IMG/VR virus record: IMGVR_UViG_3300043436_000620
Coordinates: 1-29,804 of that record
DNA length: 29,804 nucleotides
Direction: 5' to 3' (one strand)
Source of the DNA: a virus
The position numbers and the translations under genes are program-made. This document shows positions 1 through 29,804 of this stretch, in pieces (the stretch's first letter is position 1; each line of letters starts with the position of its first letter). The notes beneath the pieces were generated by a model. That model worked only from the letters and a program-made list of their open reading frames with translations. It was not told where the DNA came from and ran no database searches.

Positions 1-127
1 TTTGTGTATATCGAGAGTTTGGAAATGAAGAAGAACTAGGATATACGATGGTTATTAATTTAAAAACTAAATACGATTTTCAAGGAAAGATTACGAGTTC
101 TACAAAGTTTAATTGGAATAATGATAA
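1..127. repeat. Terminal direct repeat, left copy (contig circularisation overlap)
   Basis: Bases 1-127 are identical to 29678-29804. The length of exactly 127 is a common largest k-mer in short-read assemblers, so this is most likely the overlap left when a circular or circularly permuted molecule is assembled, not a biological terminal repeat. It lies inside the primase-helicase coding sequence, and removing one copy keeps that gene in frame. The unique genome is then 29,677 bp. Confidence 0.95.
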
Positions 128-251
128 TAGGAGGTTTTACGTTGATGGATGTACACAATCTAGTTATTCACTAATTAAACCAAAACCGATTGAAATAGAT
201 ATTTTTGATTCGATAAAACCCAATACAGAATTTGACGAAGTACCATTTTAA
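1..251 (+). CDS. Twinkle-like primase-helicase, C-terminal end (continues from 28165-29804)
   Basis: This is the 3' end of the gene that starts at 28165. Bases 1-127 repeat the last 127 bases of the window. When the contig is closed at this overlap the frame runs through without a break (first full codon at base 3) to the TAA at 249-251. An ATG at 48 is internal and not a real start. The segment beyond the overlap ends in an acidic tail, GVPF-like (DEVPF), common at the end of phage helicases. The catalytic motifs are all in the other part, described at 28165. Confidence 0.9.
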   Translation, partial: CVYREFGNEEELGYTMVINLKTKYDFQGKITSSTKFNWNNDNRRFYVDGCTQSSYSLIKPKPIEIDIFDSIKPNTEFDEVPF

Positions 252-262
252 AAACTAAAAAT

Positions 263-436
263 ATGTTAACAGATAAAAAATTAATTGAAAGAGGATTCTA
301 CAAAGAAAAGATAAACGACAATGTTTATTTTATAAAAGGATGGATAAGAATAGAAAAGATTTTCTGTGGTTATCTAGTATCACAACCTTACAAAGTAATT
401 AGCACAATTGACGAATTAAACGAATTAGAAAGATGA
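263..436 (+). CDS. Small hypothetical protein (57 aa)
   Basis: ATG at 263 to TGA at 434-436 gives 57 residues, filling the gap between the helicase stop and the next gene. It starts 12 bases after the helicase stop, and its stop overlaps the next start as ATGA, so translation is probably coupled. The A-rich leader before the ATG fits initiation without a Shine-Dalgarno site. The protein is basic and mixed alpha/beta by eye, with no motif I recognise. It belongs to the replication and recombination operon by position. Confidence 0.6.
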   Translation: MLTDKKLIERGFYKEKINDNVYFIKGWIRIEKIFCGYLVSQPYKVISTIDELNELER

Positions 437-720
437 AAGAATTTTATAACACAACAAACGAATCAGGAGAACAACTAGAATTGTTTACCCAAAAAGCAAT
501 GAAGCAAGAAGACAAAGTAATGCTATTATTCAAAGAGAAATACGTTTTAACTGCATATCAATGCTACTCTTTTTTTATCATACGTTACGAATCAAATGTG
601 CCGTTGACAAGCATAAGACGTGCAATGACTAACCTAGCTAGTAAAGGTAAATTAGAAATGACTGAAAGTAAAATTGAAGGAGCGTATGGACGTGATAATT
701 ATGTTTATAAATTAAGATGA
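433..720 (+). CDS. Winged-helix DNA-binding protein (putative)
   Basis: A 95-residue protein. Its second half reads as a helix-turn-helix followed by a wing: a recognition-helix-like stretch around residues 58-75 (LTSIRRAMTNLASKGKLEM) and then a strand-rich wing around 76-95 with a GRDNYVYKL ending. Small winged-helix proteins of this form, where the helix is followed by 'GKLE.T....G.YG....Y', are common in Bacteroidetes phages next to replication genes. It overlaps both neighbours by four bases. It could act in replication or as a regulator of the early operon; the sequence does not decide which. Confidence 0.65.
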   Translation: MKEFYNTTNESGEQLELFTQKAMKQEDKVMLLFKEKYVLTAYQCYSFFIIRYESNVPLTSIRRAMTNLASKGKLEMTESKIEGAYGRDNYVYKLR

Positions 721-971
721 ATTACAACAAACTAATTAAGTTTTACAAAGGATATGTATTACTCGAAATTCATAGCGAATTAAACACAAAAGGAGTATTC
801 TCAATTGACGAAGTAGACCAGCTTTTAAAAGTTCATGCAGAAACTGATAAGAGTTGCAAAGAAATGGATTACGACGAATTATTAGAATTGATTACATGGT
901 CTTTCGACTTTGGTAATTCAATAGGTTTAAACTTAAATTTTAAAGGAAACGAATGGAACGAATCGATATAA
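717..971 (+). CDS. Hypothetical protein (84 aa)
   Basis: An acidic, mostly helical 84-residue protein with no family I recognise. It starts at an ATGA overlap with the upstream winged-helix gene. Its last 19 bases overlap the start of the RusA-like gene, so it is part of a tightly packed unit with the resolvase. No signal peptide, membrane segment or cysteine pair is seen that would suggest location or metal binding. Confidence 0.6.
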   Translation: MNYNKLIKFYKGYVLLEIHSELNTKGVFSIDEVDQLLKVHAETDKSCKEMDYDELLELITWSFDFGNSIGLNLNFKGNEWNESI

Positions 972-1279
972 AAGCATTGAGCGTAAATAGTTGCTATCAA
1001 GGTAAAAGATTTAAGAATCAATTACACAAAGATTATGTAAAAGAAGTTATGAGCCAGCTACCGATTAAATTTATTGGTATGCCACCGTATAAGCTAGTAA
1101 TTGAGTTTGGACTATCCAGTAAGTTACAAGATTTAGACAACTGTATAAAAGTATTTCAGGACTGTTTAACGGTAAAGTATAATTTTAATGATCGTGAAAT
1201 TTACGAGATACAAGCCAATAAATACAACGTGCCAAAAGGGGATGAGTATATTAAATTTGACATACTAGAAAAAAGATGA
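953..1279 (+). CDS. rusA: RusA-like Holliday junction resolvase
   Basis: 108 residues, close to the usual 110-130 of the RusA family, which cut Holliday junctions and branched DNA in a metal-dependent way. The family signature is present: D60-x-D62-N63 followed by K66 and D70 (DLDNCIK...D), then D80 in NFNDREI. These match by spacing the acidic residues and lysine needed by E. coli RusA (D70, D72, K76, D91). The N-terminal SVNSCYQGKRF corresponds to the family's 'N..Y......T' start. Its place next to an ERF annealing protein and the helicase suggests it resolves recombination or replication intermediates before packaging. The start overlaps the preceding gene by 19 bases; an alternative later start would lose the N-terminal strand. 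Confidence 0.88.
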   Translation: MERIDIKALSVNSCYQGKRFKNQLHKDYVKEVMSQLPIKFIGMPPYKLVIEFGLSSKLQDLDNCIKVFQDCLTVKYNFNDREIYEIQANKYNVPKGDEYIKFDILEKR

Positions 1280-1473
1280 GTGAAATATTTGAAAAAATGA
1301 TTGATTCTTTAGGTATGGAATTAATTAAAAAATTAGACTATGTTTTTGTATGTAGTGATAAAATTGTATTAAAATACATAAGATATAAAAATATAGATTG
1401 TTTTTATGTTGAGGGTTTAAAAATAGACCAGTGTTATTTAATGCAACGTATTAACTATTTAGAATCATTATAA
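1276..1473 (+). CDS. Hypothetical protein (65 aa)
   Basis: A 65-residue protein starting at an ATGA overlap with the RusA-like gene. It is rich in Tyr, Cys and Ile, with alternating hydrophobic residues suggesting beta strands in the middle and helices at both ends. No motif is recognised. It is the last gene before the promoter at 1489-1518, so it closes the operon that includes the helicase. Confidence 0.55.
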   Translation: MSEIFEKMIDSLGMELIKKLDYVFVCSDKIVLKYIRYKNIDCFYVEGLKIDQCYLMQRINYLESL

Positions 1474-1488
1474 ATAACGCAAAAAGTA

Positions 1489-1518
1489 TTGTCAATTGAA
1501 ATAAGTTTGTTACATTTG
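1489..1518 (+). promoter_or_regulatory. Bacteroidetes-type promoter for the ERF operon
   Basis: TTG at 1489-1491, a 19-base spacer, then TACATTTG at 1511-1518, matching the -33 TTG and -7 TAnnTTTG elements of Bacteroidetes housekeeping promoters. The start of transcription would fall near 1525, about 19 bases before the ATG at 1544. An inverted repeat at 1509-1522 covers the -7 element. Confidence 0.75.
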
Positions 1519-1522
1519 TAAC
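1509..1522. promoter_or_regulatory. Candidate operator palindrome over the -7 box
   Basis: GTTACA-TT-TGTAAC, two perfect 6-base arms with a 2-base centre, overlapping the TACATTTG element. A dimeric repressor bound here would block RNA polymerase. Candidate binders in this genome are the ribbon-helix-helix-like protein at 2949 and the winged-helix protein at 433. Binding is an inference. Confidence 0.45.
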
Positions 1523-1543
1523 AGAAACAAAAAAAGAAATATT

Positions 1544-1702
1544 ATGAGAGAAGATTTAGAAGAATTAATTAAGAAGTTTGAAACGAGAGTTAAGGTTGCA
1601 AACGATATGGAACAATCAGCATTTTTTGATGGCGTTAAATCCATGAGTGAATTTGCAATTATAGAATTAAAATTAATATTAGCTAACAATACAGAATTAT
1701 GA
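1544..1702 (+). CDS. Small acidic helical protein (52 aa)
   Basis: ATG 1544 to TGA 1700-1702 encodes 52 residues, first gene after the promoter at 1489-1518. It is predicted to be almost entirely helical with alternating charges (REDLEELIKKFETR). Its stop overlaps the ERF start as ATGA, so translation is likely coupled. Function is unknown; being first in the operon before a recombinase suggests a regulatory or accessory role, but nothing in the sequence shows it. Confidence 0.65.
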   Translation: MREDLEELIKKFETRVKVANDMEQSAFFDGVKSMSEFAIIELKLILANNTEL

Positions 1703-2202
1703 AAAACTACACGAAATTATTAGAGGCAAAAAGAGAGATTGGCAAAGCTACTAAAAACGCTACAAATCCACATTTCAAAAACAAGTATGTAGACATTAAC
1801 GCTTTAATCGAAACAGTTGAACCAGTACTATTAAATCACGGTTTAATCTTATTACAACCAATAGAAGACGGCAAACAGTACACTAGGATTATAGATGCAG
1901 AAGATGGAAGTTTTATAGAATCATTTATCACACTACCAATAGGATTGACACCACAAGCACTCGGGTCGTCTGTGACGTACTTTCGTCGTTATACTTTGGC
2001 CAGCCTTTTATGTATGCAATCACAAGATGATGATGCAAATTTAGCAAGCGCAACACCTGTTAAAAATCAAATGAGTGAGAAACAATTTAACCAAGCGTGC
2101 GAGCGAATGAGTAATGGTGAAGTTGAGTTAATCACAAAATTACGTGAATCATTTGTATTCACGGCACAACAAGAATTAGAAATTAAAGAAATACTAGGGT
2201 AA
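1699..2202 (+). CDS. erf: ERF-family single-strand annealing protein
   Basis: 167 residues. ERF proteins bind single-stranded DNA and anneal complementary strands; the best-known member, from phage P22, circularises the genome by recombination. The signature is clear: an N-terminal LLEAKREIGKATKNATN with NPHFKNKYVDI (residues about 8-34), LLNHGLILLQP (about 45-55), and the core GSSVTYFRRYTLASLL at about 93-108 followed by the acidic QDDDANLA. The C-terminal 50 residues after the core look like a small helical tail. It fits with the RusA-like enzyme upstream: annealing followed by resolution, which would also help turn replication products into concatemers for packaging. Confidence 0.88.
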   Translation: MKNYTKLLEAKREIGKATKNATNPHFKNKYVDINALIETVEPVLLNHGLILLQPIEDGKQYTRIIDAEDGSFIESFITLPIGLTPQALGSSVTYFRRYTLASLLCMQSQDDDANLASATPVKNQMSEKQFNQACERMSNGEVELITKLRESFVFTAQQELEIKEILG

Positions 2203-2483
2203 TGGAAAATTTTAACGACCAAGACTGGCAACAAGCACTATTAAGAATAAACAACAGAGCGTTCAACGACACACAAGAGCCAACACAAGTGATTGACTAC
2301 TCAAAGTTAGTTTATTGTACTGTTTCATGGAAAAGAGGGGTTTACAAACAAGTAATTAAAAAATTCAATGATGAAAAGCACTTTGAAAATTGGTACGACT
2401 TCATATCTAAAAGAGGTGGTGATGTTATAGGAATAGACCAACCAAAAGAAAACGATACATACACTTTAAAAACTAAAAGATGA
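2202..2483 (+). CDS. Hypothetical protein carrying a duplicated 19-residue segment
   Basis: 93 residues, starting at a TAATG overlap with the ERF gene. Residues 10-28 (QQALLRINNRAFNDTQEPT) are identical, at DNA level too (57 bases), to residues 82-100 of the protein at 4406. Outside this block the two proteins share nothing visible. The remainder, with SWKRGVYKQV and ENWYDFISKRGGDVIGI, looks like a compact alpha/beta domain that may be the original protein; the first 28 residues look grafted on. No function is recognised. Confidence 0.6.
   Translation: MENFNDQDWQQALLRINNRAFNDTQEPTQVIDYSKLVYCTVSWKRGVYKQVIKKFNDEKHFENWYDFISKRGGDVIGIDQPKENDTYTLKTKR
2229..2285. repeat. 57-bp exact direct repeat, copy 1
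   Basis: Bases 2229-2285 are identical to 4649-4705, with mismatches directly on each side. Both copies are read in the same frame, giving 19 identical residues in two different proteins. Confidence 0.95.
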
Positions 2484-2668
2484 GATACCAAGACGAGCAA
2501 CATATTAACGAACTAGAAAATATGTTTAAAAGGTTAATGATTTGGTTGACAGTTTTATTTGTAATAATATCAACATTGACAATATTAACAGTAAAAGGGT
2601 GCAGTAATACGATTGCACCCGTTCACTTTAAGGAGAGTTACACACCTACAAAATTTAACAAGATATGA
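2480..2668 (+). CDS. Small single-pass membrane protein (62 aa)
   Basis: 62 residues. A charged N-terminus (about 1-18) is followed by one hydrophobic helix at about 19-38 (LMIWLTVLFVIISTLTILTV) and a short hydrophilic C-terminal tail. The cysteine at 41 after the helix is not in a convincing lipobox because the positive residues lie too far from the N-terminus. ATGA overlaps on both sides. Such proteins in early phage operons can affect the host envelope or superinfection, but that is a guess. Confidence 0.6.
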   Translation: MRYQDEQHINELENMFKRLMIWLTVLFVIISTLTILTVKGCSNTIAPVHFKESYTPTKFNKI

Positions 2669-2967
2669 AAGAGTTTAGAGCTTGCAATACTTGTGATAGA
2701 TTCTTACCTTTGACAGAATTAAATTATGCAAAAGTAAGGCACTGGTTTGTTAGAAAATGCAGAAAATGCACAAATAAATACGAAGCAGAACAAAGGGAAA
2801 AAGGTAGGACAGAAATAAATAGGCACGTAAAGTATTTTGATATTAGACCTATGTATAGTAATATTGACAGAAAGTATTACGACAACGAAGATGAGATGAT
2901 TTATACAGCTCCAAACAAAGAAGATTTAAAAAACGAAGAATTAGAGATATGGCACAAAATAGAATAG
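2665..2967 (+). CDS. Zinc-ribbon-like protein
   Basis: 100 residues. The N-terminus has two CxxC pairs, CNTC at residues 7-10 and CRKC about 25 residues later, with the connecting pattern 'C.TC.RFLPLTELN....W.VRKCRKCTNKY'. This is the layout of the small phage and HNH-associated zinc ribbons ('CskCkkelplsef....r..Ck.C...y'). No HNH catalytic residues follow, so it is not an HNH nuclease by itself. The C-terminal half is acidic. It may bind nucleic acid or a protein. Confidence 0.65.
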   Translation: MKEFRACNTCDRFLPLTELNYAKVRHWFVRKCRKCTNKYEAEQREKGRTEINRHVKYFDIRPMYSNIDRKYYDNEDEMIYTAPNKEDLKNEELEIWHKIE

Positions 2968-3104
2968 AACTAGATGAGGAACTTTTGTACAAGTTGAAAC
3001 TGTACGCAATAGATAAAGGACTTCCAACACGTAACCAGTCAATAGTTAACTTAGCGATGAAGTTAGCGGTTGAAAGTATTGAAAAATTAAAACTAAACAA
3101 ATGA
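2949..3104 (+). CDS. Ribbon-helix-helix-like small protein (51 aa)
   Basis: ATG 2949 to TGA 3102-3104, 51 residues. The layout fits a CopG/Arc-type ribbon-helix-helix: a short strand RIELDEEL, a helix LLYKLKLYAIDKGL, a turn PTRNQ and a second helix SIVNLAMKLAVESIEKL. These proteins dimerise and bind palindromic operators. The gene overlaps the zinc-ribbon gene by 19 bases. A target such as the palindrome at 1509-1522 is possible but untested. Confidence 0.55.
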   Translation: MAQNRIELDEELLYKLKLYAIDKGLPTRNQSIVNLAMKLAVESIEKLKLNK

Positions 3105-3232
3105 GATTCAACAGAGTAATAGAGCAACCGAGAGCCTTAGTAATGCGAAATAAATATTTTCGTAAAGATGTAAGGGATTTTAACAAATTATTGAGTAACT
3201 TAGAATGGTTTAAAAATAATAGCAATGATTGA
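3101..3232 (+). CDS. Small basic hypothetical protein (43 aa)
   Basis: 43 residues, starting at an ATGA overlap with the ribbon-helix-helix-like gene and ending inside the next start. Basic N-terminal half (RFNRVIEQPR, RNKYFRKDVR), helical C-terminus. The chained overlaps with both neighbours are the main support for it being real. Confidence 0.45.
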   Translation: MRFNRVIEQPRALVMRNKYFRKDVRDFNKLLSNLEWFKNNSND

Positions 3233-3377
3233 ATACTTACAACTTACAGACGAGCAAGTACTCCAGATAGTACAGGAGTGGAACAAAGAACAACCGATAG
3301 TATTTAAGTGTGGTGAAATGACACTAGATGACTACGTTGAAATGGAACTAGATGTTAATAGATTGTGTAATTTATGA
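3225..3377 (+). CDS. Small acidic hypothetical protein (50 aa)
   Basis: 50 residues, ATG 3225 to TGA 3375-3377, overlapping both neighbours. Helical and acidic (LTDEQVLQIVQEWNKEQ, TLDDYVEMELDV). No family recognised. Acidic small phage proteins of this size are sometimes inhibitors of host enzymes; here that is speculation. Confidence 0.45.
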   Translation: MIEYLQLTDEQVLQIVQEWNKEQPIVFKCGEMTLDDYVEMELDVNRLCNL

Positions 3378-3487
3378 ATGAAATAGAAGTATTCCAAGTT
3401 ATACATTCAAAAATATTTTACAATTATTATTGCATTGACTATAAAAATGTTAACTTTGCTATCAGTAACTTATATTGCATGAATTAA
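3374..3487 (+). CDS. Small ORF upstream of the sigma-like gene (37 aa)
   Basis: 37 residues, ATG 3374 overlapping the previous stop (ATGA) and TAA 3485-3487 overlapping the sigma-like ATG at 3487 (TAATG). Rich in Tyr, Asn and Ile. It spans the promoter at 3430-3458, so it may only serve to keep ribosomes moving into the sigma-like gene when transcription comes from upstream. Confidence 0.35.
   Translation: MNEIEVFQVIHSKIFYNYYCIDYKNVNFAISNLYCMN
3430..3458 (+). promoter_or_regulatory. Bacteroidetes-type promoter for the sigma-like gene
   Basis: TTG at 3430-3432, an 18-base spacer and TAACTTTG at 3451-3458 match the host-type -33/-7 elements. The transcript would start near 3465 and reach the ATG at 3487. 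This would let the host polymerase switch on the phage sigma-like factor. Confidence 0.7.
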
Positions 3488-3999
3488 TGAGTAAAACAGT
3501 CCTTGAAATATTAAGCAACAATCATAAAGAATGGTGTACAGTTGTGCGTTCATTTGGAGAGGTTGACAATTATGAGGACATTGTACAAGATATGTATATT
3601 CGTGTTAGTGGTTATGAAATAGAAACGAGTAAATTAACAAAACCTTATGTTTGGATGATACTTAGAAATATGTATTACGCCCAACAAAATAAGAAGAATA
3701 AAAACATAGAAATTAGATTAGAAAAAGACCAAGAGATAGCGCAAGTTGAAAGCTGTAATACTCATGGTCTTTTTTTGTTTTTAGAAAAGTATCAAAGCGA
3801 ACTAGAATCATGGCATTGGTATAGTAGAACAATCTACGAGTATTCAATTACATCGAGTGCTAGAAAGATTGCAAGAGAAAGCGGAGTATCTTTGAGGTCA
3901 ATATGCTACGAAATAAACAAGTGTAAAAAAAGATTGAAAGAAGTACTAAGCGAAGATTACGAGGATTATTTAAATGGGGATGTAGAATTAATAAAATAA
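3487..3999 (+). CDS. Sigma-70/ECF-like RNA polymerase factor
   Basis: 170 residues from the ATG at 3487; a TTG four codons upstream is a weaker start and the ATG is tied to the preceding stop by a TAATG overlap. The first half has the region-2 pattern of small sigma factors: VDNYEDIVQDMYIRV at about residues 24-38 (compare 'aeDlvQevflrv') and a following aromatic segment TKPYVWMILRNMYY that fits the -10-binding helix. The C-terminal part SARKIARESGVSLRSICYEINKCKKRLKE looks like the region-4 helix-turn-helix. Similar genes sit before the packaging and structural genes in other Bacteroidetes phages. Likely role: redirect host polymerase to late genes. It has its own promoter. Confidence 0.72.
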   Translation: MSKTVLEILSNNHKEWCTVVRSFGEVDNYEDIVQDMYIRVSGYEIETSKLTKPYVWMILRNMYYAQQNKKNKNIEIRLEKDQEIAQVESCNTHGLFLFLEKYQSELESWHWYSRTIYEYSITSSARKIARESGVSLRSICYEINKCKKRLKEVLSEDYEDYLNGDVELIK

Positions 4000-4001
4000 A
4001 G

Positions 4002-4400
4002 ATGTGTAAATTAAATAATATAAAGGACAAAGTTTTTACTCTTTACCATATTCAAGATGAAAATTATATTGGAATTACTACAAACTTGCATAAAAGATTA
4101 TTAAAACATAAAAGTAAAAGTAATTTTAATATAAATAATACTATTGTTTTACATACTTTTACAAATTTAGATACTGCATTAAGTTTTGAATTAGCTTATC
4201 AAAAATTATTTAAATGCTCAAAAGGTGTAAGAAATCAAGATGGTAAAAAAAATCCTTCAGCTAAGGAAGTATTATGTTTAAAACATGGTGTATTTTACGA
4301 TACAATAAAAGAAGCGTGCGAATCATTGAATTATAATTACTCTTCAGTTAGAAGAGAAATAAAAAATGTAAATAATAAATTTTTATTAATCAAAGTTTAA
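4002..4400 (+). CDS. Free-standing GIY-YIG homing endonuclease
   Basis: 132 residues. The N-terminal GIY-YIG nuclease domain shows TLY at about 13-15, YIG at 22-24, the catalytic arginine R32 in NLHKRLLKH and a candidate catalytic glutamate E63 in LSFELAYQK. The C-terminal part (about 88-132, EVLCLKHGVFYDTIKEACESL...SSVRREI) matches a NUMOD1-type DNA-binding helix-turn-helix. Such enzymes cut a specific site in related phages lacking the gene and spread by repair. It sits between the sigma-like gene and the next phage gene with only 2- and 5-base gaps and looks even more AT-rich than its neighbours, in keeping with recent insertion. No intron or intein is seen around it. Confidence 0.82.
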   Translation: MCKLNNIKDKVFTLYHIQDENYIGITTNLHKRLLKHKSKSNFNINNTIVLHTFTNLDTALSFELAYQKLFKCSKGVRNQDGKKNPSAKEVLCLKHGVFYDTIKEACESLNYNYSSVRREIKNVNNKFLLIKV

Positions 4401-4405
4401 GTAAA

Positions 4406-4768
4406 ATGGCAAAGAAAAAAGTAAGTGAAGGATTAGGAGATAGCGTAGAGAAAGTTTTTAAAGCTACGGGTATTGATAAAATAGCTAAATTTGTTTTAGG
4501 TGAAGATTGTAATTGCGAAGAGCGAAAAGAAAAACTAAACGCATTATTTCCATACGGTAGAAAAAAAGCAGAATGTTTGACAGAAAACGAGTACGAGATA
4601 TTGCATGGTTTTTTCAGTGAAGTTAGAGAGCAAATCTCACCAATTGAACAACAAGCACTATTAAGAATAAACAACAGAGCGTTCAACGACACACAAGAGC
4701 CAACAAATTGCGATTCATGTTGGAGAGATATAGTAGCAAATTTAAGAAAATTGTATGAAACTTATTAA
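4406..4768 (+). CDS. Conserved Bacteroidetes phage protein with two cysteine pairs
   Basis: 120 residues. The N-terminus is lysine-rich, then comes a GDSVEKVFKATGIDKIAKFVLGED helix pair, a CNCEERKEKLNALFPYG motif (about 36-52) and a C-terminal CDSCWRDIVANLRKLYETY. I recall proteins of this kind in flavobacterial phages and prophages, located before the terminase genes, with no known role. The four cysteines might hold a metal. Residues 82-100 are the duplicated segment also found at 2202; here it reads naturally into the conserved C-terminus, so this copy is probably the original. Its last 14 bases overlap the lipoprotein start. Confidence 0.7.
   Translation: MAKKKVSEGLGDSVEKVFKATGIDKIAKFVLGEDCNCEERKEKLNALFPYGRKKAECLTENEYEILHGFFSEVREQISPIEQQALLRINNRAFNDTQEPTNCDSCWRDIVANLRKLYETY
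4649..4705. repeat. 57-bp exact direct repeat, copy 2
   Basis: Identical to 2229-2285 over 57 bases and in the same codon phase. The flanks differ at once on both sides. This copy lies in the better-conserved protein context and is probably the source. Confidence 0.95.
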
Positions 4769-5000
4769 ATACATATTACTGCTTACATTATTTGTAGGTT
4801 GTAAGAAAGAAAATCCACAGCCAAAAGCCGAAGAGGTTTGTAATTGTGGATTAGTTCAATCAGATGACGTTAACGATTATTCGGTAGTGATTAAAAACAG
4901 TTGCTCTGGTAACAATAAGAAGTTTTACTTACAACAAGGTGATTGGATGAACGCTTATGTAGGTAGTAATTATTGTATAACAAACGTAAAGAATTGGTAA
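4755..5000 (+). CDS. Small phage lipoprotein
   Basis: 81 residues with a textbook lipoprotein signal: basic MKLIKY, hydrophobic ILLLTLF and the lipobox FVGC with the lipidated cysteine at 16. The mature part is 66 residues with four more cysteines (29, 31, 50, 74), which could form two disulfides in the periplasm. The residues after the lipidated cysteine (KKEN) do not clearly match the surface-export signals of Bacteroidetes lipoproteins, so a periplasm-facing location seems more likely. Phage lipoproteins of this size are known in other systems to exclude superinfecting phages; whether this one does is inference. It lies directly before the terminase genes. Confidence 0.75.
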   Translation: MKLIKYILLLTLFVGCKKENPQPKAEEVCNCGLVQSDDVNDYSVVIKNSCSGNNKKFYLQQGDWMNAYVGSNYCITNVKNW

Positions 5001-5018
5001 TCAATAATGATTTTTTTT
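4999..5018 (+). terminator. Weak possible terminator after the lipoprotein gene
   Basis: AATCA, loop ATAA, TGATT, then a run of T to 5018, starting within the lipoprotein stop codon. The stem is only five AT-rich pairs, so it would be weak and may instead be chance in AT-rich DNA. It would lower readthrough into the terminase genes. Confidence 0.3.
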
Positions 5019-5022
5019 GATT

Positions 5023-5301
5023 ATGGAAGATAAAAGAAAATATAACGGTGGCAACTTAAATGCGGGTCGTAAATCCAAAGCGGAGGAACAAAACCTAATT
5101 GAGAAATTAAGTCCATTAATGCCAGAAGCATTTACACAATTACAGATAGCAATATCTACGGGTAAAGATTGGGCAATTAAAATGGCATTTGAGTACTACT
5201 TTGGTAAACCGAAGCAACAAATGGACGTTACTAGCATGGGTGAAAAGTTGCAGAACATTATTAATTTAGGAGTAGGAGTTAACCCCGAAGAAAACAAATA
5301 A
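5023..5301 (+). CDS. Terminase small subunit-like protein
   Basis: 92 residues from the ATG at 5023; a TTG two codons upstream is the weaker start. It opens with the N-x-NAGRKSK motif common in Bacteroidetes phage packaging proteins, followed by helices (EEQNLIEKLSPLMPEAF, QLQIAISTGKDWAIKMAFEYYFG) and ends with GKPKQQMDVTSMGE, the usual way small terminase subunits end their folded part. Small subunits recognise viral DNA and regulate the large subunit. The basic N-terminus could bind DNA. Position just before the large subunit supports the call. Confidence 0.68.
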   Translation: MEDKRKYNGGNLNAGRKSKAEEQNLIEKLSPLMPEAFTQLQIAISTGKDWAIKMAFEYYFGKPKQQMDVTSMGEKLQNIINLGVGVNPEENK

Positions 5302-5302
5302 C

Positions 5303-5476
5303 ATGGAAGTTACACAAACGGAAGTAATGATAATTACAGCGCAAATATCCTTTTTAAAATGGGTAGGTTTAAATCGTTTTAGGATGCTTAAAGATGGTAG
5401 TTGGAAGTCTAGTAAGTTAGATAAAAAAGCGATGGGTACGGATGAACTTTTGATAATGTATTTGGAGCAAATTTGA
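5303..5476 (+). CDS. Small hypothetical protein between terminase genes (57 aa)
   Basis: ATG 5303 to TGA 5474-5476 gives 57 residues, one base after the small-subunit stop and overlapping the large-subunit TTG start by four bases. The sequence has a hydrophobic N-terminal half and a lysine-rich middle (LKDGSWKSSKLDKKAMG). It fills the only gap between the two terminase genes and its overlap probably provides coupling for the poor TTG start downstream. Confidence 0.6.
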   Translation: MEVTQTEVMIITAQISFLKWVGLNRFRMLKDGSWKSSKLDKKAMGTDELLIMYLEQI

Positions 5477-6774
5477 AACTTTTAATTAAGCAGGAACACG
5501 CAACGTATTATCTAAATGATAGTAGTACGAGCGAGATACTTTACGGAGGAGCTGCAGGAGGTGGTAAATCCGCTTTTGGTTGTTTGTGGTTAATTTCAAT
5601 GTGCCAAAAATATCCATCCACTAGATGGTTAATGGGTAGGGCAAAACTAAAGACGTTAAAAGAAACAACTTTAAACACATTCTTTGAATTAAGCAGTAAG
5701 TTAGGTTTGTCAGATGAGTACAACTATAACGCTCAATCGAATATAATAACTTTTACAAATGGAAGTGAAATAGTTTTAAAAGATTTATTTTTGTACCCAT
5801 CAGATCCAAATTATGATAGTTTAGGTTCTTTAGAGATAACAGGAGCTTTTATAGATGAGTGTAACCAAGTTGTGTACAAAGCATGGCAGATTGTAAAATC
5901 TAGGATAAGATACAAGTTAAACGAATTTAATTTAATCCCTAAGATTTTAGGAACGTGTAATCCCGCAAAGAATTGGACATACAAAGAATTTTACAGTCCA
6001 CATAAGACAAATACACTACTACCTTACAGAAAATTTATACAAGCACTACCAAGTGACAATCCACACTTACCAAAAAGTTATCTTGAAAGTTTACTACAAT
6101 TAGATAAGAACTCTAAACAAAGGTTGTACTATGGTAATTGGGAGTATGACGATGACCCGAGTACATTAATAGACCAAGATTCAATACAAGATTATTTTAA
6201 CGGTAACCATGTAAAAGGTGAAGGACTTAAATACATGACTATTGATGTTGCGAGAATGGGGAAAGATAAAACCGTTATCCGTGTTTGGCATGGTTGGTTA
6301 GTGATTGATAGGTTCGAGATTGCAAAGAGTGGATTAGATGAAGTTGTAAATAAGATATACGACCTACAAAGAAAACACGGAGTAAGTGCAAGTAATACCA
6401 TAGCGGATGAAGATGGTGTTGGCGGTGGTTTAATTGACTTCACAAGACCAAAGATAAATGGATTCGTAAATAACAGCAAAGCATTAAACAATGAAAACTA
6501 CGACAATCTAAAAAGTCAATGTTCAATCTTAATGGCTAAAAAAATAATGCTTAGAGAAGTTGGTGAGGTTTGCAATGATGGAAGTGTAAGAGATATTACT
6601 AGCGAAGAGATGGAGCAAATTAAAATGAAAGACATCGACAAAGACGGCAGGCTATCTATAATTCCAAAGGATAAAATTAAAGAAATGATTGGACGTTCAC
6701 CAGATGAATGGGATAGTATAATGATGAGATATTGGTTTGAAGTTAAACCTCGTGGAAATTACGGTATAAAATAG
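5473..6774 (+). CDS. terL: Terminase large subunit
   Basis: 433 residues, the usual size. The ATPase domain has Walker A GGAAGGGKS at 25-33 and Walker B with acidic pair D128-E129 in ITGAFIDECNQ. The RNase H-like nuclease domain starts near 250 with YMTIDVARMGKDKTVIRV, continues with ADEDGVGGGLIDF at about 313-325 and ends with DEWDSIMMRYWFE. It cuts concatemers and pumps DNA into the procapsid through the portal. The start is TTG: a stop at 5443 lies just upstream in the same frame and the next ATG would remove Walker A, so TTG at 5473, overlapping the previous stop, is the best choice. Packaging mode (cos or headful) cannot be told, but circular assembly fits headful packaging or a closed genome. 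Confidence 0.93.
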   Translation: MKLLIKQEHATYYLNDSSTSEILYGGAAGGGKSAFGCLWLISMCQKYPSTRWLMGRAKLKTLKETTLNTFFELSSKLGLSDEYNYNAQSNIITFTNGSEIVLKDLFLYPSDPNYDSLGSLEITGAFIDECNQVVYKAWQIVKSRIRYKLNEFNLIPKILGTCNPAKNWTYKEFYSPHKTNTLLPYRKFIQALPSDNPHLPKSYLESLLQLDKNSKQRLYYGNWEYDDDPSTLIDQDSIQDYFNGNHVKGEGLKYMTIDVARMGKDKTVIRVWHGWLVIDRFEIAKSGLDEVVNKIYDLQRKHGVSASNTIADEDGVGGGLIDFTRPKINGFVNNSKALNNENYDNLKSQCSILMAKKIMLREVGEVCNDGSVRDITSEEMEQIKMKDIDKDGRLSIIPKDKIKEMIGRSPDEWDSIMMRYWFEVKPRGNYGIK

Positions 6775-6804
6775 CAACAAAAAGAACATAATTTAATTAT
6801 AATA
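6774..6804 (+). promoter_or_regulatory. Bipartite motif before the tail operon (GCAACAA-N17-TATAATA)
   Basis: GCAACAA at 6774-6780 and TATAATA at 6798-6804, 17 bases apart, just before the ATG at 6807. The same layout occurs at 14768 and 17862 with GTTACAA as first half. It may be a phage-specific promoter or a translation signal; the close distance to the ATG makes an ordinary promoter awkward. Confidence 0.4.
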
Positions 6805-6806
6805 GT

Positions 6807-7499
6807 ATGAAGATTGACATAACAATTCCAAGCGGTGCGCACGAAATGCCTTTACACATTTACCAAACTTTTGTTGAGGTAGTGGAAGAGAAAGGTAGCG
6901 ATGCACATATCGACTTTGAAGCAGAACAAATGATTGAGTTGTTTTGCGGTATTAGTCAAGACAAGATTAAGTTAATGACGTTGGATTCATTCAATAGTCT
7001 TAAACAACATTTTATAACTATCCTACAAAAGAAATTACCAATACAAAAAGAATTTACTTTAAACGGTATTAAATTTGGCATGATTCCAGACCTTGAGAAT
7101 ATAAGTTATGGTGAGTATATCGATTTAGAGGAGAATATTAAGCATTGGTCAACTATGCACAAAGCAATGGCGGTACTTTACAGACCAATTGTAGAAACAA
7201 AGAAAGATAAATACTTAATTGAATCATACGAGGGTAGTGCAACTTATAGCGAGGTTATGAGATACGCACCATTATCTATTGCATTAAGTAGCACGGTTTT
7301 TTTTTGGGATTTAGGCAGGGAATTACTACTCGCTACGATAGCCTTTTTGGAGATGGAGATGAAGAAACTAGCGAAGACTTCTCGATGGAAGGACAGTTCA
7401 GCAGAAAATGGGGATGGTATCAAAGCATCTATACTATTGCTCAGGGACGACTTGAACGATTTGATGCCGTTACCCGTCTTTCCTTACATGAATGCCTAA
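6807..7499 (+). CDS. Tail assembly chaperone-like protein
   Basis: 230 residues. The family pattern I recognise is FGMIPDLENISYGEYIDLEENI, then HKAMAVLYRPI and a C-terminal FFWDLGRELL, typical of the protein that opens the tail module in Bacteroidetes phages. In lambda the matching pair G and G-T binds the tape measure during tail assembly, with T added by a -1 ribosomal shift. Here a run of nine T at 7297-7305 lies in the GTT TTT TTT TGG codons, and from 7292 the -1 frame is open and encodes a conserved-looking domain (see 7304). A shift at this run would give a 253-residue product. The in-frame C-terminus after the run (ELLLATIAFLEMEMKKL and NGDG...LRDDLNDL) also looks like coding sequence, so both products may be made. 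Confidence 0.7.
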   Translation: MKIDITIPSGAHEMPLHIYQTFVEVVEEKGSDAHIDFEAEQMIELFCGISQDKIKLMTLDSFNSLKQHFITILQKKLPIQKEFTLNGIKFGMIPDLENISYGEYIDLEENIKHWSTMHKAMAVLYRPIVETKKDKYLIESYEGSATYSEVMRYAPLSIALSSTVFFWDLGRELLLATIAFLEMEMKKLAKTSRWKDSSAENGDGIKASILLLRDDLNDLMPLPVFPYMNA

Positions 7500-7567
7500 C
7501 TTATTTGTCATTTGAGAAAGATAAAAACAGAGTTGAAGTAGCACAAATTAACAAAGCAAATAAATGA
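7304..7567 (+). CDS. Second-frame tail chaperone domain (-1 frameshift product or overlapping gene)
   Basis: This frame is -1 relative to the gene at 6807 and is open from 7292, just after a TAG at 7289-7291, to 7567. The conserved-looking part is WGWYQSIYTIAQGRLERF followed by HECLTYLSFEKDKNRVE, a pattern I know from phage tail assembly genes. It could be made by slippage on the nine-T run at 7297-7305 (fusing 87 residues to the first 166 of the upstream frame) or from an ATG at 7385 as a separate 60-residue protein holding the whole conserved part. It overlaps the upstream frame by about 195 bases, then its last bases overlap the next gene's ATG. Confidence 0.65.
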   Translation: MGFRQGITTRYDSLFGDGDEETSEDFSMEGQFSRKWGWYQSIYTIAQGRLERFDAVTRLSLHECLTYLSFEKDKNRVEVAQINKANK

Positions 7568-8016
7568 AATCATTTTACTACATAATTGATAAGCTAAAAA
7601 CAGAACTGTTAACGATACCATTTGTAAGTACAGTTACAGAGGGTGCGATTAATGACGTTGATATGGCTAAGCAAACTATTTACCCACTTAGTCACATCAT
7701 GGTAAATTCAGCACGTTTAACGAGTAATACGATTGTTTTTAATGTATCTATACTTTCGATGGATATAGTTGATTACAGCAAAGAATTAACTACTGATATA
7801 TTCATAGGTAACGACAACACTCAGGATATTCTAAATGAACAATTGATTGTACAAGCTAGGTTAATTAAAAGCATTGCAACTGGTGACTTATCAGAATATT
7901 TAGAGCTGTTAGGCGAAGCAACTAGCGAACCTTTTAGTGATAGATTTGAACATACACTTGCAGGATGGACAGTTACTTTTGATGTTGTTATACCTAACGA
8001 GATGAGCGTATGTTAG
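7564..8016 (+). CDS. Tail completion/terminator-like protein
   Basis: 150 residues. The layout, a helical N-terminus (FYYIIDKLKTELLTIPFV) with a TEGAINDVDMAKQTIYPLSHIMV segment, beta strands, and a long helix DILNEQLIVQARLIKSI, resembles tail terminator proteins that cap the tail tube and join it to the head, placed right after the chaperone. The end (FEHTLAGWTVTFDVVIPNE) is a typical closing beta strand. Family assignment is from layout and neighbours rather than a catalytic motif. Confidence 0.55.
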   Translation: MKSFYYIIDKLKTELLTIPFVSTVTEGAINDVDMAKQTIYPLSHIMVNSARLTSNTIVFNVSILSMDIVDYSKELTTDIFIGNDNTQDILNEQLIVQARLIKSIATGDLSEYLELLGEATSEPFSDRFEHTLAGWTVTFDVVIPNEMSVC

Positions 8017-8528
8017 AAAAGGAAAACTTACAAAAGGCATTGGATAGATTTAAGAATCATGTTATCAAAGAATCAAAATCTAATTTAACAAAGCTAAAAA
8101 AGAATAGTTCAAAGAAACTTTACAACAGTATCAAAGGTACGGTAAAGGTAAATGAAAACTCTTTTGAGATGGATTTTACTATGGAAGATTACGGACAATT
8201 TCAAGATAAAGGAGTAAGCGGTAAAATAACCAAATATCCAAACACTCCGTACAATTATAAATCTAAGATGCCTCCACCAAGCGCATTGGATAAATGGATA
8301 GTTAGAAAAGGAATAGCACCGAGAAATGACAAAGGACAATTGATTAGTAGAAAATCTATTCAGTTCTTAATCGCTCGTAAAATATTTTTGCACGGTATTA
8401 AACCGACTTTATTTTTTACAAAACCTTTTGAGAAAGCTTATAAGAATTTACCAAATGAACTTATAAAAGATTTTGGTTTAGACGTAGATAACCTATTCAA
8501 TTTTTCAATTAAACAACCAACAAAATAA
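8010..8528 (+). CDS. HK97 gp10-like head-tail joining protein
   Basis: 172 residues. Features of this family are visible: an N-terminal helix, the YNSIKG segment, strands with MDFTMEDYGQFQDKGVSG at about 50-70 (compare 'YA.fvE.GT.k'), then PPPSALDKWIVRKGI and a helix IQFLIARKIFLHGIKPTLFFTKPFEKA, which matches 'a...a..I...Gi...pFl..A'. These proteins sit at the neck or help complete the tail. It overlaps the previous gene by seven bases. Confidence 0.72.
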   Translation: MLEKENLQKALDRFKNHVIKESKSNLTKLKKNSSKKLYNSIKGTVKVNENSFEMDFTMEDYGQFQDKGVSGKITKYPNTPYNYKSKMPPPSALDKWIVRKGIAPRNDKGQLISRKSIQFLIARKIFLHGIKPTLFFTKPFEKAYKNLPNELIKDFGLDVDNLFNFSIKQPTK

Positions 8529-9583
8529 TGGCTAATATATTCGCACGAAGTCCTTTTATAATATCAATAAATGAAGCAGCGCAAACAAGTTCTAAGATTG
8601 AAGTGTTTTTATGGAATGGTTCGGGTTCAGCACCAACATCACCAACATACACGATTAGTAAAGCAATACCAAGCAGCACTAATTTAAACTGTTTATACAA
8701 CATATCTAACTACATTCGAGAATACATATCGTTTAACCAATTAATTATTAATTACGATACTGTAAATCCAAACACAAACACTTCTCAATGGTGCAATGTT
8801 AGAGTAAAGAGATACAAAAATACATCTACTTTATTAGACACTACAGATTACAAGGCTTTTGATGGTTACGCTTTTTATTCAGATGGTGCGAATTATGATG
8901 TAAGCAAATACTTATTAGCAGAGGGTACATATTACTACCATTACGATAGTGCTAAAACAATAGACTTATTAAGAACTGGAACAGTTACAGTAGATTGGAC
9001 AGCAGGATACAAGGTGAGATATACAAACTTAGTTACGGCTGCGGTTGATACTTACACAATAGCTAGTGCAGGAGTATATGACTTGTTTAGAGTGAATCAA
9101 ACTTATTGGAGTGCAGGAAATAAACTAGAGATTTTAACGGGTGCAAATGCAGTTGTAAGAACTTACTATTTTAGACCTATTACAGAATGCAAATACACAC
9201 CCGTAACAATTGATTTTGTAAATAGATTTGGAGCGTGGCAACGTGAATTTTTCTTTAAGGCAACACAAAAGAATTTTAACGTAGAATCGAAAGATTATAA
9301 TCTACTACAAACAAATATTACTTCATACAATCAAAAACAAGGACAAACAAAACGTTTCAATGTCAATGGACGTGAAACAGATGTTTATAATAGTGGATGG
9401 GTTGAAGAATCATTTAAAAATACCATCAAAGAAATTATGCTATCTGAAAAGATATTGGTTGCAGGAACTGTTAGAACATTGGCAACTAAATCAATGAAGA
9501 TGCAAACGAGTTTAAATGATAATAATATTAATTACACGTTGGAGTTCACAGATGCTTTCGACACAATGAGTAATGTTTTATGA
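8528..9583 (+). CDS. Phage tail structural protein (351 aa)
   Basis: 351 residues, starting at the last base of the previous stop (TAATG). The N-terminal ARSPFIISINEAAQTSSKIEVFLW and NLNCLYNISNYIREYI define a domain I know as typical of flavobacterial phage tails, always before a larger protein like the one at 9580. Most of the rest is predicted beta, with NRFGAWQREFFFKATQKNFNV in the middle and a C-terminal EEFTDAFDTM-like end. A place in the distal tail or baseplate is likely, but the exact role is unknown. Confidence 0.65.
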   Translation: MANIFARSPFIISINEAAQTSSKIEVFLWNGSGSAPTSPTYTISKAIPSSTNLNCLYNISNYIREYISFNQLIINYDTVNPNTNTSQWCNVRVKRYKNTSTLLDTTDYKAFDGYAFYSDGANYDVSKYLLAEGTYYYHYDSAKTIDLLRTGTVTVDWTAGYKVRYTNLVTAAVDTYTIASAGVYDLFRVNQTYWSAGNKLEILTGANAVVRTYYFRPITECKYTPVTIDFVNRFGAWQREFFFKATQKNFNVESKDYNLLQTNITSYNQKQGQTKRFNVNGRETDVYNSGWVEESFKNTIKEIMLSEKILVAGTVRTLATKSMKMQTSLNDNNINYTLEFTDAFDTMSNVL

Positions 9584-11973
9584 CTAGAACGGTACAGATA
9601 TTTATTGAAGCAATTGCAGGAAGTGGAAACTATAAGCAAATTGAGTTATTTAAAGATGAGAAAATTAATACTTCTTTGTCTACTCAAAATATTGCAGATA
9701 TTAGCAAGATATACACAGACTTTACACAGTCTTTTACAGTACCTTGTTCACCAATAAACAACGCTATATTTAAGCATTTTTATAATGGAGATTTAGATGT
9801 AGCAGAAGATTTTGGAGTACGTAGAAACGCTTATATTGAGATTGACTACACACCGTTTAGAAGTGGGCGCATTCAATTAGAGGATAGTGTATTAACTAAC
9901 AATAGACCAGAATTTTATACTATTACTTTTTACGGTGATATTTTAAGTTTAAAGGATACGTTTCAAGATGATAAGTTAAACTCATTAGATTACACTAATC
10001 TACTTGTTCCTAGTGATGGCATTGAGATAAAGAATAGGGTTACAGATGGAGCTACAAACTACGATGTAAGGTTTCCGTTAATTAGTTCTAAAAGGTTGTG
10101 GAGTTATGGAGATGCAGCCAATACAGATGTAAGTACAATTGCAGGAGCGATTAGCTACCAAGAGTTAAGTCCTGCTGTAAAAGTTAGTAAGATATTTGAA
10201 GCAATAGAAACAAAATATAATATTGATTTTCAAGGTTTATTTTTAACTAACAAGCGATTTACTAATTGTTTTCTAGAGTGTAAGAATGGAGATAAACCAC
10301 AAGCCGATGGTGAAGTAAGGATAGTTGATTGGGATGAATTAGTAACACAAGAAGAAGATGGTGGGATGAATGGAGCTGCTTTTGGTTTTATTAACGGTTC
10401 ATGGGACACACCTTTAAATCAATTGACATACGCACATCACCCTACATTCTCATTAGGTAGTGAACATATTTTAATAATAAGAGTAGGTGCTAGCGTTTCA
10501 TCAGCAGTATGGACAGTTGATGTTTATGATAATGGTACTTATAGTCATTCTATTACTGGAACAGCGTCAGACCCTACTGCTGATATTATTGTATTCAGTG
10601 ATTTAAATTCATTGTCTATAAATCGTAGTGTAAAGTTTACAATTAGAACAGACATAGTAACTAATGTTCAAGTTGCTTTAGAGTATAAAATATACGGTCA
10701 TTTTAACGCTTTAGGATTTACATTAAACGAAACGTTTTACATGACTGATACTTATACTGGGATTATTCCATCTACTGTAAACTTTGATTTAGCTATGTTG
10801 ATGCCAGATATGACTATAATAGATTTCTTTAGTGGTATCTTAAAACAATTTAATTTAACGTGTTATGCTATTGGAGTAGATACTTTTCAGATTGAGCCAC
10901 TAGATGATTGGTACGCAAAGGGAACAATTAGAGATATTACACAATATGTAAGTGAAGATAGTATTACAATTGAACGAGTAAAAAGATACAAGACTGTTTC
11001 ATTTCAAAAACAACCTAGTGAATCATTTATGAATAGACAATACAAAGAACTATTCAATGAGGAGTATGGGGATTTAATGAGTAGCTATCCAGAGGGTGAG
11101 GGTGAGTATAATGTTAGCGTTCCTTTTGAAAATTTAATGTTTCAGAAATTCACGGGTACACAGTTACAAGTTGGTTACTGTTTAACAAAAGCACCAGATT
11201 TTAAACCGTATGTACCAAAGCCAATTTTATTGTACATGTACGATTCACAAGCGTGTTCTTTTAAGTTCTTTGACGGGACAAATATCGTTACTGTTTCCAA
11301 CTATCAACCATTCGGACAAGACGTATTGCAAAGTGGTATAAAGTACTCTTTAAATTGGGGAAGTAACACAAGTACTTTACATTTAACACCTATTGAAAAT
11401 TCAATTTTTAAAGTCTATTACAGCGAGTATTTAAAAGCAATATTCAACAAAAAGAATCGATTAGTAAAAGTTAACGCAATCTTTCCAATTAGCTTAATTA
11501 CTAAGTTACGATTGAATGATAGGTTAATCATTAGAGATATACGCTACATCATAAACGAGATTAATACAGACATTACTAGCGGAGATGTTAAGCTAGTTTT
11601 GATAAAGGATTTTAGAGCTGTTAAACCTGCTGGGAAAGTATACGGGAAGATACCAAAAGGAGGTGGCTCGATTGGTGTTGCTGTAATGAAACCTAACAAA
11701 GTAAAAAGTGCTACATTATCAACTACAACTACTGGAGTAACTTTATCAACAGCATCCATTACAGAAGATACAGAAGTAATAGTTACATCGCCAACAAATC
11801 CAGACCCCTTAGATAATTTGATAGGTGAAGATTCTAGCGACTTAATAGGCGAAACATTAGCAAGTTTAAGAAGTGAAAACGGAACAGATATAAATATATT
11901 GATTGATGTAGTTTACACACAAGACGACGACACGACATACACAGAAACAATTGAAATACCACAAGAGGCATGA
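9580..11973 (+). CDS. Large tail/baseplate protein (797 aa)
   Basis: 797 residues, overlapping the previous gene by four bases. The N-terminal 130 residues (TRTVQIFIEA, TDFTQSFTVPCSPINNAIF, then FRSGRIQLEDSVL) match a hub-type start found in Bacteroidetes phage tails: the protein takes deviations in position as 'SFTVPaSp.NN..F'. The middle, about 240-400, looks like an inserted beta-sandwich. Around 405-650 a second hub part (DMTIIDFFSGILKQFNLTCYAIGVDTFQIEPLDDWYA) resembles tail-hub folds that form the tip channel. The last 110 residues are low-complexity and Ser/Thr-rich. No peptidase motif is seen. Confidence 0.62.
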   Translation: MTRTVQIFIEAIAGSGNYKQIELFKDEKINTSLSTQNIADISKIYTDFTQSFTVPCSPINNAIFKHFYNGDLDVAEDFGVRRNAYIEIDYTPFRSGRIQLEDSVLTNNRPEFYTITFYGDILSLKDTFQDDKLNSLDYTNLLVPSDGIEIKNRVTDGATNYDVRFPLISSKRLWSYGDAANTDVSTIAGAISYQELSPAVKVSKIFEAIETKYNIDFQGLFLTNKRFTNCFLECKNGDKPQADGEVRIVDWDELVTQEEDGGMNGAAFGFINGSWDTPLNQLTYAHHPTFSLGSEHILIIRVGASVSSAVWTVDVYDNGTYSHSITGTASDPTADIIVFSDLNSLSINRSVKFTIRTDIVTNVQVALEYKIYGHFNALGFTLNETFYMTDTYTGIIPSTVNFDLAMLMPDMTIIDFFSGILKQFNLTCYAIGVDTFQIEPLDDWYAKGTIRDITQYVSEDSITIERVKRYKTVSFQKQPSESFMNRQYKELFNEEYGDLMSSYPEGEGEYNVSVPFENLMFQKFTGTQLQVGYCLTKAPDFKPYVPKPILLYMYDSQACSFKFFDGTNIVTVSNYQPFGQDVLQSGIKYSLNWGSNTSTLHLTPIENSIFKVYYSEYLKAIFNKKNRLVKVNAIFPISLITKLRLNDRLIIRDIRYIINEINTDITSGDVKLVLIKDFRAVKPAGKVYGKIPKGGGSIGVAVMKPNKVKSATLSTTTTGVTLSTASITEDTEVIVTSPTNPDPLDNLIGEDSSDLIGETLASLRSENGTDINILIDVVYTQDDDTTYTETIEIPQEA

Positions 11974-12128
11974 TAAAGCAAATAATTGAACTACTAAAAG
12001 TAGATAAGTTTTACGGGATTAGTGAAACCATCGACTTCGCAAAAGGGAAGTACAAAATTGAGGATAGTATTCTTAAGATGTACGAGCAAAAGAAACGAGT
12101 TTATAAATTGAAAAATAAAGCGGAGTAA
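11970..12128 (+). CDS. Small basic protein before the tape measure (52 aa)
   Basis: ATG 11970 overlaps the previous stop (ATGA) and TAA 12126-12128 overlaps the tape measure start (TAATG). The 52 residues are lysine-rich and helical (IIELLKVDKFYGISETIDFAKGKYKIED). The tight links to both neighbours support it as a real tail gene. Function unknown. Confidence 0.65.
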   Translation: MIKQIIELLKVDKFYGISETIDFAKGKYKIEDSILKMYEQKKRVYKLKNKAE

Positions 12129-13981
12129 TGGCAGAAACTAAAACAATAAATTTAGATATTAACGCTAATTTAGGCACTTTAAAACAACAGTTTAAAGAAG
12201 CTCAAAACGAAGTAAATGCACTTAGTGAAAAGTTCGGGGCGACATCTAAGGAAGCAGTTAAGGCAGCAAGAGCAGCAGCGGATTTAAAAGATAGGATAGG
12301 AGATGCTAAAGCGTTAACGGATGCCTTTAATCCAGATGCAAAGTTTAAATCTTTAACGGCTTCAATTGGTGGTGCTGCTGGTGGGTTTTCAGCTTTTCAA
12401 GGTGCTATGGGATTGGTAGGTGCTGAATCGAAAAATGTAGAAGCAGCAATTTTAAAAGTTCAAAGCGCAATGGCACTTTCTCAAGGTTTGCAACAACTAG
12501 GAGAAGCTAGAGATTCTTTTAAACAATTGGGCGCAGTTGCTAAATCGGTGTTTACTGGAATGAAAGGAGCAATCGCAGCTACTGGAATAGGTGTGTTATT
12601 AATTGCATTGGGTGCAATAGCTGCTAACTGGGATAGTATTAAGGGTGCAATTGGTGGAGTAACTGAGAAACAACAAGCACTAACAAGAGAAACGCAAAAA
12701 GATTTAGACTTACAAAAAAGCAAACTAACAAGACTTAACCAACAAGATAATGCGCTACGTTTACAAGGTGCAACAGAACGAGAAATTTTAGTTTTAAAAA
12801 TTGCACAAACTAAACAAGTTGCAGACGCTGGATTAAAACAAATAGAAGCAGCGAAAAGAAATAGAGATGAACAAATTGAAGCTACTGCAATAAGTAGAGA
12901 AAATTTAAGTAATATTTTAAAGTTTATTGAATATCCTATAACTACTATTTTAAAGGCGGTTGATAAGGTTCGTTCTGTAATGGGGCAAAAATCAACACTA
13001 TCAAAAGACTTTACAGATTTCCAAGCAGGTTTAATATTCAATGAAGAAAAAGTAAGAAAAGAAGCTGATAAAGGTATTCGTGCAATAAGAGAAGAGAATC
13101 AAAAAGTAATAGCAGAACAGCAAGCATTAGAAGTACAATTAAGAGGAATAGACAAACAAGCCGCTGCAGATAGGTTAGCTATTAAGAAACAAGCTACCTT
13201 AGATTTAGAGGCTCAACGTGCAGACGAAGCCGAAAAAAATCAACTAGCGTATCAAAATAAAGTAGCAAGTGACATCTTTGAAGAAGAGCAAATGAACGCT
13301 TTAAATCAAAGAGAAATAGATGCAACAAAAGCAAAGAATGAAGCAAAGTTAAAGGACGAAGATGACGCTCGTATATTCTTAAACGGTATAAAAGCAAAAC
13401 AAGAAGCGGATGACATAGCAAATGCAGAACGTGAAAAGGCAAGACTATCAAAACAAAAAGAGGATAGGTATAACGGTGTTAAAAATGGGTTAGCAGCTAT
13501 TAACGACCTTACATTCTTATTTGCAGGTAAATCATTGGCACAACAAAAGAAAGCGTTTCAAGTACAAAAAGCGGTTAGCATTGCACAAACATTAATTGAT
13601 ACTTATAAAAGTGCTACAGCTGCATTTTCATCTTTGGCGGGAACAGGACCACAAGGAGTTGTATTGGGTGGTATCGCTGCGGCTGCTGCAATTGCTTCGG
13701 GATTAGCAAACGTTAAAAGAATTTCAGCTACTCAATTTGACAGTGGAGGCGGAGGTGGTGGTTCTACTCCATCTACTGGTGGTGGCGGTGGCGGTGGTGG
13801 CGGTGCGCCAACTTCGGGAAGTGTTACAAATACGGTTACTCCTAATTTTAATATTGTAGGAGCGAACGGACAAAACCAATTGAACGGAGCAATGCAACCA
13901 ATACAGGCGTATGTAGTAAGTTCGGATATTACAACACAACAACAACTAGACAGAAATAAAATAAGAAACGCAACACTATAA
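12128..13981 (+). CDS. Tail tape measure protein
   Basis: 617 residues. The N-terminal half is alanine-rich and helical (FKEAQNEVNALSEKFGATSKEAVKAARAA), followed by a hydrophobic Gly/Ala region with a membrane-like helix at about 148-172 (GAIAATGIGVLLIALGAIAANW) that is typical of tape measures, then long coiled coils rich in Lys, Glu and Gln (about 180-470). The C-terminus has a second Ala/Gly segment and a run of glycines (about 540-565). By the usual 0.15 nm per residue the tail would be roughly 90 nm long, a siphovirus length; this is a rule-of-thumb estimate. The hydrophobic helix may also help DNA cross the inner membrane. Confidence 0.85.
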   Translation: MAETKTINLDINANLGTLKQQFKEAQNEVNALSEKFGATSKEAVKAARAAADLKDRIGDAKALTDAFNPDAKFKSLTASIGGAAGGFSAFQGAMGLVGAESKNVEAAILKVQSAMALSQGLQQLGEARDSFKQLGAVAKSVFTGMKGAIAATGIGVLLIALGAIAANWDSIKGAIGGVTEKQQALTRETQKDLDLQKSKLTRLNQQDNALRLQGATEREILVLKIAQTKQVADAGLKQIEAAKRNRDEQIEATAISRENLSNILKFIEYPITTILKAVDKVRSVMGQKSTLSKDFTDFQAGLIFNEEKVRKEADKGIRAIREENQKVIAEQQALEVQLRGIDKQAAADRLAIKKQATLDLEAQRADEAEKNQLAYQNKVASDIFEEEQMNALNQREIDATKAKNEAKLKDEDDARIFLNGIKAKQEADDIANAEREKARLSKQKEDRYNGVKNGLAAINDLTFLFAGKSLAQQKKAFQVQKAVSIAQTLIDTYKSATAAFSSLAGTGPQGVVLGGIAAAAAIASGLANVKRISATQFDSGGGGGGSTPSTGGGGGGGGGAPTSGSVTNTVTPNFNIVGANGQNQLNGAMQPIQAYVVSSDITTQQQLDRNKIRNATL

Positions 13982-13984
13982 CAA

Positions 13985-14566
13985 ATGGAAAAAAGACAAT
14001 GTATCGAGATGCTAATAGATAGTGAATATAATGGAGTATTTGCTATGAGTTTGGTAGATAAACCTGCAATTGAAGAAGATTTTGTAAAGTTATCAGAGCA
14101 AAGGATCGAATTAAAGATTGTAGACGAAGAGAAAAGAATCGTAATAGGGTTTGCGCTTGTTCCAGATAAGAAGATTGTTAGACGTACAGACAAAGGTACT
14201 GAATACGACATAATGTTTTCTAAACAAACAGTTGTACAAGCTGCTGAATTATTCATGAAGAACTTAAAAGGTAATGAATTTACTTTGAATCATGATGAGA
14301 AAACAAACGGAGTAAGCGTTATTGAAAGTTGGATAGTTGAAGACGCTAAAAACGACAAATCTAATATTTATAAACTAGGCGCAAAGGGTGGTGAATGGTG
14401 CTTAATTTCTAAAATCTACGATGACAAAGTATGGGAGGATGTTAAGATGGACAAATACAACGGATATTCTTTGGAGGGTAAATTTAAAGGCAGTGAAGAC
14501 ATCCTAGAAAAAACCAAAGATAGCGAAGAGATGAAAGCGATTAAAGAATTATTATCTAAAATATAA
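13985..14566 (+). CDS. XkdF-like prohead serine protease
   Basis: 193 residues. The features match the XkdF/Peptidase_S78_2 group: an N-terminal SLVDKPAIEEDFVKLSE, then RIVIGFALVPDKKIVRR, a histidine in NEFTLNHDEKTNG, the SVIESWIVEDAKND strand, and the ending KMDKYNGYSLEGKF. In other phages this protease matures the capsid and scaffold. It opens the head module three bases after the tape measure and lies upstream of scaffold and capsid. The likely catalytic residues are the histidine at about 100 and the serine in YSLEG; I have not confirmed this by alignment. Confidence 0.8.
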   Translation: MEKRQCIEMLIDSEYNGVFAMSLVDKPAIEEDFVKLSEQRIELKIVDEEKRIVIGFALVPDKKIVRRTDKGTEYDIMFSKQTVVQAAELFMKNLKGNEFTLNHDEKTNGVSVIESWIVEDAKNDKSNIYKLGAKGGEWCLISKIYDDKVWEDVKMDKYNGYSLEGKFKGSEDILEKTKDSEEMKAIKELLSKI

Positions 14567-14571
14567 TTAAC

Positions 14572-14763
14572 ATGATTAAAACAGTAAGCAAAACAAGCCC
14601 AAAGGGTGGCAAACGTGGTTGTCTATGCGATGACGGTACGTATAAAAAAGAATGTTGTACTGGTGAATTGCAGAATCAGGGTATTGGCGCAACAGTTTCA
14701 CAATCTACAGCAACATACACAAACACGAACAACGGCACAACAACAGTAACTCAACGAGGTTGA
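14572..14763 (+). CDS. Small cysteine-containing phage protein (63 aa)
   Basis: 63 residues with the pattern 'KTSPKGGKRGCLCDDGTYKKECCTGELQNQGIG' (C17, C19, C28, C29), which I recall from many Bacteroidetes phages and prophages next to head genes, followed by a Thr/Asn-rich tail. The four cysteines could be structural. Role unknown; the location between protease and scaffold suggests a virion-related part. Confidence 0.7.
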   Translation: MIKTVSKTSPKGGKRGCLCDDGTYKKECCTGELQNQGIGATVSQSTATYTNTNNGTTTVTQRG

Positions 14764-14767
14764 AAAT

Positions 14768-14798
14768 GTTACAATTAACAAAGTAATTAATTATAATA
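14768..14798 (+). promoter_or_regulatory. Bipartite motif before the scaffold/capsid genes (GTTACAA-N17-TATAATA)
   Basis: GTTACAA at 14768-14774 and TATAATA at 14792-14798 with 17 bases between, 12 bases before the ATG at 14811. It equals the motif at 17862-17892 in both halves and in spacing. A phage-specific promoter for the head genes is the favoured reading; here the distance to the ATG allows a normal transcription start. Confidence 0.5.
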
Positions 14799-14810
14799 AA
14801 AAAAGTAAGT

Positions 14811-15179
14811 ATGAACGACAAGCAAAAAAAAGCATTAGAGGGTTATAATCATTATATCTCTTTAAGAAGTCATAATCTTGAATTAGGTTTAGTAGATGAA
14901 ATAAAAGCAGGTTTACAGCAATACACAGCATTAAAAGGTGGTATTGATAAAGTAAAAAATAATGCTAAAACTGCTGTAATTAAATATGCAGATTCAGTAA
15001 AGGTTGCAGCACAAAATGCTAATAAAGTAATAGCTTCTATCGTAGAGTTAGATAAGAAAGCAAAAGATTTAGGTTTAGCAGATGTTGGTTATGCAGGTTA
15101 TAAAAAAGAAATGACAGCAAAAGCTAATGAGTACAAAGCTTTATTGGCAACTATTGATAAAATTTACGCATCAATTTAA
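14811..15179 (+). CDS. Helical head-module protein (122 aa)
   Basis: 122 residues, almost entirely helical and rich in Ala and Lys, with a heptad-like spacing in the middle (VKVAAQNANKVIASIVELDKKAK), so probably a coiled coil. It follows the bipartite motif at 14768 and precedes the scaffold-like gene by 10 bases. It may be an assembly helper, but I recognise no family. Confidence 0.6.
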   Translation: MNDKQKKALEGYNHYISLRSHNLELGLVDEIKAGLQQYTALKGGIDKVKNNAKTAVIKYADSVKVAAQNANKVIASIVELDKKAKDLGLADVGYAGYKKEMTAKANEYKALLATIDKIYASI

Positions 15180-15189
15180 ATAAACAAAT

Positions 15190-15795
15190 ATGAATAAAAA
15201 TGTAAAACAAGCTTTAAATACAATAAAAGTGTATTTAGGTATGGAAGTTAAGCTAGAGCAAATGATGCTAGTTGATGGTGTTACTATGATACAAGCGGAT
15301 ATGTTTGAACAAGGTAACGCTGTAAGTATTATGAATGAAGAAGAATTAATTCCTTTGCCAATTGGAGATTACGAGCTAGAAGATGGTCGTATGTTGATGG
15401 TTGTTGAAGAGGGTGTTATTTCTGAAATCAAAGACAAAGAAGAAGAAGTAGAAGAGGTTGAAGAAGTTGCGCCTCCTGCAGTTGAAGAAATGGAAACGGA
15501 AGTTAAACCATCTACACAAGCTGTAAAGAAAACTATTAAGTCTGTAATAGAAGAGCAACACTTTAGCGAAATCGAAGAGTTGAAAAAAGAAATCGAATTG
15601 TTAAAAACTGAAAACACAGAGTTGAAATCGGTAACAGTTGAAGAGGTAGTAGAAGTTGTAGAATTGGAAGAAGTTAAACCAATCGTGCCAAATCCAGAAA
15701 GTCAAGCAGAACGAGTTGAGTTCAAATTTGGTCGTAATGGATTTCAATCTATGGAGGATAAAATTAGAGAAAAATTAAACAATTTAAATAAATAA
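15190..15795 (+). CDS. Scaffolding-like protein
   Basis: 201 residues. The N-terminal 75 residues form a small beta domain with the pattern LVDGVTMIQADMFEQGNAVSI...IPLPIGDYELEDGRMLMVVEEGVISEI, which I know from the protein just before the capsid gene in Bacteroidetes phages. A very acidic linker rich in Glu and Val follows, then a coiled coil at about 122-148 (FSEIEELKKEIELLKTENTEL) and a basic C-terminus (EDKIREKLNNLNK) that could contact the capsid protein. Highly acidic and helical with a basic tail is the usual design of scaffolds. The upstream protease would remove it. Confidence 0.72.
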   Translation: MNKNVKQALNTIKVYLGMEVKLEQMMLVDGVTMIQADMFEQGNAVSIMNEEELIPLPIGDYELEDGRMLMVVEEGVISEIKDKEEEVEEVEEVAPPAVEEMETEVKPSTQAVKKTIKSVIEEQHFSEIEELKKEIELLKTENTELKSVTVEEVVEVVELEEVKPIVPNPESQAERVEFKFGRNGFQSMEDKIREKLNNLNK

Positions 15796-15797
15796 AC

Positions 15798-16208
15798 ATG
15801 GCAACATTTAGTAGAGACATTCTAACAACGGTTAGACCTCAATCAACAGTAACAGCTACCGTAACATTAACAGAAGCTGATTGCGGCAAAGATTACAACG
15901 TGGCAACAGATGCATTAGTAATTACACTACCATTAATTGAAGAAGATAATATCGGTATTGAATTTCTATTTAGAAACACTGGAGCAAACGCTAATAACAT
16001 TATTACACTTTCACCAAATGCAGCAGATTCAATCAATGGTAGAATTTCAACAGCAGCAGCAGATTCAACAGCAGGAGGAGTAGTAAACAAAGACTTTGTA
16101 AACACTAAAGCAACTGCTAAAAAAGGCGATTTTGTAAGATTGGTTGCGGTATCATTAACAGCATGGTACATTGTAGACGGTCAAGGAGTTTGGGCATCAG
16201 AAGCATAA
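15798..16208 (+). CDS. Probable head decoration protein
   Basis: 136 residues, almost all beta, rich in Ala, Thr and Asn, two bases after the scaffold-like stop and 36 bases before the capsid gene. The arrangement LTEADCGKDYNVATDALVITLPLIEEDNIGIEFLFRNTG... NIITLSPNAADSING, WYIVDGQGVW resembles small beta-fold virion proteins that bind on the capsid or form spikes. The protein has no signal peptide. The identity is by position and fold impression, not by motif. Confidence 0.6.
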   Translation: MATFSRDILTTVRPQSTVTATVTLTEADCGKDYNVATDALVITLPLIEEDNIGIEFLFRNTGANANNIITLSPNAADSINGRISTAAADSTAGGVVNKDFVNTKATAKKGDFVRLVAVSLTAWYIVDGQGVWASEA

Positions 16209-16244
16209 TTAATTAAGTAAACAATAATTTAAAAATAAAAACAA

Positions 16245-17198
16245 ATGGCAACTAGCACATCAGTAAGTACAACATACGCTGGAAAATTCTTAGCAGAATA
16301 TATCGGAACAGCGTTATTATCAGCACCAACTTTAGATAAAGGATTGGTTACGATTAAAGCAAACATTAAACACAAAGAAGTAATTAAAAGAGTAGCAACG
16401 GGTACTTTGTTATCAGATGCAACTTGCGACTTTACAGCGAGTGGTTCTATCGCATTAACTGAAAGAATCCTTGAGCCTAAAGAATTAGATGTTAATCAAC
16501 AAGTTTGTAAAAAAGACTTTAGAGGTGATTGGATGGCAGAAGATATGGGTATCTCAGCATTCGATAATCTATCTAAAACTTTCGCAGATTTTATCTTGAC
16601 ACGTTATGCAGCAGGAGTAGCAGCAGAAAATGAAATCTCATTCTGGAGAGGTGCGCAAGGTACATCAGGTCAATATGATGGTATTTGTACGCTTATTGCT
16701 TTAGATGCAGCTTTACCATCAGCACAAGAGGTTGCAGGTACAACTGTTACAGCTTCTAATGTATTGGTTGAGTTAAGAAAAGTACACGCAGCAATTCCTG
16801 CTACTATCTTAGCAAAAGAAGATTTATTCATCTACGCACCAACAAATGTATACTATGCTTATATTTCTGCATTGGGTGGATTCGGAGCGTCTGGATTAGG
16901 TGCAAATGGTGTTGGTGGTGCAGGTACTCAATGGTACTCTAACCAAGCATTATCTATTGACGGTGTTAAGATTGTTTTAGCAGAAGGATTAGCGTCTAAC
17001 GTTATGATTGCAGCGCAAAAATCTAACTTGTATTTCGGAACTGGTTTACTTTCTGATTACAACACAGTTAAATTGATTGATACTTCTGAAACATTAGGAG
17101 ATGACAATGTAAGAATCGTTATGAGAATGACTGGATGCGCAAACTACGGTTTTGCTTCTGAAATCGTTACATACGGTATCACAAATTCAGCTAATTAA
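16245..17198 (+). CDS. Major capsid protein (HK97-like)
   Basis: 317 residues. The sequence starts with a Thr/Ser-rich stretch, then DKGLVTIKANIKHKEVIKRV and LTERILEPKELDVNQQVCKKDF (about 70-95), a helical spine region around 105-125 (FADFILTRYAAGVAAENEISFW) and the beta-rich P domain to the end. This is the pattern of HK97-type capsid proteins of Bacteroidetes phages. It follows scaffold and decoration genes, is preceded by an A-rich initiation region, and is followed directly by a strong terminator at 17215-17251, so it is the last gene of its transcript for most polymerases. High expression is expected. Confidence 0.87.
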   Translation: MATSTSVSTTYAGKFLAEYIGTALLSAPTLDKGLVTIKANIKHKEVIKRVATGTLLSDATCDFTASGSIALTERILEPKELDVNQQVCKKDFRGDWMAEDMGISAFDNLSKTFADFILTRYAAGVAAENEISFWRGAQGTSGQYDGICTLIALDAALPSAQEVAGTTVTASNVLVELRKVHAAIPATILAKEDLFIYAPTNVYYAYISALGGFGASGLGANGVGGAGTQWYSNQALSIDGVKIVLAEGLASNVMIAAQKSNLYFGTGLLSDYNTVKLIDTSETLGDDNVRIVMRMTGCANYGFASEIVTYGITNSAN

Positions 17199-17214
17199 TA
17201 ATTAAAAATTAATC

Positions 17215-17251
17215 AAAAAAAAGGGGTGGGTTTATCCTATCCCTTTTTTTT
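17215..17251 (+). terminator. Rho-independent terminator after the capsid gene
   Basis: A 16-pair stem: eight A plus GGGGTGGG at 17215-17230 pairs with CCTATCCC and eight T at 17236-17251, with two G-T wobbles and a five-base loop TTTAT. The A/T arms mean it could also work on the opposite strand. Strongest hairpin in the structural genes. Confidence 0.88.
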
Positions 17252-17268
17252 ATAAAAATTAAAAACAA

Positions 17269-17811
17269 ATGTGTGATATAGCAAAAGGAAGAGCAGAGGT
17301 TTGTAAAGATACGGTAGGAGGTTTAGATGCAATCTACTTTATCAATCATCAAATCGTTTCTGGGGATTTAACGTACGGAGCTACGGACAATTCAGATACA
17401 TTAACAGCAATTACAAACGTAGATGTTTTGTACAAATATGAATTAAGAGGTGAAAACTCTTATGACGAAGAGTTTAAGTCAGACCGTAATAACGGGACAA
17501 CTATGGTAGAACAAAAACTATCAGTTAAGTTGAAAAAACAAGATATTGCAACAACTAAACAAGTTAAATTGTTAGTTATGGGACGTCCTCACGTAGTTAT
17601 CAAAACTAGAAACAACGTGTTTATGTTGGCAGGTCTTCAATACGGCATGGAGATAGGAGCAACTTTGTCTAGTGGTACTGCAATGGGTGATTTTAACGGT
17701 TACGCTTTATCTTTAGTTGGGAATGAGAAAATAAATGCAAACATTTTGAACGCTTCTACGGAGGCTGCTATGTTGGCTTTATTTACATCAGCGACTATGA
17801 TTTCAGCATAA
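17269..17811 (+). CDS. Probable major tail tube protein
   Basis: 180 residues, opening CDIAKGRAEVCKDTVGGLDAIYFINHQ, a start I associate with the abundant tail protein next to the capsid gene in flavobacterial phages. The body is beta-rich with YKYELRGENSYDEEFKSDRNNGT, then VMGRPHVVIKTRNNVFMLAGLQYGMEIGA and GDFNGYALSLVGNEK, which fits a tail tube fold. The tail module at 6807-13981 has no other candidate for this essential protein. It is placed between two terminators (17215-17251 and 17829-17858), so it may be made at a level set apart from both neighbours. Confidence 0.66.
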   Translation: MCDIAKGRAEVCKDTVGGLDAIYFINHQIVSGDLTYGATDNSDTLTAITNVDVLYKYELRGENSYDEEFKSDRNNGTTMVEQKLSVKLKKQDIATTKQVKLLVMGRPHVVIKTRNNVFMLAGLQYGMEIGATLSSGTAMGDFNGYALSLVGNEKINANILNASTEAAMLALFTSATMISA

Positions 17812-17828
17812 TAATATCTACTACTACG

Positions 17829-17858
17829 AAAATGCGTATCTTAATCGGTACGCATTTT
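17829..17858 (+). terminator. Rho-independent terminator after the tail tube gene
   Basis: AAAATGCGTA at 17829-17838 pairs with TACGCATTTT at 17849-17858 around a ten-base loop, followed by further T to 17861. A ten-pair stem with four G-C pairs and a T run. It ends the tube transcript just before the motif at 17862. Confidence 0.85.
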
Positions 17859-17861
17859 TTT

Positions 17862-17892
17862 GTTACAAAAACTTAACTAATTGATTATAATA
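17862..17892 (+). promoter_or_regulatory. Bipartite motif before the portal operon (GTTACAA-N17-TATAATA)
   Basis: GTTACAA at 17862-17868 and TATAATA at 17886-17892, 17 bases apart, same as at 14768. It begins one base after the T run of the terminator, which is where a new transcription unit would be expected. The ATG lies only two bases past the motif, as at 6807, so either the transcript is leaderless or the right half acts in translation. Confidence 0.5.
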
Positions 17893-17894
17893 GT

Positions 17895-18227
17895 ATGGTA
17901 ATATTAACAACTTCGGGAAGTGCGCAAACGTTTGAGTTCACACCTCGTGCAACTTCTTATAATACTATGATTGTAACCAACGAAGCAACCAACACACCTG
18001 TAACAGTTACAATAAGTTCTAGTGCAATATCTACATACTATCATACAATTACAGCTACATTCTCATTATTAGAGGGTAATTACTACACAATAGTTTTAAA
18101 ACAAAATAGCACGATAGTATGGAAAGGTAGAATGTATTGCACAGACCAAACTACTTTATCACAATACACCGTTAATAGTGGGGTTTACACTTCGCAATCA
18201 TCCACTAATCAATATGTAATTTTATGA
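17895..18227 (+). CDS. Beta-rich structural protein upstream of portal (110 aa)
   Basis: 110 residues of alternating strands rich in Thr and Ser (ILTTSGSAQTFEFTPRA, MIVTNEATNTPVTVTISSSAI). Proteins of this kind lie just before the portal gene in Bacteroidetes phages; their role is unknown, perhaps part of a head-tail connection. The stop overlaps the portal ATG by four bases. Confidence 0.6.
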   Translation: MVILTTSGSAQTFEFTPRATSYNTMIVTNEATNTPVTVTISSSAISTYYHTITATFSLLEGNYYTIVLKQNSTIVWKGRMYCTDQTTLSQYTVNSGVYTSQSSTNQYVIL

Positions 18228-19981
18228 GCGAAAATAAAACACCGAATATCCATGTACTTAGTTTAGCGCAATATGAGAAACCTCAAATTAGCGAGAGCAA
18301 AAAAGGTGAATGGGTACAATACGGAGAAAACAATAATTACTATAAATTCTTAATAGAAAGATACGCTAATTCAACGACGAATAACGCTGTAATTAATGGA
18401 ATTAGTAGATTGATTTACGGTAAAGGATTGAGTGCATTAGATGCAGCGAGAAAGCCAAATGAATACGCACAATTTATTACGATGTTTAAAGCGGAGGAAG
18501 TTCGTAAATTTGTAACAGATTTAAAAATGCTAGGTCAATGCGCTATCCAAATTACATACAAAGGAAAGCTAATTGATAAAGTTACTCATTTGCCTATTCA
18601 AAACCTTTGTCCTGAGAAGTGCGATAAAGACGGTAAGATTAATAGATGGTATTACAGCGACAATTGGGAGAATGTAAAAGACTTTCCACCTACTCCAATA
18701 GATGTATTCGGTAACGGTGCAAATAGAGAGGTTTTAATAGTACAACCTTACAGCGTTGGAATGAAATACTTTTCAAATGTTGACTATCAAGGAGGTTTAC
18801 CGTATGCAACTTTAGAAGAAGAAATAGCACAATATTTAATAACTGAAACACAAAACAGTTTTAGTGGTACAAAAATCGTAAATGTTAACGGTGGTAGATA
18901 TACAGATGAACAACAAGACGAAATTAGCGCAAAAATAAACAGCAAATTAACGGGTTCAAAAGGTCAAAAGGTAATAGTTGCATTTAATGAAAGTGCGGAA
19001 CTATCTACTAAAGTTGAAGATATACCTTTGAATGATGCACCAGAACACTACCAATATTTAAGTACTGAAAGCAGAGATAAAATCTTACTTTCTCACAACG
19101 TTACAAGTCCATTGATTTTTGGAATTATTACGGGTACGGGATTCTCATCAAATAGCGAAGAGTTAAAAACTGGTTTTACAATATTTGACAACACAATCAT
19201 ACGTAACTTTCAAGATATTTTAATAGATGCTTTTAACAGAATTTTAGCAGTTAACGAAATTTCTTTGAAGTTGTATTTTAAAACTCTTAATCCTTTTGAA
19301 AGTAAAATTGAAGAGGTGCAAGATGTTGCGGATAGTGAAACGACTTTAAGCACTCAAAAAACGTTATTAGACGAAATCCTTGAATCATGCGAAGACGATA
19401 CTCAAGAGGGTTGGAAAGTAATTGACGAAAGAGATGTTGAATTGGAAGACGAGGACGAACTTAATAACCATATCAATAAGTTAAATAACAACGGTAAACT
19501 TTCATTAGTTGATAAAATAGTAAATCTAGTAAGTACTGGAACTGCAAGACCTACGGCAATTTCAGCACAAGATAAATTAGTAAAAGAAAAGTACTTTAAA
19601 GTACGTTACAAGTATGTTGGTAATCCATCACCAGACCGTGAATTTTGCAATAAGATGTTAAGTGCAAATAAATTGTACCGAAAAGAAGACATTGATAGGA
19701 TGAGTTCGGAGGTTGTAAATAAAGGTTTTGGAGAGTTCGGAGCAGATAAGTACGACATATTTAAATTTAAAGGCGGTGCGAGATGTAAACATAAATGGAT
19801 CAGAGTTACAATGATGTTAGACCTTAACGAAGACAGCGAGAAATTCAAGGAAATTGGAACGGCTGCAGCTTCGGTAAAAGGGTTTAAAGTTACCAATCCA
19901 TACCAAGTTAGTATCTACCCTAATAACCTACCTTTAAAGGGATTCAGTCCAAATAATAAAAACCTACCTAGCGACGTATAA
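18224..19981 (+). CDS. Portal protein with MuF-like C-terminal domain
   Basis: 585 residues, longer than many portals (400-500). The portal part is seen at the N-terminus (GEWVQYGENNNYYKFLIERYANSTTNNAVINGISRLIYGKGL, then VRKFVTDLKMLGQCAIQITYKG) and through about 380, including SHNVTSPLIFGIITGTGFSSNSEELKTGF. The last 130 residues (FKVRYKYVGNPSPDREFCNKM ... YDIFKFKGGARCKHKWIRV) resemble the C-terminal domain of MuF-type head morphogenesis proteins. The two roles, DNA channel and a capsid-associated internal protein, seem fused in one gene. The linker at about 385-450 is acidic and low-complexity. It forms the ring through which the terminase loads DNA. Confidence 0.82.
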   Translation: MSENKTPNIHVLSLAQYEKPQISESKKGEWVQYGENNNYYKFLIERYANSTTNNAVINGISRLIYGKGLSALDAARKPNEYAQFITMFKAEEVRKFVTDLKMLGQCAIQITYKGKLIDKVTHLPIQNLCPEKCDKDGKINRWYYSDNWENVKDFPPTPIDVFGNGANREVLIVQPYSVGMKYFSNVDYQGGLPYATLEEEIAQYLITETQNSFSGTKIVNVNGGRYTDEQQDEISAKINSKLTGSKGQKVIVAFNESAELSTKVEDIPLNDAPEHYQYLSTESRDKILLSHNVTSPLIFGIITGTGFSSNSEELKTGFTIFDNTIIRNFQDILIDAFNRILAVNEISLKLYFKTLNPFESKIEEVQDVADSETTLSTQKTLLDEILESCEDDTQEGWKVIDERDVELEDEDELNNHINKLNNNGKLSLVDKIVNLVSTGTARPTAISAQDKLVKEKYFKVRYKYVGNPSPDREFCNKMLSANKLYRKEDIDRMSSEVVNKGFGEFGADKYDIFKFKGGARCKHKWIRVTMMLDLNEDSEKFKEIGTAAASVKGFKVTNPYQVSIYPNNLPLKGFSPNNKNLPSDV

Positions 19982-19983
19982 AC

Positions 19984-20484
19984 ATGGCAATAGCACTTTT
20001 AATAAAACCTTTAGACGTTGTTAAGCATACGTCGTTGAGCGGTGCAATAGATACCGATAAGATTATACAGTTTATTGAGATAGCACAAGATATACACTTA
20101 CAAAGTTATACTGGAACGAAGCTATTAAACAAGATTAAAGCCGATGTAATTGCAGGAACTTTAGGCGGTAACTATTTAACGTTAACTACGAACTACTTAA
20201 AACCTATGTTGATACATTGGACAATGGTAGAGTTTTTACCGTTCCATGCTTACATGATTAGTAACGGTGGGATAGGTAAACACACAAGTGAAAATTCTGA
20301 AACAGTAAGTAAATTTGACGTGGATTTTTTGGTTGAAAAACAAAGAAGTTTAGCAGAAAGTTACAGTTCAAGATTTGTTGATTATATTTGTTATAATCAA
20401 ACTTTATTTCCAGAATATAACACGAATACAACAAGCGATATTTATCCAAAAAATGATACTAATTTAGGAGGTTGGAGATTATGA
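19984..20484 (+). CDS. Head-tail connector (DUF6712-like)
   Basis: 166 residues, helical, with IDTDKIIQFIEIAQDIHLQSYTGTKLLNKIKADV at the N-terminus and LKPMLIHWTMVEFLPFHAYMISNGGI in the middle, matching the connector family that follows the portal in Bacteroidetes phages (I recall it as DUF6712). It would bind below the portal in the way of HK97 gp6. It starts two bases after the portal stop. The family number is from memory. Confidence 0.68.
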   Translation: MAIALLIKPLDVVKHTSLSGAIDTDKIIQFIEIAQDIHLQSYTGTKLLNKIKADVIAGTLGGNYLTLTTNYLKPMLIHWTMVEFLPFHAYMISNGGIGKHTSENSETVSKFDVDFLVEKQRSLAESYSSRFVDYICYNQTLFPEYNTNTTSDIYPKNDTNLGGWRL

Positions 20485-20558
20485 AAGACTACAAACCAAA
20501 AGAGGAAAATATAATTAAGTTACAAATTTACGTACAAACAAAGCAAAATGGCAAATAA
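20481..20558 (+). CDS. Very small ORF (25 aa), doubtful
   Basis: ATG 20481 overlaps the connector stop (ATGA) and TAA 20556-20558 runs into the next gene. 25 residues, lysine-rich. It may be no more than a bridge for ribosomes between the two larger genes. Kept only because of the overlap with both. Confidence 0.25.
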   Translation: MKDYKPKEENIIKLQIYVQTKQNGK

Positions 20559-21006
20559 AAAACTATCAGAATATGCAAGTAACGGAGCGAGTCCTGCTGC
20601 ATTGGATTTGATACCGATGCTATTTTGGACTGGTTCTGTGTACACTAATAAAACTTTCACGGGTGCGCACTTAGAAACTTATGTAAGAGCATTAGCACCA
20701 AGCGTGCAAACCGTTACAAGTAGCGCAACTGTAACTGCTGTAAGTACAAACGACTTAGTAGATATTACATCGTTGGCGGTAGGTGTAACTTTAGCGAATC
20801 CTACGGGTACATTTGCAAACGGTCAAATATTAACTTATAGAATAAAAGATAATGCAACAGCGCAAACGATTGCATTTGGTTCTAAGTTCAAAGGGTATGG
20901 AAGAGCATTACCAACAACAACAACAATAAGCAAGTATATTGAAATTTCAGCAATGTACAATAGTGTTGCAGATACGTTTAGCGTAGTTTATATTGTAGAA
21001 TTATAA
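20548..21006 (+). CDS. Tail fibre/virion surface protein (152 aa)
   Basis: 152 residues. The N-terminal NKKLSEYASNGASPAALDLIPM is a short motif seen at the start of many Bacteroidetes phage fibre-type proteins, often used as an attachment segment. The rest is Thr/Ala/Val-rich beta (TSSATVTAVSTNDLVDIT, FANGQILTYRIKDNATAQTIAF, ISKYIEISAMYNSVADTFSVVY). It resembles the decoration protein at 15798 in style, particularly the closing part. Likely on the outside of the virion, perhaps in the fibre. Confidence 0.6.
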   Translation: MANKKLSEYASNGASPAALDLIPMLFWTGSVYTNKTFTGAHLETYVRALAPSVQTVTSSATVTAVSTNDLVDITSLAVGVTLANPTGTFANGQILTYRIKDNATAQTIAFGSKFKGYGRALPTTTTISKYIEISAMYNSVADTFSVVYIVEL

Positions 21007-21023
21007 TTAAAAAATAAATAGAT

Positions 21024-21293
21024 ATGAGTTTAATAAATTTAGATAGGTTAGTAGCTGCACAAGGCACTTTCGTAGTAAACAACACAACTGCAAAAACTAC
21101 TTCTTTTGTAGGGTTATTGGTATTGGAAGATACTGTTTTTAGTGCATTAAGAGTTGATGGTAGTGATGTGAAAAGTACATACATTGCAGCTACTGGAACA
21201 GCTGTAAAAGCAGGTGCATTGATTACGGGGCAAGGTGTAAAGTTTAGCGGTGTAACGTTAACAAGTGGTTCAGTAGCTTTAATTTTAGGATAA
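21024..21293 (+). CDS. Small beta-rich virion protein (89 aa)
   Basis: 89 residues rich in Val, Thr, Ala and Gly, in the pattern of short beta strands with turns (FVGLLVLEDTVFSALRVDGSDV, ALITGQGVKFSGVTLTSGSVALILG). Its stop overlaps the next ATG (TAATG). By position it forms part of the fibre or receptor-binding complex with its neighbours. Confidence 0.55.
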   Translation: MSLINLDRLVAAQGTFVVNNTTAKTTSFVGLLVLEDTVFSALRVDGSDVKSTYIAATGTAVKAGALITGQGVKFSGVTLTSGSVALILG

Positions 21294-22009
21294 TGTACGG
21301 TTACGGATATGGTGCGTTTAGGCACGGTATAATGGGTAGTGGTGGCTCAGCACCAGCCTACCCCGCTTCTTTAAAAAATTTCATCGATCCTGGCAATCCT
21401 TCAAGTTATTCTGGTAGTGGAACGACAGTTGTAGATTTAACGGGTACTCAAAACGGAACACTTATTAACGGTGTTGGTTACTCAGCTGCAAATGGCGGTG
21501 TGTTTGTTTTTGATGGGGTTAATGATTATATTGATTTCACCACTAATTCAGCTATTCAACCAAACGCAGCAAGGACAGTTTCAACTTGGGTTTTTGTTGA
21601 ATTAATAGGCGGTAACGCTATGATATATTGTGGTGGTGACATGGTTACTCAGTTTAAAACAGTAAGTACTTTTCATGTGAATTTCGCTAATTATTTAGCT
21701 TTAGGAAGTGACACAGCAACGCAGTATCTTACTCCTGGTCCAATGGCAAAAGGGGCTTGGATAAACGTAACAGCTAGATTCAACGGCACGACTATGCAAT
21801 TATATTATAATGACGTTCTACAAGCAACAGCTGCACAAACTGTTATACCTACAACATCTTCGACTATATCTGTAAAATTAGGAGCTTATAATGGAGTAGG
21901 TTATTACTTACAAGGTAAAATGGGAGTTCATAGGGTGTATGATGAATATAGAAGTACAACAGATATGACAGCAGATTTTAACGAATTTAAAGCAAGATAT
22001 GGATACTAA
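21293..22009 (+). CDS. LamG/concanavalin-like adhesin
   Basis: 238 residues. A glycine/tyrosine-rich N-terminal tip (MYGYGYGAFRHGIMGSGGS) leads into a typical LamG domain, about 30-238: VVDLTGTQNGTLINGV, VFVFDGVNDYIDF, RTVSTWVFVE, KGAWINVTARFNGTTMQLYYNDVLQ, and VKLGAYNGVGYYLQGKMGVHRVYDEYRS. These domains bind carbohydrates. At the end of the structural genes it is the best candidate for the receptor-binding protein that decides host range. The short N-terminus would attach it to the virion, perhaps via the 89- or 152-residue proteins upstream. Confidence 0.8.
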   Translation: MYGYGYGAFRHGIMGSGGSAPAYPASLKNFIDPGNPSSYSGSGTTVVDLTGTQNGTLINGVGYSAANGGVFVFDGVNDYIDFTTNSAIQPNAARTVSTWVFVELIGGNAMIYCGGDMVTQFKTVSTFHVNFANYLALGSDTATQYLTPGPMAKGAWINVTARFNGTTMQLYYNDVLQATAAQTVIPTTSSTISVKLGAYNGVGYYLQGKMGVHRVYDEYRSTTDMTADFNEFKARYGY

Positions 22010-22235
22010 TATTTATAAAATAACCAATTCGCAAAGGGACATTTTAGTTAATTCAGATAATGGAGTAATTGTATTTCGACCTATTCAAGACATAAACGGT
22101 AGCTATTTAATATCTGAAAAGGAATTTAATATAGTTAATAATTTAGAAGATTGTCCGAGTGATTTACTTTTTATTAAGTCGTTAACTTCATCTATTTACG
22201 AACCTAGCGAGCCTACAATTAACTTAGAATTATGA
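21999..22235 (+). CDS. Hypothetical protein (78 aa)
   Basis: 78 residues overlapping the LamG stop by 11 bases and the next gene by four. Mixed sequence with LVNSDNGVIVFRPIQDINGSYLISEKEF and an acidic Pro-rich end. No family is recognised. It may be an assembly partner for the adhesin upstream, given the overlap. Confidence 0.5.
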   Translation: MDTNIYKITNSQRDILVNSDNGVIVFRPIQDINGSYLISEKEFNIVNNLEDCPSDLLFIKSLTSSIYEPSEPTINLEL

Positions 22236-22531
22236 ACAACATAACAATTATAGCGATTTTAGTAGGTGTTGTAGGTTTCTTTCTGCGGGACTTACATACA
22301 CGTCTTAAACAAGCTGAAAACGATATTCAGAAAGGTCATGACGGTCTAATAGAATTGAAGAGCGAAAATAAAGAAATGCGGATTTCTCAAAACTCGGGTT
22401 TTTTACATATTGAACAACTATTCGACGAACGATTAAAACACTTTGAAATTAAAATTGACCACATGAGCGCAAACATTAAAAGCAGTCATGATTTATTTGC
22501 AATAATAATTAAACAACAACAAGAGAAATGA
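22232..22531 (+). CDS. Membrane-anchored coiled-coil lysis protein
   Basis: 99 residues. One N-terminal membrane helix at about 4-19 (ITIIAILVGVVGFFLR), then a long charged helix with heptad pattern (LHTRLKQAENDIQKGHDGLIELKSENKEM). The arrangement is that of inner-membrane spanins and of XhlA-type lysis helpers. A partner outer-membrane spanin lipoprotein is not obvious next to it; the lipoprotein at 4755 is far away. Just upstream of the holin-like gene with a four-base overlap. Confidence 0.6.
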   Translation: MNNITIIAILVGVVGFFLRDLHTRLKQAENDIQKGHDGLIELKSENKEMRISQNSGFLHIEQLFDERLKHFEIKIDHMSANIKSSHDLFAIIIKQQQEK

Positions 22532-22728
22532 CAGTAATTGAAAAACTAAAAGCTAAGACAAGTCCAAAGAATAGAAGAGATGGACGTATATTAACAGCAA
22601 TTAGCGGTGCTTGTGCTACTATCTTAGGTAGTGGACTTGTAAGCAATCCAATAGCTATAACTGTAATAACTGCAATCGGTGGGGTTACTGGAATCATGGC
22701 AGGTAAACGAGCGTTAAAAACTGTTTAA
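22528..22728 (+). CDS. Holin-like protein
   Basis: 66 residues with a basic N-terminus (EKLKAKTSPKNRRDGR) and a hydrophobic Gly/Ala-rich segment at about 20-58 that can make two short membrane helices with a turn at VSNP, ending in KRALKTV. This fits a small class II holin that makes holes in the inner membrane. It comes three bases before the endolysin gene, as a holin should. No dual-start motif is seen. Confidence 0.65.
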   Translation: MTVIEKLKAKTSPKNRRDGRILTAISGACATILGSGLVSNPIAITVITAIGGVTGIMAGKRALKTV

Positions 22729-22730
22729 GT

Positions 22731-23183
22731 ATGATACTTATAACACCACATTTAACACTTGCAGAAGTTACTCGTACAAGTGCAAAAGCTCCCAACGTTC
22801 CTACTCCTTTACATTTAGAGAATATTAAACTACTTGCTGAAAAGGTATTTGAGCCACTTAGAGCGCTTGTGGATGCACCAATTACTGTAAATAGTGTATA
22901 CCGTTCAAAAGAAGTAAATGCACTTACTAAAGGCGCTAGTTTAACTTCACAACATTGTAAGGGGCAAGCTATGGATATTGAGGGTACAAATGTAAGCAAT
23001 GCTACATTAGGTAGATTGATTAAAGATAATTTAACTTTTGACCAATTAATTTTTGAAAAGCCAGTCAATGGAGAACCTAGTTGGATTCATGTTAGTTACT
23101 CAAATACTAGAAACCGTAAACAAGTATTAATATTTGTAAATAATAAATATATTCCTTTTAATACGAATCTAATTAACAAATAA
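22731..23183 (+). CDS. Endolysin, peptidase M15 family
   Basis: 150 residues. The M15 zinc peptidase signature is complete: VYRSKEVN with R58, then SLTSQHCKGQAMDIEG with H75 and D82, and PSWIHVSYS with H120, the third metal ligand. A glutamate or aspartate for catalysis is available in LTFDQLIFEK (D104 or E109). M15 endolysins cut peptide cross-links in peptidoglycan. There is no signal peptide, so it needs the holin to reach the wall. The N-terminal HLTLAEVTRTSAKA is the usual start for this group in Bacteroidetes phages. It closes the late genes before the terminator at 23244. Confidence 0.88.
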   Translation: MILITPHLTLAEVTRTSAKAPNVPTPLHLENIKLLAEKVFEPLRALVDAPITVNSVYRSKEVNALTKGASLTSQHCKGQAMDIEGTNVSNATLGRLIKDNLTFDQLIFEKPVNGEPSWIHVSYSNTRNRKQVLIFVNNKYIPFNTNLINK

Positions 23184-23243
23184 TACTTACATTTACACAT
23201 TCATAATTTTTCTATTAGGTATCCAGAGATAACTGAAAACACT

Positions 23244-23271
23244 AAAACCCGTTGCGCCCGTAACGGGTTTT
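23244..23271 (+). terminator. Rho-independent terminator at the end of the late genes
   Basis: AAAACCCGTT at 23244-23253 pairs with AACGGGTTTT at 23262-23271, loop of eight bases, followed by CTTATTT. The ten-pair stem, four of them G-C in a row, is very clear in this AT-rich DNA. It separates lysis from the accessory region. Confidence 0.88.
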
Positions 23272-23316
23272 CTTATTTAGAATGAATATAAATAACAATT
23301 ATTTTTAATAAAAGTG

Positions 23317-23346
23317 TTGTTTATTAATAAAAGTTACTTATATTTG
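23317..23346 (+). promoter_or_regulatory. Bacteroidetes-type promoter for the accessory operon
   Basis: TTG at 23317-23319, 19-base spacer, TATATTTG at 23339-23346. Fits the host -33/-7 pattern exactly. The ATG at 23386 is about 33 bases after the expected start of transcription. Confidence 0.78.
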
Positions 23347-23356
23347 CATCATGCAA
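23344..23356. promoter_or_regulatory. Candidate operator palindrome at the accessory promoter
   Basis: TTGCAT-C-ATGCAA, perfect six-base arms with a single central base, overlapping the end of the -7 element and the expected transcription start. It differs in sequence from the palindrome at 1509-1522 but has the same placement. Binding protein unknown. Confidence 0.45.
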
Positions 23357-23385
23357 CGAAGCATAAATTTAAAATAAGAAAAGTT

Positions 23386-23682
23386 ATGAAAAATTTAATT
23401 GGTAAAAAAGTAATTGTTAGAGCTGATAGAGCTGGGGTTTTTTACGGTACATTAACATCTAAAGAAGGTAGTGAAGTTACATTAGAAAATGCTAGAAAGT
23501 TATATTATTGGACAGGGGCAAATGCAATAGAAGAAATTGCATTAAGTGGCGTTAAAAAAGCTAGTAATTGTAAATTCACAGTTGTTAATAAAGAAATTAC
23601 AATCAACAACTGGATTCAAATAAATCCATGCACAGAGGAAGCTATTAATAACATTGAAAGCGTAGTAGAATGGAAGAATTAA
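23386..23682 (+). CDS. DUF6948-like protein
   Basis: 98 residues. The ATG at 23386 is chosen because it starts the family pattern LIGKKVIVRADRAGVFYGTL, and a GTG start further up (23314) would lie inside the promoter. The remaining pattern ARKLYYWTGANAIEEIALSGVK, NCKFTVVNKEITI, QINPCTEEAINNIESVVEWK is one I recall as DUF6948, widespread in phages with no known function. The sequence suggests a small beta-barrel, so nucleic-acid or ligand binding is possible. It overlaps the repeat protein gene by 13 bases. I recall the two gene types occurring side by side in other genomes. Confidence 0.75.
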   Translation: MKNLIGKKVIVRADRAGVFYGTLTSKEGSEVTLENARKLYYWTGANAIEEIALSGVKKASNCKFTVVNKEITINNWIQINPCTEEAINNIESVVEWKN

Positions 23683-24425
23683 TAAAAAACTTTTTAACCG
23701 TAACAAGTAATTCTGGTTCTGGTGATGGTTATGGTGATGGTTCTGGTTATGGTTATGGTTCTGGTTATGGTTATGGTGATGGTTATGGTTCTGGTTCTGG
23801 TGATGGTGATGGTGATGGTTATGGTTCTGGTTCTGGTTCTGGTGATGGTTCTGGTTCTGGTTCTGGTTATGGTGATGGTTCTGGTTCTGGTTATGGTTAT
23901 GGTTATGGTGATGGTGATGGTTCTGGTTCTGGTTATGGTTATGGTTCTGGTTTAAAATCATTAAACAACCAAAAAGTAAATTCAATTGACGAAGTACCTA
24001 CAATAATCAAATCAGTTAAAAACAACATTGCAAAAGGATTTATAGTACATAATGATTTGACATTAACAAAGTGTTTTATTGCTAAAGGAGAAAATCAATT
24101 TTCACACGGAGAAACATTGGAAGATGCGTTAAATTCATTACAAGAAAAGTTACTGCTAAATAAACCAATCGAAGAACGAATAGAAGATTTTAAAACAAAC
24201 TTTAATAATTTAACAGATGAATACCAAGCTAAAGAATTTTATAAATGGCACTTTCTTTTAACTGGTAGTTGTGATTTAGGTCGTAAATCATTTGTAAACG
24301 ATAAAAAAATAGACTTAGAAAATGACAAGTTTAGTGTTTTAAAGTTTATTGATTTAGTTCAAAACTCATACGGTAGTGATATTATTAGACAATTAAAAGA
24401 ATCCTATGAAGTTAAACGAGCGTAA
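23670..24425 (+). CDS. X-Gly repeat protein with a conserved C-terminal domain
   Basis: 251 residues in three parts: a short N-terminus (1-14), a perfect X-Gly dipeptide tract at 15-94, and a folded domain at about 95-251. In the tract X is only Ser (17), Tyr (13) or Asp (10), 40 units with no interruption. The C-terminal domain (VNSIDEVPTIIKSVKNNIAKGFIVHNDLTLTKCFIAKGENQF, then EFYKWHFLLTGSCDLGRKSFV) is a pattern I recall from a phage family of unknown function, which I remember as DUF7666. The tract is low-complexity and probably disordered; Asp and Tyr could serve in calcium binding or weak multivalent contacts. Function unknown. Confidence 0.75.
   Translation: MEELIKNFLTVTSNSGSGDGYGDGSGYGYGSGYGYGDGYGSGSGDGDGDGYGSGSGSGDGSGSGSGYGDGSGSGYGYGYGDGDGSGSGYGYGSGLKSLNNQKVNSIDEVPTIIKSVKNNIAKGFIVHNDLTLTKCFIAKGENQFSHGETLEDALNSLQEKLLLNKPIEERIEDFKTNFNNLTDEYQAKEFYKWHFLLTGSCDLGRKSFVNDKKIDLENDKFSVLKFIDLVQNSYGSDIIRQLKESYEVKRA
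23712..23951 (+). repeat. 240-bp GGTNNT low-complexity tract
   Basis: Forty in-frame six-base units, each TCT, GAT or TAT followed by GGT. All 80 codons end in T. The strand is made almost only of G and T and carries a GG every six bases. The three X codons differ from each other by one or two changes. Such a tract can gain or lose units by slippage or unequal crossing over without shifting frame. Confidence 0.95.
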
Positions 24426-24546
24426 CGCTGGAAGAAAGAAAGTATTAAACGGTAAGAAAATACATCTTACCGTTAATGCAGAAAAGGAAAAGGAAATAAG
24501 AGCCTTTGCGAAATCAATAACAACATACGAAACTAAGAAATTATGA
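24406..24546 (+). CDS. Small basic protein, possible DNA binder (46 aa)
   Basis: ATG 24406 overlaps the repeat-protein gene by 20 bases; TGA 24544-24546. 46 residues, strongly basic at the start (ERNAGRKKVLNGKKIHLTV) then a charged helix (EKEKEIRAFAKSI). The N-x-AGRKK opening followed by a strand and helix resembles the start of phage ribbon-helix-helix proteins, although the second helix is too short, so it may be a fragment. Confidence 0.5.
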   Translation: MKLNERNAGRKKVLNGKKIHLTVNAEKEKEIRAFAKSITTYETKKL

Positions 24547-24701
24547 GAAAGAAAGAAACAACAACAGAAAATCAGTACATCACACCGCCTTTAGGTATCA
24601 TGGTTAGATGGTGGAAAGGCAAGAAATTTAGAGATGCCAAAGGTAACGGAAGTTTTAACATCGATTTGTATCACAGATATTTAAACGCTATTACAAGATG
24701 A
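24543..24701 (+). CDS. Small hypothetical protein (52 aa)
   Basis: ATG 24543 to TGA 24699-24701, overlapping both neighbours by four bases. 52 residues, basic, with a WWKGKKFRDAKGNGSFN centre that looks like a beta hairpin. No family recognised; the overlaps are the main support. Confidence 0.5.
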   Translation: MRKKETTTENQYITPPLGIMVRWWKGKKFRDAKGNGSFNIDLYHRYLNAITR

Positions 24702-24898
24702 GAGAAATGACAGTAATTATATTCTTAAACAATATTGATTTAAGATGTACAATAGAAGTAAACGACACAAACTACGATAACGGTTTTGAGATAGTTTCAG
24801 CCTATTTAAGCGACTCAAATATAAACATAGTAGATTTGTTAGACGAAGTTGAATTGAGCAAAGCAGTGTACATTAAATTAAAACTATCGGAATTATGA
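24698..24898 (+). CDS. Small acidic hypothetical protein (66 aa)
   Basis: 66 residues with strands at the start (MTVIIFLNNIDLRCTIEVND) and DLLDEVELSKAVYIKLKLSEL at the end. Shares its general build, strand pair followed by a '.NIVDLLDE' segment, with the next gene (VKGVDIFELLDHELE), which could mean the two are distant copies. Overlaps neighbours by four bases each. Confidence 0.55.
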   Translation: MREMTVIIFLNNIDLRCTIEVNDTNYDNGFEIVSAYLSDSNINIVDLLDEVELSKAVYIKLKLSEL

Positions 24899-25101
24899 GA
24901 GAGGCAATAAAATACAAAGGAGTTGAAATGGAAGTAATTTTTGATTACACTCCAGAAGAGCCTAGCACACACGACTATCCTGGTTGTGGTGCTGAAACAT
25001 GTATAAACGAAGTAATCGTGAAAGGAGTTGATATATTTGAATTGCTAGATCACGAACTAGAGCAAATAGAAGATTATTTATACAATAATTATAATTACTG
25101 A
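24895..25101 (+). CDS. Conserved small phage protein (68 aa)
   Basis: 68 residues. The pattern 'Y.GVEMEVIFDYTPEEPSTHDYPG' followed by an INEVIVKGVDIFELL strand-helix and ELEQIEDYL is one I recall in many unrelated phages; its role is unknown. The conserved PG after the strand pair and two cysteines (GCGAETC) are visible. It overlaps neighbours at both ends. Confidence 0.62.
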   Translation: MREAIKYKGVEMEVIFDYTPEEPSTHDYPGCGAETCINEVIVKGVDIFELLDHELEQIEDYLYNNYNY

Positions 25102-25403
25102 TGACTAAACAACAAAGCAAATTAGAGGCGTTAAAACGTCAAGCTGATTACATAGCTAACAAAGAACACTACGACTTTCTAATAATGGTTATAACAACCT
25201 TACAAAGCATTTGTTTAGAGTGTGCTGATGACTTAAATACAGTTATGCCACAAGTTATAAATAATAGAATGGTTAAAGATTTAGAATATTTTAATAATGC
25301 TATTCACTACTTAATGCCAATGGAAGATAGTGCAATTGTAGCGGATGAAATAAACGCAAATAAGCAAAAAGTATGGGACTTATTTAACGATTCACTAAAA
25401 TAA
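25101..25403 (+). CDS. Helical hypothetical protein (100 aa)
   Basis: 100 residues, almost all helical (SKLEALKRQADYIANKEHYDFLIMVITTLQSICLECADDLN). No family recognised. It starts on the last base of the previous stop, so it is a member of the accessory operon. Confidence 0.6.
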   Translation: MTKQQSKLEALKRQADYIANKEHYDFLIMVITTLQSICLECADDLNTVMPQVINNRMVKDLEYFNNAIHYLMPMEDSAIVADEINANKQKVWDLFNDSLK

Positions 25404-25443
25404 AGATTCGGCAATAAATAGAAATTAGTGCCAAAATATAAAC

Positions 25444-25632
25444 ATGAAAAAACGTATTCTATTTGTCAACCTAGTTTGCACAGACAACAAAAAACCTAAA
25501 CACTTTACCAAAGTAGTAATAACAGAGGGCGCGACAACTTACAAGCGTTTATCTATTACTAAGATTGAGATAATTAAACACGTTGGGTATACAAATTCTT
25601 TAATGCGTGGTACGGTTAAGGAATCCAAATAG
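25444..25632 (+). CDS. Small basic hypothetical protein (62 aa)
   Basis: 62 residues, basic and strand-rich (KRILFVNLVCTDNKKPKHFTKVVITEGATTYKRLSITKIEIIKH). It comes 40 bases after the previous gene and is the last in the accessory operon; the terminator at 25674 follows. No family recognised. Confidence 0.5.
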   Translation: MKKRILFVNLVCTDNKKPKHFTKVVITEGATTYKRLSITKIEIIKHVGYTNSLMRGTVKESK

Positions 25633-25673
25633 TAGTACAAATCGCAAATTAAACGCTACTAGGAGGAAAAATC

Positions 25674-25699
25674 AATCCAGTTCTTAATCGAACTGGATT
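25674..25699 (+). terminator. Rho-independent terminator of the accessory operon
   Basis: AATCCAGTTC at 25674-25683 pairs with GAACTGGATT at 25690-25699, six-base loop, followed by TTTTTT to 25705. A ten-pair stem plus T run. It ends the genes from 23386 on. Confidence 0.88.
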
Positions 25700-25772
25700 T
25701 TTTTTGTGTTAAAAAAATGATAATTTACAATTAAATTTTAATACATACAAATAAAAATATTACTTTAGCTCT

Positions 25773-26891
25773 ATGGTAGAAAACATTAACCGAATCATGG
25801 AGCTTTATTCCGAGAATGGAAACAAAGCCGAAACAAGCCGAATAATATGCAAAGAAATCAACATCGAATGGAACGACAACGTACGTAGGAACATTGTAAA
25901 ACTAATCAACAGACGTGAAAACAAAGGAGTATTTGACGAGTGCGAAAGTGTTGGCATCGACGTTGATAAAGTAAAGCATTATTGGTATAAGGGCAAAAAT
26001 TACTCGATAAATGTTAAAGGTGAAAATGAAGTTTTTAAGTATGAAGATTTTAAAGAAGACTTTATTTCAACGGTAAAAGATTTAAGACCTAACCATATTC
26101 AAATTATTAGAACCGAATCAGATGAAGAATCGCACTGCTTACTTATAGACCCTGCAGATTTGCACGTAAATAAGCTATGTGACGCATTTGAAACGGGTGA
26201 AGAATATAACTCACAGATAGCAGTACAAAGATGTAGAGATGGAGTTGCTAGTATAATTCAGAAATCAAAAGGTTTTAATATTGATAAGATTATATTAATT
26301 GTGGGTAATGATGTCTTAAATACAGACAACACAAAAAGCTCAACTACTAAATTTACCCCACAAGATACTCATTTAAAGTGGTTCGACGCTTTTTTAATGG
26401 CAAAACAATTGTACATTGATGTAATTGAAACATTAGTATCTATTGCTAACTTAGAAATAGTTTACAACGTATCTAATCATGATGAGATGAGCGGGTTTTT
26501 TCTCATGGACAGTTTGTACTCATGGTATAATCAACACCCTAATATCGAATTTAATAGAAGTCCAGCACATAGAAAATACACGACATACGGAAAAAATTTA
26601 ATTGGGACAACACATGGCGATGGTGCTAAACAAAATGATTTACCTTTGCTTATGTGCCATGAGGCATCTAATCATTGGCACGAATGTAGACATCGATATT
26701 GGTTCACTCACCATGTACACCATAAAACGAGTAAAGATATTATGTCTGTTCAAATCGAATCGTTAAGAAGTCCGAGTCCTGCTGACAGTTGGCATCATAA
26801 AAGCGGTTACCAACATTCACCTTTAGCAATTGAGGGCTTTATATTCCACAAAGAACACGGACAAGTAGCAAGATTAACAACTTTATTTTAA
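25773..26891 (+). CDS. Helix-turn-helix/metallophosphoesterase protein
   Basis: 372 residues. The first 50 residues form a helix-turn-helix (IMELYSENGNKAETSRIICKEIN, then VRRNIVKLINRR). From about 120 on the calcineurin-like phosphoesterase motifs appear in order: D129-L-H131, G178-N-D180, N235-H236-D237, H281-G-D283 and T-H313-H314-V-H316. These line up with SbcD/Mre11-type nucleases, which cut DNA ends or hairpins. Proteins of this build are found in Bacteroidetes phages and may be annotated as exonucleases. It lies between a terminator and the replication promoter, with no clear promoter of its own. A role in DNA repair, host DNA breakdown or counter-defence is possible. Confidence 0.78.
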   Translation: MVENINRIMELYSENGNKAETSRIICKEINIEWNDNVRRNIVKLINRRENKGVFDECESVGIDVDKVKHYWYKGKNYSINVKGENEVFKYEDFKEDFISTVKDLRPNHIQIIRTESDEESHCLLIDPADLHVNKLCDAFETGEEYNSQIAVQRCRDGVASIIQKSKGFNIDKIILIVGNDVLNTDNTKSSTTKFTPQDTHLKWFDAFLMAKQLYIDVIETLVSIANLEIVYNVSNHDEMSGFFLMDSLYSWYNQHPNIEFNRSPAHRKYTTYGKNLIGTTHGDGAKQNDLPLLMCHEASNHWHECRHRYWFTHHVHHKTSKDIMSVQIESLRSPSPADSWHHKSGYQHSPLAIEGFIFHKEHGQVARLTTLF

Positions 26892-26895
26892 GATT

Positions 26896-27111
26896 ATGGG
26901 AAAAATAACACTAGAGTTCGACGATATAGAAGAACGAGACGATGCAATTAGCGCAATTAACGGTATAAGATGGAAGTCTACTTTATGGGAGTTAGACCAA
27001 CATTATCGAAGTATCGCGAAACACTCGGAAGTTGGCAGCGAAATTGAAGAGGCGGAACGAGTTAGGCAGAAAATAAGAGAAATTTTATTTGATAATGAAT
27101 TAATTTTGTAA
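26896..27111 (+). CDS. Small conserved phage protein (71 aa)
   Basis: 71 residues with the pattern KITLEFDDIEERDDAISAING, LWELDQHYRSIAKHSEV and EAERVRQKIREIL, which I recall as a small, widespread phage protein of unknown function next to replication genes. Four bases after the phosphoesterase stop, so probably co-transcribed with it. Acidic at the start, helical at the end. Confidence 0.65.
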   Translation: MGKITLEFDDIEERDDAISAINGIRWKSTLWELDQHYRSIAKHSEVGSEIEEAERVRQKIREILFDNELIL

Positions 27112-27118
27112 AAATGTA

Positions 27119-27147
27119 TTGTAATTAGAAAATAAATATTATATTTG
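27119..27147 (+). promoter_or_regulatory. Bacteroidetes-type promoter of the replication operon
   Basis: TTG at 27119-27121, 18-base spacer, TATATTTG at 27140-27147. It fits the host pattern, and no other is seen up to the ATG at 27279. The transcript would begin near 27154, right at the 5' arm of the leader structure. Confidence 0.78.
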
Positions 27148-27153
27148 TACACG

Positions 27154-27221
27154 AAGCTTGGACACTTCTAAAAACATTATTGTAAAGTCATTTATCAAAG
27201 GTTAGTCCAAGCACCTTTTTT
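27154..27221 (+). ncRNA. Structured leader or small RNA before the replication genes
   Basis: GCTTGGAC at 27156-27163 can pair with GTCCAAGC at 27205-27212. That 3' arm lies fully in the loop (27203-27212) of a second hairpin, AAAGGT at 27197-27202 with ACCTTT at 27213-27218, which is followed by a short T run to 27221. The two stems could form a pseudoknot or compete, as in an attenuator. The first gene is 58 bases further. The element begins where the transcript is expected to start. Fold and function are unproven. Confidence 0.45.
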
Positions 27222-27278
27222 AAATGGCTTTTTTATTTTACTAAAAGTTACTGGTTATCTAAAAACCTTTATTTTATT

Positions 27279-27464
27279 ATGGCAGTATCATTAATGTTTC
27301 ACGACTTTATAGATGAAACAACATTATCAATTCGCGTTAAAGAAGATAGATTTTTAAGTCTATATACAGAAAATGAAGAAGGAAGTTGTTGTATTTATTT
27401 AGATAAATCTACTTCAATTAAACTATCAAAAGAGTTAAGAAAATTAATAGCTTTATTAGATTAG
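27279..27464 (+). CDS. Small hypothetical protein (61 aa)
   Basis: 61 residues, first gene behind the structured leader. Beta strands in the middle (TTLSIRVKEDRFLSLYTENEEGSCCIYLDKS) and a C-terminal helix (IKLSKELRKLIALL). This overall plan is common in small phage proteins of unknown role. Two bases separate it from the replication protein gene. Confidence 0.6.
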   Translation: MAVSLMFHDFIDETTLSIRVKEDRFLSLYTENEEGSCCIYLDKSTSIKLSKELRKLIALLD

Positions 27465-27466
27465 TT

Positions 27467-28168
27467 ATGGCAAGACCAGAAAGAAAAACAGTAGATTACT
27501 TTCCTTTTTACATTGAGGAAGGACAAAAGATGTTCTACATAGAAGAAACTTATGGAAATGATGGATTTGCGGTATTTGTAAAGATACTTAGAGAACTTGC
27601 AAAAGTAGAAAATCATTTCTTAGACTTATCAAAACCAACACAATTAATGTTTTTAAGTGCAAAGTGTAAAGTATCAAAAGAAGTACTTGAAAGTATTATT
27701 AACGACCTTGTAAATTTAGAAAAATTTGATTATGAATTATGGAATGAATGTAAGGTTGTTTGGTGTCAAGATTTTATTGATAGTATACAGGATGCTTACA
27801 GAAAGAGAAATAATTTATGTATGACTAAACAAGGTTTAAGTAGTATTTTAATTAGTTTAGGGCGGAAGAAACTAGGTAAAGAGCCTATTAAAGACGTCGA
27901 TAATGCACAAAGAAAAGAAAAGGAAATAAAAGAAAAGAAAACAATACCATCTATCGATGAGTTTCTGGCTTATGCTTTATCTTTAAAACCAAATGTAAAT
28001 ATTGAAAACGTTAAGTTGAAATTTAATTCATGGTTAGTAAATGATTGGATGGTTACAAGACAAGGAAAAGATACTCCGATTAAAAATTGGAAAACAACAT
28101 TATCGAATACAATGCAGTATTTAGGTGAGCAAGAAATTATTACTAATCGATTTAAAGTTTCAGTATGA
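27467..28168 (+). CDS. Lin1244/Lin1753-like replication protein (DUF4373)
   Basis: 233 residues. The N-terminal half matches the Lin1244/Lin1753-like domain: KTVDYFPFYIEEGQKMFYIEETYGNDGFAVFVKILRELAKVENH (about 6-49), then a winged-helix-like segment with VSKEVLESIINDLVNLEKFD. A charged linker (RKEKEIKEKK) joins it to a C-terminal helical domain (IPSIDEFLAYALSL ... VNDWMVTRQGKDTPIKNWKTTLSN) as in phage helicase loaders and DnaD-like replication starters. The start of the helicase overlaps its stop (ATGA), so both are likely made together. Probable role: origin binding or helicase loading. Confidence 0.78.
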   Translation: MARPERKTVDYFPFYIEEGQKMFYIEETYGNDGFAVFVKILRELAKVENHFLDLSKPTQLMFLSAKCKVSKEVLESIINDLVNLEKFDYELWNECKVVWCQDFIDSIQDAYRKRNNLCMTKQGLSSILISLGRKKLGKEPIKDVDNAQRKEKEIKEKKTIPSIDEFLAYALSLKPNVNIENVKLKFNSWLVNDWMVTRQGKDTPIKNWKTTLSNTMQYLGEQEIITNRFKVSV

Positions 28169-29804
28169 GCAATTTTATAGAATGGAATACTTTGGACTTA
28201 AAAAAATTAAGTGGTAAAGAAGCGGTGAGATGCCCTAAGTGTGACGACGTAAGAACAGACAAGCGAGATAAGTCTTTGAAAATAGACCATAACTCTGGAA
28301 TAGGTAAATGTTTTTATTGTGAGGCATTAGCATTTAGAGAAAGCAATTCAGACAAGCAACAAACAAAATACACGTACCCAACACAAGAATGGAAGAACTA
28401 CACTCAACTATCTGATAAGTTGGTTAAATGGTCATGGAGTGAGCGAATGATTAGCCAGTCAACTTTAAATCATTTTGCAATATCAGAGGAAGAAGTATAT
28501 TTCCCACAAAACCAAAGAAAACAAAATGCAATTACATTTAATTATTTCGAAGCTGAAACGGTGGTTAATAAAAAATATCGTTCATCTGATAAGAAATTTA
28601 CGTCACACGCTGGAGGTAAGCCAATATTTTACAACATTAATTCTGTAATTGGTCAAAAAGAAGTTTTTATCGTTGAAGGTGAGTTCGATGTTTTAGCAAT
28701 GTATGAAGCTGGATATAAAAATGTGATTTCTTTACCTAATGGAGCGAACGACAACGACGACTATTGGATAAATTCAGAAAAGTATTTAAAAGAAATAGAG
28801 CATTTTATTATTGCAGTTGATAATGACGACAAAGGAATAGATGTAAGAAATAAGATTTCACACCGTTTAGGTCGTTTTAGATGCACTTTTATCGAGTGGA
28901 TAGGTAAAGATGCTAACGACGATTTAAAAGCGTCTAAAATCAAAGATTCTGTAAACAATAGAAAACGATTTCCAATAGGCGGAACATTTAACACTTTGGA
29001 TTTATTAGATGAAACTTTAAGATTGTATAACGAAGGAATGCCAAAAACAATATTTCCTAAAAATGAAATGTTTAAAGGTTTTGAAAATGATTTCAGCATA
29101 ATGATGGGACAGCTAACAGTTGTGACAGGAATACCATCACACGGTAAAAGTAGCTTTGTAGATTGGTATGCCTTAAATATTGCTAATGATTACGATTATA
29201 AGCTATCTATTTTCAGTCCAGAACACAATCCACTAGGTTTGTATAATTCAAAGTATGCAACATTGACAGTAGGTAAGCCGTTTTTTGGTAAAAGTCGAAT
29301 GAGTGAAAACGAACTATTTGAATATACTGAATGGAGCAAAGAAAAATTATATTTTACAACATCGGAGGAAAGCATTACACCAGATTGGGATTGGTTACTT
29401 GAAAAGTTTAAAGAGCAAATGTTTACATTCGGTATTAATATGTTTATAATCGATGCATGGAATAAGGTATTAATGCCAAAAGGGTATCAAGGTAAGGATG
29501 GAATAGACCAAATTTTAACACGTTTAACATCATTTTGTATACAGTACAACGTTCATGTTTTTTTAGTTGCGCACCCTACAAAAATGAAGAAGAACGAAAA
29601 GACTGGCAAATATGATATTCCAGATTTGTATAGTGTAAGTGGTTCATCTGATTTTAGAAACCAAACACACAACGGACTTTGTGTATATCGAGAGTTTGGA
29701 AATGAAGAAGAACTAGGATATACGATGGTTATTAATTTAAAAACTAAATACGATTTTCAAGGAAAGATTACGAGTTCTACAAAGTTTAATTGGAATAATG
29801 ATAA
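28165..29804 (+). CDS. Twinkle-like primase-helicase (continues at 1-251)
   Basis: The gene runs to the end of the window and continues after closing the circle, 587 residues in total. Zinc finger with C23, C26, C49, C52; TOPRIM fold with VEGEFD at 170-175 and a second acidic motif AVDNDDK at 217-223, both needed for primer synthesis; RecA-like helicase with Walker A GIPSHGKS at 322-329 and Walker B FIIDAW at 427-432; then VFLVAHPTK and VSGSSDFRNQTHN, the usual closing motifs. This is the T7 gp4/Twinkle layout. It unwinds DNA and makes primers at the fork; no phage DNA polymerase is present, so it must work with that of the host. The start is fixed by the ATGA overlap with the gene before. 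Confidence 0.92.
   Translation, partial: MSNFIEWNTLDLKKLSGKEAVRCPKCDDVRTDKRDKSLKIDHNSGIGKCFYCEALAFRESNSDKQQTKYTYPTQEWKNYTQLSDKLVKWSWSERMISQSTLNHFAISEEEVYFPQNQRKQNAITFNYFEAETVVNKKYRSSDKKFTSHAGGKPIFYNINSVIGQKEVFIVEGEFDVLAMYEAGYKNVISLPNGANDNDDYWINSEKYLKEIEHFIIAVDNDDKGIDVRNKISHRLGRFRCTFIEWIGKDANDDLKASKIKDSVNNRKRFPIGGTFNTLDLLDETLRLYNEGMPKTIFPKNEMFKGFENDFSIMMGQLTVVTGIPSHGKSSFVDWYALNIANDYDYKLSIFSPEHNPLGLYNSKYATLTVGKPFFGKSRMSENELFEYTEWSKEKLYFTTSEESITPDWDWLLEKFKEQMFTFGINMFIIDAWNKVLMPKGYQGKDGIDQILTRLTSFCIQYNVHVFLVAHPTKMKKNEKTGKYDIPDLYSVSGSSDFRNQTHNGLCVYREFGNEEELGYTMVINLKTKYDFQGKITSSTKFNWNND
29678..29804. repeat. Terminal direct repeat, right copy (contig circularisation overlap)
   Basis: Identical to bases 1-127. 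See the left copy. One of the two should be removed to obtain the unique circular sequence. Confidence 0.95.

Follow-up and report, generated by a model that had tools for sequence, protein, structure and literature searches.

A hypervariable (Ser/Tyr/Asp)-Gly repeat gene paired with DUF6948, a predicted Sm-like protein, in bacterial viruses

The repeat tract and its gene

What does a virus do with a protein containing forty consecutive dipeptides drawn from three units, and what keeps such a repeat in place? The question is raised by a 29,804-base virus record, the whole of which was analysed here and is referred to as the window. On its plus strand, positions 23712-23951 encode 40 uninterrupted X-Gly (XG) units made of GGT-TCT/TAT/GAT hexamers, in which X is Ser 17 times (TCT), Tyr 13 times (TAT) and Asp 10 times (GAT). 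On re-reading, the tract was found to be exactly as the original prediction had described it, perfect over 40 units, with GGT at 40 of 40 Gly positions and T at the end of 80 of 80 codons. This purity does not reflect codon usage, because the other genes of the window, 12 of which were counted, mix their Gly and Ser codons (GGT 128, GGA 103, GGC 21 and GGG 19 for Gly; TCT in 59 of 306 Ser codons); given the codon usage of the window, the chance of 40 GGT in 40 is about 1e-13 and that of 17 TCT in 17 about 1e-12. The order of the units shows no visible periodicity, and the longest internal repeat, of five units, is typical of shuffled tracts.

The tract lies in a gene of 251 codons (23670-24425, plus strand; delimited by the open reading frame and by comparison with relatives) formed by a leader, the 80-residue XG tract and a C-terminal domain, an architecture also found in relatives L002-L027. 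The leader has 14 residues (MEELIKNFLTVTSN; 23670-23711, plus strand); the relatives have short leaders of a similar kind, often with a helix-like xIxxFLxV pattern. The C-terminal domain (HGETL...LTGSC, 157 residues; 23952-24422, plus strand) gave a confident AF2 model (pLDDT 91.8), and a search of the PDB with this domain returned no convincing match. A Pfam TrAA12 match to the tract was under the cut-off and was set aside as a low-complexity artefact. The profiles of PHROG 18306 and 11232, two unnamed families of unknown function, also match the tract, matches to low-complexity sequence being weak evidence; that of PHROG 18306 matches DUF6948 as well (see below), a hint that fused forms may exist. 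An antisense NH/NQ open reading frame across the tract is not a gene, as relatives with another codon set encode an entirely different peptide there.

Directly upstream, and on the same strand, lies a DUF6948 gene (PF22253; 23386-23682; E 4.5e-22, 78.4 bits against a curated cut-off of 27), the stop of which overlaps the start of the tract gene by 13 nt (23670-23682). The host-type promoter of the original prediction stands as far as one box is concerned: TATATTTG, at 23339-23346 (plus strand) and upstream of the DUF6948 gene, resembles the Bacteroidota -7 box, but a full two-box match is lacking at this site. A hairpin resembling a rho-independent terminator (23244-23271, plus strand) sets the two genes apart from the endolysin gene upstream. 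Elsewhere, the phage encodes terminase, portal and tape-measure proteins, an Erf-like ssDNA-annealing protein (1699-2202, plus strand), a RusA-like protein and a replication-initiation protein. PADLOC, whose models represent anti-phage defence proteins and do not cover anti-defence, found no match; an early action against the host, as had been suggested, found no support, and neither did calcium binding by the tract protein.

A two-gene module with DUF6948

Tract genes were gathered either with a DNA pattern or by way of the C-terminal domain of the window gene. By a DUF6948 profile built on the domain alone, tracts excluded, DUF6948 was directly upstream of 83 of the 127 tracts with enough upstream sequence, i.e. 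of all 23 with the C-terminal domain of the window and of 60 of the 104 other tract genes. In many of the remaining cases the upstream gene is a divergent relative of DUF6948: a profile of such genes, A8, matches DUF6948 (90.8%, E 1e-6) and a second, A7, matches A8 (98.3%, E 2e-14), the direct match of A7 to DUF6948 being weak. All 77 aligned partner genes match PF22253 at E <= 0.01. The pairing was also followed from the other side. Among 121 loci with a DUF6948 motif derived from the closer subset of the alignment (41 in bacterial or archaeal assemblies, 80 viral), an XG tract was found downstream in 112, with at least six units in 106 and three to five in six, and in two the contig ended before any tract. 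The overlap between the two genes is likewise conserved, at 13 nt in 75 and 16 nt in 13 of 103 relatives, and DUF6948 and the tract gene are apparently translationally coupled. The two genes make up a widespread module, shared by bacterial viruses of very different kinds, in which the tract gene comes second. The proposed joint expression with DUF6948 is supported by pairing and overlap, and DUF6948 proved to be the key partner of the tract gene. Hosts named in the record titles belong to the Bacteroidota, Clostridia, Verrucomicrobia, Betaproteobacteria, Acidobacteria and Cyanobacteria, an assignment that is tentative because most records are metagenome bins. The neighbours in relatives include genes for SSB, RecT, a DnaC loader, an exonuclease, a helicase and a methyltransferase, which places the module in a replication/recombination region.

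The tract gene itself occurs as a stand-alone form (53-89 residues in Pectobacterium phages), from which the C-terminal domain of the window is missing, with that C-terminal domain, or with other domains. Further C-terminal domains after XG tracts are of a WKxxWxxIA type and an SNGG type (L038, L109; L063, L144, L168). Tandem paralogous XG genes with similar ends and different tracts are also found (five in L058:1660-2968; L151:1479-2593, L150 and L111), and in Manatee Spring podovirus ctRVW222 (L221:1504-2077) the order is apparently swapped, the XG gene preceding the DUF6948 match. In Tetrasphaera phage TJE1 (L005:1572-2306) the C-terminal domain of the window follows leucine-rich-type repeats (SVTSLPEGFNPTVGGWLDLR) and not XG units, as it also does in Riemerella phage CRP5 (H10), the record of which names a ribonuclease inhibitor; the C-terminal domain is a small one that stands behind differing repetitive modules.

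Fixed composition and rapid turnover of the tract

To avoid selection bias, composition was assessed at loci picked through DUF6948 and not through the tract, with no composition filter, which gave 105 distinct tracts with 2,566 units. Ser (39.5%), Tyr (28.3%) and Asp (25.2%) account for 93% of the X residues; Asn follows at 1.3%, and every other residue is at or below 1.3%, including Ala (0.8%), despite its one-base distance to both Ser and Asp codons. The composition of the tracts is therefore fixed, half of it being Gly and the X residue Ser, Tyr, Asp and sometimes Asn, mostly over about 15-60 units. Codons are nearly homogeneous within each tract (third-base means of 0.97 in a wider tract set) and differ between genomes, the sets being GGC/NNT in 48 tracts, GGC/NNC in 40, GGT/NNC in 10 and GGT/NNT in three. 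Differing codon sets together with homogeneity within each tract fit a history in which tracts repeatedly grew again from short seeds while selection acted on the protein. A constant tract with ordinary codons in distant relatives, which would have spoken against the original prediction, was sought, and the opposite was found; the proposed selection for composition, as distinct from order, is supported, since Ser, Tyr and Asp are kept across the 105 loci while their order varies.

Length and order of the tract change far faster than the surrounding DNA. The one other IMG/VR contig with the tract gene of the window, L002, differs from it by two mismatches in 4802 nt on the left and two within about 900 nt on the right, and has a tract of 31 units, against 40, in a different order; turning one string of units into the other takes 21 edits, compared with 19.1 +- 1.7 for shuffled strings, so that no similarity of order is left. 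The tracts analysed come from short-read assemblies, and cultured isolates show the same pattern. The Pectobacterium phages of the Ymer genus were sequenced with Illumina reads and assembled with metaSPAdes (PMC11445585). Of these, Ymer and Amona have no mismatch in 2790 nt to the left and 600 nt to the right, and their tracts differ; as expected with few events, some order is retained (12 edits versus 16.9 for shuffles, P 0.005). The tracts of Koroua, Pappous, Taid and Sabo are different again. The tract proteins have 73 residues in Ymer, 67 in Amona, 89 in Koroua, 53 in Pappous, 85 in Taid and 73 in Sabo, and all length differences between the tract genes of the genus are multiples of 6 nt. 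L267 matches L269 perfectly for 1 kb to either side of the tract, and the two differ by a single exact tandem duplication spanning nine units, which makes the elementary event visible: tracts change by in-frame duplication or deletion of blocks of hexamer units. The continuous expansion foreseen in the original prediction is supported, the tract being scrambled between near-identical phages.

The Rheinheimera Barba phages (L343-L349:1189-1746), with N, Y and D as X residues, offer a similar picture, as 115 records from one host strain comprise several tract alleles. Their tract regions fall into length classes of +6, +30 and +42 nt over a base class, and the +30 allele has three mismatches in 1506 nt of one flank and five in 884 nt of the other. 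These records are a ready data set for the mutation rate of the tract, and published RNA-seq of phage Barba18A (PMC9305737) could be used for expression timing; neither repeats nor glycine are mentioned in the paper on the Barba phage genome. Close pairs with the same tract also exist (L264/L265, Ymer/Abuela), pairs that were one contig fetched twice not being counted. The pair L270/L271 was dropped as a case of variability, its indels looking like homopolymer sequencing errors. Contig ends within 300 nt of DUF6948 are more frequent downstream (27) than upstream (five), an asymmetry that would follow from assemblies breaking at the tract, for which its repetitiveness alone could suffice. The Erf-like protein of the window phage is a possible driver of repeat mispairing. 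Diversity-generating retroelements differ in that the resolved change here is a block duplication and not a substitution; moreover, no reverse transcriptase (RVT_1) was found in the 29.8-kb record, which may be a fragment.

A predicted Sm-like partner and the possible role of the module

The AF2 model of DUF6948, from an alignment of 77 sequences from which rows of the phage collection were left out, has a pLDDT of 97.6 and a pTM of 0.89, and its five strands of 6-12 residues form an Sm-type barrel. In a Foldseek search of the PDB, 50 of the 50 matches listed were Sm, LSm, SmAP or Sm-like proteins, including snRNP and spliceosome chains, with 1i8f, 1lnx, 1i5l, LSm and spliceosomal Sm proteins at the top; among the matches listed, E was 0.002 or weaker, the probability 1.00 and the TM-score by target mostly 0.6-0.74. 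Sm/LSm proteins and archaeal SmAPs thus head the structural matches listed for the model, which differs from them by two helices, one that lies between strands three and four and one at the C terminus, as well as in sequence: the Sm profile PF01423 matched nothing in the window and none of the 77 DUF6948 members, and a DUF6948 profile run against PDB sequences gave chance hits only, with no Sm chain. As the structures match and the sequences do not, we refer to a predicted Sm/LSm-like fold and do not file DUF6948 as a member of the Sm family. Highly conserved positions include G16, G20, R36, W41, A51, G54 and A85; residues at positions 11, 36, 37 and 62 are basic in over 80% of members, but the protein as a whole is only mildly basic, its net charge averaging +1.8 and running from -4 to +11.

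A predicted Sm-like protein nearly always paired with an acidic, Gly-rich polymer of free order recalls Hfq. In Hfq, the disordered acidic tail, whose length and composition vary, attaches to the basic Sm core, displacing RNA (PMC5606850), and the tail of the A. baumannii protein has Gly-rich repeats whose number matters (PMC11617691). Common to Hfq and the module are the Sm-type fold, predicted in the latter, and a flexible, Gly-rich, acidic low-complexity part of varying length and sequence. In Hfq, however, core and tail are in one polypeptide, whereas the module consists of two overlapping genes, is encoded by phages, has a DUF6948 with no detectable Sm sequence motif, and has a partner with a strict XG alphabet of Ser, Tyr and Asp that varies between near-identical phage isolates. 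The reading we favour, with a probability of about 0.4, is that DUF6948 acts as an Sm-like protein with the (S/Y/D)-Gly protein as its partner in trans, in a manner resembling the Hfq tail, the two genes being coupled and the tract turning over under selection for its composition. The hexamer repeat would gain and lose units in frame, by slippage or single-strand-annealing recombination; length and order would turn over very fast, with selection preserving composition. DUF6948 would hold nucleic acid, which is probably RNA or ssDNA of the phage, as its gene lies among those for replication and recombination; its partner, flexible, acidic and carrying Tyr, may bind or surround the Sm-like core, may compete with the nucleic acid and might cluster it, a job for which composition and length would matter and order would not. 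Neither the added C-terminal domains nor the share of Tyr, about a third of X, is accounted for by a tail-like role; the low average charge of DUF6948 and a match to Sm proteins in structure but not in sequence also count against this reading. Only tentatively do we go further and picture, in many phages, a split Sm chaperone of their own, in which an Sm-like ring and a hypervariable polymer in trans would organise or release phage nucleic acid, probably in the manner of a condensate-like brush.

That the XG protein is in the first place a condensate scaffold, self-associating through Tyr stickers with Gly and Ser as spacers and Asp for solubility, while the Sm-like protein recruits nucleic acid, seems to us rather unlikely. 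The fixed mixture of Tyr, Gly, Ser and Asp in free order would suit such a role, as would the stand-alone genes, which hold little besides the tract, but tracts of 6-12 units (L003, L004) seem short if they are to phase-separate alone and Arg, the usual partner of Tyr, is nearly missing. This explanation would overlap with the Hfq-like one, which may also allow condensation, and differs in putting phase separation first. Tract change between phages with no flank mismatch could alternatively mean that diversity itself is selected, the tract being a moving target or decoy for a host sensor, with its order driven to change. We regard this as improbable: the alphabet stays narrow, with three residues making up 93% of X, a 6-bp tandem repeat that turns over neutrally should change in the same way, and the near-identical pairs named above have kept the same tract.

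Gly is encoded by GGC or GGT in 2503 of the 2,566 units (97.5%) and hardly ever by GGA, which is almost absent from tracts, including that of the window, yet common in the other genes of the window. This bias, together with the nearly constant position of the tract after DUF6948, could indicate that the repeated mRNA or DNA is itself the functional element, e.g. as an RNA that offers the Sm-like protein multivalent binding, with the peptide incidental. Such a nucleic-acid-level role is a possible reason for the scarcity of GGA, as is avoidance of the Shine-Dalgarno-like GGAG, of which the tract of the window would contain 10 if it used GGA. Since, in addition, the wobble base switches between genomes and the tract keeps to one protein frame, we hold this explanation to be quite improbable. 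Least of all do we expect a functionless microsatellite, a harmless product of replication slippage: block duplications are observed and 31% of the tracts have excess internal repeats, but the DUF6948 pairing, the overlap and the Ser/Tyr/Asp alphabet recur across many phyla (by contig assignment) with different codon sets, and residues a single step away, such as Ala, stay below 1%.

In the open-access literature searched, we found no description of DUF6948, of such phage tracts or of such a module. Although Sm folds and the Gly-rich tails of Hfq have been described before, a phage module that joins a protein of predicted Sm-like fold to a separately encoded, hypervariable dipeptide-repeat protein does not appear in those papers; if an Hfq-like mechanism were proved, the module could be argued down to a variant of the Sm system. 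DUF6948, for which Pfam has an entry with no function, is here given a fold, by prediction, and a partner that is almost always present in phages of many bacterial phyla, as far as contig assignments go. Near-identical phages with different tracts in the same gene also offer, as an experiment of nature, a way to weigh composition against order in disordered proteins. If DUF6948 binds RNA or ssDNA, phages would own a widespread, dedicated Sm system; and if the split-chaperone reading is true, a part of a protein free in order and selected for composition would be seen evolving between single isolates.
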